DNA of 63,912 nucleotides from Campylobacteraceae bacterium (GTDB lineage Bacteria > Campylobacterota > Campylobacteria > Campylobacterales > Sulfurovaceae), in assembly GCA_027035765.1 (NCBI GenBank), contig JALVUD010000045.1:1-63912 (forward strand), given 5' to 3'. Under the pieces are notes generated by a model, which was not told where the DNA came from, ran no database searches, and worked only from the letters and a program-made list of their open reading frames with translations. Below are positions 1 through 63,912 of this stretch, piece after piece; the first letter of the stretch is position 1; every line of letters begins with the position of its first letter. The translations under genes and the position numbers were made by a program.

Positions 1-95
1 AGATTCATCTCAAGGAATGCGAGTTCCGCTGGAGGAAGTCCAACGAAACCATGTATAATATCCTCAATCAGAGGCTAAAGAAGTATCTCAAATGA
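1..95 (+). CDS. IS1595/ISXO2-like transposase, C-terminal fragment
   Basis: An open frame enters from the left edge and stops with TGA at 93-95. The visible tail reads IHLKECEFRWRKSNETMYN and then a Lys/Leu-rich end. The HLKECEFR motif followed by a short basic tail resembles the C-terminus of ISXO2-like (IS1595 family) DDE transposases. Only about 30 residues are visible, so it cannot be said whether the element is intact upstream. A dyad just after the stop fits the right end of the IS. Confidence 0.6.
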   Translation, partial: IHLKECEFRWRKSNETMYNILNQRLKKYLK

Positions 96-96
96 A

Positions 97-118
97 AGGG
101 CTGCTAGTCTAGAGCCCT
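97..118. repeat. dyad next to the transposase stop, candidate IS right end
   Basis: AGGGCT at 97-102 and AGCCCT at 113-118 form a perfect 6-bp inverted repeat two bases after the transposase stop. No T-run follows, so an intrinsic terminator is less likely than part of a terminal inverted repeat. The left end of the element is outside the window, so the matching terminal repeat and target-site duplication cannot be seen. Confidence 0.4.
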
Positions 119-254
119 CCTAATAGAGAGACATGAAAAATCGTCGGTTTCACTCGATAGCTCTGGCAGTCGCGAACGCAAGCGCCCGTTTCACGGGTTG
201 AGCGCTCCTTTGTCGCCATCGAATGAAACCTTTCTTACACGTTTTTCAGAGGGT

Positions 255-803
255 TCAATAGAGGCCGTACTTGCCGTCGGCACGCTTGTACATGACCCGC
301 AGGCGCCCTTCGTTGTCGTTGAAGACGATAAACTGGCGTTTGGGGTCGGAAGCCAGGATCTCACGGGCCTCCTCGAAATCGAGGGGTTTGTGGAGTTCCA
401 GATCCATGGGGACGATGTCATCATCAATGTCGTTGACGAAGTCGAGCTGCTCCTCGGCCTCTTCGATCTCGCTTTCAATCTCCCGCAGGCTCAGATTGCC
501 GCTTTTGTCCTTGATTCTGTCGGCGTAGCGGCGCAGGCTCTTTTTCATCCGTTCCAGGGCCAGGTCGATGGCGGCGTAGACATCTTTGTCGCGCTGGGTG
601 ATGACGACGGTGTTTTTATCTTTGAGATTGACGACGAACTCGACGCTGTAGCCTTTTTTTCCGTTTTTCGTATCTCCGGAGACGATACAGTGGACGGAGA
701 TAATCTCCAGATTGTACTTTTCCAGGCTATCGATAGCGCTCTCGATATAGTTTTTGATGGGCTCGGTCAGTTCGAAATGTCGACCCGCGATGTGTTTGTT
801 CAT
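255..803 (-). CDS. hpf: ribosome hibernation promoting factor, long form (HPF/RaiA)
   Basis: The 182-residue protein has an N-terminal HPF/RaiA domain (residues 1 to about 100, starting MNKHIAGRHFELTEPI, with the basic helix ALERMKKSLRRYADRIKDK) and a C-terminal dimerisation domain (about 125-182, motif HKPLDFEEAREILASDPKRQ). Long HPF dimerises through the C-terminal domain and joins two inactive 70S ribosomes into a 100S particle. The two-domain length is typical of bacteria that lack RMF. The gene stands alone, with a TATAAT box on its strand at 839-844 and the RBS AAAGGA before the ATG. Confidence 0.93.
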   Translation of the reverse strand: MNKHIAGRHFELTEPIKNYIESAIDSLEKYNLEIISVHCIVSGDTKNGKKGYSVEFVVNLKDKNTVVITQRDKDVYAAIDLALERMKKSLRRYADRIKDKSGNLSLREIESEIEEAEEQLDFVNDIDDDIVPMDLELHKPLDFEEAREILASDPKRQFIVFNDNEGRLRVMYKRADGKYGLY

Positions 804-838
804 CTAACGATCCTTTTAGGTTTCTTAATTGTAATTTA

Positions 839-844
839 ATTATA
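839..844 (-). promoter_or_regulatory. -10 box of hpf
   Basis: TATAAT reads on the minus strand at 844-839, 36 bases before the hpf ATG. No good -35 hexamer is visible at 16-18 bp spacing, which is usual for sigma-70 promoters of Campylobacterota. Confidence 0.55.
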
Positions 845-906
845 TCAGAACCTGGATCAAAGGGAGATAAGCCCCTGTTCCATGGAGAAACAAGAGTGGA
901 GGATGT

Positions 907-1437
907 TTAAATTTTTTGCAGGGTACGACGATGATAGGTGATCCAGGGAGCGGTAGCCGGGTTGGTGGCATCCGGGTCTTTGTAACGTACAAAGACGTCG
1001 ATAATCACGGCAGCAACAGATCCATTGGCAGAGGCATTTCCATCAGTATAATCGGTGGTAATATTATTTGTGTTAACGATTCGTGTTCCACTGCAGGGAA
1101 GGCCGTTGCCGATATAATAGACACGGGTTTGAACATCGTATCCTCCCCCATTGGCCGTAGTGGCTCCGGCGGCAGCGGCGCTGCTTTCCGGATCGATGTT
1201 GTTGACGACACCGTTGACGTTTTCGATACAGTTGCCGCTGATGTTGCGGTCGTAGTTTATGATACTCATAATGGCAAGTTCCGTATAGCTGTGAGCCAGC
1301 AATGCGGCCTGCTCCTCCCGGTAGTTGACGACACTGGACTTGAGCATTCGTCCGGACAGATTGAGCACCAAAACGGAGAGAATAGCAACGATGACAACTG
1401 TGGCGATTGCCATGAGCATGGAAAATGCAGGTCTCAT
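907..1437 (-). CDS. prepilin-like protein, PilX/MshP type, last gene of the cluster
   Basis: The protein has 176 residues. A short leader (MRPA) is followed by FSMLMAIATVVIVAILSVLV, a hydrophobic N-terminal helix like that of minor pilins. The residue before the Phe is Ala instead of Gly and the glutamate at +5 is missing, so processing by prepilin peptidase is uncertain. PilX and MshP-like pilins often lack Glu5. The start overlaps the stop of the preceding gene (ATGA, 1434-1437), so translation is coupled. The rest is Asn/Gly-rich with two Cys and matches no family I recognise. Confidence 0.62.
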   Translation of the reverse strand: MRPAFSMLMAIATVVIVAILSVLVLNLSGRMLKSSVVNYREEQAALLAHSYTELAIMSIINYDRNISGNCIENVNGVVNNIDPESSAAAAGATTANGGGYDVQTRVYYIGNGLPCSGTRIVNTNNITTDYTDGNASANGSVAAVIIDVFVRYKDPDATNPATAPWITYHRRTLQKI

Positions 1438-2450
1438 CGGATTACCGCCTTTTCTTTACAGATTGTGACGTTGTAGTCACCGCCGTAACTCTCCTGTGCA
1501 CAGAGTTTGAATCGGAAAACGTTTCCGGCTTCGGCAAATTTGAAAACTGTTACGTTCCGGATCAGTACCGCCTTTTGTCCAGTGGAAAAATTGCAATGAT
1601 TGGTGCCGGCAGCACCAGCTGCGGGAGTTAAACGATCTCCTTCCCAGGGTTGATAATTGTAATAGAGAATCAGATCGTAATGACCATCAGTCCTCAGTTT
1701 CGGGCAGATGGAATAGGCGCTTCGGGCCAGTTTGTAGTGTTCGGCGATCACCTTGTGGAGTCGGGTACTCGCAGGTGGGCGAAATTTCAGCTGCGTTGTG
1801 CTGCCTGCAACTCTCTCGACGGTGGAAATACAACTGGTGTTGTTATCAATCATTCCCATACAGGTCAGTGCATCATAAGGGATGCGATTTCCGGTGATCG
1901 GATCGTTTTGATAGAAGTTGTTTCGGAAAAATATGGCGGGATGCCGCAAAGAGCCATTGTTGAGCCCCACACGACCACCCGATAGGTTGTTCATGATCGT
2001 ATGAGCGAAAGCGAGGTTGGATCCCGGTGTATTGATAATAGTCGCACTGGAGGAGTTGACGTCGCAGAAACCGCTCCACCCGGGTTTTCCGGCCGCACCG
2101 ATCCTTGCCGTGAAGCTCTCCTCATCATAGGCAATCCATTCCAACAGAGAGTGGTTGTTGTCGTTGGGGACGGTGGGATCCGAAACATGAAGGTTGTCGT
2201 TCAGATTGTTGGGATTGCGTGCAAGGGTGGTCCCTGGAATGCGGTTGGCCAGGAGGTTACTGATTTGCTGGGCGGCGATCTCTGTCTTGAGTACAGCTTT
2301 GTGGGTCGTATTCTGAAGCAGATAGTTCTTGTAGCTGTCGGCAATCATGGAGGAACCGATAGAGGCGACAATGCCCAAAATAACGATCACCATGATTACT
2401 TCAATCAGGGTAAGGGCTTTCCGCATCATGATAAACTCTTTCTTTCTCAT
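1434..2450 (-). CDS. type IV pilin-like protein with prepilin cleavage motif
   Basis: The protein carries a class III-like signal: KA followed by LTLIEVIMVIVILGIVASIG, with Glu at mature position 5. Two starts are possible. ATG at 2450 overlaps the upstream stop (TGATG), and ATG at 2429 has AGAAAGAG upstream as an RBS; I take 2450. The roughly 300-residue mature part has several Cys and resembles the large minor pilins PilW/MshO in size and layout. It lies between two other prepilin genes downstream of the giant exported protein, so it probably belongs to a pilus tip or pseudopilus complex. Confidence 0.7.
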   Translation of the reverse strand: MRKKEFIMMRKALTLIEVIMVIVILGIVASIGSSMIADSYKNYLLQNTTHKAVLKTEIAAQQISNLLANRIPGTTLARNPNNLNDNLHVSDPTVPNDNNHSLLEWIAYDEESFTARIGAAGKPGWSGFCDVNSSSATIINTPGSNLAFAHTIMNNLSGGRVGLNNGSLRHPAIFFRNNFYQNDPITGNRIPYDALTCMGMIDNNTSCISTVERVAGSTTQLKFRPPASTRLHKVIAEHYKLARSAYSICPKLRTDGHYDLILYYNYQPWEGDRLTPAAGAAGTNHCNFSTGQKAVLIRNVTVFKFAEAGNVFRFKLCAQESYGGDYNVTICKEKAVIR

Positions 2451-3214
2451 CAATAGGCCTTCCAGACAATCTCTTTTGGAGCACCGATATTGCACATGAA
2501 AGCTCCCATCGTAATATTTTTGTCCTGAAGTTCCTGGGCAGTATTGGCGGTCGTGAGTCTGACGCGGATCAGTTTGATATTACGTGTGGTTCCATTAGTG
2601 ACGCGCGTGTCGAATGGGTTGGAAAAAGTGGTTGTGGGTCCATACACCCCTTGAGCACCTGCAGCATTACGGGGATAGTCCTGGCCATACCAGACTCGCG
2701 TTTTCAGTGAAACATTGATATCGATATAGTTCCCCTGCCACGTCTGAATATTTTCACCGGCGTAGACGGTAACGTTCGTCTCCATATTGTTGAAGTCATC
2801 TACGTCGTTGTAACCGGTGGCATCACCGGCTCCATCGGGACCGAGTATCGCGGAGGCGTTGTAGTAGTTTCCATCCATCGCGCGACAGTAGCGTCCTTCG
2901 TTGTCGCTGACACCGGGAGGAAACGGGGTGCTGCAGGAAGGAATGTCGGGGCTATTGGTTCGCAACACGGGGCTGCCGATTGTACTGTTGGTATCCCGCT
3001 GGTCCCACTGCATTGTCAACAAAGTTGCCAGATGGGAAGAGATCATTGTTACGGCCTCCTGCTGGATAGCCACATAGGTACTTTTACTGCTGGTGGAAAT
3101 GAGCATCGGTACGCTCATGAGAGTAATGCCGATCACCGCAATGGCAAAGATCAGCTCGATCATGGCGATCCCTGGGCGTTTGGCGCGCATGTAAAACGTC
3201 TTGAACGGCTTCAC
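2450..3214 (-). CDS. type IV pilin-like protein (MshD/PilV-like)
   Basis: The protein has 254 residues. A 15-residue basic leader (MKPFKTFYMRAKRPG) is followed by IAMIELIFAIAVIGITLMS, a canonical Gly-1/Glu+5 prepilin peptidase site and N-terminal helix. The mature domain is rich in Asn, Thr and Tyr. Both ends are coupled by overlap: its ATG overlaps the stop of the giant gene (ATGA at 3214-3211), and its TGA overlaps the next start. It is the second gene of the four-gene operon. Confidence 0.75.
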   Translation of the reverse strand: MKPFKTFYMRAKRPGIAMIELIFAIAVIGITLMSVPMLISTSSKSTYVAIQQEAVTMISSHLATLLTMQWDQRDTNSTIGSPVLRTNSPDIPSCSTPFPPGVSDNEGRYCRAMDGNYYNASAILGPDGAGDATGYNDVDDFNNMETNVTVYAGENIQTWQGNYIDINVSLKTRVWYGQDYPRNAAGAQGVYGPTTTFSNPFDTRVTNGTTRNIKLIRVRLTTANTAQELQDKNITMGAFMCNIGAPKEIVWKAY

Positions 3215-6200
3215 CAGTTGATCCTTTGGTTCTGTATCGTACTGGGCTCAGTCTGGATGACGTTACCGGTTTTCCCTTCCCCTTTCCATTTCAGCCCCCA
3301 GTTCTGGAAGAAGATGGAGAAACTGGGTTCTCCATAGTGGGGATCGGCAGGGTTGACAATGGCAGGATTGTATTTGAGCCACTCCTGGGGAGTGATCCAT
3401 ATTTTTACCTCTTCAGGCCGCGGTGAGACCCCGATCGGAGGATAATGGATCGTTATGGCGGGTGAACTGCCGTTGTTATCCAGGGGTATATTGTTGAAGG
3501 GATTGACTGTGGCGCCGTTGGTGACGGCATTGTTGAAATTGTCGATGCTTAATTGGGTTACATTCCCGTCGGACTGGGTGTGGGCTGAGATACGATACCA
3601 TTTACCTGTACCGGAGATGTCATCCTCCTCTTTGGGTTGGACCAGACCGGGTAGAGTTGAACAGATGGGGTTGGTTGCATTGTCATCGCAATAGACGTCG
3701 ACGCGCAAGCGTGTCTGGTAGTTTTCATAGAATTCGTTGTGTCCATCGGCACCGATCAGCGGGGCTACTTTGGCAAAGTAGAAATATTTGTTTACTCCGA
3801 TAGTTTTGTTGCCGTCGGGCCGGTAATTGGAGATCTGGTTGGTATACGAGAGGTCGTTGACCCCATAGATATGAGCGATCGTAAAATTGATATCGGCGAC
3901 GTTGACAGGTGTGTCATAGGGTTTTTTCAGGTTGAGCAGCAGTGTCACTCCGGCGCTTCCGTTCTGGTCTCCACTTCGGAAATTCCATTTTGTCAGAGTC
4001 AGATTCTGGTCGGCGTCGATGACAGCTGAATAGTTCTCTGTGGCCGCTGAGCTTATATATTGATAGAGGGTTTGTTCCAACGGCACGGTGGCATTGTTTT
4101 CATCAAGAACCGGGTCGGGTATGCTGTTGGTGCCCATATGAAGATCGAGATCTCTGGCTTCGCATCCTGCGGTATAGTTGGTGAGTACCGTATCGTCAGC
4201 TCCCAGGGCTGTGATATTGCCTTCCACAGTGACAGCCATGGTTTTACTCCGGTTCAGGTCATTCATGTAGATCCAGGGGTTGGCGTCGTGCGGACGTGTA
4301 TGGAGATTCAGCCCGTTGAGTGAGAATTTGTAGGGCCGGAACGAAAGGTTGAGGTCGGTGTAGTTGCCGCTGCCCGAGTCGATCTTGGACCCGAAGGAGC
4401 ATCCTACTTTGCCGTTGCCATTTTCTGTATCGCTCGTACTACCCAGCACACAGTCGTTGCACAGCGCTGAATTGCTGCCGGCACAGGAACTGTTGAAAAG
4501 CGTTTTGTGAGGGTTATTATAGGCTCGGTCGACGAAAGTCCAGTTGCTGTCCCAGAGTTCGATCCTGTATTGCCCTGCATTTTCATTTTTGAGTTGGATA
4601 GATGCCAGGCCATTATTGAACGTAATTCCGAGGGAACGGTTGGAATCTTCTGCACAGCTTCCAGGGGTCGTGAACTCTTCCAAGGCGATACTGCCGTCTT
4701 TTTTGGCAGGGATGGCAGTCAGTGGATCTGCTGCTTTATAGACGTTGGTATAGTAACCGACTGAGAGCGTGTCGTCGTCTTTGACGGTCGTCAGATCCAT
4801 CGCATAAGGATATCCTGCAGACAGGGCACGATCGTTATTGGGATGGGTATCGTTTTTGGCAACGTTCACAGTAGAAAGGTTCGCGTCAGGGCCGCGGTCT
4901 CCAACACTCAGCCGGATCGCCTTGGGACGGATGGCGAAGTTGTCGCGGGCGCAGTAGGGTTGGGCGAAATAGTCCCGGAGACAGGCGTAGCAACCTACAG
5001 CGGAGGGATCCTTGGATGCCCGGGGGCTGGTATAGGAGTAGGGAGGCTGGCAGGCTGTAAGACAGAGGTTGGCGGTATCCTGGTTTTTGAAGTAGGTGTT
5101 GTAAACCTGTTCAAAATAGGCATTGTCGGTTTTGTCATGGAACTGTGTAGGATCTGAAACGATCGTTCCGTTTTCATCGATCAGGAGCCACATTCGGAAG
5201 GTGGCACTGCGAATGGCGTAGGTATTGGTCAGGTCATTCGCATCCATGATGTTTTTCCGATTTTGGCCGTTGGTGAAATAGACGAACGTTCCCGGTTTCA
5301 CGATGATCGTCGGGTCGGGGTTGCTACATTTGAAGTAAGATCCGTTGTCGTCAAAGGCGTCGATGTTGATCATCTCCACATTCACCGTGACCCCATCTGC
5401 GGGAGCAGGCAGAGTATATCGATCGTTATCCTGGGGATTTTTGATATAGGAGGCGATGGAATAGTTGAAGTCTTTTCCGGCGATGCGGGTAGGAAGCGAA
5501 TAGTGCTGCGTGGGATCGGAGGGTACTGAACCGGTAAAAGGCTTCTCGGCATTAAAACGGTACCAGACCGGATTGTAGGTGAGGTTCTGTGCACAGCGGT
5601 CGATCCGGAGAATCTGCCAGAAGTCCCCCGAACCGAAGTTCATCGTCGCATTCACCTCGATATTGAAATGGCCGGCGACACGGGATTGTCCCGGTTGGTT
5701 GTTGGCCGTCTTGTAGTCGTAGTAGAATTTGGTGAAGTAGCGCTCCTGGGGACTGAGGATTCCCCCTCTGTCTTTTGTCCGTCCCTTACCGATGGTGATG
5801 ACGGGGCGTTCCGGCAGTCGGCTCATATCCGCCAGAGGTGTGGAGAGCAGTGTGTTGGAGTTGGTGACGGAGTAATAGGCTTTGGTGCTGTTGGCGGTGA
5901 GGTTGCCGTCATCCTGTGCCAGCGTTACGGCGACAGAAGTGTTGCGGAGCTGCATGTCTCCTTCCATACTCCGAATGGCGACAGTGAAGCTGATCTCATC
6001 ATTGTTGGAGATGGTGCTATTGTATTCTCTCCCCTCTGAGGGGATGAGGAATTCATTGCGTTTTACAACATAGTCGTAGCAGACTTCAGGCTGATAGAGC
6101 TGGGCCGAGAATGCCATCATTCCGGGAGTGACATAGTCGTTGTTGGAATAGGTCTTGATAAAGACCCGATTGATATTGGGGTTGTCACTTCGATAATCTG

Positions 6201-9200
6201 TCATCAGCTGGGAGACGTCGAAGGTGTCCACATCGATACCCACATTGTTGACCGACTGGTCGTTGAACATATTTTGACCGTTTTTTACTATGTGGGGGCG
6301 TTCGATGCCGGTGAGTATCGCATCGAAGAGGTTGTCGCGGTTGGGACGATGGTCGCCGGCGGGAACCCCAGGCAGGTAGTCGTAGTCACCATCGTGATCA
6401 CTGATCTTCATCCAGTCAGCCGAGGAATGATTATATGGATTGCGCCCATACCTGAATTCTCCTTCGCCGGAAAAGACGGAAAGCGAAGCGTTAACTGGAC
6501 CATTGGTGGGGAGTTTGAATCCGGAGATCTCGATAGGGGTGTCGTGAGTGCCGATAGAAATAAAACCATTGTAGATAGAGATATTTCTGGCTTTGCCCTG
6601 TGTGTAATCTTCGGCATAGATAACTACCAGAGACCAGCCTCCGTAAGCACCCGGTGAATTTTCTCGCCCTTCCATGGTGAGGAGATTGGCAACAGTGAAG
6701 GTGTGATTGCCGTCATTCTGAATAGCACTTTGGACAATGGGTGTCACATCAGCATAGGCATCGTAAGTCTTACCATTGCTGCTTTGATAGACATGGAGCG
6801 TATTAGCATCGGCATCCTGGTAGGCTCCATTGTCCACTTTGAGGAGGATATGGCCGGCACCGATCCCTGCCATATCGATATCATCGATATCGGCATTACT
6901 ATTCTCTCCGATTTCGACAAAGTGGTAACCGCTGCCGTTACTGTTGGGTACAGCGTAATGGATGGGGTGATTTTTGTCGGTACTGAGACGTCCCTGCCAG
7001 AAGAGTCCGGCCCAAAGGACCCCTCCCAGCCTGTTGAAGGTTGAAGGGAAGCGGATGATGGAAGAGGTGGAGTTCCAGGTGTTGTTGTCGTCGTCAATAT
7101 CCAGATATTTGCTTACGTGCATGTTGCTGGTAATCAGCTCATAGTCCGGATTGTCTCCCTGACACGTTCCCCCGTAGCCGTCAGTTTTTCCGGTGAGACA
7201 AAGCATGGTGTTACCGGCGATTTTGTAATTTCCGACTATGTTGCGGGTCCGGATGGGGTTGATGAGGTAGAAAGGCAGGAAATTTCCGGAAGTCTGGACC
7301 GTTCCTGTGATCGTGATGACGACAGTGGCGCTGTCGGGAAGTCCTGTATCGCCCTGAATGGTGTAGGTGAAAGAGTCATCCCCGGCTTTGTTCGGATCCG
7401 GGGTATAGGTGAAACTGCCGTCCGCATTGAGGGTAAGTGTTCCCTTGGAAGGATCGGTATGGGAGATGATATGGATTCCGGATCCTGTATCGTTGTTCAT
7501 TACGTTACCGGAAATGGTATGTCCTGTCTCCACGCTGTAGGAGTCGTCGACCGCTTCGACCTGGTTGCTGTCCACAGCATTGACGGTAATAGACACATGG
7601 GCGGTATCGGTGGCATTGTTGATGTCGGTAACGGTATAGTCAAAGCCATCACTGCCCGCATAGCCCGGATCTGGAGTGTAGGAGAACCCGCCATCGGCAT
7701 TGATACTCAGGGTTCCATGAGCCGGATCGGTATGTGATGTGACCTGCAAAGTATTTCCGCTGTCGTTTTGGAGGAGACCGGGTGCCGAGACGCTTAAAGT
7801 GCTTCCCGCATTGACGGCATAACTGTCATCCAGTGCGTTGGGTCCGGTATTCTGATCAGTAAACAGATAATCGCTTGGGATGATGGTCTGGTTCGGGATA
7901 TTGTGATCGTTGCGCCAGGCCAGACGGGCGGTGGCATCTCCCGGCCCTTCGACCAGTTCCACGCGGATGGTGTGACAACCGGGAGTCAAATGCAAGGAAT
8001 TGGTATCCACGAAGTTGTTTTCACCTCCGGTCCAATTGGGGCCGTCGTAGATCTTGTTCCCATCGATGTAAAGGCGCAGAGAATCATCGTGTGCCACCGA
8101 AAAGATATAGTTGGCGTCTTCAGGGACGAGCAGATCTCCTGTCCAGACCACGCTGAAATCATCCTGCTGAACTCCCGCACCGGGACTGGAAGTACCCCAG
8201 GCGAAATCAAGGTTGGGATCGATTCGTTGCAAGGCAACAGGGGGAGAGAAATTGGTATTGTTGAAATATTTCCCATCGAGTCCGTGATTGCTTCCGCAGG
8301 TCAGAGCATTGACGGTGATTGTCACGGTCGCAGTAGCCGTCCCGCCGTGGCCGTCGCTGATGGTATAGTCGAAACTGTCGCTTCCGGTGTAGCCGAAGTC
8401 CGGCGTGTAGGTGATGGTGTTGTCTCCGTTGACGGTGACGCTTCCATGGGCGGGGCCGTTGGATGTACCGGTGACGGTGAGAGAATCTCCGTCGGGATCG
8501 CTGTCATTGTGCAGGACATCGATGGAGACGGCGGTACCCTGATTGGTCGAGGTGGCGTCATTCTGGGCGACAGGAAGGCCGTTGACGGTGATGGTCACGG
8601 TGGCAGTGTTGGAGACCGCACCGTGGCTGTCGATGGCCTCGTAAGTAAAGGTGTCTGTCCCGTAATAGCCTGCATCCGGTGTATAGGTAATGTCTGGCTC
8701 GGCTCCGCTGAGTGTTCCGTGTGAAGGGCCTGTAACAATGGGATAAGACTGGATTGAATCACCCACATCGGGATCTGAAGCATCGAGATGGATGGTCACC
8801 GGCGTATCGGTATTGGTTTGAGCAGAGACATCGTTGGCTGTAGGAGGAGTATTGGGAGGGACAATGGTGACCTGGGCTGATGCAAGATTATTCTCTACAT
8901 TGGTATCAAAAAGTTTTCGTGTCCAATTATTGCTATTATCCTTATTGATATATACGGTGTTTGTGAGGGTCCCCTGGACGGAATTGGCCACTGTTGCATT
9001 GAGGGTGATTGTCCTTTCAACTCCACTGTTTAGCCATTTACTACAATCAATCCCGTTCTCGTTTTTATTACAGCCTGAGACAGACAGGAAATGTAAACCG
9101 GTAGGTAAGGTATCGGTGATACGTACTTTCCCATTTTTGGGACCGTTGTTGCGTACCACGATTGTATAGGTTACGGTGTCACCGGGAGATTTGATAGATG

Positions 9201-9747
9201 AATCAGCGCTTTTGGTCACCTGAAAATCGACCAGTTTTGTCAAATGCGCCCGAACTTTGTATTCTGCATTGTCTTTGTTGGATCGTGAGACACGCAAATA
9301 GTAGGTATTTGAAGCTAATGTTAATGTCTTGTGTGATGTTTTATTGTCCACATCCCAACCTGCATTTGTGCTACAGTCTGAGTTATAGAGTTGAACCCTT
9401 GTTTTTTTATTGTTTCTTTTATTTCGGTCAAAACGAACTTCTGCGGGTTGGAGTAAAACGATTTTATACCAATCTTCATCATTATTGTCCGTAACTGTCC
9501 CATTAACCCATCCTGAGTCAGTTCCATTCATTGTGTCAAGCAACATGTTGGCTTGTGAACAGCTGTTGTTGGGCTCCGTTTCAGCAAATACGGGTGTGCT
9601 AAAGGCAAGCAAAGCGACAATAGAGGTTGTTTGGAATAGAAGAATATGATGACGATGGCCCACACTTCTTTTAAAAAGACAGCGAGTTAGAAAAGTCAGT
9701 GGAAAAAATAAAAAACCGATCAATAACCTTATATTAAATTGCTCCAT
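3211..9747 (-). CDS. giant exported multidomain protein (PPC-like, DUF11, Ig-like repeats, PA14), MshQ/PilY1-like role suspected
   Basis: The protein has 2178 residues. A long N-terminus ends in a signal peptide (about 34-55, cut after PVFA). It is followed by a pre-peptidase C-terminal-like domain starting ETEPNNSC (56-170), a DUF11 domain (about 173-295), two cadherin/Ig-like repeats with the TYTPDxGYxGxDxFxY pattern (300-388, 391-480), a PA14-like domain (about 484-632), two more Ig-like repeats (635-815) and a 1350-residue C-terminal half that I do not recognise. Several later segments are Cys-rich. No LPXTG, autotransporter barrel or C-terminal membrane anchor is seen. The three genes after it are prepilin-like and overlap-coupled, which suggests a pilus-associated adhesin like MshQ or PilY1. 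The RBS is GGAAGAG before the ATG. Confidence 0.7.
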   Translation of the reverse strand: MEQFNIRLLIGFLFFPLTFLTRCLFKRSVGHRHHILLFQTTSIVALLAFSTPVFAETEPNNSCSQANMLLDTMNGTDSGWVNGTVTDNNDEDWYKIVLLQPAEVRFDRNKRNNKKTRVQLYNSDCSTNAGWDVDNKTSHKTLTLASNTYYLRVSRSNKDNAEYKVRAHLTKLVDFQVTKSADSSIKSPGDTVTYTIVVRNNGPKNGKVRITDTLPTGLHFLSVSGCNKNENGIDCSKWLNSGVERTITLNATVANSVQGTLTNTVYINKDNSNNWTRKLFDTNVENNLASAQVTIVPPNTPPTANDVSAQTNTDTPVTIHLDASDPDVGDSIQSYPIVTGPSHGTLSGAEPDITYTPDAGYYGTDTFTYEAIDSHGAVSNTATVTITVNGLPVAQNDATSTNQGTAVSIDVLHNDSDPDGDSLTVTGTSNGPAHGSVTVNGDNTITYTPDFGYTGSDSFDYTISDGHGGTATATVTITVNALTCGSNHGLDGKYFNNTNFSPPVALQRIDPNLDFAWGTSSPGAGVQQDDFSVVWTGDLLVPEDANYIFSVAHDDSLRLYIDGNKIYDGPNWTGGENNFVDTNSLHLTPGCHTIRVELVEGPGDATARLAWRNDHNIPNQTIIPSDYLFTDQNTGPNALDDSYAVNAGSTLSVSAPGLLQNDSGNTLQVTSHTDPAHGTLSINADGGFSYTPDPGYAGSDGFDYTVTDINNATDTAHVSITVNAVDSNQVEAVDDSYSVETGHTISGNVMNNDTGSGIHIISHTDPSKGTLTLNADGSFTYTPDPNKAGDDSFTYTIQGDTGLPDSATVVITITGTVQTSGNFLPFYLINPIRTRNIVGNYKIAGNTMLCLTGKTDGYGGTCQGDNPDYELITSNMHVSKYLDIDDDNNTWNSTSSIIRFPSTFNRLGGVLWAGLFWQGRLSTDKNHPIHYAVPNSNGSGYHFVEIGENSNADIDDIDMAGIGAGHILLKVDNGAYQDADANTLHVYQSSNGKTYDAYADVTPIVQSAIQNDGNHTFTVANLLTMEGRENSPGAYGGWSLVVIYAEDYTQGKARNISIYNGFISIGTHDTPIEISGFKLPTNGPVNASLSVFSGEGEFRYGRNPYNHSSADWMKISDHDGDYDYLPGVPAGDHRPNRDNLFDAILTGIERPHIVKNGQNMFNDQSVNNVGIDVDTFDVSQLMTDYRSDNPNINRVFIKTYSNNDYVTPGMMAFSAQLYQPEVCYDYVVKRNEFLIPSEGREYNSTISNNDEISFTVAIRSMEGDMQLRNTSVAVTLAQDDGNLTANSTKAYYSVTNSNTLLSTPLADMSRLPERPVITIGKGRTKDRGGILSPQERYFTKFYYDYKTANNQPGQSRVAGHFNIEVNATMNFGSGDFWQILRIDRCAQNLTYNPVWYRFNAEKPFTGSVPSDPTQHYSLPTRIAGKDFNYSIASYIKNPQDNDRYTLPAPADGVTVNVEMINIDAFDDNGSYFKCSNPDPTIIVKPGTFVYFTNGQNRKNIMDANDLTNTYAIRSATFRMWLLIDENGTIVSDPTQFHDKTDNAYFEQVYNTYFKNQDTANLCLTACQPPYSYTSPRASKDPSAVGCYACLRDYFAQPYCARDNFAIRPKAIRLSVGDRGPDANLSTVNVAKNDTHPNNDRALSAGYPYAMDLTTVKDDDTLSVGYYTNVYKAADPLTAIPAKKDGSIALEEFTTPGSCAEDSNRSLGITFNNGLASIQLKNENAGQYRIELWDSNWTFVDRAYNNPHKTLFNSSCAGSNSALCNDCVLGSTSDTENGNGKVGCSFGSKIDSGSGNYTDLNLSFRPYKFSLNGLNLHTRPHDANPWIYMNDLNRSKTMAVTVEGNITALGADDTVLTNYTAGCEARDLDLHMGTNSIPDPVLDENNATVPLEQTLYQYISSAATENYSAVIDADQNLTLTKWNFRSGDQNGSAGVTLLLNLKKPYDTPVNVADINFTIAHIYGVNDLSYTNQISNYRPDGNKTIGVNKYFYFAKVAPLIGADGHNEFYENYQTRLRVDVYCDDNATNPICSTLPGLVQPKEEDDISGTGKWYRISAHTQSDGNVTQLSIDNFNNAVTNGATVNPFNNIPLDNNGSSPAITIHYPPIGVSPRPEEVKIWITPQEWLKYNPAIVNPADPHYGEPSFSIFFQNWGLKWKGEGKTGNVIQTEPSTIQNQRINW

Positions 9748-10069
9748 AATTCTCTTCCTTCTTCTTTATGATTTGATTGAGGAAGATTCACTCTTCTCAA
9801 TCTCTCCAGATTCGTATCGGTGACAGCAGCGTGTTTTTAACAATCTCCATCTCCTCGCTTCCCTCACCTCAGGCGAACCTAATACACATTTATCCATTAT
9901 CAAGATATCACAGGTAGGGTTAAGTTAATCTGAATTGGGACTTTCATATGAACAGCTGAAATGGCTTGTATGGAGGTGTTGAGCAATGCAGTGTGACTAT
10001 CTGCGGACAGGGGTCGAATATTCTGGGGCTGGTCAGGAGTGTGAAAATTAATGTGATACAATAGACCTC
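9748..10069. other. 322-bp divergent intergenic region between the giant-protein operon and a prepilin gene
   Basis: This AT-rich gap separates two divergent pilus-type transcription units and presumably holds both promoters. For the plus-strand gene, TACAAT at about 10055-10060 lies just before the ATG. For the minus-strand operon no confident -10/-35 pair stands out. No open frame with an RBS, hairpin or repeat array was found. Confidence 0.4.
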
Positions 10070-10756
10070 ATGGAAAAGAGTAGAGAAAAATCGAGAGCTT
10101 TTACAATGCTGGAGTTGATCTTTGTGATCATCGTAGTGGGAATCCTGGCCGCCCTGGCGATTCCCAGGCTCAAGAGAGATACACAGCAGGAGGCGGTGAC
10201 GAACATCCTGTCGGCGATCCGATTTGCCCGTTATATGGCGATGAACGACAATGTAATCCAGCCGACAAAAAACAAATGGCAGCGGGCTTTCTGGAGGATT
10301 GGTTTCGAGAAATGCAGTGACAACGGAATGTTTTACTATATCGCTTCCGACAAAGACCTGCAGGGGGATATCGATGCCAATGAGACGGTCAATGATCCGG
10401 CCAACGGGAAACCGATGATGGGGAACAACGCTCTGCCGTGTGCCACCCAGATACAAAACGGCAGTTCCCCCAATATCTTCATAACCCGTCACTATAAGAT
10501 CTCGGATCCCAACGGGATCACTTTCGCCGCAGATTGCGGTGGAGCGGCAGGAAAATATATCGGCTTCGACCATCTCGGACGTCCGTATCGTGGTTTCGCA
10601 GGAAATACCGGCAGTGCTACTCCCGACTACTCCACGCTCTTGACACAAGATTGTCATATAGTCATCCATTTCGATGACAACAGTATCTCCGATACCAATA
10701 TAACAATCGAAAAAGCCACCGGTCACGCCTACTGGACGGAACACCCTGAGGCATGA
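10070..10756 (+). CDS. prepilin-type N-terminal cleavage protein (GspH/MshC-like)
   Basis: The 228-residue protein has a short basic leader (MEKSREKSRA) followed by FTMLELIFVIIVVGILAALA, a strong prepilin signal with Glu at +5, although position -1 is Ala and not Gly. The mature part contains Cys pairs and an 'AIRFARYMAMNDN' helix typical of GspH/FimT-like minor pilins. It is transcribed divergently from the giant-protein operon and probably acts with it. The next gene, bamD, is on the same strand but 70 bp away and functionally unrelated. Confidence 0.72.
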   Translation: MEKSREKSRAFTMLELIFVIIVVGILAALAIPRLKRDTQQEAVTNILSAIRFARYMAMNDNVIQPTKNKWQRAFWRIGFEKCSDNGMFYYIASDKDLQGDIDANETVNDPANGKPMMGNNALPCATQIQNGSSPNIFITRHYKISDPNGITFAADCGGAAGKYIGFDHLGRPYRGFAGNTGSATPDYSTLLTQDCHIVIHFDDNSISDTNITIEKATGHAYWTEHPEA

Positions 10757-10826
10757 CTGGGGCAGGGACCTTTCATCCCAAATTCGCTATCATAAGCATT
10801 GAAATTGATGAAGAAGGATTGATGCC

Positions 10827-11480
10827 GTGAAACGATATCTGAAGATGAGTGTGGCAGTATTGTTGGCGGTGGGGCTCACCGGTTGTTTCGGGAGCAAAGA
10901 GGAGAAGAATTACGGCAAGACGGCGCAGGGATGGTATGATGCGATCCAGTACTCCATCGCTCATGATGAGCTGGAGAAGGCCGACAAGCAGTATCTCTCG
11001 CTGCGCAGCGAGCACATGGATTCGGCCCTGCTGCCCACGGCGATGCTGGCTTTGGCCCAGGCGCATATGGCGGATGAAGAGTATCTGCTGGCCAATTACT
11101 ATCTGGACGAGTTTCTCAAGAAGTACGCTTTCGGCGGCTGGGCCGAATATGCCCGCTTTCTCAAACTCAAAGCCTCTTTCCTGGGGATCCACGACATCAA
11201 CAAGGATCAGAAACTGGTCGCCGACACCCTGGCACGCTGTCAGAGCTTCTACGCTTCCCACCGCGGGAGCCGCTACGCTCCGCTGGTGCAGACGATGATT
11301 GTCCGGCTCCAGATGGCCCAGTATCTACTCGATGCCGATATCGCTCGCCTCTACGATCATATCGGCAAGAAAGAGGCCGCAAAAATCTATCGGGAAAAGA
11401 CCAAGAAATTTCTCTACAAGCCCGAACAGATCGAAGGTCCCGAAGGAGGGTTCCTCTCTTCGCTCAACCCTTTCGATTGA
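10827..11480 (+). CDS. bamD: outer membrane assembly lipoprotein BamD
   Basis: The protein has 217 residues and a lipoprotein signal with lipobox LTGC (Cys20). The rest is helical TPR repeats, including the 'ADKQYLSLRSEHMDS' and 'AQAHMADEEYLLANYYLDEFLKKY' regions typical of BamD/ComL. BamD is the essential lipoprotein of the BAM complex, which inserts beta-barrels (LptD, for example) into the outer membrane. The gene precedes lon, a neighbourhood seen in other Campylobacterota. The start ATG is preceded by AAGGA. Confidence 0.85.
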   Translation: MKRYLKMSVAVLLAVGLTGCFGSKEEKNYGKTAQGWYDAIQYSIAHDELEKADKQYLSLRSEHMDSALLPTAMLALAQAHMADEEYLLANYYLDEFLKKYAFGGWAEYARFLKLKASFLGIHDINKDQKLVADTLARCQSFYASHRGSRYAPLVQTMIVRLQMAQYLLDADIARLYDHIGKKEAAKIYREKTKKFLYKPEQIEGPEGGFLSSLNPFD

Positions 11481-11490
11481 TTTGAAAACT

Positions 11491-11576
11491 CCCGTCATTC
11501 CGGACTCGATCCGGAATCCAGGGCCTGGAACGCCAGCAAATCTGTGGATCCTGAATCGAGTTCAGGATGACGGAAC
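11491..11576. repeat. dispersed-type palindromic element between bamD and lon
   Basis: The arms CCGTCAT (11492-11498) and ATGACGG form an outer inverted repeat. Inside it are two hairpins, TTCCGGA/TCCGGAA with a CTCGA loop and CCTGAA/TTCAGG with a TCGAG loop; the loops are complementary to each other. The sequence resembles the CGTCATTCC...GGAATCC type of intergenic repeat found in many proteobacterial genomes. It may also end the bamD transcript, although no T-run follows. Confidence 0.6.
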
Positions 11577-11613
11577 GGCACAGGCACCGAGCTTTTTCTA
11601 TCAGTGTTTCCCC

Positions 11614-11642
11614 TTGACAAAATTCCCCTTTTGCAGTATATT
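11614..11642 (+). promoter_or_regulatory. sigma-70 promoter of lon
   Basis: TTGACA at 11614-11619 and TATATT at 11637-11642 are separated by exactly 17 bp. This is an unusually good -35 for this genome. Transcription would start near 11650, about 43 bases before the lon ATG. No heat-shock HrcA/CIRCE-like operator is visible. Confidence 0.75.
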
Positions 11643-11692
11643 CTTAAAGAAAATTTAAGACTTTATAAGCAAAGACTCAAAAGGATTTAACA

Positions 11693-14110
11693 ATGCAGCT
11701 CAGTGATTATGACAAATTTCCGACCGTCCTCCCCATCGTCGCGGAAGACGAACTCTTTTTCTACCCCTTTATGATCAGCCCCATCTTTCTCAGCTCCCAG
11801 CCCGACATCGATGCGGCCACGGCGGCTATGGAGAACAACTCCCTCCTCTTCGTCGCGACCACCCGGCCTGGGCATGAAGGGGAGCGCAGTATCGAGGCAA
11901 TCTACCCCGTGGGGGTCGTCGGCAGCATCATGCGCAAGGTCCACATGCCCGACGGGCGGGTCAAGATCCTCTTCCAGGGACTGGCAAGAGGACGTATCCT
12001 GGAGCCCGTGGAAGGCGAACCCCTCCAGGCGAAGATCGGTATCGTCGAGAACGACAGCTACAACCGTCTCAAAGTCGACGCCATGCTCAATATGCTCCGG
12101 GAGAAGATCCGGCAACTCAGCCAGCTCAACAGCTCCATCCCCGCCGACCTGGTCAAGACTATCGAAGAGAACGACGAGCCTCACCGCATCGCCGACCTGG
12201 TCTCCTCCATGCTCCCGCTCAAGAAGGAGAAGGCCTACGAGCTCTATACCATGGAGAATATAGAACAGCGGCTTCTGGGGATCATCGATATCATCGTCGG
12301 ACAGATCGAAGCCCTGAAGGTCCAGCGGGAGATCAGTTCCAAAGTGCACAACAAGATCGAGCAAACCAATAAGGAGTATTTCCTCAAAGAGCAGCTCAAA
12401 GAGATCCAGAAGGAGCTGGGGGTTGATACTCAGCGTGAGGAGGAGATCGCTGCATTCCGGGAGAAGCTCGAAGAGATCAAACCCTATCTCGAAGAGGACG
12501 CCTACAAGGAGATCAAGAAGCAGCTCGACCGCCTGGCGAGGATGCATCCCGACAGTGCCGACGCGGTGGTGCTGCAGAACTATCTGGAGTGGGTCTTCGA
12601 GATGCCCTTCGGGAAGTTCTCCAAAGGCCATCTGGACGTGAAGAAGGTCGCCGAAGAACTCGACAAGGACCACTACTCTCTCGAAAAGCCCAAAGAGCGG
12701 ATCGTGGAGTACTTCTCGGTCAAGGAGCTGGCCCAGCTGCGGGGCAAGAAGGAGACCGAGAGCAAAGGGGTGATCCTCTGCTTCGCCGGACCTCCGGGTG
12801 TGGGAAAGACCTCCCTGGCCAACTCCATCGCCAAAGCGCTGGACCGGCCGCTGGTGAGGATCGCCCTGGGAGGTCTGGAGGATGTGAACGAACTGCGGGG
12901 TCACCGCCGCACCTATGTCGGCGCCATGCCCGGACGGATCGTCCAGGGGCTCATCGAGGCCAAGACCATGGATCCGGTGATGGTTCTGGACGAGATCGAC
13001 AAGGTCGGGCGGACCCATCGGGGGGATCCCACCTCGGCGCTGCTGGAGATCCTGGACCCTGAGCAGAACACCCACTACCGGGACTACTATCTCAACTTCC
13101 ATATCGATCTGAGCAAAGTGGTCTTTATCGCTACGGCCAACGAGCTGGGCTACATCCCCGCTCCGCTGCGGGACCGGATGGAGATCATCATCGTTAACAG
13201 CTACACACCCGAAGAGAAGTTCGAGATCGCCCGGCGCTACCTGATCCCCCAGGAGCTCAAAAAGCACGCCCTGCGCCCCGATGAGTTCAGCATCTCCAAA
13301 AAGGCGCTGCGGCTGCTCATCGACGAATATACCCGGGAGCCGGGAGTCCGGAACCTGCGCCGCAAGATCGCGACCCTGATGCGCAAAGCCGCCCGAATGA
13401 TTCTGGAGGATCCCAAGATCGACCATATCCGCATCAATGCCAAGAACCTGCCAAAATTTGCCGGGAAGAAGGTCTTCGAATTCTCCGTCATCGACGAAGC
13501 CCCACAGGTCGGGGTGGTCAACGGACTCGCCTGGACGGCTGTCGGCGGGGATGTCCTGACCGTGGAGGCGATCAAGATCAAAGGCAAAGGGATGATGCAG
13601 CTCACCGGCAGCCTGGGCGACGTGATGAAGGAGTCGGCCCGGATCGCTCACAGTGTCGTGAAAATCCTTATCGACGAAGGCAAGGTGAAGGTCCCCCGTC
13701 AGATCATCCCCCAAACTGCCAAGGAGAAGGAGGAGGGGCGCTTGCCTGATGCCAGTGAGATCTACAAACGCTATGATCTGCACCTGCACGTTCCCGAAGG
13801 CGCCACGCCCAAAGACGGTCCCAGCGCCGGAATTACCATGGCCACCGCCATTGCCTCAATCTACAGTGAGCGCAAAGTGGACAACAAAGTGGCCATGACC
13901 GGCGAGCTGACCCTGACGGGCAAAGTCCTTCCTATTGGGGGGCTCAAAGAGAAGCTTATCGCCGCTTACAAAGCGGGCGTCACCAAAGCACTGATCCCGG
14001 AAAAGAACTATGAAAGGGATCTGGAAGATCTCCCCAAAGAGGTCCTGGACCATGTCAAAATTTTGCCGGTGAGTTCCATCGAAGAGGTGCTCAAAGAGGC
14101 GCTGCTCTGA
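11693..14110 (+). CDS. lon: ATP-dependent protease Lon
   Basis: The 805-residue protein has the full LonA layout: N-terminal substrate-binding domain (about 1-205), coiled coil, AAA+ module with Walker A GPPGVGKT at 366-373 and Walker B VMVLDEID, and a C-terminal peptidase domain. The catalytic dyad is Ser711 (in KDGPSAG) and Lys754 (in GGLKEK), 43 residues apart as in E. coli Lon. Lon degrades damaged and regulatory proteins in the cytoplasm. The RBS AAAGGA precedes the ATG, and the gene has its own promoter at 11614-11642. Confidence 0.97.
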   Translation: MQLSDYDKFPTVLPIVAEDELFFYPFMISPIFLSSQPDIDAATAAMENNSLLFVATTRPGHEGERSIEAIYPVGVVGSIMRKVHMPDGRVKILFQGLARGRILEPVEGEPLQAKIGIVENDSYNRLKVDAMLNMLREKIRQLSQLNSSIPADLVKTIEENDEPHRIADLVSSMLPLKKEKAYELYTMENIEQRLLGIIDIIVGQIEALKVQREISSKVHNKIEQTNKEYFLKEQLKEIQKELGVDTQREEEIAAFREKLEEIKPYLEEDAYKEIKKQLDRLARMHPDSADAVVLQNYLEWVFEMPFGKFSKGHLDVKKVAEELDKDHYSLEKPKERIVEYFSVKELAQLRGKKETESKGVILCFAGPPGVGKTSLANSIAKALDRPLVRIALGGLEDVNELRGHRRTYVGAMPGRIVQGLIEAKTMDPVMVLDEIDKVGRTHRGDPTSALLEILDPEQNTHYRDYYLNFHIDLSKVVFIATANELGYIPAPLRDRMEIIIVNSYTPEEKFEIARRYLIPQELKKHALRPDEFSISKKALRLLIDEYTREPGVRNLRRKIATLMRKAARMILEDPKIDHIRINAKNLPKFAGKKVFEFSVIDEAPQVGVVNGLAWTAVGGDVLTVEAIKIKGKGMMQLTGSLGDVMKESARIAHSVVKILIDEGKVKVPRQIIPQTAKEKEEGRLPDASEIYKRYDLHLHVPEGATPKDGPSAGITMATAIASIYSERKVDNKVAMTGELTLTGKVLPIGGLKEKLIAAYKAGVTKALIPEKNYERDLEDLPKEVLDHVKILPVSSIEEVLKEALL

Positions 14111-14129
14111 CGAGCTGTGTTGATGGCGG

Positions 14130-14147
14130 GTGGGGCGGAAACCCCAC
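14130..14147 (+). terminator. hairpin after lon
   Basis: GTGGGG (14130-14135) and CCCCAC (14142-14147) form a stable stem with a CGGAAA loop 20 bases after the lon stop. There is no T-run, so the terminator call is tentative. The gap separates convergent genes. Confidence 0.45.
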
Positions 14148-14176
14148 ATAAAAGCGTTGCAGATGAGTGAAACAGA

Positions 14177-14560
14177 TCAGGAGTCGAGGGTCTGGGTCCA
14201 GTAACGGATCCGGTTGATGAGATCCTCTTCGGCGATGGGTTTGATGATAAAGTCCTCGGCACCCAGGTCGAAAACGGTACTCTTCTGCGTATCATCGGTG
14301 GAGAGGACGATCACGGGGATCTTGCTGTTTTCCGGATCGGAACGGAAAATCTTGAGAAACTCTTTGCCGTCGAGAACCGGCATGAGGATATCCAGGAGGA
14401 TCAGATCGATATCGGGATTTTCCCTGACAGCTTGAAGGGCATCGGAACCGTTCTCGGCCTCGACGACCTGGGAGATCAGATCGGGATGCCGTTTCAGAAG
14501 AGCCTGGATCAGTTTACGATTGATGAAGTCGTCGTCGACGACCAGTACTTTCAGAGCCAT
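14177..14560 (-). CDS. single-domain response regulator (CheY-like)
   Basis: The 127-residue receiver domain has no output domain. It has the acidic pair Asp9/Asp10, phospho-acceptor Asp57 (LLDILMP), Ser87/Thr88 and Lys107 (IIKPI). Its ATG overlaps the TAA of the upstream hybrid kinase (TAATG at 14560), so the two are translated together. It is likely the diffusible end point of the phosphorelay formed by the PAS, Hpt and kinase proteins encoded just upstream. Confidence 0.88.
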   Translation of the reverse strand: MALKVLVVDDDFINRKLIQALLKRHPDLISQVVEAENGSDALQAVRENPDIDLILLDILMPVLDGKEFLKIFRSDPENSKIPVIVLSTDDTQKSTVFDLGAEDFIIKPIAEEDLINRIRYWTQTLDS

Positions 14561-17500
14561 TATCTACCTCTCTCTTGGATGAATTTCTTGAAATTCTCTC
14601 GGGTCATCTTTTCGGTATAGACGACATAGTTGACTCCTGCAAGCTGTTCCGGATGTTCGGGGGTACTGGTAAAGACAACGAGGGTACCGGCATCTCTGAC
14701 CGCTTGCAGCAACGGCCCGTCGAGTACCTTTTCATCGGCGAAGATCATCGAGATCTTGTGGCTCTTCAGGAACTCCAGGGCTTCCTGGGGCGTGCCGGCC
14801 ACCTGATAGGCGTAGCCCAGAGAATCGAGGAGTTTGGCCAGGAGTTTGCGGCTGAAAGGCAGATTCTTGGCGACCAGGATCTCTCCGGGTTCTTCGGTAG
14901 TCGGTTCTTTTCCCGAGATTGCGGCGGTTTCGGGAGCCTGGGGTACCGATTTGCCGGCAGCTGCTGCGGGGGAAAACGGTGCTTCCTCGTTGTCTGTCAC
15001 GATGACCGCTTTGTCCCGGAGAAATTTGTTGAGGATGTAGATCAATTCGGAGATCTCGATGGGTTTGGAGATATATTCGTCCATCCCTTCCGAAAGAAAG
15101 CGCTCTCGGTCTCCTTTGAGCGCATTGGCGGTCAGGGCGACAATGGGAACATGGGGCAGTTCCTCATCCTCTTCGTACTCCAGAATCTCGTGGGTCGCCT
15201 CCACGCCGTCCATGACCGGCATCTGGATATCCATGAAGATGAGGTCGTAATCGTTGCTGCGTCGCATCTCAAAGGCTTCCAGGCCGTTGTTGGCGATCTC
15301 CACCTCAAGCCCCAGTCCTTCCAGGATATTTTTGACCAGTTTCTGATTGATGATGTTGTCTTCGACTACCAGAACGCGTCCGTGGTAGCGGGTGTGGACT
15401 CTGGGAGCGGTCCCTCCCTTCTGTTCTGCAGTTTCATGACGGGCGACGGTTCGGAGCATCCCCAGCACTTTGGTAAATGTAGCAGGTTTGAAGATAATAT
15501 TTTCGTTGGGAAGTTGATACTGCTCCAGCTCATTGCGGGAGGTGACACGTGCGATAAGGTAAAGATCCTCTTCGGGGAGATGGTCCAGGGCCTCCCGGAT
15601 CTTCTCAGGTACCCGGTCGTAGTCGAGGAGAATCGCCTGACATTCGGCCTCTTTGAGCATCTCCTGTAGATGAGTAACGGAGTCGAAGTCGAGGAACTTC
15701 ATGCCGAAGTAGGCAGCGTAGCGATCGAGATAGCCGTTGAGCCGGGCAACGCGCTCATCCTGGTACCGACAGATAGTGACGTTGTTGAAGGCGTTGCGGT
15801 AATCCTCTTCCTCCTCCTCGATCTCTTCCAGCGGGAGGGTGAAAGAGAAGGTGCTTCCGACCCCCTCTTCGCTTTCGACATTGAGTTTGCCTCCCATGAT
15901 CTCCACATACTCTTTGGTGATGGTGAGTCCCAACCCGGTGCCGCCGTACTTGCGGGTGATGGAGCTGTCGGCCTGGGTGAAGGGTTCGAAGATTTTCTTC
16001 AACTGGGTCTGAGACATTCCGATCCCGGTATCACTGACCCTGAACTCGATAAGACTGCGATCACCCTGGGTCGCGGCGAGCTTCTGGATCTCGACACTGA
16101 TCTCTCCGCCGGGTTCGGTGAATTTGACGGCGTTGTTGAGGAGATTGGTGAGGATCTCCTTGATCTTGGTCGGATCCCCTTTGAGGCGGGGACTGATCTC
16201 CGGATCGATAAAGTAGTAGAGCTCGATATCTTTCTCGGCGGTGATCACTCCGAAATTGTCTACGGTGTTGTCGAACTCGTGGTGGGTATCGAAGGCGATA
16301 TGTTCTACCTCGACTTTGTTACTCTCTATCTTAGAGAGGTCGAGAATGTTATTGATGATTCCCAGAAGGTTCTGGGAGCTCTTTTCAATGATATTGGTAA
16401 ATTCCCGCTGCTCGTCGTTGAGGTCGGTACTCTTGAGAAGCTCGGTAAAACCGATAATCCCGTTCATCGGGGTGCGGATTTCGTGGGACATATTGGCCAG
16501 AAAGAGAGATTTGGCCTCGTTCTCTTCGATAGCGGTGAGACGATCCTGCCGTGCCTGCTGGATCAGGGCTTCCAGGAGCCGGTAGCCTTTTTCTATTCCT
16601 TCCCGGGTGGCGAAGTCGACCCCCTGGAACTCTTGGAGGATCTTTTCATACTCCTCCCCACCGCTGGCAAACTCCTCCGCAGCGTTCTGAAGGCTGTGCT
16701 CCAGACCCCGGAGGTTGGTCTCTACGTCCCGCAGCGCATGATAGCCCACGGAAAGGAGGATCAGTGCCAGGAGGATAAAGAGGGCGGCCAGTCCCATCAG
16801 GAGGTACTGACGCTGCAGATAGGCCGCCGTGTGTTCCTGGCCGATTTGGGCATACCGCCCGGCCAGAGCTTGATAGAGGGCAATGCGTTCAGTCTGAAGT
16901 GTGAACCATTTGGCCGCATCGACATTGTAGTTCCCGGTGGAGCTTTTGGCCAGGATGGCAGCAGCAAGGGTTTGCACCTCTTGCAGGATCTTTTTCGCTT
17001 TGGGAGCGTCAAAGAGTTTTTCCGCCTCTTTTTTGAGACGACTATCGGTGGCCAGTTCAGGCTGAAAACGGGCAGCTCCGCCACGGTATTCTTCCCAGAG
17101 CTGGAGAACTTGGGCGCTCATGGGTTTGTGAGCCTGAAGATGATAGGCGGCCAGATCCCGGCTCAGACCGGTGTCTTCTTCGCTGCCATAAACCTGGCGA
17201 AGCAGCAGGGAGAGTGAAGCGAGGGAGGTGTCGGGAGCATGGGATGTCACCTGGGAGAGTCCGGAGAGGATCGGAGTATCCAGCTCTTTGCGGAAACGTT
17301 CCAGGAGATCTATGGCCGTGATCTCCTCCTGCTTGTCGACCTCTTTGCGCAAAGCATCGAGCTTTTTGAAGCTCTCATGGATTTGCCGGTATCGAGTACT
17401 GTCGAGAGAGCCTGCTTTCGTGGCACCGGGCAGGAAGCTGAGCAGAACTTGGTGTTGGGGGACCAGACGGAGCGCGACAGTTTCGAGGGCTTTATCCGTG

Positions 17501-17751
17501 GCACTGCGCTGCTTCTGAAGAAGCTGATGGTACCGCTTGTCTTTGGAAGCGAGGAAAAGGAGACTGAGTCCCCGCTCTTTCCCGGTTTCGATCAGAGCTT
17601 TTTCCAGATAGCTGTTATTGCTGAGAGCGGTTCGATAGGCTCCCGCTTTTTCAACATTCAGATAAAACGTATAGAGGAAATAGAGAGATGCCAGCAGGAG
17701 AACCGCGGAAGGGACGATTCCGATCAGCTTCAGTTTATTGGTGATTTTCAT
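14560..17751 (-). CDS. NIT-domain hybrid sensor histidine kinase
   Basis: The protein has 1063 residues. One membrane segment lies near 12-30, then a periplasmic helical region with the NIT (nitrate/nitrite-sensing-like) pattern '[20 protein letters not shown]' and a later QRSATDKA, a second membrane segment near 312-335, HisKA with His423 (MSHEIRTP), HATPase_c, a degenerate receiver, a canonical receiver with Asp841 (FMDIQMP) and a final degenerate receiver (FADEK). The ligand is unknown. It lies between the Hpt gene (15-bp gap) and the response regulator (overlap), so phosphate probably passes kinase to receiver to Hpt to CheY-like protein. Confidence 0.85.
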
Positions 17752-17766
17752 GGATTCTGTGCTCCT

Positions 17767-19347
17767 TTAGCCATTGAGCTGTTTGAGAAAGTTGTCCAGG
17801 CTCATCAGCTGTCCGGCGAATTTCCGAATCCGCTCGGGAGCCCGCTCGATATCATTGTCGAACTGCAATTCATAGAGATTCTCTACCATTGCTTCGACCC
17901 GGAGGTTGCTGGCAGCCCCTTTGAGCATGTGGGCTGTCTTCTGCAACTGGTCCAGATCCTTCTTTTCATAGGCGTCGATCAGAACCGGCAGGTATTCGTG
18001 CCCCTGGTTGGCAAAGTCGTTGATGAATTCCAAAACCAGATCTTCGGGAAGGTTGAGCTCTTCGGCGGCGATCTGAAGGCTGAATTCGATGGGAACGGGT
18101 TTGACCCCTTTCAGGAAGGATTCAGTGGAGACTTCCGGTTGAACGGCCGGTGTAGTCTCCGCTTTCTCTTCTGCTGCAACGGGCGTTTCCATCTCCGCCT
18201 GTTCAGGAGCGGCGGTAGGTTTCTCCGCTTCCCGGGCCGTTTCGACGGCAGAGGGACCGGTGCTTGTCGCCTCCGGTTGTTCAAGGCGTCCCAACATCCG
18301 ATCCAGGGTGTCGACGATTTCGGTGCGCTCTTCCGGGGAAGCAGATTCGATCATATCCAGAAGGCGGTCGATGGGGCTGAGCTGGAGCAGGGTGACGGCA
18401 TCTTTCAGGACCGAAGCCGCTTCCCGACGTGCCGTTGCATCACCCTCCAGGAGCTCCCCACGCATTTGACGGCAATCATGGACAAAATCGCTCACCAACG
18501 CAGTATACTCTTTCGTACCAAGATCCAGGTTGACTGCATTGGTCTGGAGGTCGGGTTTGAAGGCGGCTTCGAGTTTCAGCCACGCCTTTTCTTCTGCTTC
18601 CGGCAGGGGGATGAGCGGTCCCTCATTCTCCGCTGCCTCGAGAGCAGGGGCCGCTTCCTCCTCCTCTTCCAGAACGAGGGGTGCTTCCTCCTCGGCAGGC
18701 TCTTCCTCTCTGAGGGTGAGCGGAGCCTCCTCTTCCGGGGCGGGGGCAGCCTCGACGGGCTCTTCCGCAAGGAGTTGGAGCATCTCCTCCTCTTCCTCCG
18801 GAATTTCGGGAATCGGGAGTTCCTCCTTCGCTTCGGGAGCCGGAACGGAGGGAGTCACCTCCTCCTCTTCTTCGGTCATGAGGGAGAGCGGTGCCTCCTC
18901 TTCGGCCGCTTCGATCGGCGCCTCTTCCTCTTCGGGCAGGAGCTTCAGCAGTGCCTCCAGTTCCGCCTCGGCCTCCCGGGTCTGCTCCTCGGTGATCGCG
19001 GAAGGGGCAGCCTCCGCTTGGGCCTCTTCCTGGGATTCGGGCAGCAGCTGCATGAGCTCCTCCTCTGGTTCAGTGGAGGGGGTCGTCGTTTCGGTCGGTG
19101 CCTCTTCGACGGCCTCCTCCCGCACAGGGTGGCATAGGTACCAGGCCCCCAGAAGAGAGTCGAGTGTTTCGACTTTGCAGGTCAGAGAGTTGTCATCCGG
19201 TAGAAGCAGGATCCCCACCTCTTTTTCGAACCGCAGGCTTCCCTCTCGAAAGGCCCGGACGGCATCGAGGATATCGGAGAAACCCCATCGCTCCAGATCG
19301 GCAGTATCCGCGGCAATGAGGTGATTGTTCTGATCGATGATAAACAT
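17767..19347 (-). CDS. Hpt phosphotransfer protein with long acidic linker
   Basis: The protein has 526 residues. An N-terminal folded region of about 70 residues (starting MFIIDQNNHLIAADTADLE) is followed by a Glu/Pro/Ala-rich linker (about 75-270) with repeated EEEAPL-like blocks, a helical middle segment (about 270-350), another low-complexity stretch and a C-terminal Hpt four-helix domain with phospho-acceptor His473 in AHMLKGAASNL. The Hpt domain relays phosphate between the hybrid kinase and a response regulator. The linker is one of the longest acidic tracts in the window. No enzymatic domain is seen. Confidence 0.8.
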   Translation of the reverse strand: MFIIDQNNHLIAADTADLERWGFSDILDAVRAFREGSLRFEKEVGILLLPDDNSLTCKVETLDSLLGAWYLCHPVREEAVEEAPTETTTPSTEPEEELMQLLPESQEEAQAEAAPSAITEEQTREAEAELEALLKLLPEEEEAPIEAAEEEAPLSLMTEEEEEVTPSVPAPEAKEELPIPEIPEEEEEMLQLLAEEPVEAAPAPEEEAPLTLREEEPAEEEAPLVLEEEEEAAPALEAAENEGPLIPLPEAEEKAWLKLEAAFKPDLQTNAVNLDLGTKEYTALVSDFVHDCRQMRGELLEGDATARREAASVLKDAVTLLQLSPIDRLLDMIESASPEERTEIVDTLDRMLGRLEQPEATSTGPSAVETAREAEKPTAAPEQAEMETPVAAEEKAETTPAVQPEVSTESFLKGVKPVPIEFSLQIAAEELNLPEDLVLEFINDFANQGHEYLPVLIDAYEKKDLDQLQKTAHMLKGAASNLRVEAMVENLYELQFDNDIERAPERIRKFAGQLMSLDNFLKQLNG

Positions 19348-19350
19348 GGG

Positions 19351-19779
19351 TTATTTCCTCGCTTTCTCTTGAATGGATTTGGCTTTGAACTCCAGCTCTT
19401 TTTCGACGATTTCATCGGGAGCGGCCGGGCGTCCGATATAGGCAAAACCGACAGCTTCTTCCCCCTCCGTCAGCGGTGAGACCTGGGTATAGGCCCAGAA
19501 AAGCCGGCCGTCCTTGCGTTGGTAACGCAGGAGTCCTTCCCACATCTTCCCACCCAAAACACGATCCCGGATCCGGTCCCGAATCTCTCTGGGGGTGGTG
19601 GAGAGCAGAATCCTCTCGCACTTCTTTCCGAGAAGTTCGGACTTTTCATAGCCGGAATTGCGGCAGAGCCGATGGTTGACATAGGTCACTTTTCCCTCCA
19701 GATCGGTTTCGCAGTGGATCATCCCCTCTGTGAAGCGGTAAAGTCCTTCCCGCTCCTTGAGATCAGTGGGCCCTATCAT
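19351..19779 (-). CDS. PAS-domain sensor protein (Aer-like), soluble
   Basis: The 142-residue protein has a single PAS fold (about 15-115, motifs 'VTYVNHRLCRNSGYEKSELLGK' in part and 'RKDGRLFWAYTQVSPL'), as in the cytoplasmic FAD-binding PAS of Aer-type proteins. It has no transmembrane or output domain. It is first in the signalling cassette, 3 bp before the Hpt gene, with a TACAAT/TATTATA -10 region near 19810-19820 on this strand. It probably supplies a redox or energy input to the kinase, but that is inference. Confidence 0.75.
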   Translation of the reverse strand: MIGPTDLKEREGLYRFTEGMIHCETDLEGKVTYVNHRLCRNSGYEKSELLGKKCERILLSTTPREIRDRIRDRVLGGKMWEGLLRYQRKDGRLFWAYTQVSPLTEGEEAVGFAYIGRPAAPDEIVEKELEFKAKSIQEKARK

Positions 19780-19880
19780 TTATTCCCTTTTTCAACCGAG
19801 ATGTTGCATATTGTATAATATTAAAGTTTAAAGAAGTTGAGAAAAACAGGGTTTTAAGCCTCTTTTTCCCGAAAATGTGA

Positions 19881-21695
19881 TCAATTCTCTTCAGAGCGCA
19901 GCTTGCCGATTGCTTCGGCGGCGCGTCTGCCGGCGACTCCGGAGAGTGATGAAGCCTCTGCCGTCATGATCGCCTCGAAGGTTCCGAAATAGTCCAGAAG
20001 TTTTTTCAAGGTGGCCGGCCCGATCCCCTCCTGTTCGAGAAGAAGAGTGCGGCGATCCTGGCGGCGTTTTTTGTTTCGATGGTAGGTGATGGCGAAGCGG
20101 TGAGCTTCGTCCCTGAGGCGTTGGAGCCATTGGAGTCTGGCATCCCTCGGGTCGAGACGGAGTTCCCCGGCCGGCCCGTGGAGCAGGTCCCGGGCCGCTC
20201 CTTTGGCCCGGTGGGCCTTGGCATCGAGTTTCTCCTTGGCGATGGCCAGCACCGGGAGGTTCACCCCCGCTCTCCGGAGGAGATCTTCCGCCAGGCGGCG
20301 GAGGGTTTCGCCACCGTCGATCAGCCAGAGGTCCGGCGGCGGTTCTTTGTCGAAATCTCCAATGCGCCGCTCGAGCATCTCCATCATTTGGTGATATTCG
20401 TCCTTGGCCTCGAGCCGGTAGCGACGATAAGAGCTTTTCTCCCAGGCTCCTTCGTCCCAGACTACCATGGCGCCGACTGCGGCCTCCCCCATCATATGGG
20501 AGTTGTCAAAGGTTTCGACCCGCCAGGGGATTCGCTCCAGATTGAAAAGCTCCGCGACACTCTTTTCAACGGGGATCTCTTGTGGCTGCCGCCTATCGCG
20601 CCGCAGGAGCTCGGCGGCATTGCTCAATGCCAGACGGGTCAGCTGGGCCTTGGGGCCCCGGCGGGGGGTCAGGACCCTGAGACGTCGGCCTGACCGCTGA
20701 CTGAGCAGCCCTGCAACCTCGTCGCTCTGCTCCAAATCGTGGGCCAGGAGGATCGTCGAAGCGGTGCCGGGGGTCTCTTCCCGGTAAAAGTCGAGCAGTG
20801 CCTGCCGGTAGGCTTCGTCGGGATCATAAAGCTCGGTATGCCGGAAATAGCTGTAGCTGGAGGCGGTGATCCTCCCCCCGCGCATAAAGAGCCGGACCAC
20901 CACACCCCGGTCGCTCCCCGGATCGATGGCGAAGATATCGTAATCCTCCTGACGGGCCAGATCGATCTCGGAGTGGATCTCCAGCCCACGGATCGCCTCG
21001 ATCTGGTCTCGGACCTTGGCAGCCTCCTCGAAGCGCTCCTGTTCGGCCAGCTCCGTCATCCGCTTCTCCAGGCGCCGGAGGATCAGGGGGAGGTTGTGAA
21101 TGGCGGCTTTGGCCTCTTCGACGGTGCGTCGATACTCCTCGGAAGTGATTTTTCCTTCACAGGGGGCGGGGCAGCGGCCGATCTGGTGGAAGAGACAGGC
21201 TTTTTTGCCCTGGAGACATCCCGCCTTCTGCACGAGAGGAAAGAGAAAATAGAGGGCCTCAAGCAATGCCCGCCCACCGCTGGGGAAGGGGCCGTAGTAG
21301 CGGACCTTTTTGCCCCGGACCACTTTGCGGGTCAGTTCGAAACGGGGGAAGGGAGCTGCTTCGTCCAGATAGAGATAGGGATAGGTCTTGTCGTCTCGTA
21401 AAAGAATATTGTATTTGGGTTTGAGCTGCTTGATCAGAGAGTTCTCCAGGATCAGGGCGTCGGCTTCGCTCTCGACGACCAGATACTCCAGAGAACGGGC
21501 TTCGTGCAGCATTTTCAGAATGCGGGGGCTCTGATCGGGGTTGGGGCGCAGTGAAGGGGTGAAGCGCCAATAGCTGCGGACCCGGTTTCGGAGGTTTTTG
21601 GCCTTGCCCACATAGAGGAGCCGCCCCTCCCCGTCGAAATACTGGTAGACCCCCGGGGAGGCGGGAAGATCGGCCAGGGTTTCGGCCAGCGTCAC
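19881..21695 (-). CDS. uvrC: excinuclease ABC subunit C
   Basis: The 604-residue protein has the N-terminal GIY-YIG nuclease domain (GVYQYFDGEGRLLYVGKA), a Cys-containing segment (KAGCLQGKKACLFHQIGRC), a UVR motif (about residue 205), the RNase H-like endonuclease domain (ETFDNSHMMG, LWLIDGG) and C-terminal helix-hairpin-helix motifs. UvrC makes both incisions in nucleotide excision repair. Its start overlaps the stop of the upstream DciA-like gene (ATGA at 21695-21692). Confidence 0.96.
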   Translation of the reverse strand: MTLAETLADLPASPGVYQYFDGEGRLLYVGKAKNLRNRVRSYWRFTPSLRPNPDQSPRILKMLHEARSLEYLVVESEADALILENSLIKQLKPKYNILLRDDKTYPYLYLDEAAPFPRFELTRKVVRGKKVRYYGPFPSGGRALLEALYFLFPLVQKAGCLQGKKACLFHQIGRCPAPCEGKITSEEYRRTVEEAKAAIHNLPLILRRLEKRMTELAEQERFEEAAKVRDQIEAIRGLEIHSEIDLARQEDYDIFAIDPGSDRGVVVRLFMRGGRITASSYSYFRHTELYDPDEAYRQALLDFYREETPGTASTILLAHDLEQSDEVAGLLSQRSGRRLRVLTPRRGPKAQLTRLALSNAAELLRRDRRQPQEIPVEKSVAELFNLERIPWRVETFDNSHMMGEAAVGAMVVWDEGAWEKSSYRRYRLEAKDEYHQMMEMLERRIGDFDKEPPPDLWLIDGGETLRRLAEDLLRRAGVNLPVLAIAKEKLDAKAHRAKGAARDLLHGPAGELRLDPRDARLQWLQRLRDEAHRFAITYHRNKKRRQDRRTLLLEQEGIGPATLKKLLDYFGTFEAIMTAEASSLSGVAGRRAAEAIGKLRSEEN

Positions 21696-22150
21696 CTGTG
21701 CTCCTCCCGGTTGCGTAGGATCAGCTGGCGAATCTTTTGGAAGGACTCCCGGAGCCGGGGATCGGTGTCGGGCAGGCGAAACTCTCCGAGGGCGGCCTCC
21801 GCATATCGGGGGATGGTTTCATCTGCGCGCTCTTCGTCGGGCATCGAATGGTATTTGGAGGCAAAGATGACAACACGGTCCGCCGCCATAAAGGCGCATT
21901 CGGGAGATTGCGCTATCAGGCTGCTTAATAGGCTTTTTAACAGATCTTGATTATAATTGAGCTCCATTTTATAGCCGGGATGGGAGAGGGCGACCATCAG
22001 CTGCCGGTTTTTGACAGTGACGAAGGCGATCGCCTCCCGGAAACGGGGCGGCAGCAGCTCCAGAAATTTACGATAGCAGCGATGCTGGGAAAGAGGACGG
22101 AACCGATGGGTATTGACAAGGGAAGCAAGAAGCGATTGCGCGGTTTTCAT
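21692..22150 (-). CDS. DciA/DUF721-like protein
   Basis: The 152-residue protein starts at MKTAQSLLASL. The basic N-terminal part and the 'AIAFVTVKNRQLMVALSHPGYKMELN' strand-rich segment resemble DciA (DUF721), which helps load the replicative helicase DnaB in bacteria without DnaC. The resemblance is in pattern only and the C-terminal half is less typical. A TATAAT sequence lies only 6 bases upstream of the ATG. The first 45 bases overlap, antiparallel, the proposed tiny lipoprotein gene on the plus strand. Confidence 0.55.
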   Translation of the reverse strand: MKTAQSLLASLVNTHRFRPLSQHRCYRKFLELLPPRFREAIAFVTVKNRQLMVALSHPGYKMELNYNQDLLKSLLSSLIAQSPECAFMAADRVVIFASKYHSMPDEERADETIPRYAEAALGEFRLPDTDPRLRESFQKIRQLILRNREEHR

Positions 22151-22264
22151 GCCGCCATTATAGCATCCCTGCTGCTGGGGCTGGCCCTGGCGGGCTGCGG
22201 ATACAAGACCGATCCGGTCTACGTCTCTCCCCTGGATCACAATCGGACGGAAGGATCCCGTTGA
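22106..22264 (+). CDS. LptM-like small lipoprotein
   Basis: This is a 52-codon frame. After a basic N-terminus comes a signal segment and the lipobox LALAGC (Cys31), then GYKTDPVYVSPLDHNRTEG. The CGxKxPxYxP pattern just after the lipidated Cys is the signature of LptM/YifL-type lipoproteins, which assist LptD maturation. ATG 22106 and TTG 22135 are both possible starts. The stop TGA (22262-22264) overlaps the TTG start of nadB, which supports real translation. The 5' end overlaps the divergent DciA-like gene. Confidence 0.65.
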   Translation: MGIDKGSKKRLRGFHAAIIASLLLGLALAGCGYKTDPVYVSPLDHNRTEGSR

Positions 22265-23718
22265 AACGCTACGACGTCATCATTGTCGGAGCAGGAATTG
22301 CCGGTCTCTATGCGGCGATGCATCTGCCCGAATCGATGAAAGTTCTGGTTGTCTGCAAGGACATCCCCTGGGAATGCAATACCTTTTATGCCCAGGGAGG
22401 GATCGTTACCGCTCTGAATGAAGAGGATGTCCCCCATCATATCGAGGACACGCTGGCCGCGGGAGCCTACCACAACGTCCGGGAGGCGGTGGAGATCCTC
22501 TCCCGGGAATCTCTGGAGCTCCGGGAGGATCTGCTGCGGCGGGGAATGCCTTTCGATCGGAGCGAAGCGGGGAACCTTCTCTATACCAAGGAAGCGGCCC
22601 ACTCCGCCAGCCGGATTCTCCATGCCGGCGGGGATGCCACGGGTCGCTATATGCACTATTTTATGATGACCCGCAATCCCCACCTGCTGCAGCGCAATAC
22701 CCTGGTCTACGACCTGCTGATCGAGAACGGACGCTGCTACGGTGTCCGGGCGATGGTCAACTACCGGCCTACGACCCTCTATGCGGATCATATTCTTATC
22801 GCCAGCGGTGGGATCGGTTCGCTCTATGCCTACAATACCAACTCCCGGACCGTCAGTGCCGATATTCATGGCATCTGTGTGGAGAAGGGGATCGCCCTGG
22901 CGGATATGGAATTTATGCAGTTTCACCCGACGGTTTTCGTCAAGACTCCCTTCGCACGGAAACTGCTGCTCACAGAGGCGCTGCGGGGCGAAGGAGCCCA
23001 TATCGTCGATGAGGATGGGAAACGTTTCCTCTTCGACTATGATCCGAGGGGCGAACTGGCCAGCCGGGATATCGTCTCCCGGGCGATCTTCGACTATAAA
23101 CGCAAAACCGGCAAAGAGGTCTATCTGGACTTCTCCATGTTCGAGGAGGAGTGGTTCCACCGGCGTTTCCCCAATATCACCAAGACCTTCGAGGCGATCG
23201 GCTACCACCTCCCCAAAGACAGAGTTCCCATCTCCCCGGCCTTCCACTATGCCAACGGCGGGATCGCCTGCGACACCTACGGTCGTATTCCGGGGATGAA
23301 GGGACTTTACGTTGCCGGAGAGGCGGCCCGAACCGGGGTGCATGGTGCCAACCGTCTCGCCTCCAACTCCCTGCTGGAAGCGGCTATTTTCGCCCGGCGG
23401 GCGGTGGAGGCGATTCTCGGCTCTCCCATTCATGACGGTCCGGTACCGCGCTTTGAAAAAGACTACGATACCCAACTCCACAAAGAGCACGACAAAAGCT
23501 ACAAACACCAGCTGAGGCAGATCATGTGGAAAGATGTGGGGATTATCCGAACCGAAGCGGGACTGCACGAGGCCAAGAACTTCATCTACGATACCAAAAA
23601 CCGGGAGATCGGCCGTCTGCTGGAGCTGCGCCTCAATACCGCGGCGGCCATCGTCGAAGCGGCCCTGGCACGCAAAGAGCCTCTGGGCTCCCACTACATC
23701 GAAAGCGAGGAGACCTGA
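22261..23718 (+). CDS. nadB: L-aspartate oxidase
   Basis: The 485-residue flavoprotein has an N-terminal FAD dinucleotide-binding motif (VIIVGAGIAGLYAA), the 'AQGGI' loop, 'HSASRILHAGGDATG', 'QFHPTVF', and the active-site region with TEALRGEGA and GxHGANRLASNSLLE. It oxidises L-aspartate to iminoaspartate, the first step of NAD synthesis. The start codon is TTG with GGAAGGA upstream, overlapping the preceding lipoprotein stop. Its TGA overlaps the nhaD start (TGATG). Confidence 0.95.
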   Translation: MKRYDVIIVGAGIAGLYAAMHLPESMKVLVVCKDIPWECNTFYAQGGIVTALNEEDVPHHIEDTLAAGAYHNVREAVEILSRESLELREDLLRRGMPFDRSEAGNLLYTKEAAHSASRILHAGGDATGRYMHYFMMTRNPHLLQRNTLVYDLLIENGRCYGVRAMVNYRPTTLYADHILIASGGIGSLYAYNTNSRTVSADIHGICVEKGIALADMEFMQFHPTVFVKTPFARKLLLTEALRGEGAHIVDEDGKRFLFDYDPRGELASRDIVSRAIFDYKRKTGKEVYLDFSMFEEEWFHRRFPNITKTFEAIGYHLPKDRVPISPAFHYANGGIACDTYGRIPGMKGLYVAGEAARTGVHGANRLASNSLLEAAIFARRAVEAILGSPIHDGPVPRFEKDYDTQLHKEHDKSYKHQLRQIMWKDVGIIRTEAGLHEAKNFIYDTKNREIGRLLELRLNTAAAIVEAALARKEPLGSHYIESEET

Positions 23719-25022
23719 TGGAAGGGATGGATCTGACAACCACCTGGGTCGGCTTCCTGGACCTGGCGGTCTTCGTTATCGCCTACCTCCTGGTCGCTAC
23801 CGAGGAGAAATACGAGATCAACAAGGCCAAGCCGGCGCTCTTTGCCGGAACCTTTATGTTTATGATGATCGGGGTCTATTATGCCCTCAATCATCTCAAT
23901 CCTGCCCCGCTGCACGAGGAGATGACCAAACTGATCGAGGAGATCGCCGAGATCTACTTCTTCCTCTTTGTGGCCATGACCTATATCGAAACCCTGATCG
24001 AACGGGGGGTCTTCGATGCATTGAAGTACAAGCTGGTCTCCCGGGGCTTCAGCTACAAAAAGCTCTTCTGGCTGACGGGGCTGCTGGCCTTTTTCATCTC
24101 GCCCGTCGCCGACAACCTGACCACGGCTCTGATCCTCTCGACCGTGCTCTTCACTATCGACAAGACCAACCGTCCCTTCCTTATCGCCGGGGCGATCAAT
24201 ATCGTCGTCGCCGCCAACGCCGGGGGGGCCTGGAGCCCCTTCGGGGATATCACGACGCTGATGGCCTGGACGGCGGGCAAAGGGGAGTTTGTCGATTTCC
24301 TCTATCTTTTTCTCCCCTCTATCGCCGGCTGGGTCTTGACCGCCTGGCTCCTCAGTTTCTATGTTCCCGAAGGTGAACCCCATTTCAACGCCGCCACTAC
24401 CGAGGTTCCTGTCATCAAGGACGGGGGAATGGCGGTGGTCTGGCTGGGGGCCTTTACGATCTTTATCGCCGTGGTGGGGCATCAGTTTTTCCACTTCCCT
24501 GCCATGTGGGGAATGATGTTCGGCCTCTCGCTGCTCAAGCTCTACTCCTATTCACTGGCCAAACGGAAGAACCGTATCGGTTTCGATGTCTTTGTCAACA
24601 TGAAAAAGGTGGAGAACGATACACTGCTCTTCTTCTTTGGGATTCTCTCCGCCGTCGGAGCGCTCCACTACCTGGGCTACCTGCACTACATCCATCACCT
24701 CTATGATCTGGTGGGACCCACGGCAGCCAATATCGGTGTAGGATTCATTTCGGCGATTATCGACAACGTCCCAGTCATGAGCGCGATCCTGAAATCCTCT
24801 CCCTCGATGGGAACCGATCAGTGGATGCTGGTAACATTGACAGCGGGTATCGGCGGTTCACTGATCTCTTTCGGTTCCGCCGCCGGTGTGGGCGTGATGG
24901 GGCGTATGCGGGGGATCTATACCTTCGGCAGCCATCTGCGCCTGGGCTGGACGGTTCTGGCCGGATACATTCTCTCTCTGGTTCTCTGGTATATTCAATT
25001 TGAGATATTGGGACTCTATTAA
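23718..25022 (+). CDS. nhaD: Na+/H+ antiporter, NhaD family
   Basis: The 434-residue polytopic membrane protein starts MEGMDLTTTWVGFLDLAVFV. It has about 12 hydrophobic segments and the NhaD/ArsB-type motifs 'SPVADNLTTALILSTVLF' and 'NAGGAWSPFGDITTLMAW', with a second half-repeat 'IIDNVPVMSAIL' and 'SFGSAAGVGVMG'. NhaD exports Na+ in exchange for H+ and fits a marine or saline habitat. Translation is coupled to nadB by a TGATG overlap. A composite heptamer repeat follows directly. Confidence 0.9.
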   Translation: MEGMDLTTTWVGFLDLAVFVIAYLLVATEEKYEINKAKPALFAGTFMFMMIGVYYALNHLNPAPLHEEMTKLIEEIAEIYFFLFVAMTYIETLIERGVFDALKYKLVSRGFSYKKLFWLTGLLAFFISPVADNLTTALILSTVLFTIDKTNRPFLIAGAINIVVAANAGGAWSPFGDITTLMAWTAGKGEFVDFLYLFLPSIAGWVLTAWLLSFYVPEGEPHFNAATTEVPVIKDGGMAVVWLGAFTIFIAVVGHQFFHFPAMWGMMFGLSLLKLYSYSLAKRKNRIGFDVFVNMKKVENDTLLFFFGILSAVGALHYLGYLHYIHHLYDLVGPTAANIGVGFISAIIDNVPVMSAILKSSPSMGTDQWMLVTLTAGIGGSLISFGSAAGVGVMGRMRGIYTFGSHLRLGWTVLAGYILSLVLWYIQFEILGLY

Positions 25023-25026
25023 TTCA

Positions 25027-25124
25027 GTGAGGAGTGAAGAGTGAGGAGTTGAAGTATGCGTTGCTTGGCAACGCTTATTTTAAGAAATACAAACCAAAAA
25101 TTTCTAGTTACTAGTTACTAGTTA
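25027..25124. repeat. composite heptamer repeat A (nhaD-guaA gap)
   Basis: First array at 25027-25054: GTGAGGA, GTGAAGA, GTGAGGA, GTTGAAG. Hairpin at 25058-25074: GCGTTGC, loop TTG, GCAACGC (perfect). Second array at 25104-25124: three exact copies of CTAGTTA. The period is strictly 7 in both arrays. The same hairpin recurs in repeats B and C. Confidence 0.85.
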
Positions 25125-25141
25125 TTTTGTAAAGGATAAAA

Positions 25142-26683
25142 GTGAAAGAAGTACCTATCGTCGTTTTGGATTTCGGTTCGCAGTATACGCAGCTCATCGC
25201 CCGCAAGCTTCGTGAGAGTGGGGTCTATACCGAGGTGGTTCCCTACCGGGAGGATCTGGAGGCGATCAAGGCCCGCCGACCCAAGGGGATCATTCTCTCC
25301 GGCGGTCCGGCCTCGGTCTATGCCGAAGATGCCTATCACCCCGACAAAGGGATCTGGGAGCTGGGGTTGCCGATTCTGGGGATCTGCTACGGGATGCAGC
25401 TCATCGCCCAGCACTTCGGCGGCGAGGTGATCCCTGCCGATCATCACGAATACGGCAAGGCCAAACTTCATATCACCAAACCCGAGACCCCGATCTTCCG
25501 GGAGGTTCCCGATAACAGCATTGTCTGGATGAGCCATGGGGATCGGGTGGAGAAGCTGCCCGAAGGCTTCGAGACCATCGCCGTGAGTGATAATTCCCCC
25601 CACGCTGCTATCGCCGATGAGGCGCGGCGGATCTATGCCTTCCAGTTCCATCCCGAAGTGCACCACAGTGAGCAGGGGACCAAAATGCTCAAAAACTTCG
25701 CCAAATATATCTGCGGCTGTGAGAGCACCTGGAACATGGGCTCCTTCGCCAAAGAGAAGATCGCCGAGATCCGCAAACAGGTGGGGGACAAAAAGGTCCT
25801 CTGTGGTGTCAGCGGCGGGGTGGACAGCTCCGTCGTGGCGGCGCTGCTGCACGAGGCGATCGGGGATCAGCTCATTGCTGTCTTTGTCGATACGGGGCTG
25901 CTGCGCAAAAACGAAGCGCAGCAGGTGCAGGATATGTTCAAAGGGCTGGGAATCGATCTGATCACCGTGGATGCCTCCGAGCGTTTCCTCTCCCGTCTCA
26001 AAGGGGTCACTGATCCGGAGCGCAAGCGCAAGATCATCGGCGAAACCTTCATCGAAGTCTTCGACGAAGAGGCCAAGAAGCATGCCGACGAAGTGAGCTT
26101 CCTGGCCCAGGGAACCCTCTATACCGATGTCATCGAATCCGTCAGCGTCAAAGGCCCCTCCAAGACCATCAAATCCCACCACAATGTCGGCGGCCTCCCC
26201 GACTGGATGACTTTCGAACTCGTCGAGCCCCTGAGGGAAATCTTCAAAGATGAGGTGCGCAAACTGGGCCTGGAACTGGGGCTTCCCAAGCATATGATCG
26301 GCCGTCACCCCTTCCCGGGGCCCGGTCTGGCGATCCGGGTCATGGGGGAAGTCAACGAAGAGGCCCTGCGCCTGCTGCGTGACAGCGACGAGATCATGCA
26401 GGAGGAGCTGCGGGCCAGCGGCTACTACGACAAGGTCTGGCAGGCCTTTACCGTGCTCCTCAACGTCAGCAGTGTCGGGGTCATGGGGGACAACCGCACC
26501 TATGACAATACGGTCTGTGTCCGGATGGTGGAGTCCGTCGACGGCATGACCGCCACCTTTGCCCATGTTCCCCACGACATCCTGGAGAATATCAGCCGCC
26601 GGATCATCAACGAGATCGACGGGATCAACCGGGTGGTCTATGATATCTCCTCCAAGCCCCCTGCGACAATTGAGTGGGAATAA
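25142..26683 (+). CDS. guaA: GMP synthase (glutamine-hydrolysing)
   Basis: The 513-residue protein has an N-terminal class I glutamine amidotransferase with nucleophile Cys82 (GICYGMQ) and the partner His/Glu in FQFHPEV, an ATP pyrophosphatase domain with P-loop SGGVDSS (224-230) and the C-terminal dimerisation domain ending in [11 protein letters not shown]. It converts XMP to GMP. The start is GTG with AAAGGA seven bases upstream. Repeat A lies before it and a hairpin plus repeat D after it. Confidence 0.97.
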
Positions 26684-26701
26684 AAACGTCGTGGACGTTT
26701 T
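26683..26701 (+). terminator. hairpin at the end of guaA
   Basis: AAAACGTC (26683-26690) and GACGTTTT (26694-26701) form a perfect 8-bp stem with a GTG loop, starting within the guaA stop codon. It ends in TTTTAG, so it could work as an intrinsic terminator. It also occupies the place of a hairpin in the heptamer composite that follows. Confidence 0.55.
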
Positions 26702-26708
26702 AGTCGCT

Positions 26709-26780
26709 GGTCATTTGTCATTGGTCATTGGAAAAAGATTGAACGATTTCCCAATGACCAGTAACCGATAACCAATTACC
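26709..26780. repeat. composite heptamer repeat D (guaA-dgkA gap)
   Basis: First array at 26709-26731: GGTCATT, TGTCATT, GGTCATT, then GG. Second array at 26751-26780: CCAATGA, CCAGTAA, CCGATAA, CCAATTA, then CC. The end of the first array and the start of the second are inverted relative to each other (GGTCATTGG against CCAATGACC), so the spacer can form the loop of a long hairpin. Period 7 is strict. Confidence 0.85.
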
Positions 26781-26795
26781 CGGCCGGAGACCGCC

Positions 26796-27167
26796 ATGAC
26801 CAACAAACCCAGATTCAACCTCTTCAAAAACGTCTCCTATGCTCTGGCAGGCATGCGGGAAGTGCTGCGGAGCGAACGCTCCTTTCGCACGCAGCTTCTG
26901 GTCATCGCCTTGATCGCTGTGGGGCTCTTCTTTGCTCCTCTTTCGCCGCTTTCCAAATGGATCCTCTTCGCCTCCACCTGGCTGGTGCTCATCGCCGAAG
27001 CCTTCAACAGCGCCGTCGAGCGGGTGGTGGACCTGGTGACCCGGGAACATCATCCCCTGGCGGGACAGGCCAAAGATATCGGAGCCTTCGGGGTATTGCT
27101 GGCCTTTTGCCTCGTGGCGATGATCTGGGGGATCGTCCTTTTTTATGAATTAGGAATGAGGAATTAG
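26796..27167 (+). CDS. dgkA: diacylglycerol kinase (DgkA)
   Basis: The 123-residue protein has three membrane segments and the DgkA signature 'EAFNSAVERVVDLV' with the catalytic Glu, plus 'KDIGAFGVLLA'. It phosphorylates diacylglycerol to phosphatidate at the inner membrane, recycling lipid released by periplasmic glucan or LPS modification. The last residues (ELGMRN) and the stop codon TAG are encoded within heptamer repeat B, so the C-terminus has been formed or replaced by the repeat. Confidence 0.93.
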   Translation: MTNKPRFNLFKNVSYALAGMREVLRSERSFRTQLLVIALIAVGLFFAPLSPLSKWILFASTWLVLIAEAFNSAVERVVDLVTREHHPLAGQAKDIGAFGVLLAFCLVAMIWGIVLFYELGMRN

Positions 27168-27261
27168 GAATGAGGAGTTGTGGATTGCGCTGCTTCGCAA
27201 CGCTTTCTTACAATTGATTGTGCCATAGGCGCATAAACACCTGATGCCCGATGCCGATCCG
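27147..27261. repeat. composite heptamer repeat B (end of dgkA)
   Basis: First array at 27147-27181: GAATTAG, GAATGAG, GAATTAG, GAATGAG, GAGTTGT. Hairpin at 27187-27203: GCGCTGC, loop TTC, GCAACGC (one mismatch). A weaker second array near 27241-27254 has two units, CTGATGC and CCGATGC. The dgkA stop codon (27165-27167) lies in the third unit of the first array. Confidence 0.8.
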
Positions 27262-27366
27262 CAAAGCGGCTCTCCATACCATCGCCAAGAGCGACCATTC
27301 TGCCGACTGAACTCTGACGGCGAAAAGGGCGAAGCCCGTTCAAACCACAAACGACTTATCTTCTGA

Positions 27367-27372
27367 TATAAT
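27367..27372 (+). promoter_or_regulatory. -10 box of metY
   Basis: TATAAT preceded by TGA lies 28 bases before the metY ATG. No convincing -35 hexamer is present. The 27262-27366 stretch before it holds no gene or other clear signal. Confidence 0.55.
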
Positions 27373-27399
27373 CTTTTCAAATCACTCAAGGAACGATCT

Positions 27400-28665
27400 A
27401 TGAAAGAGAAGACACTTGCTATTCACGCCGGATACGAAGGAAACGAACAGGGGACAATGGCGGTCCCGATCTACCAGACCACTGCCTATGCCTTCGAGAG
27501 CGCAGAACATGCTGCCAACCTTTTCGAGCTTAAGGAGCTGGGCAACATCTATACCCGATTGATGAATCCCACGACCGATGTTTTTGAAAAGCGTTTTGCA
27601 GCGCTGGAGGGTGGCGCGGCGGCGATCGCGACATCTAGCGGTGCCTCGGCAGTTTTTTATGCTTTTGCCAATGTGGCCGAAGCTGGGGACAACATCGTCG
27701 TGGCCAAACAGGCCTACGGCGGGACCCTGACTCTGGCGGCCCACACTCTGCGACGTTTCGGGATTGAAGCCCGCTTCTTCGATGTGCGGCACCCCGAGGA
27801 GCTGGAGGGGATGATTGATGAGCGGACCAAGATGATCTTTTTCGAAGTGATCCCCAATCCTTCGCTGGTCATGGCGGATATTGCCGCACTCTCGCAGATC
27901 GCACGACGCCACGGGGTGATGCTCTGCGCCGACAACACCGTCGCCACGGCGGCATTGTGCCATCCGTTGGAGCACGGAGCCGATATCGTGGTCCACAGTA
28001 CCAGCAAGTACACCACCGGCCAGGGGTTGGCCCTGGGAGGGATCATCGTGGAGCGGGAGGGGCTGGCGGAGCTCATCAAAGGCAATGACCGTTACGCCCA
28101 TTTCAACGAGCCCGACGAGAGTTATCACGGTCTGGTCTATACCGATCTGCCGCTACCGCCCTTTACCCTGCGGACCCGCCTGGCACTGCTGCGGGATCTG
28201 GGGGGAACGCCCAGTCCCTTCAACAGCTGGCTCCATATCCAGGGGCTGGAGACCCTGCCCATCCGGATGGAGCAGCATTCCCGCTCCGCTCTGGCGGTGG
28301 CGGAATTTCTGGCGGAGCATCCCAGAGTCCGGAAAGTCAACTACCCCGGACTCCCCTCCGATCCCAGCTATCCTATGGCCCGGAAATATCTCAAAAACGG
28401 CATGGCCAGCGGTCTACTCAGTTTCGAGCTCTCCAGCAAAGAGGAGGCACAGCGCGTCGCCGACAGCACCAAGATCTTCCAGATCGTTGTCAATATCGGT
28501 GACAGCAAATCGATCATCACCCATCCGGCCAGCACCACCCATCAACAGCTCAGCCCCGAGGAGCTGGAGGCCGCCGGCGTCCCCGAAGGGCTGATCCGTC
28601 TCAGCATCGGATTGGAGGATCCCGAAGATCTCATCGAGGATCTGCGGCAAGCGTTGGATCAATAA
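27400..28665 (+). CDS. metY: O-acetylhomoserine sulfhydrylase
   Basis: The 421-residue PLP enzyme of the Cys/Met metabolism family has 'RLMNPTTDVFEKR', 'SSGASAVFYA' and the Schiff-base Lys203 in HSTSKYTTG, and ends with the 'SIGLEDPEDLIEDL' motif. It makes homocysteine from O-acetylhomoserine and sulfide. The next gene, metX, supplies the O-acetylhomoserine, so the two form a direct sulfhydrylation route to methionine. The length matches MetY rather than the shorter MetB/MetC. Confidence 0.93.
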   Translation: MKEKTLAIHAGYEGNEQGTMAVPIYQTTAYAFESAEHAANLFELKELGNIYTRLMNPTTDVFEKRFAALEGGAAAIATSSGASAVFYAFANVAEAGDNIVVAKQAYGGTLTLAAHTLRRFGIEARFFDVRHPEELEGMIDERTKMIFFEVIPNPSLVMADIAALSQIARRHGVMLCADNTVATAALCHPLEHGADIVVHSTSKYTTGQGLALGGIIVEREGLAELIKGNDRYAHFNEPDESYHGLVYTDLPLPPFTLRTRLALLRDLGGTPSPFNSWLHIQGLETLPIRMEQHSRSALAVAEFLAEHPRVRKVNYPGLPSDPSYPMARKYLKNGMASGLLSFELSSKEEAQRVADSTKIFQIVVNIGDSKSIITHPASTTHQQLSPEELEAAGVPEGLIRLSIGLEDPEDLIEDLRQALDQ

Positions 28666-28681
28666 GGCTTTGGCCTCATTG

Positions 28682-28808
28682 TTGGATGGAGAATTGGGAA
28701 TGGGGAATTTTGCTTTGCGTTGCATGGTAACGCTTCTTTATAAGCTGTATAACCTGTCGCCGAAGGGGACAAAACTGCCTACTGTCGGCTGATGACTGCC
28801 GACTAATC
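28682..28808. repeat. composite heptamer repeat C (metY-metX gap)
   Basis: First array at about 28682-28709: TGGATGG, AGAATTG, GGAATGG, GGAATTT. Hairpin at 28717-28733: GCGTTGC, loop ATG, GTAACGC (one G-T pair). Second array at 28774-28808: ACTGCCT, ACTGTCG, GCTGATG, ACTGCCG, ACTAATC. The unit sequences differ from repeats A, B and D, but period 7 and the central hairpin are kept. Confidence 0.8.
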
Positions 28809-28851
28809 CCATTTAGGATAAAATAGCGCCAAACTAACATGCAGGCTGCCG

Positions 28852-29958
28852 ATGAAGATCGAGACCCACACCGCCCATTTCACCTCGCCGCTCTATCTGG
28901 AGAGCGGACGGATCCTGGAACCCTACGAGATTCGGTACGAGACCTATGGGGAGCTCAACGAGGCTAAAGACAACGTCATTCTGGTCTGTCATGCTCTGAG
29001 CGGCTCCCACCATGCCGCCGGTCTCTATGAGGGAGAACGTAAGCCGGGATGGTGGGACGGTCTCATCGGCCCGGGCAGGGGGATCGATACCGATCATCAT
29101 TTCGTCATCTGTACCAATGTCATCGGCTCCTGTTTCGGCTCGACAGGTCCCATGAGCCCGATGTATCCCAGTGAACACCCTTATCGCCTCAAATTTCCCG
29201 TCGTGACGGTCAAGGATATGGTGCGGGCACAGCGCCAGCTTCTGAGCAGCCTGGGGATCCATCATCTCAAGGCGATTGTCGGGGGGTCGATGGGAGGGAT
29301 GCAGGCTTTGCAGTTCGCGGTGGACTATCCGGGACTGGCTGATCACATCATCCCGCTGGCCACCACCTACGCCACCCGTCCCTGGGTGATTGCCTTCAAC
29401 AAAGTCGCCGTGGAGGCAATTCGACGGGATCCGCGTTTCGACAACGGAAACTACGCTCCCGATGCTTTTCGTGAAGAGGGATGTGACGGCCTGGCCGTTG
29501 GGCGTATCGCCGGACATATCTCCTATCTCTCCCCCGCGTCAATGGATCGGAAATTCGGTCGGAACTATGTCGCCACTGACGGACTCTTCGAGCTCTTCGG
29601 ACGCTACGAGGTGGAGCGCTATATGGAGTACAATACCGCCAACTTCTCCCGGATTTTCGATCCCCTGAGCTATCTCTACATCGTCAAGGCGATCAACACC
29701 TTCAACCTCTCCCGGGGTTACGACTCGCTGCACGACGCCGTGAGCCGGATCCGGGCGGAGGTCCATCTGATCAGCTTTTCGGGGGATTACCTCTTTTTCC
29801 CCGAGGAGATGGCGCACCTGGCCCGGATGCTGCGGCGCAACGGCCAGCCTCACAGCTATCACGAGATCGAAAGCGATTACGGGCACGATGCCTTTCTGGT
29901 GGAGATCGACAAATTTGATTTCATTCTTCGAGAGATACTTGAAAAGGAGTGCAGATGA
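28852..29958 (+). CDS. metX: homoserine O-acetyltransferase
   Basis: The 368-residue alpha/beta hydrolase has nucleophile Ser146 in GGSMGGMQ, the Asp of the triad in 'SGDYLFFP' and the His in 'YGHDAF'. Early motifs include 'CHALSGSHH' and 'GPGRGIDTD', typical of MetX. It acetylates homoserine with acetyl-CoA in methionine synthesis, feeding MetY encoded upstream. TAAAAT about 34 bases before the ATG may be the -10 box. Its stop overlaps the xseB start. Confidence 0.95.
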   Translation: MKIETHTAHFTSPLYLESGRILEPYEIRYETYGELNEAKDNVILVCHALSGSHHAAGLYEGERKPGWWDGLIGPGRGIDTDHHFVICTNVIGSCFGSTGPMSPMYPSEHPYRLKFPVVTVKDMVRAQRQLLSSLGIHHLKAIVGGSMGGMQALQFAVDYPGLADHIIPLATTYATRPWVIAFNKVAVEAIRRDPRFDNGNYAPDAFREEGCDGLAVGRIAGHISYLSPASMDRKFGRNYVATDGLFELFGRYEVERYMEYNTANFSRIFDPLSYLYIVKAINTFNLSRGYDSLHDAVSRIRAEVHLISFSGDYLFFPEEMAHLARMLRRNGQPHSYHEIESDYGHDAFLVEIDKFDFILREILEKECR

Positions 29959-30158
29959 GAGAGGGCGGATTCGAAGAGCAGCTGGAGCAGAGCCGGAAAA
30001 TCCTGGAGAAGCTGATGGATCCGGAGATCACCCTGGAAGAGAGCGTCAGGCTCTATGAGGAGGGGATGGAGACGATCCGGCATGCCCAGAAGATGATCGA
30101 GGAGGCAAAACTCAAAGTCAAAGAGATCGAGGCGAAGCACGAAGAGGATGAGAAATGA
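29955..30158 (+). CDS. xseB: exodeoxyribonuclease VII small subunit
   Basis: The 67-residue helical protein has the XseB pattern 'FEEQLEQSRKILEKLMDPE...LEESVRLYEEGM'. It forms the many-copy small subunit of ExoVII, a single-strand DNA exonuclease; xseA is not in this window. ATG 29955 is chosen because AAGGAG lies 6 bases upstream and the ATG overlaps the metX TGA. Its own stop overlaps the next start (ATGA). Confidence 0.92.
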   Translation: MREGGFEEQLEQSRKILEKLMDPEITLEESVRLYEEGMETIRHAQKMIEEAKLKVKEIEAKHEEDEK

Positions 30159-30961
30159 AAGAGCTCACCGTCGCCGCACTCCAACTGCCGACACTGGGGA
30201 TGAACGCCACACGGCTGGAATTCTACCTCACCAACGCTACCCAGCGGGGAGCCCGGATTATCCTGTTGGGGGAGTATGTTCTGAACCATTTCTTCCTCGA
30301 GCTCAAAGAGATGCCCCGCAGCATGGTCAAAGAGCAGAGCCGGACCCATCTCAAGCTCCTGAAACGGCTGGCCGGGGAATTTGACGTCACCTTCATTGCC
30401 CCGTTGGTGAGGGTGAAAAAAAAGCGTTTCTACAAAACCATCGTCCGGGTGGGCCCGAAAAAGATCGAATACTATACCCAGCAGATCCTGATTCCCTACT
30501 CCCACTGGAACGAAGAGGCCTTCTTCGCCAACCCGGTGGCACCGCTGGAGGATCCCTTCATCTTCAAGGTCGACGGTTTCAAAGTAGCGGTCCTTGGAGG
30601 ATATGAGCTCCATTTCGATCCTTTCTGGGAGGCGATGGATCGTCACAAAGTCGATCTGGTCCTGCTGCCCACCGCTTCGACTTTCGGCTCTCATAACCGC
30701 TGGCGGGAGCTGATCAAATCGAGGGCCTTTCTGCACGGCGTCTATATTCTGCGGGCCAACCGCCTCGGAGAGTACAATGATGGGGAGAATCAGTGGCGGT
30801 TCTATGGTGACAGTATGCTGGTTAACCCCGATGGAGAGGTGGAGATGATGCTGGAGGACAAGGAGTCGATGCTGGTGGAGACAATCAGCAAACAGGCGAT
30901 CAAAGCGCATCGCAAAGGGTGGCGTTTCCAGGAAGCTCTTCGTCGAAGGGGAGCGCTGTGA
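30155..30961 (+). CDS. nitrilase-superfamily protein lacking catalytic Lys and Cys
   Basis: The 268-residue protein has the carbon-nitrogen hydrolase fold: an N-terminal 'AALQLPTLGMNA', 'IILLGEYVLN' with the conserved Glu40, and 'DLVLLPTASTFGS'. The usual catalytic Lys (YxK motif) is replaced by Gln109 in YYTQQILIP, and the Cys (CYDLRFPE in active members) by Gly149 in LGGYELHFDP. By standard family knowledge it should not hydrolyse amides or nitriles by the Glu-Lys-Cys mechanism. It is fully coupled to xseB and to the ThiF-like gene by overlaps. Confidence 0.8.
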   Translation: MKELTVAALQLPTLGMNATRLEFYLTNATQRGARIILLGEYVLNHFFLELKEMPRSMVKEQSRTHLKLLKRLAGEFDVTFIAPLVRVKKKRFYKTIVRVGPKKIEYYTQQILIPYSHWNEEAFFANPVAPLEDPFIFKVDGFKVAVLGGYELHFDPFWEAMDRHKVDLVLLPTASTFGSHNRWRELIKSRAFLHGVYILRANRLGEYNDGENQWRFYGDSMLVNPDGEVEMMLEDKESMLVETISKQAIKAHRKGWRFQEALRRRGAL

Positions 30962-31656
30962 ACCCGGCGGACTATTTCCATCGGCAGATCCAGCTCTGGG
31001 GCGAAGAGGCGCAGGATCGCCTGGCAGCTCGGCGTATTGCCATCATCGGCTGCGGCGGCTTGGGATCGACCCTGGCACTGGCCCTGGGCGCCAGCGGGAT
31101 CGGAGAGATCCATCTGGTGGATTTCGATGAGGTTTCACTGCATAATATCCATCGTCAGATTGCTTTTACACTGGAGGATGAGGGGTGCAACAAATCTGCC
31201 GTCACCGCTGAACTGCTGGTACGGAAAAACCCCTTTCTGAAAGTGACGGCCCACGAGTGCGATTTCGATACCTTTGCCGCCGAAACGAAGGAGGCGTTCG
31301 ATCTGATTCTGGACGCCACCGACAACCTCCCGGTAAGGGAACGGATCGACCGCTGGGCCAAAGAGCAGGAGACTCCCTGGATCTATGCCAGCGTTGAGGA
31401 GTTCAACGGACAGGTCTGTTTCTTCGACCGGGCCGATTTCGGTGTTTTTACTGTCAGCGACCACACTCCCGGAGGCATCGCCGCTCCCATCGTCATGCAG
31501 ATCGGTTCCTTTCAGGCCAACCTGGCCCTGCGCTATCTGGCGGACCTGCCGGTGGCCAAAGACCGGCTTCACTATTTCTATTACGACGGGGAGGGGGAAC
31601 TGGTGATGCAAAAGTTTGCCCTGCCTGCGCCGCCGGAGGCGGCGAGTGAAGAGTGA
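30958..31656 (+). CDS. ThiF/MoeB/HesA-family adenylyltransferase (E1-like)
   Basis: The 232-residue protein has the nucleotide-binding motif 'RIAIIGCGGLGSTLAL', 'VDFDEVSLHNIHRQ' and 'LDATDNLPVRERI', all typical of E1-like enzymes that adenylate the C-terminus of ThiS or MoaD. No rhodanese domain is present. The start is GTG 30958, overlapping the upstream TGA. The final residues (SEE) and the stop lie in the first units of heptamer repeat E. The partner could be ThiS or MoaD; the sequence does not decide. Confidence 0.85.
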   Translation: MNPADYFHRQIQLWGEEAQDRLAARRIAIIGCGGLGSTLALALGASGIGEIHLVDFDEVSLHNIHRQIAFTLEDEGCNKSAVTAELLVRKNPFLKVTAHECDFDTFAAETKEAFDLILDATDNLPVRERIDRWAKEQETPWIYASVEEFNGQVCFFDRADFGVFTVSDHTPGGIAAPIVMQIGSFQANLALRYLADLPVAKDRLHYFYYDGEGELVMQKFALPAPPEAASEE

Positions 31657-31747
31657 AGAGTTTTGAGTTTTGTCAGGGCTTGACAAATATTGTTAGGAAG
31701 ATAAAATCTTCCATCTTCCATCTTCCATCTTCCATCTTCCATCTTCC
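31645..31747. repeat. composite heptamer repeat E (thiF-like to lipoprotein gap)
   Basis: First array at 31645-31672: AGTGAAG, AGTGAAG, AGTTTTG, AGTTTTG. Hairpin at 31671-31685: TGTCA, loop GGGCT, TGACA. Second array at 31706-31747: six exact copies of ATCTTCC. GGAAGAT just upstream pairs with the first unit. The thiF-like stop codon (31654-31656) lies inside the first array. Confidence 0.88.
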
Positions 31748-31756
31748 GTTCCGTGC

Positions 31757-31762
31757 TATAAT
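31757..31762 (+). promoter_or_regulatory. -10 box of the lipoprotein gene, placed next to the ATCTTCC array
   Basis: TATAAT lies 26 bases before the ATG. The -35 region at 17-bp spacing (31734-31739) falls inside the six-copy ATCTTCC array, so the -35 sequence is supplied by the repeat (TTCCAT-like). Changes in copy number would alter the DNA further upstream but keep this -35. Confidence 0.55.
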
Positions 31763-31788
31763 CACAAAAAATTCTCGAAAGGGATTCG

Positions 31789-32142
31789 ATGCAGTTTTTT
31801 AAAATAGCAGGAGTGAGTATCGCTATAGGTACGATACTTTGGCTGACTGGCTGTACGCAGGAGACCCAGAACTCCATCAGCCGATCGATCCAGAACTGGA
31901 CGGGGACCAACGGTGTCCTGGATGTCTATGCGGGTGAGAAGCTGGTCAAACGTTTCATCAAGATCGACAAGCTCTCCACCGCCTACGGGACCAATGACAA
32001 CCGACCCCGTCCCTACCGCTACGGTTACGGTTATGACGACAAAAACTTCAACTACAAAGTGGACAAAGGTGAGAAAAAGGTCTATTTCGAATTCTCCGAC
32101 TACTCCACCAGCTATATCTTCTACGAAAACGACACCAACTAA
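31789..32142 (+). CDS. small lipoprotein of unknown function
   Basis: The 117-residue protein has a lipoprotein signal ending in LTGC (Cys22). The mature part includes 'GVLDVYAGEKLVKRFIKIDKL' and a Tyr/Arg-rich tract (RPRPYRYGYGYDD), then 'KGEKKVYFEFSDYSTSYIFYE'. I do not recognise a family. The RBS is AAAGGGA. It is followed 11 bp later by ridA and may be cotranscribed with it. Confidence 0.7.
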   Translation: MQFFKIAGVSIAIGTILWLTGCTQETQNSISRSIQNWTGTNGVLDVYAGEKLVKRFIKIDKLSTAYGTNDNRPRPYRYGYGYDDKNFNYKVDKGEKKVYFEFSDYSTSYIFYENDTN

Positions 32143-32153
32143 GGAGAACAAAG

Positions 32154-32537
32154 ATGCAGATCATCGCGACGGACAACGCCCCCCAGGCCATCGGTCCCTA
32201 CTCTCAGGCCGTAATGGTGGAGGGGATTCTCTACAGCTCGGGGCAGATCGCCCTGACGCCGGAGGGTGAGCTGATCGACGGTGGGGTCGCTGAACAGACC
32301 CGTCAGGTCCTCAACAACCTCAGTGCGGTCCTCGAAGCGGCGGGAGGAACCCTCAACGACGTGATCAAGACAACGATCTTTTTGGCGGATATGGGGGACT
32401 TTGCCGCGGTCAACGAAGTCTATGCCGAGTTTTTCGGCGACCACCGTCCTGCCCGAAGTACCGTGGCGGTCAAGACGCTCCCCAAAGAGGTACTGGTCGA
32501 GATCGACTGTATCGCCAAACCCGGTATCTCTCTCTGA
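32154..32537 (+). CDS. ridA: RidA-family 2-iminobutanoate/2-iminopropanoate deaminase
   Basis: The 127-residue protein has 'APQAIGPYSQAV', 'SGQIALTPEGEL' and 'ARSTVAVKTLPKEVLVEIDCIA', with the conserved Arg in PARSTV that binds the imine carboxylate. RidA hydrolyses reactive enamine/imine products of PLP enzymes. The RBS AAGGAG is 9 bases before the ATG. Confidence 0.94.
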   Translation: MQIIATDNAPQAIGPYSQAVMVEGILYSSGQIALTPEGELIDGGVAEQTRQVLNNLSAVLEAAGGTLNDVIKTTIFLADMGDFAAVNEVYAEFFGDHRPARSTVAVKTLPKEVLVEIDCIAKPGISL

Positions 32538-32594
32538 GTGCCGGTATCCTTTCGGGGATTCTCCCGCTTCAAAATTGCTTAAACTTTTTTTCGC

Positions 32595-32600
32595 TATAAT
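32595..32600 (+). promoter_or_regulatory. -10 box of rplU-rpmA
   Basis: TATAAT follows a T-run (TTTTTTTCGC), the usual Campylobacterota promoter pattern. The leader of about 55 bases includes a small CCGG/CCGG hairpin (32614-32626) before rplU. Confidence 0.6.
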
Positions 32601-32662
32601 CCCGAACTTAAATTGCCGGACCTCCGGTGATCGACGAGTGATTAATCAGAAAAGGGTCAATA

Positions 32663-32968
32663 ATGTACGCGATTATCAAAGCAAGCGGACAGCAGTTCAA
32701 AGTCCAGGAGGGCGATGTGATCTGCTTCGACAAAATGGGGCTGGATCCCAAGGCCGAAGTGGAGTTTACCGAAGTCCTGGCACTGGACAACGGTGAGCTG
32801 AAGGTCGGTACCCCCTATGTGGAGGGTGCAGTGGTCAAAGGTGAGGTGATCAACGAAGGGCGTGATAAAAAAGTGATCATCTACAAGAAGCGTCGGAGAA
32901 AAGACTCCAAGCTCAAGCGCGGTTTCCGCCGGGATTTCACCCGGGTCCGCATTACCAAAATTGCATAA
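32663..32968 (+). CDS. rplU: 50S ribosomal protein L21
   Basis: The 101-residue protein starts [18 protein letters not shown] and has the C-terminal '[24 protein letters not shown]' pattern of L21. It binds 23S rRNA. It is followed by rpmA after 9 bp, the universal rplU-rpmA-obgE arrangement. Confidence 0.97.
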
Positions 32969-32977
32969 GGAGCTTTC

Positions 32978-33232
32978 ATGGCACATAAGAAAGGACAGGG
33001 GTCAACCCAGAACAACCGTGATTCAGCGGGCCGCCGTCTCGGCGTGAAGAAATTCGGCGGGGAGCATGTCATTCCCGGCAACATCATCATCCGACAGCGG
33101 GGGACCAAAGTCCTCCCCGGCACCGGTGTCGGCATCGGAAAAGATCATACCATCTACGCCCTGATCGAAGGCGTTGTCAAGTTCGAAAACAAAACTTCCA
33201 CCAAGAAGAAGGTTTCTGTCGTTCCTGCTTAA
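32978..33232 (+). CDS. rpmA: 50S ribosomal protein L27
   Basis: The 84-residue protein starts [20 protein letters not shown], with no N-terminal extension of the Firmicutes type. Its N-terminus reaches the peptidyl transferase centre. The RBS AAGGAG precedes the ATG. A T-rich stretch with no clear stem follows the stop. Confidence 0.97.
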
Positions 33233-33378
33233 AACTTTTTTCTTTTCGATTCGGGCGCTGATCACTGATCGGTGTTCGTTTCGTTTTCTTCTTTCTATAT
33301 TTCTCAATCCGGTTTATCCTCTGTACATAGCCTTGACTGTTACTGTTTGAACACGATATCTCTTTCCGGCAGATATGA

Positions 33379-33384
33379 TATAAT
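33379..33384 (+). promoter_or_regulatory. -10 box of obgE
   Basis: TATAAT preceded by GA lies 46 bases before the obgE ATG. The sequence downstream is very AT-rich. Its presence suggests that obgE has a promoter separate from rplU-rpmA. Confidence 0.5.
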
Positions 33385-33429
33385 ATTAAGAAAAACTATA
33401 GAGTATTCAAAAAAACAAAGGCAATTATA

Positions 33430-34581
33430 ATGTTTGTAGATAATGTAGAACTGACACTCAGTTCTGGAAAAGGAGGAGCCGGGTGCGTCTCCTTCCATAC
33501 CGAAAAGTTTGTCATCAAAGGCGGACCCGACGGCGGGGACGGCGGTCGGGGCGGGGCCATCTGGTTTCAGGTCGACGGCAATACCGACACCCTCTCCCAT
33601 CTGCGGGGCAAGCGCCACATCAAAGCCGAGAACGGGCGGCCCGGAGAGGGGCGCAAACGTTTCGGTCGAAGCGGCAAGGATACTACGGTTGTCGTTCCTC
33701 CCGGGACCCAGATTGTGGATGCCGAGACCGGTGAGCTTCTGCTGGATCTGACGGAGCCGGGAACGAAGGTGAAATTCCTGGAAGGGGGCAAGGGGGGATT
33801 GGGCAATGTCCACTTCAAGAGTTCCACCAACCAGCGTCCCACCTACGCCCAGCCGGGGCTGCCCGGTCAGAGCCGACATGTGCGCCTGGAGATGAAACTT
33901 ATCGCCGATGTGGGGCTGGTCGGATTCCCCAATGTGGGAAAATCGACCCTCATCTCCACACTCTCCAACGCGCGCCCCGAGATCGCCAACTACGAGTTCA
34001 CCACCCTGACGCCCAAACTGGGGGTGGTAGCTCTGGGAGAGTTCGACTCTTTTATGATGGCGGATATTCCGGGGATAATCGAAGGAGCCAGCGACGGTCG
34101 AGGCCTGGGGTTGGAGTTCCTGCGCCACATCGAACGGACCAAGACGCTGCTGCTGATGATCGACGCTACCAACTACCGGGAGATGCAATACCAGTACGAG
34201 ATTCTCAAAGAGGAGCTCCGGCGCTATTCGGAAGAGCTCGCCAGTCGCCCCTATGCCGTCGCCATCACCAAGATCGACGCCCTGAGCGACAACGAGATCG
34301 ACGGGAAAACGGAAGAGCTGCTCGAAGCACTGGGCCTGGAACCCAACGAGATCCTCGAGAAACACTTCGATGCCGATACAAAGCTGCTGAGCTATGCCGA
34401 TCTCCATGAGAGCTGGGAAGCGATGCCCACGGATCGACCGGTCTTTGTCCTGCCCGTCTCCTCGGTCAGCGGACGTAATGTCGAGCCCCTGCGCTATGCG
34501 CTGGGAGCTATGGTCCATGCCTGTCGGCGGCAGGAGAAAGCGGTAGAGGCAGAAAACTCTTCTACAGTTGAGGCAGAATAA
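33430..34581 (+). CDS. obgE: GTPase ObgE/CgtA
   Basis: The 383-residue protein has the Gly-rich Obg fold ([25 protein letters not shown]) and a GTPase domain with G1 GFPNVGKST (165-173), G3 [10 protein letters not shown] and G4 TKID. It acts in late 50S assembly and stringent signalling. The C-terminal tail is Glu-rich. Its stop overlaps the proB start (TAATG). Confidence 0.96.
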
Positions 34582-35369
34582 TGCGGCGTATCGTGATCAA
34601 AGTCGGCTCCCATGTGCTGACGGAAGAGGGGACGATCGCGCTGGAGCGAATGCGGGCCCTGGTAGATTTCATCGCCGAACTGCAAAGACAGGGGCGCCAG
34701 GTGATACTGGTCAGCTCCGGCGCGGTGGCCGCCGGATACACCCAGCTGCAGCTGGATCGCAGCCGTGTAGCCGACAAGCAGGCCCTGGCGGCGATTGGGC
34801 AGCCTTATCTTCTGAAACTTTACCAGAGCAAGTTTGCCCACCACGGAATCCTCAGCGCCCAGCTGCTGCTCAGTGCGGATGATTTCGATTCCCGCCGGCG
34901 GACCCGTCATGCCCGCCATGCCGTGGAGAAGCTGCTGGAGCACGGGGTGGTCCCTATCGTCAATGAAAACGACGTGGTAGCCACTGAAGAGCTGGTTTTT
35001 GGAGACAACGACCGCCTCAGTGCCCATGTAGCCTGGTATTTTCAGGCGGATATCCTGGTGATCCTTTCGGATATCGACGGCTATTACGACAAAGACCCCC
35101 ATCGCCACGCCGATGCAAAGCTTCGAAAGGTCGTCTGCACGATCGAAGCCGGAGAGCTCGACTCCGAGTGTACCCCCCATGGACGCTTCGCTACCGGCGG
35201 GATCGTCACCAAGCTTCAGGCGGCTGACTTTCTGATGCGCCGCGGTGGCCGGATGTTTCTGGCCAGTGGGTTCGATTTGAGTGATGCCCGGAGTTATCTC
35301 CTAAGTGGTGAGCATCGCGGCGGGACACTTTTTGTCGGGCAGGATTCTGCCGATGATAGCGAGGAATAG
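34581..35369 (+). CDS. proB: glutamate 5-kinase
   Basis: The 262-residue amino acid kinase domain has '[14 protein letters not shown]', '[10 protein letters not shown]', '[11 protein letters not shown]...[11 protein letters not shown]' and '[12 protein letters not shown]'. It lacks the C-terminal PUA domain found in E. coli ProB, as in many Campylobacterota. It catalyses the first step of proline synthesis. Its ATG overlaps the obgE TAA. Confidence 0.94.
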
Positions 35370-35443
35370 ACTGTTCCCGCTTTCAAAAACCGATAAACAT
35401 TGCATTTGATTATAAAGTATGGGATATATCTCAAAGGAGTGAG

Positions 35444-36355
35444 GTGAAACGGATTGTCTTTATGGGAACGCCCGACTATGCCCGGCGTATCCTGAAACGA
35501 TTGATCGAAGAGGAGGGGATCGACGTCGTCTTGGTGCTGACCCAGCCTGATCGGCCTGTGGGGAGGAAAAAGGTCTTGACACCCCCGCCAGTGAAGACTC
35601 TGGCGACGGAGAAAGGGATAGAGGTGCTTCAGCCTGAGACACTGAAGGACGAGGATATTTTGCAGCGTTTGCAGGGACTCGCTCCCGACTTCATCGTGGT
35701 GGCTGCCTACGGCCAGTTACTCCCGAAAGCGATCCTTGATCTTGCCCCCTGTATCAATCTCCACGCCTCACTGCTTCCGGCCTATCGGGGGGCTTCACCG
35801 GTGCAGCAGGTTCTGCTCAACGGTGACAGTTTCACCGGTGTTACCGCGATGCTGATGGAGGAGGGGCTCGACAGCGGGCCGGCCCTGGCCTACCGTTATG
35901 TGGCAATCGGAAAAGATACCCGTCTCCGGAGCCTCATGGAGCAGCTGACGGAAGCGGCGGCAGAGCTCACGCCGAAGGTTTTGAAGCGCTTCGAGGAGCT
36001 CCAGCCTCTGCCCCAGTTCGGAGCTCTGGCGAGCCACTGCAAAAAGATCAGGCGCAGCGATGGAGAGATTGCACTGGATGATGCCGAGGCGATCGAGCGC
36101 AAATATCGGGCCTTCGAGGGGTGGCCGGGGATCTTCCTCTCCGGCGGTCTCAAACTGAATGTCATCGAAGTCCCTGATGTCGCGTCACCTCACCGCCCCG
36201 GTGAAATCCTTGCGATAGGCGACGAAACGATCGATGTGGGATGCCGGCGGGGAATACTGCGGATAGTGAGCCTCCAGCCCACCGGCAAAAAGGCGATGAG
36301 CGGCCGGGCCTATTGCGTCGGAAGGGGGTTGAAGGTTGGAGATTCTCTCCTTTGA
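35444..36355 (+). CDS. fmt: methionyl-tRNA formyltransferase
   Basis: The 303-residue protein has 'IVFMGTPDYARRIL', the folate-site motif 'NLHASLLPAYRGASPVQQ' with conserved Asn and His, and 'TAMLMEEGLDSGP'. It formylates initiator Met-tRNA. The start is GTG, with AAAGGAG upstream. The gene's 3' end overlaps birA by 20 bases. Confidence 0.95.
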   Translation: MKRIVFMGTPDYARRILKRLIEEEGIDVVLVLTQPDRPVGRKKVLTPPPVKTLATEKGIEVLQPETLKDEDILQRLQGLAPDFIVVAAYGQLLPKAILDLAPCINLHASLLPAYRGASPVQQVLLNGDSFTGVTAMLMEEGLDSGPALAYRYVAIGKDTRLRSLMEQLTEAAAELTPKVLKRFEELQPLPQFGALASHCKKIRRSDGEIALDDAEAIERKYRAFEGWPGIFLSGGLKLNVIEVPDVASPHRPGEILAIGDETIDVGCRRGILRIVSLQPTGKKAMSGRAYCVGRGLKVGDSLL

Positions 36356-36971
36356 AAACCTTCCTTCCACTCAGCGCTGGCTGACCGAGGCGATCCGCAG
36401 CGGCAAGATTGCGGAGCCAATAGCGGTCCTGACCCGGGAGCAGACTGATGGGGTCGGCAGTCGCGACAACCGGTGGATCGGTTATCCGGGAAACTTCTTC
36501 GCTTCCATCGCACTGCGGGAGTCGGATTTGCCGGAGGATCTTCCCCCGTCGGCAGCATCGATCTATTTCGGATGGGTGATGAGAGAGCTGCTTCGGGAGT
36601 TGGGACAACCGGTTTGGCTCAAGTGGCCCAATGACCTCTATCTGGGATCCAAAAAGGCCGGAGGGGTGATCACGACCCGTCTGCGTTCTTTCTATGTAGC
36701 CGGCATTGGTGTCAATCTCCAAAAAAGTGAAAAAAACTTCGCCGCCCTTGAGACGGAGCTTTCGCCGATGATATTACTTGATATGTATCTCCAGCGGCTG
36801 GAGAGTGCGCCGAAATGGAAGGAACTCTTTAGGAAGTACCGGTTAGAATTTGAGAGATCACGCCCCTTTGGTACTCACCGGGGAGCGGAGTTTATAAGTC
36901 TTGAAAAGGCCCAACTTATGGAAGACGGGTCGATAATGCTCGATGGAGAAAGGATCGTGGAATTACGATGA
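36336..36971 (+). CDS. birA: biotin--[acetyl-CoA-carboxylase] ligase
   Basis: The 211-residue protein has 'LPSTQRWL', '[21 protein letters not shown]', '[17 protein letters not shown]' and 'YVAGIGVNL'. There is no N-terminal helix-turn-helix, so it is a class I ligase without repressor function. The GRGR-like loop appears as GVGSRDN. The start is TTG within the end of fmt; its TGA overlaps the parA ATG. Confidence 0.92.
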
Positions 36972-37750
36972 GTGAAGTGATTAGCATTGCCAATCAGAAA
37001 GGGGGAGTCGGCAAGACCACGACAGCGGTCAATCTGGCCGCCTCCCTGGCCGAAGAGGGGAAGCGGGTTCTACTCATTGATGTGGATCCCCAGTCCAACG
37101 CCACCACCAACCTCGGCTTCAGTCGCAATGATTACGAGTTCAACATCTACCATGTGCTTATCGGCAGCAAAAAGATGGAGGAGATCATCCTCAAAACCGC
37201 GGTCAAACGACTGCATCTGGCTCCTTCCAATATCGGCCTGGTTGGAATCGAAAAGGATTTTTACGGGAGCCGGAAGCGCAACCGGGAGATGATTCTGAGC
37301 AAAGCGATCGCCGGGATCCGGGAGAAATACGACTACATCATTATCGATTCTCCCCCGGCTCTGGGGCCGATCACCATCAACGCTCTGAGTGCCTCCGATT
37401 CGGTGATCATCCCCATTCAGTGCGAGTTCTTCGCTCTGGAAGGGTTGGCGCAGCTGCTCAATACCGTCTCCCTCCTGCGCAAAACCATCAATCCCAAACT
37501 CAGGATCAAAGGGTTCCTGCCGACGATGTATTCGGGTCAGAACAACCTCTCCAAACAGGTGCTGGCGGATCTGGAACACCATTTCCGTGACAAACTCTTC
37601 ACCCGGAAAAAGAACGACTTCATCGTCGTGCCACGCAACGTCAAAGTGGCGGAGAGCCCCAGCTTCGGCAAACCGGTCATCCACTACGCCGCCGGCTCCA
37701 AAGGTTCCAAAGCCTACAAAGCCCTGGCGGAAGCGATTCTGAGGAGCTGA
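36968..37750 (+). CDS. parA: chromosome partitioning ATPase ParA (Soj)
   Basis: The 260-residue protein has the deviant Walker A motif KGGVGKTT at 11-18, '[18 protein letters not shown]' and '[14 protein letters not shown]'. It works with ParB to move origin regions. It overlaps birA by ATGA and is separated from parB by one base. No clear parS 16-mer was found in the window. Confidence 0.96.
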
Positions 37751-37751
37751 G

Positions 37752-38633
37752 ATGGCGCTGGGCAAGGGACTGGGGGCCATCCTCGAAGAGGTGGGGCAGG
37801 CCTATGAGACCGAACTGAGCGAGGGGGAACTCTCCGAAAAGGAGCTGGGGGAGGAGGTACGGGAACTGCCGGTGGAGACCATCGATCCCAATCCCTATCA
37901 GCCCCGCAAGGATTTCGATCCCCAACGCCTGGAGGAGCTGGGAGAGTCGATTCGACGTCACGGCCTGCTGCAACCGGTGGTAGTCATCCCCAACGGAGAT
38001 CGATGGATCCTGGTGGCAGGAGAACGTCGACTGCGGGCTCACAAACTTATCGGAGCTTCGACAATCCGTGCCATCGTAGCGGATGTGGATCTGGACCGTC
38101 TGCGGATGCGGGAGCTGGCCCTGGTGGAGAACATCCAGCGGGAGAATCTCAATCCCATCGAACTCGCCGAAGCCTATCGCGAACTTCTGGAGGTCCACGG
38201 GATTACCCACGAAGAGCTGGCGGCCATCGTCCACAAAAGCCGTTCCCAGATCACCAATACCCTGCGGCTGCTTTCCCTTTCGGACTATGCCCGAAAAGCC
38301 CTGACCGAAGGGCGTCTCAGCCAGGGGCATGCCAAAGTACTGTTGGCGCTTCCCGAAGCGAAACAGCGTGTTATCGTCGACACGATCGCAGGACAGAAGC
38401 TGAGTGTCCGGGAGACGGAGGAGCTGGTCAAACGGACGCGGGAAGGCGTCTCCTCGCGCAAGTCCGACAAGTCTTCTCCTCCCTCCCCGCAGTCGGATCC
38501 CAAACTCCTGAAGCGTCTTGAAAAACTGCTTCCCTTCCCCCATCGACTGACCCGCAAGGGGCTGGAGATCAGACTCCCGGATGAGGAGAGTCTGAAAGCC
38601 TTTATCGATTTTTTGGACAAAAACGATCGATAA
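37752..38633 (+). CDS. parB: chromosome partitioning protein ParB (Spo0J)
   Basis: The 293-residue protein has an N-terminal CTPase/ParB domain with 'PNPYQPRKDF', 'LLQPVVV' and 'AGERRLRAHK', then 'ALVENIQRENLNPIELAEAY' and a helix-turn-helix (KSRSQITNTLRLL). The C-terminal region is shorter and Ser/Pro-rich before the dimer domain. It binds parS. Confidence 0.95.
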   Translation: MALGKGLGAILEEVGQAYETELSEGELSEKELGEEVRELPVETIDPNPYQPRKDFDPQRLEELGESIRRHGLLQPVVVIPNGDRWILVAGERRLRAHKLIGASTIRAIVADVDLDRLRMRELALVENIQRENLNPIELAEAYRELLEVHGITHEELAAIVHKSRSQITNTLRLLSLSDYARKALTEGRLSQGHAKVLLALPEAKQRVIVDTIAGQKLSVRETEELVKRTREGVSSRKSDKSSPPSPQSDPKLLKRLEKLLPFPHRLTRKGLEIRLPDEESLKAFIDFLDKNDR

Positions 38634-38698
38634 GCCCTGCTTAACCCTTATTTAAAACGCAAGATGATAAAATGCGTCAATTTTTACGAGGAGTGCCG

Positions 38699-39121
38699 AT
38701 GCTTGAACTACATCCGTTCCTGATGGGGATCGTTCTGCTGATCTTTTTCTTCCTGATCTATCAGCTCAATGACCGACTCTACGGACCGCTTTTGCGATTC
38801 ATGGATGATCGGGATCAGACCATTGCCCGGGATCTCGAAGCGGCGAACAATCTCAGCAGTGGAAGCGAAGAACTGCTGGCCCAGGCCCAGGCAAAACTGG
38901 AAGAGGCCCGGAGCGAAGCCGCCCGGATCCGTCAGACAGCTGTCCAGGTGGTCAAAGAGGAGAATGCGGCGGCACTGGCAGCCAAACAAGAGACACTCGA
39001 GGAGGAGTATCGCCGTTTCACCGAACGGTTGGCAGAGGAGAGGGAGAGCCTGAAGTCTACAGTGCTTTCTCAACTGCCGCTGATCAAAGAGAGTCTCAAA
39101 GCAAAATTCAGCCAAATCTGA
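38699..39121 (+). CDS. atpF': F0F1 ATP synthase subunit B'
   Basis: The 140-residue protein starts at MLELHPFLMG with a single N-terminal membrane helix and a long charged coiled coil. ATG 38699 is chosen over the in-frame ATG at 38672 because GAGGAG precedes it and the membrane segment then sits at the N-terminus. Two different b-type subunits (b' and b) in tandem are typical of Campylobacterota. It is first in the main ATP synthase operon. Confidence 0.9.
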   Translation: MLELHPFLMGIVLLIFFFLIYQLNDRLYGPLLRFMDDRDQTIARDLEAANNLSSGSEELLAQAQAKLEEARSEAARIRQTAVQVVKEENAAALAAKQETLEEEYRRFTERLAEERESLKSTVLSQLPLIKESLKAKFSQI

Positions 39122-39136
39122 GGGAGAGGATTGAGT

Positions 39137-39688
39137 ATGAAAAGAACCTTCATAAGCCTTCTTGCTGTTCTGGCCGTCCCGGCGTTTATGCTGGTTGCCG
39201 GTGAAGCAGAGGGAGCCAGTCACTACGCATCGATCGCAGGCCGCAGCACAGATTTCGTCCCGCGGGTCTTCAACTTTCTGATTTTTGCGGCGCTGATCTA
39301 CTACCTGGTTGCCGATCCGATCCGGAACTTCTTTCGGGAACGCCGGGAGAAAATTGCGGCACAGCTGACTGAAATCGAGAACCGCCTCCAGGCGGCCAAA
39401 GAGGCCAAAAAAACCGCTGAACAGGCCCTGGCCGAAAGTGAGAAAAAAGCCAAAGAGATTCTGGAAGATGCTCGAAAAGAGGCGGAGATCCTCTCAGAGC
39501 GATACCGGGAGCTCGGCAGCAGGGAGCTGAGCGCCCTTGAGCAGCAGTATCGGGAACGGATGGAGACGGAAGAGCGTAAAATGCAGCGGGAGACCATTGT
39601 TTCGCTCCTGGATGAAAATATCAGTCCCGAGGATATCCCCCTGACCGGATCCCAGATCATTGACACTCTTGCAAAGAAGGTGGCTTAA
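39137..39688 (+). CDS. atpF: F0F1 ATP synthase subunit B
   Basis: The 183-residue protein has an N-terminal cleavable-looking hydrophobic segment (MKRTFISLLAVLAVPAFMLV) followed by a second membrane segment (FNFLIFAALIYYLVADPI) and a long coiled coil. The extra N-terminal segment is a known feature of Campylobacterota b subunits. The start is ATG 39137 with GAGAGGA upstream. The stop abuts atpH. Confidence 0.92.
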   Translation: MKRTFISLLAVLAVPAFMLVAGEAEGASHYASIAGRSTDFVPRVFNFLIFAALIYYLVADPIRNFFRERREKIAAQLTEIENRLQAAKEAKKTAEQALAESEKKAKEILEDARKEAEILSERYRELGSRELSALEQQYRERMETEERKMQRETIVSLLDENISPEDIPLTGSQIIDTLAKKVA

Positions 39689-40222
39689 ATGAATGAACTC
39701 ATTGCCAAACGATATGCCAAGGCATTGCGGGAATTGATCCCCGAAAAAGAGCTTCCGGAGCAGCTTCGGCTCCTTCGTACACTGGAAGCTTCATTTTTCG
39801 ACCCCAAGGTGGAGGAGCTCGTACGTTCTCCGCTGGTACGGGGGACGGAGAAGTTTCACCTGCTGGTCGAACCTCTCAAAGAGAAGATTGATCCCCGGCT
39901 GTACCGCCTTTTGGAGGTAATGAGCGAAAAGGGACGGCTCGATCTCATCCCGGCTCTTGCCGAGATTCTCGATTTTGAAATCAAACGTCTTCAAAACCGC
40001 TTTGAAGGAACGGTGGAGGCGGACTGCAAGCTTCCCAAAGAGAAACTTGCCGAACTCGAAACGGCTCTGGAACACTACAGCGGAGCGAAAATTACACTGA
40101 AGCAGACCGGTAAGAAGAGTGACGGTCTCAAAGTAGAGGTGGACGATCTGGGCCTGGAACTCAATGTCTCCAAATCCCGGCTCAAGTCCGAACTGTTGGA
40201 TTTTATCCAGCGGGCACTCTAG
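39689..40222 (+). CDS. atpH: F0F1 ATP synthase subunit delta
   Basis: The 177-residue protein starts MNELIAKRYAKALREL, the AKRYAKAL motif of the delta N-terminal domain that binds alpha subunits. The C-terminal part has 'LKVEVDDLGLELNVSKSRLKSEL'. It connects F1 to the b stalk. It starts one base after the atpF stop. Confidence 0.92.
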   Translation: MNELIAKRYAKALRELIPEKELPEQLRLLRTLEASFFDPKVEELVRSPLVRGTEKFHLLVEPLKEKIDPRLYRLLEVMSEKGRLDLIPALAEILDFEIKRLQNRFEGTVEADCKLPKEKLAELETALEHYSGAKITLKQTGKKSDGLKVEVDDLGLELNVSKSRLKSELLDFIQRAL

Positions 40223-40252
40223 AACAAAGCAAACTTACAGAAAGGAGCAGCA

Positions 40253-41767
40253 GTGGCAGCGAAATTGCAAGCGGATGAGATCAGTTCCATTATCAAGGAA
40301 CGGATCGAAAATTTCGAACTGAATGTAGATATCAACGAAGTGGGGAAGGTCATCGGAATCGGTGACGGAATTGCCAGAGTCTATGGCCTCAGCAACGTCA
40401 TGGCCGGGGAAATGGTCGAATTTGAAAACGGCACAAAGGGGCAGGTTCTCAACCTGGAAGAGTCCAGTGTCGGTATCGTCGTCCTGGGGGAATACTCCGA
40501 CATCCGTGAGGGAATGAGTGTCAAACGTCTGGGAGCACTTCTGGAGATTCCTGTCGGTGACGGTCTTGTCGGACGTGTCGTCAATCCTCTGGGAGAGCCG
40601 CTCGACGGCAAAGGCCCCATTGAGGCGAGTGAGAAACGTTTTGTCGAGGAGAAGGCTCCCGGCATCATGGCGAGAAAATCGGTTCATGAACCTCTCCAAA
40701 CCGGTATCAAAGCGATTGATGCCCTGGTACCCGTCGGCCGTGGACAGCGCGAGCTGATTATCGGGGACCGTCAGACAGGTAAAACCACCCTGGCCATCGA
40801 CACCATCATCAACCAGAAGGGTCAGGATGTCATCTGTATCTATGTGGCGATTGGACAGAAGCAGTCCACGGTCGCTTCTCTGGTGAAAAAACTGGAAGAG
40901 AATGGGGCGATGGACTATACTATCGTCGTCAATGCCGGAGCTTCCGATCCCTCCGCTCTGCAGTATCTGGCTCCCTACGCCGGCGTCACCATGGCCGAAT
41001 ATTATCGGGACAGCGGCCGCCATGCGGTTATTTTTTACGATGATCTCTCCAAGCATGCGGTCGCCTATCGTGAGATGTCCCTGATTCTTCGCCGCCCCCC
41101 GGGCCGCGAAGCCTATCCCGGTGATGTTTTCTATCTCCACTCCCGCTTGCTGGAGCGTGCAGCCAAGTTGAGCGACGAATTGGGAGCCGGATCGATCACC
41201 GCCTTCCCCATTATCGAAACTCAGGCCGGGGATGTCTCCGCTTACATCCCCACCAACGTCATCTCCATTACCGATGGCCAGATCTTCCTGGAGACCGATC
41301 TTTTCAACTCCGGTATCCGTCCGGCGATCAACGTCGGTCTCTCTGTCTCCCGGGTCGGGGGTGCCGCCCAGATCAAAGCGATCAAAAAAGTTTCCGGTAC
41401 CCTGCGTCTGGACCTGGCCTCCTATCGGGAACTCCAGGCCTTTGCTCAGTTTGCCAGCGATCTTGACGAGCACAGCCGCCATCAGCTGGAGCGGGGAGCC
41501 CGGATGACGGAGCTGCTGAAGCAGCCTCCCTATTCTCCGATCCCTGTCGAGAAACAGACTGTCATCATCTATGCCGGAACCAAAGGGTATCTGGACGATA
41601 TCCCGGTTTCCGAGATTACCCGTTTTGAGCGGGAGTTCTACACCTTCCTGGATGCCAAATACAGCAATATCCTGGAGAGTATCCGTGAGAGCAAAGAGCT
41701 CAAAAGTGATACCGAAGAGGAACTCAAAAAAGCGATCGAGGATTTCAAGTCCCAGTTTGCAGCATAA
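40253..41767 (+). CDS. atpA: F0F1 ATP synthase subunit alpha
   Basis: The 504-residue protein has the P-loop GDRQTGKT at 171-178 and the alpha signature '[17 protein letters not shown]'. It is the non-catalytic nucleotide-binding subunit. The start is GTG with AAAGGAG upstream. Confidence 0.98.
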
Positions 41768-41782
41768 TCCAAGGTTGAACCT

Positions 41783-44093
<2,311 letters not shown>

Positions 44094-44109
44094 GCCTCAA
44101 AGGATCTCT

Positions 44110-44496
44110 ATGAAAACCATGAAACTCGAGATCGTCACCCCCAACGGCCTCATCTACGAAGGGGATGTCAAAATGGTCACTCTCCCCGGCAAGGAAGGGG
44201 AGTTCGGTGTCCTTCCCGATCATGCGTCCCTTGTCTCACTTCTGGAGACCGGTGTGATTACCGTGGAGACCGCTGACGGGAAAGAGATTATGATCGCCAT
44301 CAACCACGGCTATGTCAAAGTCGATGAGAACAAGGTCAGCTGTATCGTCGACGGCGCCGTGCTGATCAGCGACGAAGAGGGCAGTCTGAGCGAACGGATG
44401 GCCGAGGCCAAAGAGCTTTTGCAAAAGGCCCAGACTTCCGATGTGGCCATCGCTGCGGCAGTCAGCAAGGTCGAATCGATCAAGAAATCCTACTGA
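44110..44496 (+). CDS. atpC: F0F1 ATP synthase subunit epsilon
   Basis: The 128-residue protein starts MKTMKLEIVTPNGLIYEGDV and has the beta-sandwich motif 'LPGKEGEFGVLPDHASLVSLL' and a C-terminal helical hairpin. It belongs to the central stalk and can inhibit ATP hydrolysis. tolQ starts one base after its stop. Confidence 0.95.
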   Translation: MKTMKLEIVTPNGLIYEGDVKMVTLPGKEGEFGVLPDHASLVSLLETGVITVETADGKEIMIAINHGYVKVDENKVSCIVDGAVLISDEEGSLSERMAEAKELLQKAQTSDVAIAAAVSKVESIKKSY

Positions 44497-44497
44497 C

Positions 44498-45076
44498 GTG
44501 GGTTCTCTCTCCTCCTATCTATTACACAGCAGCGCCATCACCTGGATGGTGCTGCTTGTCCTCTCACTCTATTTCATTGCAACTTTCTGGATCTTTATCT
44601 ACCGTTACCGACTTATCAGCCGACGACTTCGATCCGAATCACGCTCTTTGAGTCGACTCTACATGGGCCGCAGTGAAAATGTCTCTCCCGACTCTCTTCT
44701 GGCGGGCTATCTTCAGCAGATCGGTGTGGTCAGTGCCGAAGTCCTCAAGGCCGCTTCCAACGATGCGGTCCGCAGTGCCACCAGAGGATTGACCCAGCTA
44801 TCCATTATGGCGTCCACCTCACCGTTTATCGGCCTTTTTGGAACCGTTGTCGGCATTCTGGAAGCCTTCGGTCGTCTGGGGACCCAAAAGAGCGCTTCGC
44901 TCTCCGTGGTCGCTCCGGCGATCAGTGAAGCTCTGGTGGCGACGGCGGCGGGGATTTTCGTTGCGGTCTTTGCCTACGCCTTTCATCTTCTGCTCAAGCG
45001 CAAGGCCTACGAGCTCCAGTCCCTGCTGGAATCCCAGTCGGAGATCATCCTGGCCCAACGGCAACGGGAGGCCTGA
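44498..45076 (+). CDS. tolQ: TolQ/ExbB/MotA-family proton channel protein
   Basis: The 192-residue protein begins at GTG 44498, right after atpC. It has three membrane segments: 'AITWMVLLVLSLYFIATFWIF', 'STSPFIGLFGTVVGILEAF' and 'AISEALVATAAGIFVAVFAYAF', with the ExbB/TolQ motif GLFGTVxGI. With TolR it uses proton flow to energise TolA. The position after atpC and before tolR and tolA is the standard Campylobacterota Tol locus, so TolQ is preferred to ExbB. Confidence 0.85.
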   Translation: MGSLSSYLLHSSAITWMVLLVLSLYFIATFWIFIYRYRLISRRLRSESRSLSRLYMGRSENVSPDSLLAGYLQQIGVVSAEVLKAASNDAVRSATRGLTQLSIMASTSPFIGLFGTVVGILEAFGRLGTQKSASLSVVAPAISEALVATAAGIFVAVFAYAFHLLLKRKAYELQSLLESQSEIILAQRQREA

Positions 45077-45077
45077 G

Positions 45078-45464
45078 ATGTTCCATTGGGATGACGATCC
45101 CGATCTGAATATCACCCCCTTCGTCGATGTGATGCTGGTTTTGATGGCAATATTGATGGTGACGGCGCCCACTATTACTTATCAGGAACAGATCACTCTG
45201 CCCAAAGGGACCCGCAGCAAAAAAGTGGAGAAAGTTCCCAGTATTACCATCCGGATGGACCGTCACCGCAAGATCTACCTGGGAAACGATATCTACTCCC
45301 TACGGGACTTTGCCGACAACTTCATGCTCAAATCTTCCACGATGAACAAAAAGAGTGACGTCTATATCCGCGCGGATGAGTCCCTGCCCTACAAAGATGT
45401 GATCTATCTGCTCAAGACGGTCAAAGAGGCAGGCTTCCCAAGGGTATCACTGCTGACGGAATGA
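45078..45464 (+). CDS. tolR: TolR/ExbD-family protein
   Basis: The 128-residue protein has one N-terminal membrane segment with the functional Asp in 'NITPFVDVMLVLMAILMVTAP', followed by a periplasmic domain ending 'YLLKTVKEAGFPRVSLLTE'. It forms the proton channel with TolQ. The ATG lies one base after the tolQ stop, and the stop overlaps the tolA start. Confidence 0.87.
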   Translation: MFHWDDDPDLNITPFVDVMLVLMAILMVTAPTITYQEQITLPKGTRSKKVEKVPSITIRMDRHRKIYLGNDIYSLRDFADNFMLKSSTMNKKSDVYIRADESLPYKDVIYLLKTVKEAGFPRVSLLTE

Positions 45465-46153
45465 TGCGGGATAAAATTTTCGCCGGAATAGCGGCTGTGA
45501 TCATCTATCTGACTGTCATCGTTCTGATCCTCTACTATTTCGGTTTTCATCACAGCGAAAAATCGACCCATTTTGTCATTAAAAACCGAAAAGGCATTGC
45601 AGTTTCGCTGGCGGGCCCTCCTCATCAAAGTCCCCCGAAACCTGTAGCAAAAAGTCCGGTCAAAAAGCGACGCCACCCCAAACCGCGCAATATCACCGCA
45701 CCCAAAAAAAACACTGTACAACGTCCGGTCAAGAAGAGTACGAAGGTACGTAAGCCCGACACCAAGAAACTCTTCAGCCATGTCAAAGTCCCGCCTCGCA
45801 ATGCTACGAAGCCCCATCCGCGTAGGGGAAGTGCCGGAGAGAAGAAACAGGGAGTGCAAACTCTGAAAAAGAGTCGGAATGAAAGCGGCGTGGAGAACGC
45901 CTATCTAGCCAAAGTCGAAAACCTGCTCAAGGGATGGCCGGCTCAGGCCAATTTCGCCGGGGAAGAGATCGACATACACCTGAAGATCTACCCGGACGGG
46001 CGTTTCGACTACAGGATCCTGCGACTTTCGGGAAATCCTGACTTTAATCATGAGCTGATCAATTATCTCAAACAGCTCCAACGTTTCGGATTCGGACCCC
46101 ACTCCCACGGCAAACCCTACGACATCGAAGTGAAATTCATCGCCCACCCGTGA
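45461..46153 (+). CDS. tolA: TolA/TonB-like energy transducer
   Basis: The 230-residue protein has an N-terminal membrane anchor (about 8-27), a Pro/Lys/Arg-rich periplasmic linker (about 45-135, with PPKPVAKSPVKKRRHPKPR) and a C-terminal TonB/TolA-type domain (about 145-230; 'IDIHLKIYPDGRFDYRIL'). It would reach across the periplasm to TolB/Pal. In most Campylobacterota tolB and pal follow; here a promoter region and a MOSC gene follow instead. Confidence 0.78.
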   Translation: MMRDKIFAGIAAVIIYLTVIVLILYYFGFHHSEKSTHFVIKNRKGIAVSLAGPPHQSPPKPVAKSPVKKRRHPKPRNITAPKKNTVQRPVKKSTKVRKPDTKKLFSHVKVPPRNATKPHPRRGSAGEKKQGVQTLKKSRNESGVENAYLAKVENLLKGWPAQANFAGEEIDIHLKIYPDGRFDYRILRLSGNPDFNHELINYLKQLQRFGFGPHSHGKPYDIEVKFIAHP

Positions 46154-46214
46154 CATATTTTCCTCGATGTTCACTCTCTATATCTCCTGGAAAGATTTGG
46201 AAATCCCCGTGTGA

Positions 46215-46220
46215 TATAAT
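46215..46220 (+). promoter_or_regulatory. -10 box of the MOSC gene
   Basis: TATAAT preceded by TGA lies 30 bases before the ATG, in the gap after tolA. It marks the end of the atp-tol transcription unit and the start of a new one. Confidence 0.55.
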
Positions 46221-46250
46221 CGGCAATATTTTTTCAAGGATAAGAGAGTA

Positions 46251-46682
46251 ATGGAGATCCTGCGACTTTTTCTGGCAGAACCCGAGACAAAAGGACGGAA
46301 AGAGTGTTCGGCGCTTACCCTGGACCAGGAGGGGGTGATCGGAGACAAATTTTACGGACGGAAAGCAGACCGATCGGTGCTGGTGACCGGACCTGTCGCC
46401 TACCATACGGCTAATCTTGAGGGGATTAGTCTTGATCCCGGTGATCTGGGAGAGAATATTCTTTTGGATCTGGATACACGCCAGCTTGATCCAGGGGATC
46501 GTCTCGTGGCTGGCGAGGTGATTCTGGAAGTGAGCCGCCGTTGCCCGATCTGTGAACATCTCGCGATATATGATTCCCGATTGCCCCAATTGGTGAAAGA
46601 TACACGCGGTGTCTATCTTCGGGTACTCCGGGGAGGCAAACTGGTACGAGGAGAGCGAATGAAGCTTGTAAAGTCCGCATAG
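46251..46682 (+). CDS. MOSC domain-containing protein
   Basis: The 143-residue protein consists of a MOSC (molybdenum cofactor sulfurase C-terminal) domain with the conserved Cys in 'RRCPICEHLA' and the 'GVIGDKFYGRKADRSVLV' and 'DLGENILLDL' motifs. MOSC proteins bind Mo cofactor or handle sulfur; stand-alone ones are linked to purine-analogue resistance or thiol adduct metabolism. The exact substrate is unknown. Confidence 0.82.
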   Translation: MEILRLFLAEPETKGRKECSALTLDQEGVIGDKFYGRKADRSVLVTGPVAYHTANLEGISLDPGDLGENILLDLDTRQLDPGDRLVAGEVILEVSRRCPICEHLAIYDSRLPQLVKDTRGVYLRVLRGGKLVRGERMKLVKSA

Positions 46683-46741
46683 TGACACACTTATTCCGCC
46701 ATTCTTTTAGTCATATCGACTAAACTAACCTTCGTTAACTC

Positions 46742-46770
46742 TTGAAATATTTCTCAATCTGATGTAAAAT
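46742..46770 (+). promoter_or_regulatory. sigma-70 promoter of htpG
   Basis: TTGAAA at 46742-46747 and TAAAAT at 46765-46770 have a 17-bp spacer. The start site would be about 20 bases before the ATG. No heat-shock operator was found. Confidence 0.65.
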
Positions 46771-46797
46771 ACTTCAAAAATTCTTCAGGAGTTCGAG

Positions 46798-48672
46798 ATG
46801 GCCAAACATCAATACCAGACTGAGATCGGGCAATTGCTCCATCTGATGACCCACTCCCTCTATTCCAACCGGGAGATTTTTCTGCGGGAGCTGGTCTCCA
46901 ATGCCAACGACGCCTTGGACAAATTCAACTATCTGCGTTTGACAGAGGAGAAGTTCAAGGAGGAGGAGTGGTCGCCCAAAATCAATATCAAAATCGACAA
47001 AGAGGATAACTCCCTTGCCGTGACCGATAACGGAATCGGCATGAACGAAGAGGATCTGATCCACAACCTGGGAACCATCGCGAAGTCGGGAACTAGGGCC
47101 TTCCTGGAACAGCTCACCGGTGATGCCAAGAAGGACAACAATCTTATTGGGCAGTTCGGGGTCGGCTTCTACTCGGTCTTCATGGTTGCCGAACGGGTCG
47201 ATGTGATCACGAAAAAAGCGGGAGAGGAGACCGCATGGAAATTCAGCAGTGACGGTACCGGAGAGTACGAGATCAATCCGGTGATCAAAGATGAGCACGG
47301 CACCGTCATCTACATCAAGCTCAAAGAGGACGCCCGGGAGTTTCTGGACCATTGGCGGGTCAAAGAGATCGTCAAAAAATACTCCGATCACATTCCCTAT
47401 CCCATTTTCCTTCACTACGAAGTCGAAGAGAACGTGGGAGAAGGGGACAAAGTCGAGATGAAAAAGGTCCAAAAGAGCGAGCAGATCAACGAGGCCAAAG
47501 CGCTCTGGACCCTCCCCAAAAGCGAGCTCAAGGACGAGGACTATATCGAGTTCTATTCCACCCTCTGGCACGACAGCGAAGAGCCGCTGCTCTGGCTCCA
47601 CAACAAAGCGGAGGGCTCTCTGGAATATACCACGCTCTTTTATATCCCCCGGACGGCGCCTGCGGATATCTTCCGTGCCGACTTCCAACCTGGGGTCAAA
47701 CTCTATGTCAAACGGGTCTTCATTACCGACGAGGAGAAAGAGCTGCTTCCCCTCTATCTGCGCTTTGTCCGGGGAATCATCGACAGTGAGGATCTGCCGC
47801 TCAATGTCAGTCGGGAGATGCTGCAGGAAAACCGTATCCTGGCCAATATCCGTCAGGCATCGGTCAAAAAGATCCTCTCGGCGATCAAAAAACTCGACGA
47901 TGAAAAGTTCGATCGTTTTATCGACCAGTACAACAAATTGATCAAAGAGGGGATCTTCACCGACCATCTCAACAAAGAGGCCTTGTTGGAGATTGTCCGC
48001 TACAAAAGCAGCAAAGTCGAGGGGCTGACCTCCCTGGATGATTATATGCGGCGTGCCGGCGAACGGGAAGGGGAGACGAAGCAGGAGATCTACTATCTGA
48101 TCGGAGACGACGAAAATGTCCTACGCAACTCACCGCTGCTCGAAGCCTACCGCAGAGCCGATATCGAAGTATTGATCATGGATGACCGGGAGATCGATGA
48201 GATTGTCACGCCGGCTATCGGTGAATACAAAGGGTGGAAGCTGGTGGATATCGCCACGGTCGATGCTCCCGAAGCGGAAGATAAGGAGAAGCTGGAAAAG
48301 TTCAGCGAAGAGTACAGCCCTCTTGTCGAAAAGCTCAAAAACACATTGGGAGAGGCGGTCAAAGATGTGAAAGTGACCACCCGTCTGAGCGAGAGCCCCA
48401 GTTGTGTCGTGCCGGATAGCAGCGACCCGATGGTTTCGATGCGTCATCTCTTCCGCCATATGGGTCAGGAGGAGCCGGAACTCCCGTTGATCCTGGAGAT
48501 CAACCCCGAGCACGACATGATCCGGAAACTCCAGGAAATCGAAGATGAGAAGATCTTTGAAGAGAGTGCCTGGGTGCTGCTCGACAGCGCCAAACTCGCC
48601 GAAGGGCTGGAGCCCAAAGACAAAGCGGCATTTGCCCGTCGGATTGCCGATCTACTCAGCCGGGCTCTCTGA
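46798..48672 (+). CDS. htpG: chaperone HtpG (Hsp90)
   Basis: The 624-residue protein has the GHKL ATPase motifs 'ELVSNANDALDK', 'DNGIGM' and 'GQFGVGFYSVFMV', the middle domain with 'YVKRVFITD' and 'LPLNVSREMLQENRIL', and the C-terminal dimer domain. It is an ATP-dependent cytoplasmic chaperone. Its own promoter lies upstream and a terminator hairpin downstream. Confidence 0.97.
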   Translation: MAKHQYQTEIGQLLHLMTHSLYSNREIFLRELVSNANDALDKFNYLRLTEEKFKEEEWSPKINIKIDKEDNSLAVTDNGIGMNEEDLIHNLGTIAKSGTRAFLEQLTGDAKKDNNLIGQFGVGFYSVFMVAERVDVITKKAGEETAWKFSSDGTGEYEINPVIKDEHGTVIYIKLKEDAREFLDHWRVKEIVKKYSDHIPYPIFLHYEVEENVGEGDKVEMKKVQKSEQINEAKALWTLPKSELKDEDYIEFYSTLWHDSEEPLLWLHNKAEGSLEYTTLFYIPRTAPADIFRADFQPGVKLYVKRVFITDEEKELLPLYLRFVRGIIDSEDLPLNVSREMLQENRILANIRQASVKKILSAIKKLDDEKFDRFIDQYNKLIKEGIFTDHLNKEALLEIVRYKSSKVEGLTSLDDYMRRAGEREGETKQEIYYLIGDDENVLRNSPLLEAYRRADIEVLIMDDREIDEIVTPAIGEYKGWKLVDIATVDAPEAEDKEKLEKFSEEYSPLVEKLKNTLGEAVKDVKVTTRLSESPSCVVPDSSDPMVSMRHLFRHMGQEEPELPLILEINPEHDMIRKLQEIEDEKIFEESAWVLLDSAKLAEGLEPKDKAAFARRIADLLSRAL

Positions 48673-48676
48673 TCCC

Positions 48677-48704
48677 AGGAGGATCAGGAACTCTCCTCCT
48701 TTTC
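48677..48704 (+). terminator. intrinsic terminator after htpG
   Basis: AGGAGGA (48677-48683) and TCCTCCT (48694-48700) form a perfect 7-bp stem with a 10-base loop, followed by TTTTC. Confidence 0.7.
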
Positions 48705-48785
48705 TCCACCTGTTTCGGTTTTAATCTTAAAAAATATAAAAATGTGCTATGATGGTAAAACTGTGAATTCTGTTGGAAGGTTGAA

Positions 48786-49070
48786 ATGATGAAAAAGAGG
48801 ATGATGTACGGATTTGGGATTGCGGCACTGTGGCTCTCGATGGGGAGTCTGGCCAATGCGGCAGACTGTAGCCGCGGTTATATGCACGACCCCTGTGCCC
48901 GTGACGGCTATTCGGTCGTAGAGTCGGAGCGCTTTGTCAAAGGACCTCACAACTGTATGGCGTGTGCCCACTATTTCCCGGGTGAAGAACCTGCAGGATA
49001 CTGCAGCCATGAGGGCAAAGGTAAAAATACGGTCCATCCCCGTTCTCCGGTGACACCGGTAGGTTCCTGA
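48786..49070 (+). CDS. Cys-rich exported protein of unknown function
   Basis: The 94-residue protein has a signal peptide (cut after ANA near residue 25). The mature part is about 70 residues with Cys in 'DCSRGYMHDPCARDG', a CMAC pair, and a final 'GYCSHEG'. The five Cys and the nearby His residues suggest metal binding or disulfides; the CxxC is not followed by His, so it is not a c-type heme site. It is flanked by htpG and a CDF metal transporter. The RBS is GGAAGG. Confidence 0.68.
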   Translation: MMKKRMMYGFGIAALWLSMGSLANAADCSRGYMHDPCARDGYSVVESERFVKGPHNCMACAHYFPGEEPAGYCSHEGKGKNTVHPRSPVTPVGS

Positions 49071-49096
49071 GTTCTACTGTCGGATAAACTTCTCTC

Positions 49097-50065
49097 ATGG
49101 CCAATCTCTCATATAATGTAGGGGAGATGTCTGCCCAACGTCGGGCAACTGTCGTCTCCACCTCCGCCGCGGCACTCCTGACCTTTGTCAAACTCTTTGT
49201 CGGTTTGATGAGCGGTTCAGTAGCTGTCCTCGCCTCCGCCATCGATTCGATTCTGGATATGGGAGTCTCCCTGTTCAACTTTTTTGCCATTAAAAAGGCG
49301 GAAGAACATCCTAACGAGATGTTCCCCTATGGCAAGGGAAAGGTCCAGGCGATCGCCGGGGTGATCGAAGGGACGATTATTACCCTTTCCGGGATCTTCA
49401 TCATTTATGAAGCGATCGAAAAAGTTCTACATCAACGGGGTACAGAGTATCTGGAGGCTTCGTTGGGGATCATGCTCTTCTCGATTTTGGTTACCTGGCT
49501 GCTGGTACGCTATCTGCTGCGTGTCGCCAAAAAGACCGACAATATCGTCATCAAGGCTGATGCCCTTCACTATCAAACCGACCTGCTCAGCAACAGCGCT
49601 GTTGTCGCGGCTTTGCTCATCGTCTGGTTGACCGGATGGGACTGGGTGGATGCCCTTTTCGGTCTGGGGATCGGTCTCTATATCATCTACTCCGCCTATG
49701 AGATCATCGAAGAGGGGGTAATGATTCTGCTGGATCGCTCCCTCCCCAGCGAGATCGTCGCCAAAATCGGTGAGATCATCGGCAACCATCCCAAGGTCAA
49801 CGGCTATCACTGGCTCAAAACCCGAACCGATGGGAGCCATAACTTCGTGGAGTTCCATCTGGTTCTGACCCCGGAGATGACGCTGGAGGAGGCTCACAGG
49901 ATTGCCGAGGATCTCGAATGCAAGATCGCTTCCCTGGAGCCCAACAAAGGCTGGGTAATCACTCCCCACTTCGATCCCTATGATGATGAGCATCTCAACG
50001 AGATCTATTATGAAGGGAAGATCCGATACGCCTGCTCTCAGGAAGACGGTGGAGGAGGAAATTGA
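49097..50065 (+). CDS. cation diffusion facilitator transporter (FieF-like)
   Basis: The 322-residue protein has a six-helix membrane domain (about 15-215) with the metal-site motifs 'DSILDMG' (DxxxD) and 'HYQTDLLSNS' (HxxxD), and a cytoplasmic C-terminal domain with 'GSHNFVEFHLVL'. It should export Fe2+, Zn2+ or similar ions in exchange for H+. The DxxxD type in the first half resembles FieF rather than the strictly zinc-specific HxxxD/HxxxD type. Its stop overlaps the hemD start. Confidence 0.9.
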   Translation: MANLSYNVGEMSAQRRATVVSTSAAALLTFVKLFVGLMSGSVAVLASAIDSILDMGVSLFNFFAIKKAEEHPNEMFPYGKGKVQAIAGVIEGTIITLSGIFIIYEAIEKVLHQRGTEYLEASLGIMLFSILVTWLLVRYLLRVAKKTDNIVIKADALHYQTDLLSNSAVVAALLIVWLTGWDWVDALFGLGIGLYIIYSAYEIIEEGVMILLDRSLPSEIVAKIGEIIGNHPKVNGYHWLKTRTDGSHNFVEFHLVLTPEMTLEEAHRIAEDLECKIASLEPNKGWVITPHFDPYDDEHLNEIYYEGKIRYACSQEDGGGGN

Positions 50066-50721
50066 AACCTCCGATCTATCTCACATCGCCTCTTGCCCGC
50101 CCCGGGACACATTCGCTGCCGATGATCGGGTTTTCGCTGGTCGCCGACCGCTTGGAACTGGAGGGATGTGATACTCTGATGTTCACCTCCAAGCAGGCAG
50201 TGCTCAGTGCCGAGCAGATCGATTCGACCTGGAAAGATCTGCCCACGGTGGCGATCGGTCCGGCAACGGAAAAGCAGATCCGAAAATTGGGTGGAACGGT
50301 TCTCTATCGTCCCGAAGAGTATTATGGTGCCACCCTGGCTCGTGACCTGGCCGAAAAATTTCGCCGACGACGGATTCTCTATCTACGTCCCAGAAAGATC
50401 TCTTTCGACAGTCGCGGATATCTGGCCGAGGCGGGGGTTGAGCTGCGGGAGCAGATTATCTATGAAACGCATTGCCGACGCTATGACCCGGAGGAGGCAC
50501 CGCCGGAGGGAGCGGTGATTGTCTTTACCTCTCCCTCGACGATTCACTGTTTTCTGGAAAACTTCCCCTGGCACTCCAGTTACCACGCTATCGTCATCGG
50601 CCGGGCGACGCTGGAGCATCTCCCCAACGAGGCGAAATTCACGGTTGCATCGGAGCCGACAATCGATGCCTGTGTGGCGGCTGCAAGGGATCTTGTCGCA
50701 ACTTTGAATGATACTAAATGA
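50062..50721 (+). CDS. hemD: uroporphyrinogen-III synthase
   Basis: The 219-residue protein has the HEM4 fold pattern: 'IYLTSP', 'LMFTSKQAV', 'TVAIGPATEKQIRKLG', 'ILYLRPRKISFD', 'VIVFTSPSTIHCFLENF' and 'AIVIGRATLEHL'. It closes hydroxymethylbilane into uroporphyrinogen III in heme synthesis. Sequence conservation in this family is low, so the call rests on pattern. The start is TTG after GGAGG, overlapping the CDF stop. Confidence 0.8.
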   Translation: MKPPIYLTSPLARPGTHSLPMIGFSLVADRLELEGCDTLMFTSKQAVLSAEQIDSTWKDLPTVAIGPATEKQIRKLGGTVLYRPEEYYGATLARDLAEKFRRRRILYLRPRKISFDSRGYLAEAGVELREQIIYETHCRRYDPEEAPPEGAVIVFTSPSTIHCFLENFPWHSSYHAIVIGRATLEHLPNEAKFTVASEPTIDACVAAARDLVATLNDTK

Positions 50722-50771
50722 TATCAATCCACCCCCTCTCTTTTTTTATTTTCAACTAACTCCGCTTTCGT

Positions 50772-50777
50772 TATAAT
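50772..50777 (+). promoter_or_regulatory. -10 box of the 6S-like RNA
   Basis: TATAAT follows a long T-rich stretch (50739-50752), the usual Campylobacterota promoter form. The start would be near 50784, exactly where the RNA structure begins. Confidence 0.65.
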
Positions 50778-50783
50778 CATTAC

Positions 50784-50985
50784 AACCCTGGGTGGTTCGC
50801 CTACTTGCAAATGGGGTCCAACACATAAAGTATTGGAGGACATTGTAAGTGCTCGGTGTGCGGACGACATCGTTTGAGTCCGGCAACGGACGAGATGCCG
50901 TCCCCTGAAGAGCGCTTCACTCCTCCACCGTTGGCTTATCAGGGCCGACACATAGCAAATACGGCCACCCGGGGCCAACTTTTTT
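50784..50985 (+). ncRNA. ssrS: 6S-like RNA (ssrS)
   Basis: No frame is open, and the segment folds as one long irregular hairpin. The terminal stem pairs CCTGGGTGG (about 50787-50795) with CCACCCGG near 50966-50973, CCAAC pairs with GTTGG, GGAGGA with TCCTCC, GTGCTC with GAGCGC, and the apex is GTCCG-GCAA-CGGAC within GGACG...CGTCC. A bulged central region remains. TTTTTT follows the terminal stem. Length (about 200), shape and position directly before purD fit 6S RNA, which is reported next to purD in Helicobacter (from memory). SRP and RNase P motifs are absent. Confidence 0.68.
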
Positions 50986-50988
50986 AAA

Positions 50989-51024
50989 ATGAGAAATGAG
51001 AAATAGGAAATGTCGGAGTTTCCG
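50989..51024. repeat. short heptamer repeat F (6S RNA-purD gap)
   Basis: Units at 50989-51009: ATGAGAA, ATGAGAA, ATAGGAA, followed by ATGTCGG. A small hairpin CGGA-GTT-TCCG follows at 51014-51024. Same period 7 and array-then-hairpin order as repeats A to E, but with no clear second array. Confidence 0.65.
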
Positions 51025-51053
51025 ATTGCTGATTTCTCGAAAACGGAGGCAGG

Positions 51054-52328
51054 ATGAAGGTATTGGTGGTCGGAAGCGGAGGACGAGAGTATTCCATCGG
51101 GTTGGCGCTGCAGCGGGACCCGGCAGTGGAGAAGATCTGGTTTGCCCCCGGAAACGGTGCGACCGATGAAGTGGGAGAGAACCTGTCGATCAAAGATTAT
51201 CGGGAATTGGTTGCTTTTGCCAAAAAGGAGGGAATTGATCTGACCATCGTGGGGCCGGAGGCTCCTCTGGTGGATGGGATCGTCGATATTTTTCAGGCGG
51301 AAGGATTGACGATCTTCGGGCCTTCGGCCCAGGCAGCCCAGCTGGAGGGCTCCAAGATCTTCATGAAAAATTTCCTGGCCCGTCACGGGATCCCTACCGC
51401 CCGTTATCTTGAAACAGATTCTTTCGAGAAGGCCTCGGCTTTCATCGAGACACTGGAGGCTCCGATCGTCGTCAAAGCCGACGGCCTCTGTGCCGGCAAG
51501 GGGGTCATCATCGCTCCCACCCGCGAGGAGGCGAAGGAAGCGGCACAGGGAATGCTCAGCGGCGAATCCTTCGGCGAAGCGGGGAGCCGGATCGTCGTGG
51601 AGGAGTTTCTGGACGGTTATGAGCTTTCGGTCTTTGCTGTCTGCGACGGGAAGGACTATGTGGTGCTCCCCGCCGCCCAGGATCACAAGCGGCTCCTCAA
51701 CGGGGACAAGGGGCCCAATACCGGAGGAATGGGTGCTTATGCCCCGACGCCGCTGGTCAACGAGTCGATCTATCGGAAACTGGACGAGCGGGTAATCCGT
51801 CCCACACTTAAAGGGATGGAAGAAGAGGGAATGCCGTTCACGGGTGTACTTTTCATGGGCGTGATGGTGGTGGACGGCGAGCCCTATATCCTGGAGTACA
51901 ATGTCCGCTTTGGCGATCCGGAGTGCGAAGTGCTGATGCCGCTACTTAAATCGCCAGCCAGTGAGCTTTTCTACCGGGCGGCGACAGGTAGGCTCTCCGA
52001 AGCGAACATCGAATTTTATGACCGTTATGCCGTGGGCGTCGTCATGGCCAGCAAAAACTATCCCTACAGTTCCAGTGAACCTGCCGAGATCATCATCGAC
52101 GAGATCCACCATGAGGAGCTGGCCCGTAACAGCCATATCTCATTTGCCGGAGTCAGTCGGGGGGAGGATGGAAAACTCTATGCCACCGGGGGAAGGGTGC
52201 TCGTCTGTGTAGGATTGGGAGAGTCGATCCGTGAAGCACGCGACCGGGCCTATATGCTGGTCGGTCAGGTTCATTTCGCCGGCAAGCAGTGCCGGACCGA
52301 TATCGCCTATCAGGCCCTGGAGGAGTGA
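51054..52328 (+). CDS. purD: phosphoribosylamine--glycine ligase
   Basis: The 424-residue ATP-grasp enzyme has '[17 protein letters not shown]', '[10 protein letters not shown]', '[13 protein letters not shown]', '[12 protein letters not shown]' and '[19 protein letters not shown]'. It catalyses the second step of purine synthesis. The RBS GGAGG is followed by CAGG and ATG. The gene follows the 6S-like RNA. Confidence 0.97.
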
Positions 52329-52442
52329 AGATGGGCGGGAGAGACCCTATGAATCCGAAATATGAACAGAGCCTGTCAGCAGGGTCATTGGTCTTTCCCT
52401 CTCATCGAAATGTTTCAAGAAATGAAAGCAGGATGGCGGGTG

Positions 52443-54554
52443 ATGATTAAAGTCCTGGGAATCCTGCTGCTTGTTACCACGGTCTTCCTCAAAGCAGCGA
52501 TGGGTGGCAGTGAAGGTTCGGCTGAACTCTATGCCGACAGTTTCGAAAGCCGTGGTGATACCGTTTATGCCAGAGGGCATGTTGTCCTGGCTTATGACGG
52601 AACGCTTTTTCTCGGAGACCGGGCGACCTATGACCGCCAGGCCAACCGGATCGTGGTGGAAGGGCACGTCGAAGTGCTCAGTAACCGGGGGAGCAAAGTC
52701 CTGGCTGACAAAGTGGTCTTCGAAGTGGACAAAAATCATGTAACATTCAGCGATTTTTATCATACGGATCGGGATGATATTTGGGTCTATGCCGATGATG
52801 CCGAAAAACAGGATGGCAACTATACACTGCGCAACAGTGTACTTTCGAGCTGCTCGATGGAAGATCCGGACTGGTCGGTGAAATTCGGTGAAGCGGTCTA
52901 CGATTCGGAGTCGAAGTATATGCGTCTGCATGACGTCAAATTCTATGCAGGAAAAACTCCTGTTTTCTATACCCCTTATTTGGGATTTTCGCTGGAACGA
53001 CAACGCCATTCCGGGCTGCTCTCACCCCATTTCGGCTATGGAAAGGATGAGGGATTTTACTATGAACAACCCTATTTTTGGGCGATCTCTCCCAGTATGG
53101 ATATGGAGTTCAACCCGGCGATTCGCACCAACAGGGGATATGGGCTTTACGGAACATTCCGTTTCGTAGACAGTCCATGGTCAGGGGGAGAGATCCGGAC
53201 AGGATATTTCCGGGACAAAAACGCTTTTGTCAGTCAACATAATCTCGAAAACAAGAGCCATTACGGATTCGAACTTCTTTATGAGAGCAGCAATTTCCTC
53301 AGAAGCTGGAAACCGGAGGGATATCGGGACGGGTTCTATGCCAATATTAATCTTTTCAACGATATCGACTATGAGAATCTCCAATACTCGAATCTGAACC
53401 ATCTGGAGGAGACCAGCCGCTTTCAGGAGTCCCGCGTCAATTATTTCCTTTACAACGATGAGCAGTATTTTGGTCTGAGAGCACGCTATTTCATCGATAC
53501 GACCAGCAAGGAGAACAACGAAACGATTCAGGAACTTCCGGCACTCCAATACCACAAATTCTCCACGAAGCTGGGTAGTGAGTTCCTGCACTACAGTTTT
53601 GATGCCCAGCTGCACAACTATTGGAGGCAGGACGGAACCCGGGCATTGCAGGGGGTCGCTTCACTTCCTTTGGAGTTTCATACGTCGGTTTTTGGGGATT
53701 ATCTGAACCTTACAGTCCAAGAGGAGTTGAGCGCTTCCGATACCAAGTTTATGGAAGAGAACTCTCTCAATCTCGGGCAGGATCACTATGCGGCTTTGGC
53801 CCTGCATCACAATATCGAACTCTCCAGCGATCTGGTCCGCAGTTATGAGAGCGGCTTGCATACGATGCTTCTGGCTGCGTCATACAGCAAGAGTACACTG
53901 TTGGCGGAGGGAGACCTGAGCTACAACGATCTCAATAGCGATCTGATCAGAGACTATGACCTCGATATGATCTATGATGCACGCCTCTCCTTTAAAATGC
54001 ATCACTTCTGGGAGTCTTATGACCGGCCCTTCAAAGCAGACTACCTGATCGTGGCCGACTACTATCCGGACAATGACTCCCGCTGGAACGAATTGCGCCA
54101 GGAGCTGCATCTGAGCTACGGAGCTTACAGTCTCTCCAGCCGGATGGACTACTCCATCCGCTACCACACCCTCAGTCAATTGGCAAACACTTTCAGCTAC
54201 AACGGCGAAACTTTCGGACTGAGTCTGACCCATACACGGAAAGTCGATAGTGACGCTACCCGTCATTGGCTGAGTCAGAATGAAATGGACCTGGATCTCC
54301 GCTACAAACAGAGCGAGCGTGTGACATGGTATGGCGGTTACAGTTACGATTTCAAAGAGAAGAGTTCTAAGAACTGGAAAGCGGGAATCCTCTACGACAA
54401 AAAATGTTGGAATATGACCCTGATGTTCAAACAGGAGATTACCCCGGTTCTGACAAAGAGCGGCCGAGGGTCGCTGCACAACAACTCCGTCTCTTTTCAG
54501 TTCAATTTGGTCCCTTTCGGCGGAATAGGAAGCGGTTCCCACGAGAAACTTTAG
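52443..54554 (+). CDS. lptD: LPS-assembly protein LptD
   Basis: The protein has 703 residues from MIKVLGILLLVTTVF; ATG 52422 is an alternative. A signal peptide is followed by an OstA/LptA-like jellyroll ('ADSFESRGDTVYARGHVVLAYDG' split by beta turns, 'ADKVVFEV') and a large beta-barrel ('FYTPYLGFSLERQRHSGLLSPHFGY'). It inserts LPS into the outer leaflet. Paired Cys are few (an SSCSM motif near residue 140), so disulfide maturation may differ from E. coli. The LptM-like lipoprotein at 22106 may be its partner. Confidence 0.88.
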   Translation: MIKVLGILLLVTTVFLKAAMGGSEGSAELYADSFESRGDTVYARGHVVLAYDGTLFLGDRATYDRQANRIVVEGHVEVLSNRGSKVLADKVVFEVDKNHVTFSDFYHTDRDDIWVYADDAEKQDGNYTLRNSVLSSCSMEDPDWSVKFGEAVYDSESKYMRLHDVKFYAGKTPVFYTPYLGFSLERQRHSGLLSPHFGYGKDEGFYYEQPYFWAISPSMDMEFNPAIRTNRGYGLYGTFRFVDSPWSGGEIRTGYFRDKNAFVSQHNLENKSHYGFELLYESSNFLRSWKPEGYRDGFYANINLFNDIDYENLQYSNLNHLEETSRFQESRVNYFLYNDEQYFGLRARYFIDTTSKENNETIQELPALQYHKFSTKLGSEFLHYSFDAQLHNYWRQDGTRALQGVASLPLEFHTSVFGDYLNLTVQEELSASDTKFMEENSLNLGQDHYAALALHHNIELSSDLVRSYESGLHTMLLAASYSKSTLLAEGDLSYNDLNSDLIRDYDLDMIYDARLSFKMHHFWESYDRPFKADYLIVADYYPDNDSRWNELRQELHLSYGAYSLSSRMDYSIRYHTLSQLANTFSYNGETFGLSLTHTRKVDSDATRHWLSQNEMDLDLRYKQSERVTWYGGYSYDFKEKSSKNWKAGILYDKKCWNMTLMFKQEITPVLTKSGRGSLHNNSVSFQFNLVPFGGIGSGSHEKL

Positions 54555-54818
54555 ATGGACGCTTCAATCCGCAAAGCCCTGGAAATATTGGGCCTTCCCT
54601 CCCTGGTGACCCGAGGGGAGATCAAAAAACGTTATCGTCAGTTGGCACGACGACATCATCCGGATCGAAATGCCGAAGATGCTGAGAAGATGGAGGAGAT
54701 CAATCGAGCCTATGAAACATTGATGGAGTATGTGGAGAATTTCCGTTTTCGTTTTGACGAAGAGGAGATCGCCCGACAGAATCCCCAGGTCCACCATTCC
54801 GACAAGTTCAAAATCTAA
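54555..54818 (+). CDS. short J-domain protein
   Basis: The 87-residue protein is almost entirely a J domain, with the HPD motif in ARRHHPDRNAED, helix II 'GEIKKRYRQLA' and helix III 'EKMEEINRAYETLMEYV'. It starts immediately after the lptD stop, so the two are coupled. J-domain proteins recruit and stimulate DnaK. No membrane or zinc-finger part is present, so it is a specialised DnaK partner, perhaps acting on outer-membrane proteins; that role is inference. Confidence 0.88.
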   Translation: MDASIRKALEILGLPSLVTRGEIKKRYRQLARRHHPDRNAEDAEKMEEINRAYETLMEYVENFRFRFDEEEIARQNPQVHHSDKFKI

Positions 54819-54835
54819 AAGGAAACCCAAAGACG

Positions 54836-57016
54836 ATGCAGGAAAAAATTATTGAAATCGAAGTGAACAGATTGAGCGAAAGCTATACCCTGGGCAAGGT
54901 GGCCCGTCAGAGTAACGGTTCAGTTTTATATCGCCAAGGGAAATCCGTCATTCTGGCGACGGTTGTCATGGATGATAAACCTGTCAATGAACCGTTTCTT
55001 CCTCTGACGGTGCAATATATCGAGAAAGCCTACGCTGCCGCGAAGATTCCCGGCGGCTTCATCAAACGTGAGAGCAAACCCAGTGATTTTGAGACACTGA
55101 CCTCCCGTATCGTGGACCGTTCGTTGCGCCCTCTCTTTCCGACGGATTTTGCTTATCCTGTCGTGATTACAATTCTGGTACTCAGTGCCGACCCGGAGAC
55201 GGATCTGCAGGTGGCGGCTCTACATGCGGCCAACGCTGCGCTGCTGGTTTCTGATCTGCCGGTTCGCCGCAGTATCGCGGCGGTGAGGATCGGACGCCGC
55301 AACGACGAACGCCTGCTTAACCCCTCCCGAAGTGCGATGGAAGAGAGCGCCCTGGATCTGCTGCTCGTCGGAAGTGACGAGGAGCTGCTGATGATAGAGA
55401 TGGCGGCGAAAGCCACTGAGACGACTGAGGTCGGGGAGCTGCCTGATCCGGAGCTTCTGATGGGACCGATGCCGATCCTGCTGCCGCATCAGGAGAGCAA
55501 CGAGCTGGGCGAAGAGGAGCTGGTGGTGCTGGTCGGAGAGGCTCAGGGAGAGATCGCCTCCGCCTGCCGTCGATACGAAGAGGCCTTGCTCCCTTTGAAA
55601 AAGGAGGTCAAAGCATTGCCGTCGGTGATGGACTTCGAGAGGTTGGAGGAGTTGACGGCTCTGGTGAGAGAGCGTTTCGGCTCGGAGATTCAGGCAGCTA
55701 TGGAGGGGCTCTCCAAAAGTGAACGAGGGGATATCATCGACCGAGTGATGCAGCAGGTCGAGGCCTTTTTGCAGGAGGCGGGGATGCACCGGGATCCTCT
55801 GGAGGTCTATCGGGCCATCGAGACCGTCAAACGAGAGAAACTTCGCCGACAGATTCTGGAGGAGAAGCGTCGTGCCGATGGTCGGAAGCTGGATGAGGTC
55901 CGCCCCATCAGTATTGAAACCAATCTCCTGCCCAGTGTGCACGGCTCATGCCTCTTCACCCGCGGAGAGACCCAGGCCCTGGCGACGGTGACCCTGGGAG
56001 AGGGAAAAGAGGGCCAGCTCTATGAGCTGCTGACAGAGCGTACTCCCAGGACCGAGCGCTTTATGGTCCACTACAACTTTCCGCCTTTCTCCGTGGGAGA
56101 AGCCCGTCCCATCGGAGCACCAAGCCGCCGAGAGCTGGGGCACGGCAATCTGGCCAAACGGGCATTGGAGCCGGTGATCGACCGGGAGCTCTCCCGCACG
56201 ATCCGACTGGTTTCGGAGATCCTGGAGAGCAACGGCTCCTCCTCCATGGCGACGGTCTGTGCCGGTTCCCTGGCCCTGGTTTCCGCCGAGGCGGAGATCA
56301 GCGATCTGGTGGCCGGAGTAGCCATGGGACTGGTCAAAGAAGGGGACCGCTACGCGATTCTGACCGATATCATGGGTCTGGAGGATCACGACGGTGATAT
56401 GGACTTCAAGGTCGCCGGTACCCGCAAGGGGATCACGGCGATGCAGATGGATATCAAACTGGGCGGTCTGGATCTGAAGATTCTGGAGGAGGCGCTTCTG
56501 CAGGCCAGGAGTGCAAGGCTCCATATTCTGGATCTCATGGAGGAGGCTCAGCGCCATATCGTCCCCAGCTCCGCCCTTCCGGTCTCGGAGCACTTTCACA
56601 TCGATCCCTCTAGAATCGTCCATATTATCGGCAAAGCCGGCAGCACCATTCGGGAGATCATTGAACGGTTTGAAGTCAAAATCGATCTGGATCGGGAAAA
56701 GGGCGGTGTAAAGGTAACGGGCCACGACCGAGACAAGGTCAAGGCGGCCCGAGAGCATATCGAGGGGATCGCGACGAGGGAAGAGCCTTCGATCCCCCAA
56801 TATCATATCGGAGAGACCTATCGGGGAACCGTCAAACGGGTTGTCGATTACGGTCTGTTTGTCGAGATGCCCGGCGGATACGATGCGTTGCTTCATATCT
56901 CCAAAATGGCCGGACACCGCCCGGAGGAGTATCCGCCTGGCCAGGAGATCGAGGTCAAAGTGCTCGATCAAAAAGGGCGCAAAGTTGAACTGGCTCTACC
57001 GGAGTATCAGGCCTGA
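54836..57016 (+). CDS. pnp: polyribonucleotide nucleotidyltransferase
   Basis: The 726-residue protein has two RNase PH-like domains with a helical linker, a KH domain (HIIGKAGSTIREIIERF) and a C-terminal S1 domain (GETYRGTVKRVVDYGLFVEM). The catalytic region has 'DHDGDMDFKVAGT' with the metal-binding Asp residues. PNPase degrades RNA 3' to 5'. It is 17 bp after the J-domain gene, with AAAGGAAACC upstream. Confidence 0.96.
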   Translation: MQEKIIEIEVNRLSESYTLGKVARQSNGSVLYRQGKSVILATVVMDDKPVNEPFLPLTVQYIEKAYAAAKIPGGFIKRESKPSDFETLTSRIVDRSLRPLFPTDFAYPVVITILVLSADPETDLQVAALHAANAALLVSDLPVRRSIAAVRIGRRNDERLLNPSRSAMEESALDLLLVGSDEELLMIEMAAKATETTEVGELPDPELLMGPMPILLPHQESNELGEEELVVLVGEAQGEIASACRRYEEALLPLKKEVKALPSVMDFERLEELTALVRERFGSEIQAAMEGLSKSERGDIIDRVMQQVEAFLQEAGMHRDPLEVYRAIETVKREKLRRQILEEKRRADGRKLDEVRPISIETNLLPSVHGSCLFTRGETQALATVTLGEGKEGQLYELLTERTPRTERFMVHYNFPPFSVGEARPIGAPSRRELGHGNLAKRALEPVIDRELSRTIRLVSEILESNGSSSMATVCAGSLALVSAEAEISDLVAGVAMGLVKEGDRYAILTDIMGLEDHDGDMDFKVAGTRKGITAMQMDIKLGGLDLKILEEALLQARSARLHILDLMEEAQRHIVPSSALPVSEHFHIDPSRIVHIIGKAGSTIREIIERFEVKIDLDREKGGVKVTGHDRDKVKAAREHIEGIATREEPSIPQYHIGETYRGTVKRVVDYGLFVEMPGGYDALLHISKMAGHRPEEYPPGQEIEVKVLDQKGRKVELALPEYQA

Positions 57017-57034
57017 TCAAAACTCTCTTCATCT

Positions 57035-57066
57035 CTTTTTCTTTGTTCATGCGACAAAAGAAAAAG
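57035..57066. terminator. AT-rich inverted repeat between pnp and the convergent L,D-transpeptidase gene
   Basis: CTTTTTCTTTG (57035-57045) and CAAAAGAAAAAG (57055-57066) form a roughly 10-bp stem. It ends in a run of A on the plus strand, that is T on the minus strand, and would suit bidirectional termination between convergent genes. The stem is AT-rich and weak. Confidence 0.45.
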
Positions 57067-57114
57067 GAAACGAAGCAGAGAAAACGCAAGGCTCTGGCGG
57101 AAGGGTATCTGTCG

Positions 57115-57672
57115 CTATTTGAGGTGGAATTTCAAAAGGTCCGGGCGGGCGAAGGGCATATAGCTGTGGCGGGTGATGACGACCCGGGTCGTGCCGGGCT
57201 TGGCCCAGCGGTAGAGGGTCCGAATATCCCGCGGATCGATATGGATACAGCCGTGACTCATCCAGTTGACGCTTCCTTTATGCAGCGCATGCCCCTGATG
57301 GGTAAAAAAGATACTGAAATCCATATTGTTGACCCCGGAGGGATCGGGATATTTTGTTGACATGTGATGGCGTTTCTTATAGAGAACGGGATAGATACCG
57401 GATGGAGTTTTGTAATCGTCCGCTCCTGAGGTAATGGCCCCCGTCCACCAGACGACTCCATCCCTATCCACAGCATAGAAACGCCCGTCGCTCCCCGGCT
57501 CCCGGACCGAGACCACGACGAACTCCCGTCCCCTCAGATCCACTACTCGTTCCGAGCCGTTATCGTAGAAGATCCTGAAACGGGTTTTGCTCAGGGGGAC
57601 TACCTCACGGGCAGCCAGTGGAGCCAACAGCAGGATTGCAAGGCAGAATGTCAAAAATCGGATCGTTTTCAT
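57115..57672 (-). CDS. L,D-transpeptidase (YkuD family)
   Basis: The 185-residue exported protein has a signal peptide ending near LAAREV. The YkuD catalytic motif is His in 'FTHQGHALHKGS', then 14-18 residues later SHGCIHIDPRD with catalytic Cys142. These enzymes cross-link peptidoglycan or attach proteins to it in the periplasm. The N-terminal half has beta strands (RFRIFYDNGSERVVDL). The gene is convergent with pnp and divergent from atpE. Confidence 0.9.
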   Translation of the reverse strand: MKTIRFLTFCLAILLLAPLAAREVVPLSKTRFRIFYDNGSERVVDLRGREFVVVSVREPGSDGRFYAVDRDGVVWWTGAITSGADDYKTPSGIYPVLYKKRHHMSTKYPDPSGVNNMDFSIFFTHQGHALHKGSVNWMSHGCIHIDPRDIRTLYRWAKPGTTRVVITRHSYMPFARPDLLKFHLK

Positions 57673-57728
57673 GGGGGTATTTTATCAGAATTCAAGGATT
57701 GTGAGCCGAAGTATAAATATCTTTGCAG

Positions 57729-57889
57729 TATAATGGCCCTGTCTTTTCCGGAAGTGATAAGTAGGGAAACAGTCGGCATTTATGTCACTGTTGGCGTATC
57801 GGGAACCGATACGTTTACGCAAGCCGAACGGACTTCCGAGAGATGGTCGACGGGACCGAAAGCCGAAACTCAAAAACAAAGGAAACTTC
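57729..57889 (+). promoter_or_regulatory. promoter and structured leader of atpE
   Basis: TATAAT at 57729-57734 is followed by a leader of about 150 bases with nested pairings. GGAAGT (about 57749-57754) pairs with ACTTCC just before 57840, TCGGC pairs with GCCGA inside it, and the innermost hairpin CGTATCGG-GAA-CCGATACG (57795-57813) is perfect. No open frame in the leader looks real. The long folded leader before a highly expressed small gene suggests RNA stability or translation control. Confidence 0.55.
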
Positions 57890-58195
57890 ATGAAAAAGTT
57901 TTTCGCTCTTTTTCTCGCACTGGGTGCTTTCGCAATGGCCGGTGAAGGGGAGTCTATGATCCAGGCCTATTCTGTCGTCGCCGCCGGTGTCGGTCTGGGA
58001 CTGGCTGCCCTCGGCGGTGCGGTCGGTATGGGACACACTGCGGCTGCCACCATCGCCGGTACGGCTCGTAACCCCGGTCTGGGCGGTAAGCTCATGACCA
58101 CTATGTTCATCGCCCTGGCGATGATCGAAGCTCAGGTTATCTATACCCTGGTTATCGCACTGATCGCTCTGTATGCCAACCCCTTCCTCGGCTAA
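57890..58195 (+). CDS. atpE: F0F1 ATP synthase subunit c
   Basis: The 101-residue protein has an N-terminal signal-like segment (MKKFFALFLALGAFAMAGEG), then the two c-ring helices: 'AAGVGLGLAALGGAVGMGHTAAATI' split at the GxG repeats and 'MFIALAMIEAQVIYTLVIALIALY' with the ion-binding Glu. The ARNP loop lies between them. The extra N-terminus and the separation from the main atp operon are typical of Campylobacterota. A Glu without the sodium-site Gln pattern suggests H+ coupling. Confidence 0.95.
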   Translation: MKKFFALFLALGAFAMAGEGESMIQAYSVVAAGVGLGLAALGGAVGMGHTAAATIAGTARNPGLGGKLMTTMFIALAMIEAQVIYTLVIALIALYANPFLG

Positions 58196-58215
58196 GAGTA
58201 TCAGTATTCTTTAAG

Positions 58216-58242
58216 CGTGGAGCGGCTATAATTCCGCCCACG
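58216..58242 (+). promoter_or_regulatory. promoter of tRNA-Leu with a dyad around the -10
   Basis: TATAAT (58227-58232) is flanked by CGTGGAGCGG (58216-58225) and CCGCCCACG (58234-58242), an imperfect inverted repeat. It may also act as the end of the atpE transcript, but no T-run follows. Confidence 0.5.
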
Positions 58243-58260
58243 TCAAAAGACGTTCTCCAC

Positions 58261-58346
58261 GCGGCAGTGGTGGAACGGTAGACACGCCAGCTTGAGGGGC
58301 TGGTGGGCGCAAGCCCGTGGAGGTTCAAATCCTCTCTGCCGCACCA
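58261..58346 (+). tRNA. tRNA-Leu (anticodon GAG)
   Basis: The acceptor stem GCGGCAG pairs with CTGCCGC, followed by an encoded CCA. The anticodon stem CCAGC/GCTGG encloses the loop TTGAGGG, giving anticodon GAG (reads CUC and CUU). The long variable arm (TGGGCGCAAGCCCG) marks a class II tRNA such as Leu. The T loop is TTCAAAT. Confidence 0.97.
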
Positions 58347-58370
58347 GATTCAACTCCCCAGACATCTCCG

Positions 58371-58400
58371 TTGACAGATATTCAAACATTTTTGACAGAT
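58371..58400 (+). repeat. direct repeat TTGACAGAT, two copies 21 bp apart
   Basis: TTGACAGAT occurs at 58371-58379 and 58392-58400, so the copies are on the same face of the helix two turns apart. Both contain a TTGACA hexamer. They lie just upstream of the GEMM aptamer and could be an activator site or the -35 of its promoter, although no good -10 sits at 17 bp. Confidence 0.45.
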
Positions 58401-58435
58401 TCTAAGGTAAATTCCAACTCTTTTTATTTATCATT

Positions 58436-58518
58436 AGCCCAGCCAAACCTGTCGTGAGACTGGGACGGAAAGCCACGGGTCTCTCCTGCCGATCAAAGTG
58501 GAGAGACAGCCGGGTTGC
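58436..58518 (+). promoter_or_regulatory. cyclic di-GMP-I (GEMM) riboswitch aptamer
   Basis: The segment follows the GEMM-I consensus. CCAAACC is followed by hairpin CCTGTC-GTGA-GACTGG (a GNRA tetraloop at 58454-58457), then GGGACGGAAAGCCACGGGTC, a perfect 8-bp hairpin GTCTCTCC (58479-58486) with GGAGAGAC (58500-58507), and finally AGCCGGGTTGC (58508-58518). The consensus has GGGACGCAAAGCC, so there is one C-to-G change. The G thought to contact the ligand (G20 in Vc2 numbering, aligned from memory) seems kept, which favours c-di-GMP over cGAMP. Confidence 0.8.
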
Positions 58519-58546
58519 ATCTTCCGGTGTCATCTGCCGGAGCAAT

Positions 58547-58589
58547 CCTGGGGAGAAAGGGCACATTTCCACTCCCCCGTCCAGGTTTT
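58547..58589 (+). terminator. terminator-like hairpin of the GEMM expression platform
   Basis: CCTGG (58547-58551) pairs with CCAGG (58581-58585) and the inner GGGGAG with CTCCCC, followed by TTTT. Its base overlaps GCAATCC (58542-58548), which can pair instead with GGGTTGC (58512-58518) of the aptamer. The two folds exclude each other, as expected of a transcriptional switch. Confidence 0.6.
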
Positions 58590-58628
58590 GGGGCTGTGGG
58601 CGTTGAGTTTTAAACGCCTTATAAGAAA

Positions 58629-58655
58629 TTGATACCTATAATGAGTGCGTATCAA
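58629..58655 (+). promoter_or_regulatory. HU promoter -10 framed by an inverted repeat
   Basis: TATAAT (58637-58642) lies between TTGATAC (58629-58635) and GTATCAA (58649-58655), a perfect 7-bp inverted repeat. The position over the -10 and start site suggests a repressor operator. A GGCGTT/AACGCC hairpin just upstream may end transcripts arriving from the riboswitch. Confidence 0.6.
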
Positions 58656-58677
58656 TCAAAAGTGAGAAAGGATTTAC

Positions 58678-58956
58678 ATGACTAAAGCTGAATTCGTTGA
58701 GCTGGTAAAAGAAAAAGGCGGTTACGAGAGCAAAGCTGCGGCTGAGAAAGCGGTCAAAGCATTTACCGAAGCGGTTACCGAGGCACTGAGCAAGAAGAAG
58801 AGCGTAACTCTGGTAGGATTCGGAACCTTCAGTACTGTGGAAGTTCCTGAGAAGAGCGGAAAGGTCCCCGGTACCAACAAGACCTATACCAAGCCGGCAC
58901 ACACCGCCCCCAAGTTCAAATTCGGCAAGTCTATCAAAGACGCGGTCGCCAAGTAA
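58678..58956 (+). CDS. hup: HU family DNA-binding protein
   Basis: The 92-residue protein starts MTKAEFVELVKEKGG and has the HU/IHF core 'VTLVGFGTFSTVEVPEKSG' and arm residues. The usual RNP motif at the arm tip is replaced by VPGTNKTYTKPAHTAPKFK. HU bends and compacts DNA. The RBS is AAAGGA. A c-di-GMP aptamer lies upstream in the same orientation. Confidence 0.95.
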   Translation: MTKAEFVELVKEKGGYESKAAAEKAVKAFTEAVTEALSKKKSVTLVGFGTFSTVEVPEKSGKVPGTNKTYTKPAHTAPKFKFGKSIKDAVAK

Positions 58957-58964
58957 ACCTCAGG

Positions 58965-60542
<1,578 letters not shown>

Positions 60543-60556
<14 letters not shown>

Positions 60557-61112
60557 AGTCGAAGCTTTTGAACGATTGATCGACGCCTTCAACGCCTTAC
60601 CGACTATCGGGAAAAAGACCGCGACGCGGCTGGCCTACCACCTGGTGACGGAAGAGGGATTCAGCGGGCTCAAACTGGCCCAGGCCATCGAGGATGCCGT
60701 CACGACGCTGGGGACCTGCCGGCGCTGTCACGCCATCTGCGAGGATGAGCTTTGCGGCATCTGCAGTGACGCAAGCCGCGATCGAAGCAAACTCTGTATC
60801 GTTCAGAGTGCCAAAGACATCTTTACCATCGAAGAGTCGGGGCAGTATGAGGGACTCTACTACATACTCTCCTCTATCGAGGATCTGGACGAGAGCCACC
60901 TGCACGAGATCGTCGAAGGGGTGGAGGAGGTGATCTTCGCCTTTCCACCGGGCATCGCCACCGACACGATGATTCTCTTCATCGAGGATCGGTTGAGCGA
61001 TCGTCCCCTGGTCTTTACCAAGATCGCCCAGGGAGTTCCCACCGGGGTGGAACTGGACAATATCGATCTGCTCTCCCTCTCCCGGGCTCTGGAAGACCGG
61101 GTCCGGGTCTAG
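60543..61112 (+). CDS. recR: recombination mediator RecR
   Basis: The 189-residue protein from MKRYRVEAFERLIDAF has a helix-hairpin-helix (LPTIGKKTATRLAYHL), a Cys4-type zinc motif (CRRCHAICEDELCGIC) and a Toprim domain (LCIVQSAKDIFTIEESGQYEG). It works in RecFOR loading of RecA. The 5' end lies within the Dabb gene, so they are coupled. Confidence 0.94.
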
Positions 61113-61123
61113 GAGCATCCTGT

Positions 61124-61870
61124 ATGCCCAAAAGTCTCCTGGATTTTATGGCGCCTTCTCTCACTTCGTCACTTCCCCTCAGAAAAAGCCTCTCCCTCAC
61201 CCAACGTCTCACTCCGGTAGCAGGGGAAAAGATCCTGATGTTGGGATATGACGAGGGGCGGGATTCCCTGGCCTGGCAGGAGAAGGGGATCGATCTTCTG
61301 ATTCTCTGCCAGAGAGAGCAGGAGGCGGCGCAGGCACGTAAAGCGGGACTCAGAGCGGTGTTGGCCCATGCGGAGTACCTCTGGGACCGTGAGCGATTCG
61401 ACGGAGTGATCCTTACCGATGCCTCCTATCGCCTTTTCGAGCCGGATCGGGCGGTCGAGGGAATCCTCCAGGCGCTTCGACCCGGTGGGCGATTGCTTCT
61501 GGAGCTTCCGCTCCCCGGACATCTGGAATCGACGCAGCGGGCTTTGGAGCGTTCTGTTTCGCATCTGGGCCTGGAGAAGAAGATCGAAAAAGTGCAATAC
61601 TGCGAAGCGGAGCAGTGGCGCCGGCAGTTCCAAAAGAGGGGAATTCTCCTGGAGGAGGCACAGGTGGTGTATCGGCACCACATCGTGCCTAAAACGCAGC
61701 TACGGGAATGGGCGGATAAGATTCTGTCGAGTCGGGCACTCCTCCTAGGTAGAGAGGAACATTTCGCCCTTGCGAAGAGTCTCGTGGAGACGCTGGAAGC
61801 GGTGGTGGAGAGGGATGGAACGTTGACGGAAGAGGAAGTGCTGCTCCGGGTGGTGGGAGAGCGGCCCTAA
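61124..61870 (+). CDS. class I SAM-dependent methyltransferase-like protein
   Basis: The 248-residue protein has a Rossmann-type pattern: motif I 'EKILMLGYDEGRD', 'RFDGVILTDASYRLF' and 'ILQALRPGGRLLLELPL', as in class I methyltransferases. The substrate is unknown. Motif I is atypical, with few Gly residues, so SAM binding is not certain. The 3' end overlaps the convergent DHH gene by 4 bases. Confidence 0.68.
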   Translation: MPKSLLDFMAPSLTSSLPLRKSLSLTQRLTPVAGEKILMLGYDEGRDSLAWQEKGIDLLILCQREQEAAQARKAGLRAVLAHAEYLWDRERFDGVILTDASYRLFEPDRAVEGILQALRPGGRLLLELPLPGHLESTQRALERSVSHLGLEKKIEKVQYCEAEQWRRQFQKRGILLEEAQVVYRHHIVPKTQLREWADKILSSRALLLGREEHFALAKSLVETLEAVVERDGTLTEEEVLLRVVGERP

Positions 61871-62922
61871 GAGGAGGGGTGCGCGCTCTTTTCGTCGATG
61901 TAGCGCTGGATCGCCTCACGCAGGTCACTGTAGACGAAGGAGTCTTTGTAATTTTCGATTTTGCCTCCGCTGGCATTGGGGTGGCCTCCGCCGTTTCCGA
62001 TCTCGGCGGCCATAGCGGAGACATCCAGCTTGTCGTTGCTTCGGAGGCTGAAATTGCCCCGGGAGTTGACATCCATATAGAAGTCGTAGTCCGGATTGGC
62101 CAGCAGGAAAGCGTTCCCGATGAGCGAGGCGTTGCCCACGTTGTACCCCAGGATCCCTTTGTAGCCACGATAGTGGATCGTCAGGCGATCTTTTTCCCGT
62201 CCGAGAAGCCGGGTGACATAGTCGGCGACCAGGTTGTCCTTGGTATCGTTTTTTTCCAGGCGGAAAAAGGCCTTTTTGTTGCTATGGAGGGCATCGTCCA
62301 GGACGATGGGTGCTTCGGCCAGTGGGGTCTCTTCCAGGATTTTGGCCGCCGTGTCGATGAGCCGTAGTTTGTAGGTGCGATCCTCATCAGGGAAGAGGAT
62401 CCGGTTGATCTCTCTGGCTCCGCTGATCATCCCCAGGAGTACTCGGCCGTAGTCGAAGTAGGGGCTCTCATCGCGCCAGATATCGATGGCGTTGATCGCT
62501 TCGACGATCGCTTCATAGCGGCCTTCCGGATCGAAGGCAAAATGTTCCCGTAGCCAGTCGTAGGTGATCCGGGTTGCACTTCGTGAAGTGTCGAGAAAAT
62601 ACCAGGCGAAGCGTTCAGCGGCGGTTGCACCGGTGCCGTGATGGTCCAGAAGCTGGAGTTTGGCTCCCGTTTCCATCGCTTCCTTTTCCAGCCAGGCGCA
62701 CTCTTTGGTACTCAGGTTGAGATCGGTAATCAGGATCAGGGTCTCCTGTTCCGGCTCTTCCCGGCGCTCCTGACGGATGCGCGTGAGGATCTCCTCCAGG
62801 CGGGCGGTCACTTCGGGGCCGTAGTTGGCGTTGTAACACTGCAGATCTTCAAAGACCCGGCTGCTCAGGTATTGACAGCCGTAACCGTCCAGGTCGATGT
62901 GGGAGAGATGATGAACACGCAT
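61867..62922 (-). CDS. DHH-family phosphoesterase
   Basis: The 351-residue protein has the DHH motifs 'HLSHIDLDGYGCQ' and 'LLDHHGTG' and the C-terminal DHHA1 motif 'GNGGGHPNASGG'. This two-domain layout occurs in NrnA/GdpP-like exonucleases and phosphodiesterases of oligonucleotides or cyclic dinucleotides. The size fits NrnA-like or the campylobacterial 3',5'-cyclic nucleotide-type enzymes; the substrate cannot be fixed from sequence. Its start is 8 bp after the Rrf2 stop on the same strand, so they are likely an operon. Confidence 0.87.
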   Translation of the reverse strand: MRVHHLSHIDLDGYGCQYLSSRVFEDLQCYNANYGPEVTARLEEILTRIRQERREEPEQETLILITDLNLSTKECAWLEKEAMETGAKLQLLDHHGTGATAAERFAWYFLDTSRSATRITYDWLREHFAFDPEGRYEAIVEAINAIDIWRDESPYFDYGRVLLGMISGAREINRILFPDEDRTYKLRLIDTAAKILEETPLAEAPIVLDDALHSNKKAFFRLEKNDTKDNLVADYVTRLLGREKDRLTIHYRGYKGILGYNVGNASLIGNAFLLANPDYDFYMDVNSRGNFSLRSNDKLDVSAMAAEIGNGGGHPNASGGKIENYKDSFVYSDLREAIQRYIDEKSAHPSS

Positions 62923-62929
62923 AGAGGCC

Positions 62930-63334
62930 TCAGTGGAGAAAGAGCTGATCGAGCGTCAGTTCGTTCAAGAAGGTGTCGATTTTGCCCTGGAAGGTGGCGA
63001 GAAAAGGGGAGATGGCGCAGCCGCCGATAGTCCCATTGGGACAGTTCTCGGTGTACTGGGTGCAGTCGAAGACCGCCGGACTCTTTCCCTCTGCCGCCAG
63101 GATGATGTCGTAGACGGAGATCCGATCGAGGTCACTTTTGATGGTGAAGCCTCCCTGAGCCCCGCGGTGGGATTCCAGTATCTCCTGTTTGGCCAGGTTG
63201 TGGAGGATCTTGGCAAGGAAGCTTTTGGGAATGCAGAGTTCTTTGGCCAACTGCTCCGAACCGACGGGACGGTCGGACTTGCGGATTTTGTCGAGGGAAA
63301 GCAACGCATATTCACTGGCACGAGTCAACAACAT
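62930..63334 (-). CDS. Rrf2-family transcriptional regulator with three Cys
   Basis: The 134-residue protein has a winged helix-turn-helix (about 5-65, 'SEQLAKELCIPKSFLAKILHNLAK' in part and GAQGGF) and Cys91, Cys98 and Cys106, spaced like the Fe-S ligands of IscR and NsrR. It probably senses Fe-S status, redox or NO. A dyad overlaps its own -10 box (63363-63375), which suggests autoregulation. Confidence 0.88.
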   Translation of the reverse strand: MLLTRASEYALLSLDKIRKSDRPVGSEQLAKELCIPKSFLAKILHNLAKQEILESHRGAQGGFTIKSDLDRISVYDIILAAEGKSPAVFDCTQYTENCPNGTIGGCAISPFLATFQGKIDTFLNELTLDQLFLH

Positions 63335-63362
63335 GGAATTCGATACCCTTCAGTTTAATTAG

Positions 63363-63395
63363 GAGTATTTTACTCTAAATTACAATATATGTAAA
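63363..63395 (-). promoter_or_regulatory. promoter and candidate operator of the Rrf2 gene
   Basis: On the minus strand TTTACA (63395-63390) and TAAAAT (63372-63367) have a 17-bp spacer. The inverted repeat GAGTA-TTT-TACTC (63363-63375) covers the -10 box, with partly matching TTAG/TAAA flanks. This is the expected place for an autorepressor. Confidence 0.62.
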
Positions 63396-63490
63396 GTTGA
63401 AGCCCCAGAGAGCTTTCATATCCGTCTCAGCTTCTTTTGCTATCATTTCACCTTTCAAAAGAAAAAATTTATACCAATCAGGAGGTCATT

Positions 63491-63760
63491 ATGGCTTTGG
63501 ATTCGGCGAAGAAACAGGAAATCATCGCTAAATACGGACGCGGAGAGAACGACACCGGTTCTCCGGAGGTACAGATCGCACTGCTGACGGAGCGGATCAA
63601 ATATCTGACCGATCACCTCAAAACCAACAAAAAAGATCACTCTTCCCGCTTGGGACTCTTGAAGCTGGTCGGTCAGCGCCGGAGACTGATACGCTATCTG
63701 CGTAATAAGAATTTCGAGCGTTACACCACTATCAAAGAGGCTCTGGGTATCCGCAACTGA
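63491..63760 (+). CDS. rpsO: 30S ribosomal protein S15
   Basis: The 89-residue protein starts [23 protein letters not shown] in family-typical form and has '[26 protein letters not shown]'. It binds 16S rRNA early in 30S assembly. The ATG at 63491 follows CAGGAGG; an earlier in-frame ATG is not needed. It is followed by a terminator. Confidence 0.97.
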
Positions 63761-63778
63761 TCCCCTCTTATAGCCTTT

Positions 63779-63798
63779 CCCCTCTGGGGGAGCTTTTC
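63779..63798 (+). terminator. intrinsic terminator after rpsO
   Basis: CCCC (63779-63782) and GGGG (63786-63789) form a GC-rich stem with a TCT loop, extended by flanking T/A pairs, then AGCTTTTCT. The remaining 115 bases to the window end hold no recognisable gene. Confidence 0.6.
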
Positions 63799-63912
63799 TC
63801 CAATATCCCCACAATACGCAAACAAAATCCAGCTAATATTTCTATAGCGATTTTCATCGCCCAACTCTTCCTTTCAAATACCCTCTGATATGTTCTTTGA
63901 GCTATTTCGGCT

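Follow-up and report, generated by a model that had tools for sequence, protein, structure and literature searches.

An MshQ-like candidate tip protein with a divergent DUF6701 end, encoded beside minor prepilins in a Campylobacterota genome

The tip proteins of type IV pilus systems decide what bacteria attach to, and outside PilY1 they are poorly described. Among the closest described systems is the MSHA pilus of Vibrio cholerae, for which the accessible part of a published gene table lists MshI (PilN), MshJ (PilO), MshL (secretin), MshM (ExeA) and MshN (TPR), followed further on by the platform protein and by MshA, C, D, O, P and Q (PMC4624765). Excerpts of two other papers concern MshQ itself: deletion of mshQ in V. 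cholerae left fewer surface pili, the protein being termed a putative adhesin (PMC7096442), and a swap of mshQ between strains of V. fischeri changed squid colonisation (PMC4094467). For the PilY1 class, the available portions of the literature report that in Myxococcus PilY1, together with the minor pilins, primes the pilus and makes up its tip (PMC7541494), and that the C-terminus of PilY1 is kept where its N-terminus varies (PMC13190605). Among 5.39 million open-access papers none names DUF6701, and none brings together Campylobacterota, type IV pilus and minor pilin as terms.

The locus described here lies in a window of 63,912 nucleotides (the whole stretch of DNA that was analysed) and, like the MshQ loci of Vibrio cholerae and Shewanella, encodes a large protein, a putative adhesin, together with the minor pilins D, O and P of an MSHA-type machine. 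In contrast to MshQ, whose gene is last in its operon, the large gene here is first, and its product has 2178 residues that include DUF11, Ig-like, PA14 and an uncharted conserved region (region A), with a DUF6701 end too divergent for Pfam. The label MshQ-like is an analogy drawn from gene context and from the DUF6701-type C-terminus that MshQ presumably bears; membership in MshQ itself is not claimed, and plasmids searched for a named MshQ, with a DUF6701 protein as query, gave no match. The resemblance extends to PilY1/PilC proteins encoded with PilV-PilW-PilX-FimT, which, in the part of the source available, are likewise large, adjacent to minor pilins, conserved at the C-terminus and variable at the N-terminus (PMC13190605); unlike them, the 2178-residue protein has no beta-propeller match and ends in a different domain. 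For the Cts transformation system of Campylobacter jejuni, the portion of the literature at hand describes no such tip protein.

The locus and its large gene

The large gene is an ATG-started open reading frame that reads from 9747 to 3211 on the minus strand, and the sequence-only reading of it as an exported protein heading a tight prepilin operon proved real in its frame, its leader and the three collinear genes downstream. The genes of the locus and its flanks are:

255 to 803, minus strand: S30EA/ribosome hibernation protein (Pfam PF02482), a flanking syntenic marker, the same neighbour in relatives
907 to 1437, minus strand: third prepilin-like gene, in the MshP/PilX position, without Glu5 (AFSMLMAIATVV); 24-row alignment
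1434 to 2450, minus strand: second minor prepilin, in the MshO/PilW position (ALTLIEVIMVI), ATG at 2450; N_methyl E 6.4e-4
2450 to 3214, minus strand: PilV/MshD-like minor prepilin (GIAMIELIFAI); TIGR02523 PilV E 2.5e-4, below cut-off; conserved in a 23-row alignment
3211 to 9747, minus strand: large exported protein, candidate MshQ-like tip protein; open reading frame and C-half homologues
10070 to 10756, plus strand: fourth prepilin-like gene (AFTMLELIFVI), FimT/GspH-like, divergent from the large gene; N_methyl E 2.2e-4
11693 to 14110, plus strand: open reading frame for a putative Lon-like protease; flanking syntenic marker, the same neighbour in relatives

From the large gene through the third prepilin-like gene the frames overlap by 4, 1 and 4 bases, so that the 4-base overlaps first reported for all three junctions hold for the outer two, the middle junction being a 1-base TGATG. 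The stoichiometric production that had been read from these overlaps is not supported, is unlikely for a tip protein and was set aside. The first two downstream genes have prepilin N-termini, and the third keeps the hydrophobic start but has no Glu5; N_methyl matches were obtained for the second in 24 of 25 cassette members, and PilX_N matches for the third in only one of 24. The names MshD, MshO and MshP are applied by position and N-terminus, with no family model behind them. Scans of the sequence for promoters (12 found, 11.8 by chance) and terminators (13 found, 9.7 by chance, sd 2.9) returned a chance number and a number close to chance, respectively.

The protein begins with a hydrophobic, signal-peptide-like stretch that ends in AFSTPVFA, before ETEPNN, and can be divided as follows:

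9583 to 9747, minus strand: leader and signal-peptide-like region, residues 1-55; translation read directly
9232 to 9582, minus strand: PPC-like region (weak), residues 56-172; PDB phmmer 3jqw
8872 to 9231, minus strand: DUF11, residues 173-292; Pfam PF01345 E 1.9e-16
8308 to 8862, minus strand: two Ig/cadherin-like repeats (Big_9), residues ~296-480; Pfam PF17963
7900 to 8295, minus strand: PA14, residues 485-616; Pfam PF07691 E 8.9e-27, PDB 6qdi E 5.2e-30
7306 to 7857, minus strand: two further Ig/cadherin-like repeats, residues ~631-814; Pfam PF17963
5878 to 7305, minus strand: region A, a conserved module (WAGLFWQG ... GGWSLVVIY ... RNISIYNGF), residues 815-1290; 27-row alignment
5551 to 5877, minus strand: linker, residues 1291-1399; alignment
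3214 to 5550, minus strand: predicted divergent DUF6701 module, residues 1400-2178; profile-profile Prob 100, cysteine columns
4924 to 4947, minus strand: RDNFAIRP motif (residue 1601), also present in DUF6701 proteins that PF20419 finds; motif comparison

Within the domain series proposed earlier, Pfam bears out DUF11, PA14 and the four Ig-like repeats (four stretches of Big_9/cadherin-like PF17963, E 2.9e-69), and the PPC-like call is left with a weak match as its sole support, to the collagenase ColH chain 3jqw (PDB phmmer, E 0.043, residues 51-163). In a PDB search the closest solved relatives of the PA14 domain were a PA14 protein and RsgI3, and the domain would be compatible with carbohydrate or glycan binding, a putative function. 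Compared with the closest relative (L049), the C-terminal half is 94% identical, residues 189-814 are 79% identical and residues 1-188 cannot be aligned.

The conserved C-terminal half

The Pfam scan of the 2178-residue protein found no domain past about residue 814. Residues 815-2178, used as a query, gave matches in 97 of the 175 genomes of the same family, which places the protein far beyond chance, and the furthest-reaching part among relatives, C-terminal in every case, was the final ~580 residues. The Pfam model for DUF6701 (PF20419) matched none of 35 C-modules searched singly (E <= 1) and nothing in the protein's own genome; across 298 genomes of the phylum it matched in 18, in 16 of them above the cut-off, and most of the proteins so found have in common with the 2178-residue protein a D.F[AGS][IVL]RP motif.

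When 32 C-modules were compared by hhalign with nine DUF6701 frames that bear the motif, the result was Prob 100 and E 7e-54 over 501 columns. Because this first comparison was confined to motif-carrying frames (9 of 13 rows), a possible bias, it was redone with all 12 unselected frames (Prob 100, E 8e-66; E 2e-60 when the frame from genome G065 is left out) and with the shared RDNFAIRP motif masked in both profiles, where the homology survives (E 4e-52). Scores in the controls were 0.1 for a reversed profile, 0.1 for region A against DUF6701 and at most 0.5 for 18 other large open reading frames from five loci. The C-module profile matches 130 of the 298 phylum genomes, including, when the lists were compared by hand, all 18 that are positive for PF20419. 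A single 1864-residue frame of G065 carries both region A (homology to residues 879-1099) and DUF6701 above the Pfam cut-off, and its locus, L069, is likewise a prepilin cassette. Cysteine occupies at least 60% of the 35 C-module rows in 14 columns; the 2178-residue protein has another residue in two of these, and in the remaining 12 cysteine is present in at least 89% of the rows.

From these profile comparisons we conclude that residues ~1400-2178 represent a divergent DUF6701 module. The sequence-only reading had found the C-terminal half impossible to assign, which no longer applies to this stretch, and DUF6701, which it had named as a domain worth seeking, emerged through profile-profile comparison with the Campylobacterota proteins that PF20419 detects. 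The DUF6701 proteins of other Campylobacterota families resemble the module described here in their RDNFxIRP-type motif and C-terminal position, often carry region A within the one frame and are often followed by a PilV-like prepilin; they differ in being scored by PF20419 itself, most above the cut-off, and in being mostly shorter. PDB profile searches with the C-module and with region A gave no match, and AlphaFold models built from three-row alignments (L049, L050 and the 2178-residue protein) reached a mean pLDDT of 26.2 for residues 1400-2178 and 29.0 for residues 815-1400, values most likely explained by the shallow alignment.

The position beside minor pilins is also that of a PilY1-type tip protein, and the C-terminal half could on this account hide an unrecognised propeller. 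The earlier reading had suggested looking for a PilY1 propeller, of which Pfam finds no trace in the 2178-residue protein (no match to PF05567); the homology that was found is to DUF6701, and membership in PilY1 was rejected, leaving this explanation very improbable. A search for PF05567 across the phylum matched in none of 298 genomes, a count obtained without a positive control.

Region A has a mean column identity of 38% over its 27 alignment rows and no convincing Pfam or PDB family. It is present in 92 of the 298 phylum genomes, often sharing its frame with the C-module; among the matches listed, it also occurs in frames without a C-module (G232, C13 and C14, and G375:C57), and may thus be an independent domain. 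Both region A and the C-module are found in two even larger relatives, frames of 4079 and 4065 residues (G246:C1 and G233:C1).

The cassette among relatives

Of the 22 loci fetched for homology to the C-terminal half, 21 have a prepilin gene directly after the large gene, at a distance of -7 to +14 bases, L067 being the exception. Among the 15 loci fetched for DUF6701 the same arrangement was detected in seven by script and in an eighth (L095) by eye; in L089, L090, L092, L094, L096, L097 and L100 no prepilin was detected directly behind the large gene. These counts leave out five loci picked through the prepilin search (L083-L086 and L102). Four of the latter, L083-L086, come from members of the genus without a C-half match, and all four have a motif-bearing large gene before a prepilin. 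Seven or more relatives (L051, L052, L060, L061, L066, L069 and L084 among them) have a counterpart of the fourth prepilin-like gene within the cassette operon, where it comes last.

Over 19 motif-bearing, prepilin-adjacent frames (L049-L070) the distance from the motif to the stop ranges from 478 to 595 residues, and the part before the motif from 378 to 2245. The lengths behind and before the motif and the gradient of identity towards L049 together point to a conserved dock and a changing head.

It might be argued that the protein is a free surface or secreted adhesin, merely co-transcribed with the pilins and no part of the pilus, although the pilus, or else a type II-like machine, might export it. 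Its Cadherin/Ig-rich make-up is common among secreted adhesins, and some DUF6701 proteins (L089, L090 and L100) have no prepilin directly behind them. Against such an arrangement stand the minor prepilin that adjoins the large gene in 21 of 22 loci and a C-module that is both the furthest-reaching part and invariably C-terminal, and we regard it as improbable.

Two minor observations concern the loci themselves. The exception L067 encodes, at 4165-12303, a C-module relative of 2712 residues with no detected prepilin neighbour. Two or three large DUF6701-motif genes lie in tandem or close together in L090 (G213:C2, 5561-15623), L068 (4921-17713), L101 (6583-15031) and L057 (2294-13310), which suggests duplication of the tip protein.

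The pilus machine and the proposed tip adhesin

The sequence-only reading depended on a host that has a prepilin peptidase and the machinery of type IV pilus assembly, and the genome holds a single, complete machine of this type, with a prepilin peptidase (Peptidase_A24 and A24_N matches), one secretin, one PilB/GspE-type ATPase of the PilB/MshE kind and two PilT-family ATPases (TIGR01420, 445.5 and 465.2 bits, cut-off 319.1). The extension ATPase has an MshEN domain (PF05157, E 3.6e-16), and the best model for the secretin is MshL (TIGR02519, 247.7 bits, below the cut-off of 250.2). Beside the secretin (L043) the order is an unassigned 518-residue gene, PilO, a 134-residue gene, the secretin, an AAA ATPase, a TPR-like protein (ANAPC3 match), the MshEN ATPase and GspF; the AAA ATPase is in our reading ExeA-like, from its AAA_22 and TIGR03015 matches. 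This succession of PilO-like protein, K, secretin, ExeA-like ATPase, TPR protein, ATPase and GspF-like protein matches the V. cholerae MSHA table as far as it is available (PMC4624765). The best NCBIfam models for the ATPase and the inner-membrane platform are GspE and GspF, both below cut-off, which counts against a pure MSHA label.

The MshL model matches in 271 of the 298 phylum genomes (E <= 1e-3), and in 219 a secretin of this type scores above the NCBIfam cut-off, so that MSHA-like machines look common in Campylobacterota. Among the listed genomes without an MshL match, 17 of 20 belong to one genus. An MshL match accompanies the C-module in 129 of its 130 genomes, G313 being the exception, versus 271 of 298 overall, on lists compared by hand; the co-occurrence points in the right direction and carries little weight, given the high background and the concentration of the listed MshL-less genomes in one genus.

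That MshL matches occur in 271 genomes and the C-module in 130 implies a broader role for the machine, and this raises the scenario that pilus and large protein serve mainly natural transformation, as a Cts-like competence pilus or pseudopilus in which the protein at the tip would bind DNA or have a priming role. The gene order of the machine resembles that of cts in Campylobacter jejuni. The two PilT-family ATPases and the adhesin-like N-terminus (DUF11, Ig-like, PA14) fit surface attachment better, and transformation as the main role seems unlikely, though the two functions are not mutually exclusive.

We return to the MshQ-like tip protein, and hold it to be probable that the 2178-residue protein serves in this capacity on a retractable type IVa pilus of the MSHA kind. 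The divergent DUF6701 end of this protein and the position of its gene beside those for pilus minor subunits make a tip adhesin of a retractable pilus like that of Vibrio MSHA the most likely reading, and the same divergent end, with the MSHA-like content and order of the machine, renders the likeness to MshO-MshP-MshQ cassettes stronger than first claimed. By analogy with the PilY1 and MshQ literature, from which docking, priming, tip location and adhesion are all extrapolated, the DUF6701 module (~1400-2178) would most likely dock on the minor-pilin complex encoded behind the large gene; the complex would first start off assembly of the pilus at the machine (priming) and afterwards be carried on its tip, with region A and the DUF11, Ig-like and PA14 modules projecting outwards as the binding part. 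Exchange of these outward modules between lineages would alter what the pilus sticks to.

Most likely this is a known kind of pilus system whose tip protein has a front part that is exchangeable and unusually large. A bolder proposal, which we advance tentatively and rate at somewhat below even, is that retractable pili across the Campylobacterota use DUF6701 rather than a PilY1 propeller as a universal minor-pilin dock, joined to region A and to a giant adhesive head that can be swapped. If this is true, specificity of attachment, for instance to sulfur, to minerals, to animal surfaces or to other cells, would evolve by replacement of the head on an unchanged dock. The combination of divergent DUF6701, region A and minor-pilin cassette over many Campylobacterota families offers a testable candidate for the attachment of abundant sulfur-cycling bacteria; in Sulfurovum indicum, according to the available part of one report, a gene annotated MshL rises in growth on elemental sulfur (PMC10045233).

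Apart from the machine and the cassette, three further prepilins were observed, one at G000:C33:25453-25527 and two in tandem on G000:C43:17688-18179, and these stand-alone genes are candidates for the major pilin.
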